A DNA stretch of 10,126 nucleotides, from contig CAMJYF010000034.1 in NCBI GenBank assembly GCA_946409885.1, forward strand, positions 1-10,126, given 5' to 3'. Below the pieces are notes generated by a model. The model worked only from the letters and a program-made list of their open reading frames with translations, was not told the DNA's origin and made no database searches. How positions within the stretch are numbered: position 1 is the stretch's first letter; each line of letters opens with the position of its first letter. The position numbers and the translations under genes are program-made. Below, one piece after another: positions 1 through 10,126 of this stretch. The DNA is from an uncultured Clostridia bacterium (GTDB lineage Bacteria > Bacillota > Clostridia > Oscillospirales > Acutalibacteraceae).

Positions 1-263
1 ACCGGATGGGGTAGGTTTTCGCACAGCCGGGAACAAATCGACAAATCCCTCTTTGTTGAAGTGGGAAAATTGAGGAAGTCATCAGTCGGATGTCGGTTAT
101 CCCGTTCTGATGAACAATCCGGCGGAACGAATGGCGTTGCGGGAGAACAATTGAAAGCACAGTCGGAAAGACAGCAGACCTTCACGGCGAGATACGGAGT
201 TTGCCCATAGGGGACTTCTGACTTCCGATTGACGACTTCCGACGATACAAAAGGGGGAGAAAA
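1..263. other. Left-edge region without a recognisable gene
   Basis: I recognise no gene here. Plus-strand frame 1 is open from the window edge to a TAG at 208-210, about 69 codons. Its translation is rich in Ser, Gln, Arg and Gly, resembles no family I know, and is less GC-rich than the real genes nearby. It could be the tail of an upstream gene or chance. Positions 213-243 hold a short repeat: GACTTCCGA occurs at 220-228 and 234-242, with a related GACTTC at 213-218. The last bases carry the ribosome binding site AAGGGGGAG (251-259) of the next gene. I see no convincing sigma-70 promoter or riboswitch. Confidence 0.4.
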
Positions 264-1067
264 ATGACAGGAAACGGAGATTTCAAAACCGGCGGTTTTA
301 TGTACGCCGTCGCCATCGCCATCATTTTAGTGGTGGTGGCGGAATCGGTCTTCTTTATGGTAAAATCCTGGCGGCACGGCAAAAAGCTGGGCATCTCCAA
401 GGAGACCATGAAGAACACCATTTTTTCCAGCGCGCTGTTCAGCGTGGCCCCGGCCATCTCCATTCTGACGACGGTCATCGTGCTGGCGGGGGCGCTGGGC
501 ATCGTGCTGCCCTGGATCCGCCTCAGCGTCATCGGCAACCTGGCCTATGAGACCACGGCCACCAAGCTGACGCTGGAATCGCTGGATTCCCGCCTGTCCC
601 TGTCCACGGATATCACCGACCCCAAGACCTTCGGCGCGGTGGCGTGGGTCATGACCATCGGCACCAGCTTCGCGCTGGTTCTGCTGCCCATCGTCTGCAA
701 GACCATCCAGAACAAGGTGGGCGGCGCGCTGCAGAAAAACGAAAAGACCTCGCGGCTGGGGGATATCATCTCCGCCGCCGCGTTCATCGGCATCATCGCC
801 GCCTTTGTGGCCAACGCCATCAACGGCCGGCAGACGAAGGAGGCGCTCACCATCGGCGACGCGGGCTTTATGTCCGTCTGCACGCTGGTGACCGCTATCG
901 TGCTGAGCCTGATTTTAGAAACGGTCTGCGAAAAACGCGGTCTGCATAAGCTGGAGCCCTTCGCCATGCCCATCAGCATGTTCGGCGCCATGGGGGTGGC
1001 CGTCGTGCTGAATCTGGTGCTGCCCGAAGCGGTGACCTCGTTTACCTGGTGGGGGAATGTGGCATGA
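264..1067 (+). CDS. DUF5058-type multi-pass membrane protein
   Basis: This is a 267-residue integral membrane protein resembling the DUF5058 family as I remember it; its function is not established. Hydrophobic segments lie near residues 12-33, 55-82, 125-147, 168-187, 202-220 and 236-255. A short basic loop after the first helix (KSWRHGKKLGISKETMK, about 36-52) and the PAISILTTVIVLAGALGI segment are the features I associate with the family. The start is chosen because AAGGGGGAG lies four bases upstream of the ATG; the next in-frame ATG (300) has no comparable site. The stop TGA overlaps the ATG of the next gene, so the two proteins are probably made in fixed ratio and may form a complex in the membrane. 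A transport role is a guess; no ATPase or soluble enzyme is encoded beside it in this window. Confidence 0.72.
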   Translation: MTGNGDFKTGGFMYAVAIAIILVVVAESVFFMVKSWRHGKKLGISKETMKNTIFSSALFSVAPAISILTTVIVLAGALGIVLPWIRLSVIGNLAYETTATKLTLESLDSRLSLSTDITDPKTFGAVAWVMTIGTSFALVLLPIVCKTIQNKVGGALQKNEKTSRLGDIISAAAFIGIIAAFVANAINGRQTKEALTIGDAGFMSVCTLVTAIVLSLILETVCEKRGLHKLEPFAMPISMFGAMGVAVVLNLVLPEAVTSFTWWGNVA

Positions 1068-1732
1068 AAAAGACAAAAGAAAGAACCTATTTTGACAGCG
1101 TCCATCTGTGGGGGCGGCTGTGGAGCGTCGGCGCGCTGATCGCGCTGCTGATGGTGCCCACCGCCATCTGCGCCCACTTTCACGCCTGGCCGAAGTTCAC
1201 GGAGATCATGGGCCCCATCGGCAAGGTGATGCTGCTGAACTGGACCGTGGCCGTGGTGGAGGTGATCGCCTACACGCCCATGCTTGGCGCGGGCGGCACC
1301 TACCTCAGCTTCGTCACCGGCAACATCGTCAACCTCAAGCTGCCCTGCGGCCTTAACGCCATGTCCAAGGCCAACGTGAAGGCCAACACGGAGGAGGGCG
1401 AGGTCATCTCCACCCTTGCCATCGGTTCCTCCGCCATCACCACCACGCTGGTCATCGCCGCCGGGGTGCTGCTGCTGGGCCCGGCCGTCAGCGTGATCAA
1501 AAGCAACCCCGTGGCGGCGCCCGCTTTCGGTTACGTGCTGCCCGCCCTGTTCGGCGCGCTGGGCGCGGGGTATTTCCGCAAGAACGTGGCGGTGTCCCTG
1601 ATCACCATCGCGGCGGGCGTCATCGTGCTGCTGTTTGCGCCCACCATCGGCGTGGGCACGCTGATTTTCGTCACCATCGTGGTGGCCATCGGCAGCGCCC
1701 TGGGGATGTTCAAGCTGGGCTGGATCAAATAA
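1064..1732 (+). CDS. Membrane protein, partner of the DUF5058-type protein
   Basis: A 222-residue membrane protein with no function I can name. I count about five hydrophobic segments: residues 20-38, 50-72, 122-145, 152-175 and 178-215. Between the second and third is a polar stretch (NIVNLKLPCGLNAM..ANVKANTEEGEVIST, about 89-121) with a conserved-looking Pro-Cys and an acidic TEEGE motif, a plausible functional loop. The ATG at 1064 is preferred over the GTG at 1049 because it overlaps the upstream TGA as ATGA and has GGGGG (1051-1055) at a suitable distance; the GTG would place the start inside the upstream gene without a better site. Tight overlap and shared membrane character suggest a two-subunit system. 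The family and substrate remain unknown. Confidence 0.68.
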   Translation: MKKTKERTYFDSVHLWGRLWSVGALIALLMVPTAICAHFHAWPKFTEIMGPIGKVMLLNWTVAVVEVIAYTPMLGAGGTYLSFVTGNIVNLKLPCGLNAMSKANVKANTEEGEVISTLAIGSSAITTTLVIAAGVLLLGPAVSVIKSNPVAAPAFGYVLPALFGALGAGYFRKNVAVSLITIAAGVIVLLFAPTIGVGTLIFVTIVVAIGSALGMFKLGWIK

Positions 1733-1742
1733 CTGCCGTAGC

Positions 1743-1760
1743 ACGCAGCCTCAGCTGCGT
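1743..1760 (+). other. Small perfect hairpin after the membrane-protein pair
   Basis: ACGCAGC (1743-1749) and GCTGCGT (1754-1760) form a perfect 7-bp stem around the loop CTCA, eleven bases after the stop codon of the second membrane protein. There is no T-run after it, so it is a weak candidate terminator. It may instead stabilise the 3' end of the transcript. Confidence 0.4.
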
Positions 1761-1782
1761 TAATGGCATAAAAGTTACATAT

Positions 1783-1788
1783 GAGGTG
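1783..1788 (+). promoter_or_regulatory. Ribosome binding site fixing the dockerin-protein start
   Basis: GAGGTG lies six bases before the ATG at 1795. The upstream in-frame GTG (1786) is inside this site, so translation most likely begins at the ATG. Confidence 0.65.
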
Positions 1789-1794
1789 AACAAG

Positions 1795-3222
1795 ATGAGA
1801 CAAAAGAAAGGAACGCGGCTGTTAAGCCTGCTGCTGGCCGTGGCGCTGCTGGCGCCGGGGCTGGTGCTGTCAGCCTCCGCCGAGCCCGCGCTGATCGTGG
1901 ACGCGGAGCGGGCGGAAATGCTGGAGATGTTCAACCGGTCGGCCAACGGCGTCAAGACCCTGCGGCCCGCCATGAAGATGGAAAGCCACATTGCCATGAC
2001 GGACGCCACCACCGGCTCCAAGGGCGACGGCGAGAGCCTTGACGACAACGGCAAAAAATACCTGGCCTGGATCCTCGACGCCTGCTTCACGTCGGATTCC
2101 GGCCTCGCGCAGACGCTGTTCAACACCATTCAGGACGTGCCGCGCCTGCCGAAAAACGTCTCCTTCGTCTATGGGGAAAAGCGCGATAACCGCGTGCCCC
2201 TGCTGGGGGAAAAGTATGTTTCCCTGCTGACCCCCAACGACGATTTTGCCATGAAGACGGAACGCTACGGCGGAACGCTGCTGCAGCCGGAAAACGAAAC
2301 GACCGTCATGCGGCTGGAGTTTCCCTCCGTCTCACTGGAGGAGGGGCCCGACAGCTCCCTGTCCCACCTGTTTGATCTGCCCTCCCCGGTGCTGAACCCC
2401 ATCGTGGTCAGCGGCGATCCCAACGCCTCCGACAAGGACGGCAGACTGTCGGAGATACATTTTCAGGATTTCATGTTTGAAAACGCCTATGCCGAGGCGC
2501 AGTTCGATCACAACGGCAACATGACGGAGCTGACCGAGAGCATCGAATACACCTTCCAGATCTCCTTTTACGACATGCTCCGCATCATCACCGCCTATAC
2601 GGGGGTGGACTGGATGGCCATCGCCGTGGCCGGTATCGCCAACCCGATCCTCAGCGGCCTTGACAAGCCGGAGCTGCAGCCCAAGGACGCCCTGGATTTT
2701 TATACCATCTACGTCACCTACACCTCCTACGTCCATATGACGGATTTCAACTGGACCAGGCGCGTCTACGGCGACGTGAATAACGACCAGCGGGTGGATC
2801 CCTACGACGCCCGCGCCATCCTGCGCCATTCCATCGGCAGCGAGATCCTGCCGGACGCCGCCGCGCTGGCCTACGCCGACATGGATTTCGACGGCGAGAT
2901 CACCCCCGCGGACGCCCGCCTGGCGCTGCGGACCTCCGTTGGGCTGGAGGAGCAGTTCTTCCTGCCGCCGAACGGCAGCCAGACCGGCTTTATCATCCCC
3001 GACGCCGTAGATGAGCCCGCCGCGCCCACGGATCCGCTGGATCCCTCCGTCAGCGGCGATCCGGAGCAGTCGGAGGAGCCCTCCAAACCGGACGTGACCT
3101 CCGAGCTGGCCGGTTTCACCGGTTCCGTGATGGATATCATCAAGAACCTGAAGGAGGGTGAGGGCCTCAGCGTGGAGGCCATCCGCAGCATCGTGGAGGA
3201 GTTCCGCAAGATCGGCAAATAA
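1795..3222 (+). CDS. Secreted protein with type I dockerin domain
   Basis: A 475-residue exported protein. A basic start (MRQKKGTR) is followed by a hydrophobic core (LLSLLLAVALLAPGLVL) and a signal peptidase I site near SASA/EPA, residues 25-30. Residues about 30-320 form a domain I do not recognise, rich in Asp, Glu and aromatic residues. Residues about 326-390 form a dockerin with two calcium-loop repeats, DVNNDQRVDPYD (from 327) and DMDFDGEITPAD (from 362), each followed by a helix (ARAILRHS, ARLALRTS). Dockerins usually bind cohesins on scaffoldins or the cell surface; no cohesin is encoded here. Unusually the dockerin is not terminal: a Pro/Asp/Glu/Ser-rich linker (about 400-430) and a helical tail (about 433-475) follow. 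It sits 54 bases before greA with no clear terminator between. Dockerin assignment is secure; the N-terminal function is unknown. Confidence 0.85.
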   Translation: MRQKKGTRLLSLLLAVALLAPGLVLSASAEPALIVDAERAEMLEMFNRSANGVKTLRPAMKMESHIAMTDATTGSKGDGESLDDNGKKYLAWILDACFTSDSGLAQTLFNTIQDVPRLPKNVSFVYGEKRDNRVPLLGEKYVSLLTPNDDFAMKTERYGGTLLQPENETTVMRLEFPSVSLEEGPDSSLSHLFDLPSPVLNPIVVSGDPNASDKDGRLSEIHFQDFMFENAYAEAQFDHNGNMTELTESIEYTFQISFYDMLRIITAYTGVDWMAIAVAGIANPILSGLDKPELQPKDALDFYTIYVTYTSYVHMTDFNWTRRVYGDVNNDQRVDPYDARAILRHSIGSEILPDAAALAYADMDFDGEITPADARLALRTSVGLEEQFFLPPNGSQTGFIIPDAVDEPAAPTDPLDPSVSGDPEQSEEPSKPDVTSELAGFTGSVMDIIKNLKEGEGLSVEAIRSIVEEFRKIGK

Positions 3223-3276
3223 ATCAGGTACCCAAAACAATCAAATACAGCATATTGCAAGAAGGGAAATGACATC

Positions 3277-3753
3277 ATGGCAGACGAATACGTATTACCT
3301 TTAAACGTGATCGAGCAGCTCAAGGAGGAGCTCCGTGAGCTGCGCACCACCGGCAGAAACGACATCGCGGAAAAGATCAAAGAGGCCAAGTCCTTCGGCG
3401 ACCTTTCCGAAAACAGCGAATACGACGAGGCCAAGTCCGACCAGGCCAAGCTGGAAGCGCGCATTCTGGAAATCGAATACACGCTGAGCCACGCCACCGT
3501 GCTGGACGAAAGCACCCTTTCCACCGAAAAGGTCTACACGGGCCTTTCGGTGCGCATCTACGACGAGACCTACGATGAGGAGCACGTCTATCATCTGGTG
3601 GGCGCGCCCCAGGCGGACCCCATGCACGACAAGGTGTCGGACGAATCCCCTGTGGGCCGGGAGCTGCTGGGCCACCGCGTAGGCGACGTGGTCACCGTGG
3701 AGACCCCCATGGGCAACGACGTGATCAAAATTCTGGAAATCTTTAAAGCGTAA
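3277..3753 (+). CDS. greA: Transcription elongation factor GreA
   Basis: GreA rescues backtracked RNA polymerase by entering its secondary channel and stimulating cleavage of the extruded RNA 3' end. The 158-residue length is typical. Residues 1-75 are the antiparallel coiled coil; its tip GDLSENSEY (41-49) carries Asp42 and Glu45, equivalent to the acidic residues that coordinate the catalytic magnesium. Residues about 80-158 are the FKBP-like globular domain, with the expected SPVGRELLGHRVGDVVTVETP stretch (in two parts, about 125-145). The ATG is preceded by AAGGG ten bases upstream. The lysyl-tRNA synthetase gene begins 18 bases after the stop, so the two are almost certainly co-transcribed. 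Nothing in the protein is odd. Confidence 0.96.
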   Translation: MADEYVLPLNVIEQLKEELRELRTTGRNDIAEKIKEAKSFGDLSENSEYDEAKSDQAKLEARILEIEYTLSHATVLDESTLSTEKVYTGLSVRIYDETYDEEHVYHLVGAPQADPMHDKVSDESPVGRELLGHRVGDVVTVETPMGNDVIKILEIFKA

Positions 3754-3760
3754 ACCGGCG

Positions 3761-3765
3761 GGAGG
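3761..3765 (+). promoter_or_regulatory. Ribosome binding site of lysK
   Basis: GGAGG lies six bases before the ATG at 3772 in the 18-base gap after greA. It fixes the start immediately upstream of the nucleotide-binding domain. Confidence 0.75.
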
Positions 3766-3771
3766 TCATCT

Positions 3772-5331
3772 ATGCATTGGTCTGAAGAAATCGCCGAGCG
3801 GATCATCAAGCGGAATCCGGATAAGCCGGAATACGTCTGCGCCGCCGGCATCAGCCCCTCCGGCTCCATCCACATCGGCAACTTCCGGGATATCGCCACC
3901 AGCTACTTCGTGGTGAAGGCCCTGCGCAAAAAGGGCAAAAAGGCCCGCCTGCTGTTCAGCTGGGACGAGTTCGACCGGGTGAGGAAGATCCCCGTCAACG
4001 TGGCCAAGGCGGACGGGGACATGGAAAAATACATCGGCTTCCCCTACGTGGACGTGAAGAACCCCTTCGGCACGGAGGAGGCCACCTACGCCGAGTATTT
4101 TGAAAACGAGTTCATGCGGTCCATCACAAAATTCGGCATCGAGATGGATTACCGCTATCAGGCACGGATGTACCGGGAGGGCAAATACACCGATTACATT
4201 CTGGAAGCCCTGCAAAAGCGCGGCGAGATCTTTGATATTCTCGATTCCCACCGCACCCAGGACGCCAAAGAGGGCGAGCGGGAGGCCTATTACCCCGTCA
4301 GCATCTACTGCCCCGTCTGCCATAAGGACACCACAAAGATCCTGTCTTTGACGGACGACTGCCATGTGGCGGAGTATGCGTGCGCCTGCGGCCATCACGG
4401 TACCTTCGATTTTACCAAAGATTTCAACTGCAAGCTGGCCTGGAAGATCGACTGGCCCATGCGCTGGAAATATGAGGGCGTGGATTTTGAGCCCGGCGGC
4501 AAGGATCACGCCAGCCCCCACGGCAGCTACGATACCAGCAAGGATATCTCCCGCAAGATCTTCGGCTTCGAGCCGCCCATCTTCCAGGGGTATGAGTTCA
4601 TCGGCATCAAGGGCACCACGGGCAAAATGTCCGGCTCCTCCGGCCTGAACCTGACGCCGGAAACCCTGCTGAAGATCTACGAGCCGGAGGTCATCCTGTG
4701 GCTCTACTCCAAGACGGAGCCGCTGAAGGCCTTTGATTTCTGCTTTGACGACGGCATCCTGCGCCAGTACTTTGAGTTCGATAAAATGTACGACGCGGTG
4801 AAAAACGGTACGGCCAGCGAGGCCCATCAGGCCATCATGTACAACACAACGGTGGCGGGCCATGAGGTCTGCACCGTGCCCATGAGCCTGATCGTGCAGC
4901 TGGGCTCCATCGTCAACTTCAACGTGCCCATGCTGGAGACCGTCTTCTCCAAAATCGGCACCCCCTACACCTACGGCCAGTTCGCCGGCCGTCTGGAGCG
5001 GGCCAAGTTCTGGCTGGAGACCTGCTCCCCCGAGAGCGTCAACAAGCTGCGTCCCTTCCGTAATTGGGACGTGTATGAGGCGCTGGATGAGGAGACGAAG
5101 AAGGAAGTCGCCCTGCTGCACGACTACATCGTCAAGGGCGGCTACACGCTGGACGAGCTGAACACCCAGCTCTACGATATCCCCAAGCAGGTGTTCGGCT
5201 ATGATCTGGAAGAAAAGGCGCTGAAAGCCCGCCAGGGCGCGTTCTTCAAATCCGTCTATCAGCTGCTCATCGACCGGGAAAAGGGCCCGCGCCTCTACCT
5301 CTTCCTCTTCGCCATCGAGCCGGAAAAGTAA
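3772..5331 (+). CDS. lysK: Class I lysyl-tRNA synthetase
   Basis: It attaches lysine to tRNA-Lys using ATP. This is the class I (Rossmann-fold) enzyme of archaea and some bacteria, not the class II LysS usual in Firmicutes. In 519 residues: HIGN (34-37) is the HIGH motif; KMSGS (285-289) is the KMSKS motif, within GTTGKMSGSSG; CPVC (180-183) and CACGHHG (204-210) look like a zinc ribbon inserted in the catalytic domain; ISPSGSIHIGN and FSWDEFDRVRKIP are class I LysRS hallmarks. Residues about 330-519 should form the helical anticodon-binding region. A GGAGG fixes the start. The gene ends with TAA after FAIEPEK, but the same frame stays open for another 151 codons and encodes a linker and a tRNA-binding domain, so this may be the N-terminal part of a stop-interrupted fusion of about 671 residues. 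Confidence 0.94.
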   Translation: MHWSEEIAERIIKRNPDKPEYVCAAGISPSGSIHIGNFRDIATSYFVVKALRKKGKKARLLFSWDEFDRVRKIPVNVAKADGDMEKYIGFPYVDVKNPFGTEEATYAEYFENEFMRSITKFGIEMDYRYQARMYREGKYTDYILEALQKRGEIFDILDSHRTQDAKEGEREAYYPVSIYCPVCHKDTTKILSLTDDCHVAEYACACGHHGTFDFTKDFNCKLAWKIDWPMRWKYEGVDFEPGGKDHASPHGSYDTSKDISRKIFGFEPPIFQGYEFIGIKGTTGKMSGSSGLNLTPETLLKIYEPEVILWLYSKTEPLKAFDFCFDDGILRQYFEFDKMYDAVKNGTASEAHQAIMYNTTVAGHEVCTVPMSLIVQLGSIVNFNVPMLETVFSKIGTPYTYGQFAGRLERAKFWLETCSPESVNKLRPFRNWDVYEALDEETKKEVALLHDYIVKGGYTLDELNTQLYDIPKQVFGYDLEEKALKARQGAFFKSVYQLLIDREKGPRLYLFLFAIEPEK

Positions 5332-5368
5332 GCCTTCCTGCTGGATTTCTCCACCCCCAAAACGGAGG

Positions 5369-5374
5369 AGGAGG
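5369..5374 (+). promoter_or_regulatory. Internal ribosome binding site before the tRNA-binding domain
   Basis: AGGAGG lies five bases before the GTG at 5380, an almost ideal arrangement. It is the end of a longer purine run, GGAGGAGGAGG (5364-5374), which in the synthetase frame would read as a Glu-rich linker, so it may be either a true initiation site or a by-product of linker codons. If real, it gives the tRNA-binding domain its own translation despite the upstream TAA. Confidence 0.5.
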
Positions 5375-5379
5375 CCTTT

Positions 5380-5787
5380 GTGCCGGAGGAGAAACCGGAA
5401 GAGCCGGCAAAGCCCCAAAAGGTCTACGGCGATCCCGACCCGGTGCAGCCCGTGCTGGAACAGAGAGTCTCCATCGACGACTTCAAAAAGACCGACCTGC
5501 GCGTGTGTAAGATCCTCAAGGCGCAGGAGATCCGCAAGTCCGCCAACTGCCTGAAGCTGACCCTCAGCGACGGCCTCGGCGAGCGGGTGATTGTCTCCAG
5601 CATCAAGCACGACTATGAGTGCGAGGAGCTGGTGGGCAAAAAGATCATTGTGGTCGCCAATCTGGAGCCCGCCCGTATCACCGGCGTGGAGAGCAACGGC
5701 ATGCTGTTGGCCGCCACCAACAACGCCTGCGGCTGTCAGGTGATCTTCGTGGACGATATCGTGCCCGAGGGAACCAGAATCATGTAA
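5380..5787 (+). CDS. EMAP-II/Trbp111-type tRNA-binding domain protein
   Basis: A 135-residue protein whose residues about 28-135 match the OB-fold tRNA-binding domain of Trbp111, CsaA and the C-terminus of bacterial MetRS. Visible family motifs are IDDFKKTDLRVCKI, LKLTLSDG, VIVSSI, ELVGKKIIVVANLEPARI and GVESNGMLLAA. The domain binds the outer corner of tRNA without codon specificity and raises the local affinity of synthetases. Residues 1-25 are a Pro/Glu/Lys-rich linker. It is in the same frame as lysK: from the TAA at 5329-5331 the 48 bases to this GTG are open and encode AFLLDFSTPKTEEEAF. The GTG start rests on the AGGAGG five bases upstream. It is either an independent subunit acting with LysRS or the detached tail of a fused synthetase. 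A strong terminator follows at once. Confidence 0.75.
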   Translation: MPEEKPEEPAKPQKVYGDPDPVQPVLEQRVSIDDFKKTDLRVCKILKAQEIRKSANCLKLTLSDGLGERVIVSSIKHDYECEELVGKKIIVVANLEPARITGVESNGMLLAATNNACGCQVIFVDDIVPEGTRIM

Positions 5788-5791
5788 CACA

Positions 5792-5831
5792 AACGCGGTC
5801 CTCCCCCGGCTGACCGCGTTTTTCCCTTTTT
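5792..5831 (+). terminator. Intrinsic terminator of the greA-lysK operon
   Basis: AACGCGGTC (5792-5800) pairs perfectly with GACCGCGTT (5812-5820) across an 11-base loop, followed by a T-rich stretch to 5831. It begins four bases after the stop codon of the tRNA-binding domain. Confidence 0.9.
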
Positions 5832-5839
5832 CGTCGCTC

Positions 5840-5861
5840 TGCAGCACGGCGCCGTGCTGCA
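5840..5861. repeat. 22-base perfect palindrome
   Basis: Ten-base arms GCAGCACGGC (5841-5850) and GCCGTGCTGC (5851-5860), extended by T/A on the outside, make a perfect palindrome with no loop. It lies between the operon terminator and the inhibitor gene. There is no T-run on either side, so it is not a standard terminator. It could be a dimeric-protein binding site for the next gene or an unrelated fold-back sequence. Confidence 0.6.
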
Positions 5862-5887
5862 ACGTGTCGCAAAATTCCTGTTTATCC

Positions 5888-5903
5888 CGCTGTTTCCACA
5901 GCG
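5888..5903 (+). repeat. Small inverted repeat upstream of the inhibitor gene
   Basis: CGCTGT (5888-5893) and ACAGCG (5898-5903) pair around TTCC. It lies 27 bases before the ATG at 5931 and could be a leader hairpin or operator half-sites. No function is shown by sequence alone. Confidence 0.4.
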
Positions 5904-5930
5904 AAATTATCCAGAAAGGAAGTCACCACT

Positions 5931-6350
5931 ATGCACGCTGTTTTTGCGAAGATCATTTCCTTTATCATGGCGATCCTGGCGTTCCTGGGCCTTGTCAAGC
6001 CGCAGACGCCTGCCGCGGATCCCGAACCCTTCACGGTCAACGGCAAGGTCGTCACCTTCTGCTTCGATTCCAACCCCTCCACCGGCTATGGCTGGCAGGC
6101 CGTCGTTGACGGCGACTGCGTCACGCTGACGCGGGACGCATACGAAGGGATCCCAACGGAGCCCGCTGTAGCCGGCGCCGGCGGTTATCAGTATTACGAT
6201 TTCACCGCCGTCAAACCCGGCACGGCGAAGGTCACCTTCACCTACGCCCGCCCGTGGGAGGCCACCGAAGCGGACCGCGTCGTCGTGGCGGAAATCACCG
6301 TGGCGGAGGACCTTTCCATTGCCTCCGTCGCCATGCCCAACGAAGGATAA
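5931..6350 (+). CDS. Chagasin-like (MEROPS I42) cysteine peptidase inhibitor
   Basis: A 139-residue protein of the chagasin family, small immunoglobulin-like inhibitors that plug the active site of papain-type (C1) peptidases with three loops. All three are recognisable: NPSTGYGW (48-55, the NPTTG loop), AGAGGYQYYDF (81-91, the GxGG loop) and ARPWE (106-110, the RPW loop). The N-terminus is a hydrophobic segment (residues 7-22) with no charged start beyond Lys7, followed by a Pro/Ala-rich spacer, so the inhibitor is either exported through a signal peptide or held on the membrane facing outward. AAAGGAAG lies upstream at a usable distance. It appears to be a single-gene unit between two terminators. 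The likely role is protection from external or self-made C1 peptidases; no such peptidase is in the window. Confidence 0.87.
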   Translation: MHAVFAKIISFIMAILAFLGLVKPQTPAADPEPFTVNGKVVTFCFDSNPSTGYGWQAVVDGDCVTLTRDAYEGIPTEPAVAGAGGYQYYDFTAVKPGTAKVTFTYARPWEATEADRVVVAEITVAEDLSIASVAMPNEG

Positions 6351-6364
6351 TTGATTTCACATGA

Positions 6365-6400
6365 AAAAGAACCTCTCCCATCGGTGAGAGGTTTTTTTTT
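6365..6400. terminator. Bidirectional terminator between convergent genes
   Basis: AACCTCTC (6370-6377) and GAGAGGTT (6386-6393) form an 8-bp stem, followed on the plus strand by a run of T to 6400 and preceded by AAAAAG, which is a T-run on the minus strand. It ends the inhibitor gene and can also stop transcripts of the minus-strand gene ending at 6568. Confidence 0.9.
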
Positions 6401-6424
6401 CTCAGGAAACATGGATTTTCCGGA

Positions 6425-6519
6425 CTGTAGGGGCGGGCACTGACCGCCCGAAAAATCCCCTCAAAATGAAACGTGATGGAAGGGTAACGGTTGCGGGCGG
6501 TCAGTGCCCGCCCCTACAG
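6425..6519. repeat. Inverted-repeat element with 26-base perfect arms
   Basis: The left arm (6425-6450, beginning CTGTAGGGGCGGGCACTGAC) is the exact reverse complement of the right arm (6494-6519), separated by a 43-base AT-richer core. Each arm is itself a small hairpin: GGGCGG and CCGCCC around GCACTGA. The nested symmetry and the gene-free position between convergent genes suggest a REP/BIME- or MITE-like dispersed element. No transposase or clear target duplication is visible, and copy number cannot be judged from one window. Confidence 0.75.
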
Positions 6520-6567
6520 GGGAGGCGCAAATCTCAATTGGCAGACCGCGATCACATGCCCCGCCGT

Positions 6568-8349
6568 TCAATTCCCGCCGTAAACCCAGTTCAGCCTGCC
6601 GTAGGGGGCGCTTTCGCCGCGGGTGTAGAAGGACATAATATTTCCGTCCTCATAGTTGTCCGCCCACTTGAAGGTGAAGGCGGCCTTTTGGTTTCCGGCC
6701 AGGCCCAGCATGGCTTTTTCCACCCGCAGCATCAGCCGGTTGCCCTCATAGCGGATGGCGGCGTCGCCCAGCTTTTCATAGCCCGCATCGGTAACGGCCT
6801 CCACGGCGGTTTTGCCGTTTGCGGGGGCGGTGCGGTTCACGCAGAAGTCGTAGCCCGCTTTCTCGCCCTTCACGTTGAGGAACAGCGTCATCCACGCTTC
6901 GTCCGTGGCGGGGGAGAGGGGAGAAGCGGTTTCCACGTAGTAATACAGGTACCGGCTGTCCTCCGCCACCTTGGCCCTGACGATGTCGTTCCGGCCGGTG
7001 TCGTCGGCGTAGTACAGGTCGCCGTAGCCCCGGCTGTCCCGGCGGAAGGTGTCGCCCCGGTAATCCCGGTAGACGGCCCTGACGGAGGGGTTGTCCCACT
7101 GGGCAAAGCTGCCGTTGACGTCGATGCTCACATAGGTGTTTTCCGGCAGCGTCGCCGTGCTGCGCTTGAACCGGGCGATGTAGTTCACCAGCTGCATATA
7201 GTAGTTGTCCCCCAGCGCCCCGGCGGCGGGTTCGATATCGCGGGAGTATTCCTCGGTGCAGTTGTCGCAGAAGCCCACCGGCTCGCTGTCCACAAACTGA
7301 TAACGCTGGGCGATCCACTCGTTGAAGCCGGTGACGAAGATGATATCCGGATCCAGCTTCAGGGCGTATTCCCACTGCTCCGTGAAGTTATAGCCGCGCA
7401 GCATGGCGTCCTCGGCGGTATCCTTCGCCCCGTTGTGCCAGCTTCTGCCGTGGTCGCTGCCGCCGTACCAGGCGGAGGAGCTGAACCGGACCGTATCGCA
7501 GTGCTGCGCCACGGACACGTTCATAATGCTTTTGTCCATGGGGGAGTTCTTGTAATAGGCGTCGAATTGGCCCAGCCGGCCGAATTCCATCCAGGGGAAG
7601 CCGTCGTCGTTCTTGTCGCTGTTGGGCCACTGCGTGGTCTTGATGCGGAAATAGTCGCGCGCGTCCGCCCGCAGCTCCGTGTCGTCCTTCCAGCCCACGA
7701 TCATGGGTTTGCCGTTCCAGCGGTACCACAGCTCGTCCAGGCGGGGGTATTGCGCCTTCAGCGCCGCGTTGTTGTAAAGCCCGTCGTAGATGGCGTTGAT
7801 GGTTCGCCCGGAGGCGGAATTGGTGTAAAACGCCAGCTGCGGCACCTTCCACCCGTCCTCCAGATAGCCGTACCACACGTCGATCAGGTCCTTTGCCCTT
7901 TCGATATAGGGCACGGCGTTGGTGGTATCGAACACGATAAAATCCACCCCCGCGTCCGTCAGCATCTGGCAGTGACGGGACAGGACCCACTTGTCGCTTT
8001 GCAGGTAGTAGCCGAACAGCGGCTCGCCCCAATGGTGGAAGGCCGCGTAGCCGCCGCCCCCGGCCGCCTCCCACCGCTCGGCGGTGAGATAGGCCTGCGG
8101 GTCTTTTTCCGTGATTTTCGTGATATCGTAGGGGCCGTCGGTGCCGTGCTCGCCCGCCCACAGAAAGTAGAAGACGCCCACCTGTTTTTCGCTCTCCCCG
8201 GCGGATATCACCTGTCTCCCCAGGGCGTCCACAGCCGCCAGCGAGCCGTTTTCCGTTACCGTTGTTTGCCGCAGGGGCGCCGACGCCCCAAAGCAGATGT
8301 TCCAGATCATTGTAAAAATCAATCCTACCTTTACCAACAATTGATACAT
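6568..8349 (-). CDS. Secreted GH71/GH99-like TIM-barrel protein with CBM9-like domain
   Basis: A 593-residue exported protein, probably acting on a polysaccharide outside the cell. Residues 1-24 form a signal peptide (VGLIFTMIWNICFGASA). Residues about 55-400 resemble the GH71/GH99/WbsX-like barrels: GVFYFLWAGEHGTDGPYDI (58-76) at the first strand, FDTTNA (140-145), and IFVTGFNEW, whose Glu344 is in the position of the conserved Asn-Glu-Trp motif of these families. Residues about 405-593 begin YVSIDVNGSFAQWDNP and continue with YLYYYVETASP and WMTLFLNV, the usual look of CBM9/DOMON-like modules. GGAGG (minus strand, 8357-8361) lies seven bases before the ATG at 8349 and excludes the longer reading that starts farther upstream. 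Catalysis is not proven and the substrate is unknown. Confidence 0.75.
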   Translation of the reverse strand: MYQLLVKVGLIFTMIWNICFGASAPLRQTTVTENGSLAAVDALGRQVISAGESEKQVGVFYFLWAGEHGTDGPYDITKITEKDPQAYLTAERWEAAGGGGYAAFHHWGEPLFGYYLQSDKWVLSRHCQMLTDAGVDFIVFDTTNAVPYIERAKDLIDVWYGYLEDGWKVPQLAFYTNSASGRTINAIYDGLYNNAALKAQYPRLDELWYRWNGKPMIVGWKDDTELRADARDYFRIKTTQWPNSDKNDDGFPWMEFGRLGQFDAYYKNSPMDKSIMNVSVAQHCDTVRFSSSAWYGGSDHGRSWHNGAKDTAEDAMLRGYNFTEQWEYALKLDPDIIFVTGFNEWIAQRYQFVDSEPVGFCDNCTEEYSRDIEPAAGALGDNYYMQLVNYIARFKRSTATLPENTYVSIDVNGSFAQWDNPSVRAVYRDYRGDTFRRDSRGYGDLYYADDTGRNDIVRAKVAEDSRYLYYYVETASPLSPATDEAWMTLFLNVKGEKAGYDFCVNRTAPANGKTAVEAVTDAGYEKLGDAAIRYEGNRLMLRVEKAMLGLAGNQKAAFTFKWADNYEDGNIMSFYTRGESAPYGRLNWVYGGN

Positions 8350-8356
8350 GACGTCG

Positions 8357-8361
8357 CCTCC
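8357..8361 (-). promoter_or_regulatory. Ribosome binding site of the glycosidase-like gene
   Basis: On the minus strand GGAGG sits seven bases upstream of the ATG at 8349. It decides the start, giving a protein that begins directly with its signal peptide instead of 29 extra residues. Confidence 0.75.
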
Positions 8362-8409
8362 GTTTTGATGACAAAAAAACAGGCGTGGGGCAAAGGCGCG
8401 ACGCGTGAA

Positions 8410-8441
8410 AAGCGATCCGCTGTAACGGAAAACCATCGCTT
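8410..8441 (-). terminator. Possible weak terminator or leader hairpin
   Basis: AAGCGAT and ATCGCTT (8410-8416 and 8435-8441) form a 7-bp stem, extended inside by CCG/CGG on one side of an asymmetric loop; the minus-strand exit is only TTTT. It lies between the 300-residue gene and the glycosidase-like gene. It could attenuate read-through. Confidence 0.35.
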
Positions 8442-8471
8442 CTCACACCTCAGGCCTTACACCTCACACCT
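8442..8471. repeat. Short direct repeats after the 300-residue gene
   Basis: CTCACACCT occurs at 8442-8450 and 8463-8471, and the offset motif ACACCTCA at 8445-8452 and 8459-8466. This is simple-sequence-like intergenic DNA that ends six bases before the stop codon of the minus-strand gene. Confidence 0.5.
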
Positions 8472-8477
8472 GAAGGA

Positions 8478-9380
8478 TTACTGCTGAATGCCGCCGCCGG
8501 GCTGTCCGCCGCCCATCAGGGATTGCAGCAGGCCGGGGCGCTTTTGCTTTTTCGGCTTGTATTTCGGCGGGTTCTGCAGCCGCAGCCGGGCGGAGCTGCT
8601 CTTGGCCAGCCGCTCGTTGGCCGCCAGCACCGGCTCCAGCATGGTGTCGGTCAGATAGGGCATGATCTGCTGGATGATGTGGGGATCGTTGTTGATCTCG
8701 CCCAGGATCGTCACCGCGATCAGGCTCTGCACCTCGTTGGTGCCGTCCTCGTACACCTCGCCCAGAATATTGAACAGCTTTTTCATCTGCTGGGGATTGT
8801 TGGAGCGGATCACGTCCATGATGAACCGGTTGGCGTGGTTCACAAAGAAATCCTCACACAGAAACTCGCCGTAGGTGTTGATATTGTTCTTGATCTCGTC
8901 CTTTAAGGAGGGAAACATCCCGGCCAGCTTGGTGGCCAGGGTGACGGGGTCGTAGGCCATGGCGCCGCTGCGGGCCGCCGCCTTGGAGACGGTGGCGGGG
9001 GCCTTCATCTTCACGTTCTCCTTTTTCTTGACCAGATAGGTATCCGTCATGTATTCGGAGATCTCGTTGACCAGGCTCTTCAGATCCTTTTCGCCGTATT
9101 CCTCCAGCACGAAAAGATAGGTGGTATCCAGCTGGAAGGCGGAATCATCTGTCAGGTCGATCTCGTTCGCCCCGAACAGCAGGTGTACCCGGTCCTTGTT
9201 GAACACGAACCGCGCCCGGCCCTTTTCGCTTTTGAAATCGATCACGGACTGGCTTTCCCGCTCATAGACCGGGGACGCCCCCCTGGGCGCGTCCGCTTTC
9301 CGCTCGGCGGTAAAACCGCAACTCGTCATGGCGGGTTCGATCCCCGCGTAGAGCGCTTCCATCATTTGTTGCTGTGTCAT
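8478..9380 (-). CDS. Unrecognised 300-residue cytoplasmic protein
   Basis: I cannot name the family. There is no signal peptide or membrane segment. Residues 1-120 look like an alpha/beta domain (YERESQSVIDFKSEKG, ARFVFNKDRVHLLF), ending in a helix about 97-115. Residues about 120-145 are a Lys/Ala-rich linker. Residues about 145-260 are mainly helical and could be a repeat-type scaffold (NTYGEFLCEDFFVNHANRF, MKKLFNILGEVYEDG, SLIAVTILGEI). The last 30 residues are basic then Gly/Gln-rich (PPKYKPKKQKRPG, GGGQPGGGIQQ), typical of a flexible tail. AAAAGGAG lies upstream of the ATG, supporting the start. The gene is flanked by a repeat array on the 5' side. It may be transcribed with the glycosidase-like gene, 128 bases downstream, but nothing links their functions. 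Confidence 0.75.
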   Translation of the reverse strand: MTQQQMMEALYAGIEPAMTSCGFTAERKADAPRGASPVYERESQSVIDFKSEKGRARFVFNKDRVHLLFGANEIDLTDDSAFQLDTTYLFVLEEYGEKDLKSLVNEISEYMTDTYLVKKKENVKMKAPATVSKAAARSGAMAYDPVTLATKLAGMFPSLKDEIKNNINTYGEFLCEDFFVNHANRFIMDVIRSNNPQQMKKLFNILGEVYEDGTNEVQSLIAVTILGEINNDPHIIQQIMPYLTDTMLEPVLAANERLAKSSSARLRLQNPPKYKPKKQKRPGLLQSLMGGGQPGGGIQQ

Positions 9381-9404
9381 ATTTTTGTCTCCTTTTAGTC
9401 GTCA

Positions 9405-9613
9405 AAAGTTAAGCGGCACTTCGTGCCTGAGTTAGGCGCTTCGCTGAGTTAGGCGCCGCTTCGCGGCTGAGTTAAGCGCTTCGCTGAGATAATCATACAA
9501 AACCGAGCATTTCAACACTGTCTCAGGCGCGTCAGCGCCGCTTAACTCAGTGCCGTCAGGCACGCTTAACTCAGGCGAAGCCGCCTAACTCAGCGCCACA
9601 GGCGCGCTTGACT
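9405..9613. repeat. Head-to-head hairpin repeat array
   Basis: An 11-base core TGAGTTARGCG occurs at 9405/9407-9415 (first copy diverged), 9428-9438, 9445-9455 and 9468-9478, with a decayed fifth at 9485. Spacing alternates 23, 17, 23, 17, i.e. a 40-base higher-order unit. After an AT-richer centre (9486-9525) the reverse core CGCYTAACTCA appears at 9539-9549, 9563-9573 and 9582-9592, with a diverged copy at 9605-9613. Between cores lie short hairpins: GGCAC/GTGCC (9415-9427), GCCGC/GCGGC (9455-9467), AGCG/CGCT (9475-9485), GGCGC/GCGCC (9526-9539), TGCC/GGCA (9551-9562), AGGCG/CGCCT (9573-9586), GCGCC/GGCGC (9593-9605). It occupies nearly the whole gap between the sugar kinase and the 300-residue gene. 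Confidence 0.85.
9489..9515 (-). promoter_or_regulatory. Possible promoter in the centre of the repeat array
   Basis: On the minus strand TTGAAA (9510-9515) is followed after 15 bases by GATTAT (9489-9494), in the only AT-rich part of the gap. It would drive the 300-residue gene, with half of the hairpin array in its 5' leader. The spacing is short and the match imperfect, so this is tentative. Confidence 0.25.
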
Positions 9614-9615
9614 AC

Positions 9616-10126
9616 CTATCCGTTCAGCGCCGCGAAGCTCTTTTTGTTCGCCTTATACAGCTCCTTGAACACGGCGTACTGTTTGTCGTAAACGGCCTTG
9701 TTGGCCGGGTTGGGGGTGTAGGTCCTGATCGCCGGGATCAGCTTTTTGGCGTCCTTAAAGCCATTTATCATGCCAAGGCCCACGGCGATGGTGACGGCCG
9801 CGCCCACCGCGCCCACGTTCTGGGGCTTGTCTACGGTCTCCACCTTTTTGCCCAGCACGTCGCTGAGGATCTGGCTGGTGGCGTAGGAAAGGGCGCCGCC
9901 GCCTACAAAGCGGATCGTCTCAGAGGACTTGACCTTCTTTTCCTCCGCCTCCATAAACCAGCGCAGGTGGTAGCACACGCCCTCGATGACGGCGCGGATC
10001 ATGTCGCTCTTGCCCGTCTCCAGCGACAGGTTGAAGAACATGCCCCGGGCGTTGGGGTCCTCAAAGGGGCAGCGGTTGCCGTGCAGCCACGGGGTGAAGA
10101 TCACGCCGTGGGCGCCGGCGGGCACC
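9616..10126 (-). CDS. FGGY-family carbohydrate kinase, C-terminal part
   Basis: These are the last 169 residues of a sugar kinase that continues beyond the right edge; its N-terminal substrate-binding half is outside the window. FGGY kinases transfer phosphate from ATP to sugars such as xylulose, gluconate, glycerol or ribulose in the cytoplasm. The visible part is the second actin-like domain: GVIFTPWLHGNRCPFEDPNARG, in the region after the substrate loop, EGVCYHLRWFME, and RFVGGGALSYATSQILSDVLGKK, the nucleotide-binding Gly-rich motif (here given in parts, GGGALS being the key), then NVGAVGAAVTIAVGLG. It most resembles the xylulokinase (XylB) branch, but substrate cannot be fixed without the missing half. 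It ends in TAG directly at the edge of the hairpin array. Confidence 0.88.
   Translation of the reverse strand, partial: VPAGAHGVIFTPWLHGNRCPFEDPNARGMFFNLSLETGKSDMIRAVIEGVCYHLRWFMEAEEKKVKSSETIRFVGGGALSYATSQILSDVLGKKVETVDKPQNVGAVGAAVTIAVGLGMINGFKDAKKLIPAIRTYTPNPANKAVYDKQYAVFKELYKANKKSFAALNG

Follow-up and report, generated by a model that had tools for sequence, protein, structure and literature searches.

The class I lysyl-tRNA synthetase (LysRS-I) gene of this uncultured Clostridia bacterium descends from a fused gene, in which the synthetase continued into a Trbp111-like tRNA-binding domain, and it differs from the fused genes of its closest relatives by a single stop codon, TAA, near the end of the synthetase part. 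We consider it highly probable that the ancestral fusion was interrupted in this one genome by a single-base change of TAC or TAT to TAA, and that this TAA is either an incorrect assembly base or a nonsense allele of very recent origin, and not the mark of an established two-subunit state.

In the window, by which we mean the whole stretch of 10,126 nt that was analysed, greA, the LysRS-I ORF and the same-frame open continuation follow each other on the plus strand (Table 1), and the greA-LysRS gene order is also present in three sister stretches. The LysRS ORF matched TIGR00467 with 349.9 bits over residues 1-515 (cut-off 147.55) and PF01921 with 360.1 bits (cut-off 27), and the motifs HIGN and KMSGS were found in its sequence. 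Past the stop the frame remains open for 151 sense codons and ends with TAA at 5785-5787. An earlier reading of the sequence alone had described these codons as a Glu/Pro-rich linker with a complete Trbp111-like domain, and this was confirmed by a PF01588 match of 70.5 bits (cut-off 27) that covers profile positions 1-95 of 96, the whole domain; its coordinates for the first TAA (5329-5331) were exact, and the AGGAGG that it placed five bases before a GTG lies at 5369-5374, ahead of GTG 5380. A fold search retrieved PDB 1irx and Trbp111 and added nothing beyond the sequence. No T-box or other RNA element was matched at gathering score in an Rfam scan of the window, and scans of 3200-6000 for promoters and terminators yielded nothing above chance level. 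The greA-LysRS genes are flanked by those for a dockerin-bearing protein (1786-3222) and a chagasin-type (I42) protease inhibitor (5931-6350), and the region 264-1732 encodes a DUF5058 protein and then a protein of 227 aa that matched nothing in Pfam or NCBIfam.

Table 1. Features of the greA-LysRS region, in window coordinates
Feature	Position	Strand	Basis or remark
greA, transcription elongation factor	3277..3753	+	directly 5' of the LysRS ORF; NCBIfam NF001263, 169.7 bits, cut-off 145
Class I LysRS ORF, 519 aa, early stop	3772..5331	+	ATG at 3772; TIGR00467, PF01921
Lone nonsense codon TAA, codon 520	5329..5331	+	Tyr (69) or Phe (11) codon in 80 fused loci
Codons A-F-L-L-D-F-S, remainder of the synthetase core past the stop	5332..5352	+	LLDFS in 80/80 fused loci
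Glu/Pro-rich linker and beginning of the OB-fold region	5353..5496	+	sequence
GGAGGAGGAGG-CCTTT-GTG, strong Shine-Dalgarno-like site with internal in-frame GTG	5364..5382	+	anti-SD duplex -11.8 kcal/mol
Possible free tail ORF from GTG, 135 aa	5380..5787	+	ORF list
Trbp111/EMAPII-like tRNA-binding OB domain	5497..5775	+	PF01588; PDB 1pyb, 8vtz

A protein search of 59 genomes, including the one studied here, found LysRS-I in this genome and in ten others, and in all ten of these relatives the gene is a single ORF of 662-676 codons. The three closest sisters, whose cores are 96% (G018), 93% (G003) and 96% (G020) identical to the window LysRS, carry TAC, TAC and TAT, respectively, at the site of the TAA. 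G018 and G020 match the window collinearly over nearly the whole of the sequence compared, and G003 does so from 252 to 6313, in blocks 74-92% identical in DNA. In a wider scan, contigs of named genomes were searched with an alignment of fused genes (A1) as the query; at least 536 relatives were confirmed and the best 80 retained, a set that overlaps the first ten and in which choosing the best favours fused genes. Each of these best 80 of at least 536 loci consists of one fused ORF, 662-693 aa long, and the codon at the TAA site is TAT in 47, TAC in 22, TTC in 9 and TTT in 2. According to the record titles, they belong to Oscillospiraceae/Ruminococcaceae, Lachnospiraceae, Eisenbergiella, Christensenellaceae and others. 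The split seen in the window occurs in none of the relatives examined (0/10, and 0/80 for the best 80 of at least 536, the two sets overlapping). The sequence-only reading had asked whether relatives have one ORF of about 670 codons, and they do in both sets; its proposal of a fused ancestor with a one-base change from TAC or TAT is supported by the sister codons, and relatives with two separate genes, which would have spoken against it, did not appear among those of the fused type.

Taken alone, an open same-frame continuation is weak evidence. A mechanical ORF list for 21 stretches of the same genome (223 ORFs, antisense shadows among them) contained 15 same-frame pairs split by one stop, and 34 of the 211 ORF stops were followed by at least 100 open codons. 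Seven of the 15 pairs were written out and five of them (10 ORFs) scanned against Pfam; one pair matched two different families, and the other four, with at least one side lacking a match, were undecisive. The continuation is not mere chance because in the relatives a single protein comprises both parts as well as the linker. Two long antisense frames were noted in the window as well, one of 698 codons on the minus strand (3766-5862), antisense to the entire LysRS gene, and one of 673 codons on the plus strand (6466-8487), antisense to a 622-aa gene at 6568-8436. Both are likely to be shadows of the GC-rich coding strand, which confuse mechanical gene calling.

The fusion is widespread in Clostridia. 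In an order sample of 295 genomes, 12 of the 13 other full-length PF01921 genes are fused and the remaining one is truncated by a contig end; one genome with two short LysRS-I pieces in separate frames (G096) was left out of this full-length count. In a class sample of 391 genomes, again including the one studied here, nine others matched at E <= 1e-40, six of them fused and three unfused. No tail domain was seen in the 70 codons 3' of the stop in these three unfused, more distant genes. Unfused LysRS-I therefore also exists in Clostridia.

The stop was placed between the two domains by the sequence-only reading, which suggested a neat conversion of a fusion into two subunits by one base, or a gene making both a full-length and a separate tail protein. 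This placement is not supported. The LLDFS motif, kept in all of the best 80 of at least 536 loci, begins three residues past the TAA position. A further fused gene of the class sample (L161) has LLDFD in its place, and among the unfused Clostridia enzymes one (L164) ends with LLDF and the other two (L162, L163) have a different C-terminal end. In an AlphaFold2 model of a fused sister, residues 517-524 are helical, with block pLDDT values of 71 and 88, in a model of low overall confidence (mean pLDDT 60.4, pTM 0.34). Residues 1-516 of the window LysRS align with residues 2-511 of PDB 1irx, a class I LysRS of Pyrococcus horikoshii with 523 residues and no OB tail; the alignment reaches 516 only, so the last helix is undecided by 1irx. 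Most likely the TAA cuts the last predicted helix of the synthetase and not the linker. The 519-aa ORF ends a few residues before the point that corresponds to the end of L164, and it lacks the complete C-terminal core helix of the Clostridia type with its LLDF end.

The codons past the stop have not drifted. In comparison with the three sisters, the tail of the window shows no indel, no second stop and no decay; codons unique to the window lineage number 2 non-synonymous and 7 synonymous in the 151 codons after the stop, and 5 and 44 in the core. The corresponding tail figures of the sisters themselves are 2 and 10, 3 and 12, and 1 and 5. This leaves three readings: a stop of recent date, a tail that has kept its function, or a stop that is not real. 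Tail residues 30-134 align with 1pyb and 29-134 with 8vtz, over the whole domain. The Trbp111-tRNA structure of 2024 (PMC11286949) has the OB fold capturing the 3' CA of the tRNA and names six contact residues. With the numbering transferred through the 8vtz alignment, two of the six are identical in the tail, the equivalents of S82 and M85, which are kept in 80/80 fused loci; the other four are changed across the fused family, E32, K33, R75 and F78 of Trbp111 being A, N, A and T in the tail.

The appending of a Trbp/EMAPII OB domain to a synthetase is not new in itself. Bacterial MetRS with a C-terminal Trbp domain has the same order of synthetase and tail, and the genome studied here carries one (contig C68), but the synthetase is a different one and the C68 and LysRS tails are clearly diverged. 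An EMAPII-like C-terminal domain is also found on the LysRS of Entamoeba, a eukaryotic enzyme (PDB 4up7-4upa; PMC3226552, as far as its consulted part goes). The class I query gave no match to 4up7-4upa. This fits with the Entamoeba enzyme being of class II. In the consulted part of AARS Online (PMC11580382) the EMAP-type OB fold is assigned to eight synthetase groups, including MetRS, TyrRS, PheRS beta and LysRS-II, and LysRS-I is absent; an account of the tRNA-binding domain PS50886 (PMC2997003) spreads it over class 1 and class 2 synthetases, with LysRS-I unnamed in the portion consulted. A literature search found no paper with both PF01921 and PF01588. The titles and abstract openings searched held no description of a LysRS-I with a Trbp tail; subscription papers lay outside this search, which is not proof of novelty.

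Among 25 other members of the genus, eight have LysRS-I, five of these being rated at least 90% complete, and none of the eight has a class II LysRS over the cut-off, so that serious damage to LysRS-I should be lethal. In the members without LysRS-I, 16 have a class II LysRS over the cut-off and one a partial match. One genome (G032; one contig, 99% complete) gave neither a LysRS-I match nor a LysRS-II match over the cut-off. The genome studied here is a draft of 428 contigs rated 69% complete, so a second LysRS could be absent from the assembly. An N-terminal piece of a class II LysRS does lie at the end of one of its contigs (C355), of which positions 1-3025 (L049) encode DapA, a dapB-like ORF, a greA-like ORF and the start of the class II enzyme. 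No DapA of the 25 other genus members is more than 51% identical to the one on this contig. For the LysRS piece, the matches listed from 200 genomes of the family, this one included, reach 63% identity at most, and the single genus member that matched reaches 49%; the contig DNA compared with seven relatives gave nothing longer than 242 bases among the matches listed. Composition does not set the contig apart from the bin; it looks foreign because DapA, LysRS and DNA all diverge from the relatives, and its class II fragment was rejected on this gene divergence as a second LysRS of the host. Thus, LysRS-I is probably the sole, essential LysRS of this genome, and a damaging stop in it is therefore harder to accept as real.

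These observations could be explained by a wrong consensus base in the assembly, with an ordinary fused gene in the organism itself. We put the chance of this at a little under even; it is contained within the preferred explanation, and the two are not to be added together. The stop is known from one fragmented and incomplete draft and hits a LysRS gene that is probably the organism's only one; apart from it the frame is unbroken, the tail looks selected, and the changed position is Tyr or Phe in 80/80 relatives. A small sister comparison is mildly against an error-rich assembly. Taking 41 stretches each from this genome (G000) and from G018, only 32 and 25 orthologous matches were obtained, 6 and 3 of them with a stop in the opposite genome, antisense shadows accounting for several; the 6 of 32 were judged to be three antisense shadows and three stops near an alignment end, which left no other clear mid-gene stop in numbers too few for a rate. 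This control is weak: with the antisense frame chosen by the gene caller, even the LysRS stop went undetected. On balance we lean slightly to a wrong base, and rate the likelihood of an assembly error as similar to that of a recent real mutation or a little above it.

In the preferred explanation, of an ancestral fusion interrupted in one genome, the ancestral gene would have encoded a class I LysRS joined by a Glu/Pro linker of about 50 residues to a Trbp111-type OB domain at the C-terminus. By holding the 3' end of the tRNA, the tail would most likely help the synthetase to retain or locate its substrate. A single base change of TAC or TAT to TAA at codon 520 would then have interrupted the fusion in this draft genome. 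If the base is real, most ribosomes would stop at 5329-5331 and release a LysRS without part of its last helix and without the tail, and some free tail may arise by initiation or re-initiation at GTG 5380.

The evidence that bears against this explanation includes the strength of that internal site, which makes a working split possible. The anti-SD duplex at GTG 5380 is the strongest of the 40 in-frame start-like codons of the gene, about equal to that at the gene's own start (-11.0 kcal/mol), and its energy is reached by only 0.1% of 921 sampled NTG codons. One nonsense change could then have left LysRS and a free Trbp111-like protein as separate subunits translated from one transcript, and the intact tail and the existence elsewhere of both free Trbp111 and unfused LysRS-I are consistent with this. 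A functional split is thus possible but not favoured, and we regard it as unlikely, since the stop lies in the last core helix before LLDFS and no relative in either set has the split. Furthermore, a downstream ORF with its own predicted ribosome binding site is present, but the fused sister L004 has the identical GGAGGAGGAGG-N5-GTG site, also at -11.8 kcal/mol. In the two other closest sisters the duplexes are -6.2 and -9.5 kcal/mol; the site is therefore neither tied to the stop nor held constant, contrary to the link between linker start and split drawn in the sequence-only reading. In the predicted fold the first GGAGG of the run pairs with bases reaching through the first two of the start codon, and AGGAGG lies in the loop of this hairpin (80-nt fold around GTG 5380, -26 kcal/mol). 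A variant in which the change is real and a gene fission is in progress appears quite improbable to us; here a run of Glu codons, by accident a ribosome binding site in the fused ancestors, would have let one nonsense change yield a synthetase and a free Trbp111-like protein with neither lost.

It is very improbable, in our view, that internal initiation routinely yields a separate tail in the fused family and that this genome has lost only the long form. Linker starts speak for it: in the best 80 of at least 536 fused genes, in-frame starts with at least 5 SD matches were found in 22/80 linkers and with at least 6 in 7/80, compared with 71/560 and 13/560 in core windows of similar length (65 codons); a control with shorter windows (45 codons; 84/880 and 17/880) overstated the contrast. 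Against this, strong in-frame linker starts vary in position and strength across the fused genes, the closest sisters included, and a Glu-rich linker should give such sites by its codon content, so that Glu codons likely account for them. Finally, read-through of UAA 5329 to give a full-length fusion from the interrupted gene would suit the conserved codons beyond it but is the remotest of the possibilities considered, and was judged less likely in the sequence-only reading too, since TAA is an ordinary terminator that ends 78/211 ORFs in the sampled stretches and 59/81 LysRS-I genes (the best 80 of at least 536 plus the window), including this very frame at 5785-5787.

The fusion itself is the more general result: it is common in LysRS-I of Clostridia and occurs in members of the genus in which no class II LysRS exceeds the cut-off. 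If the stop is real, this gene would offer a natural experiment on the ability of the tail to work in trans and on the need of the synthetase for its last core helix.
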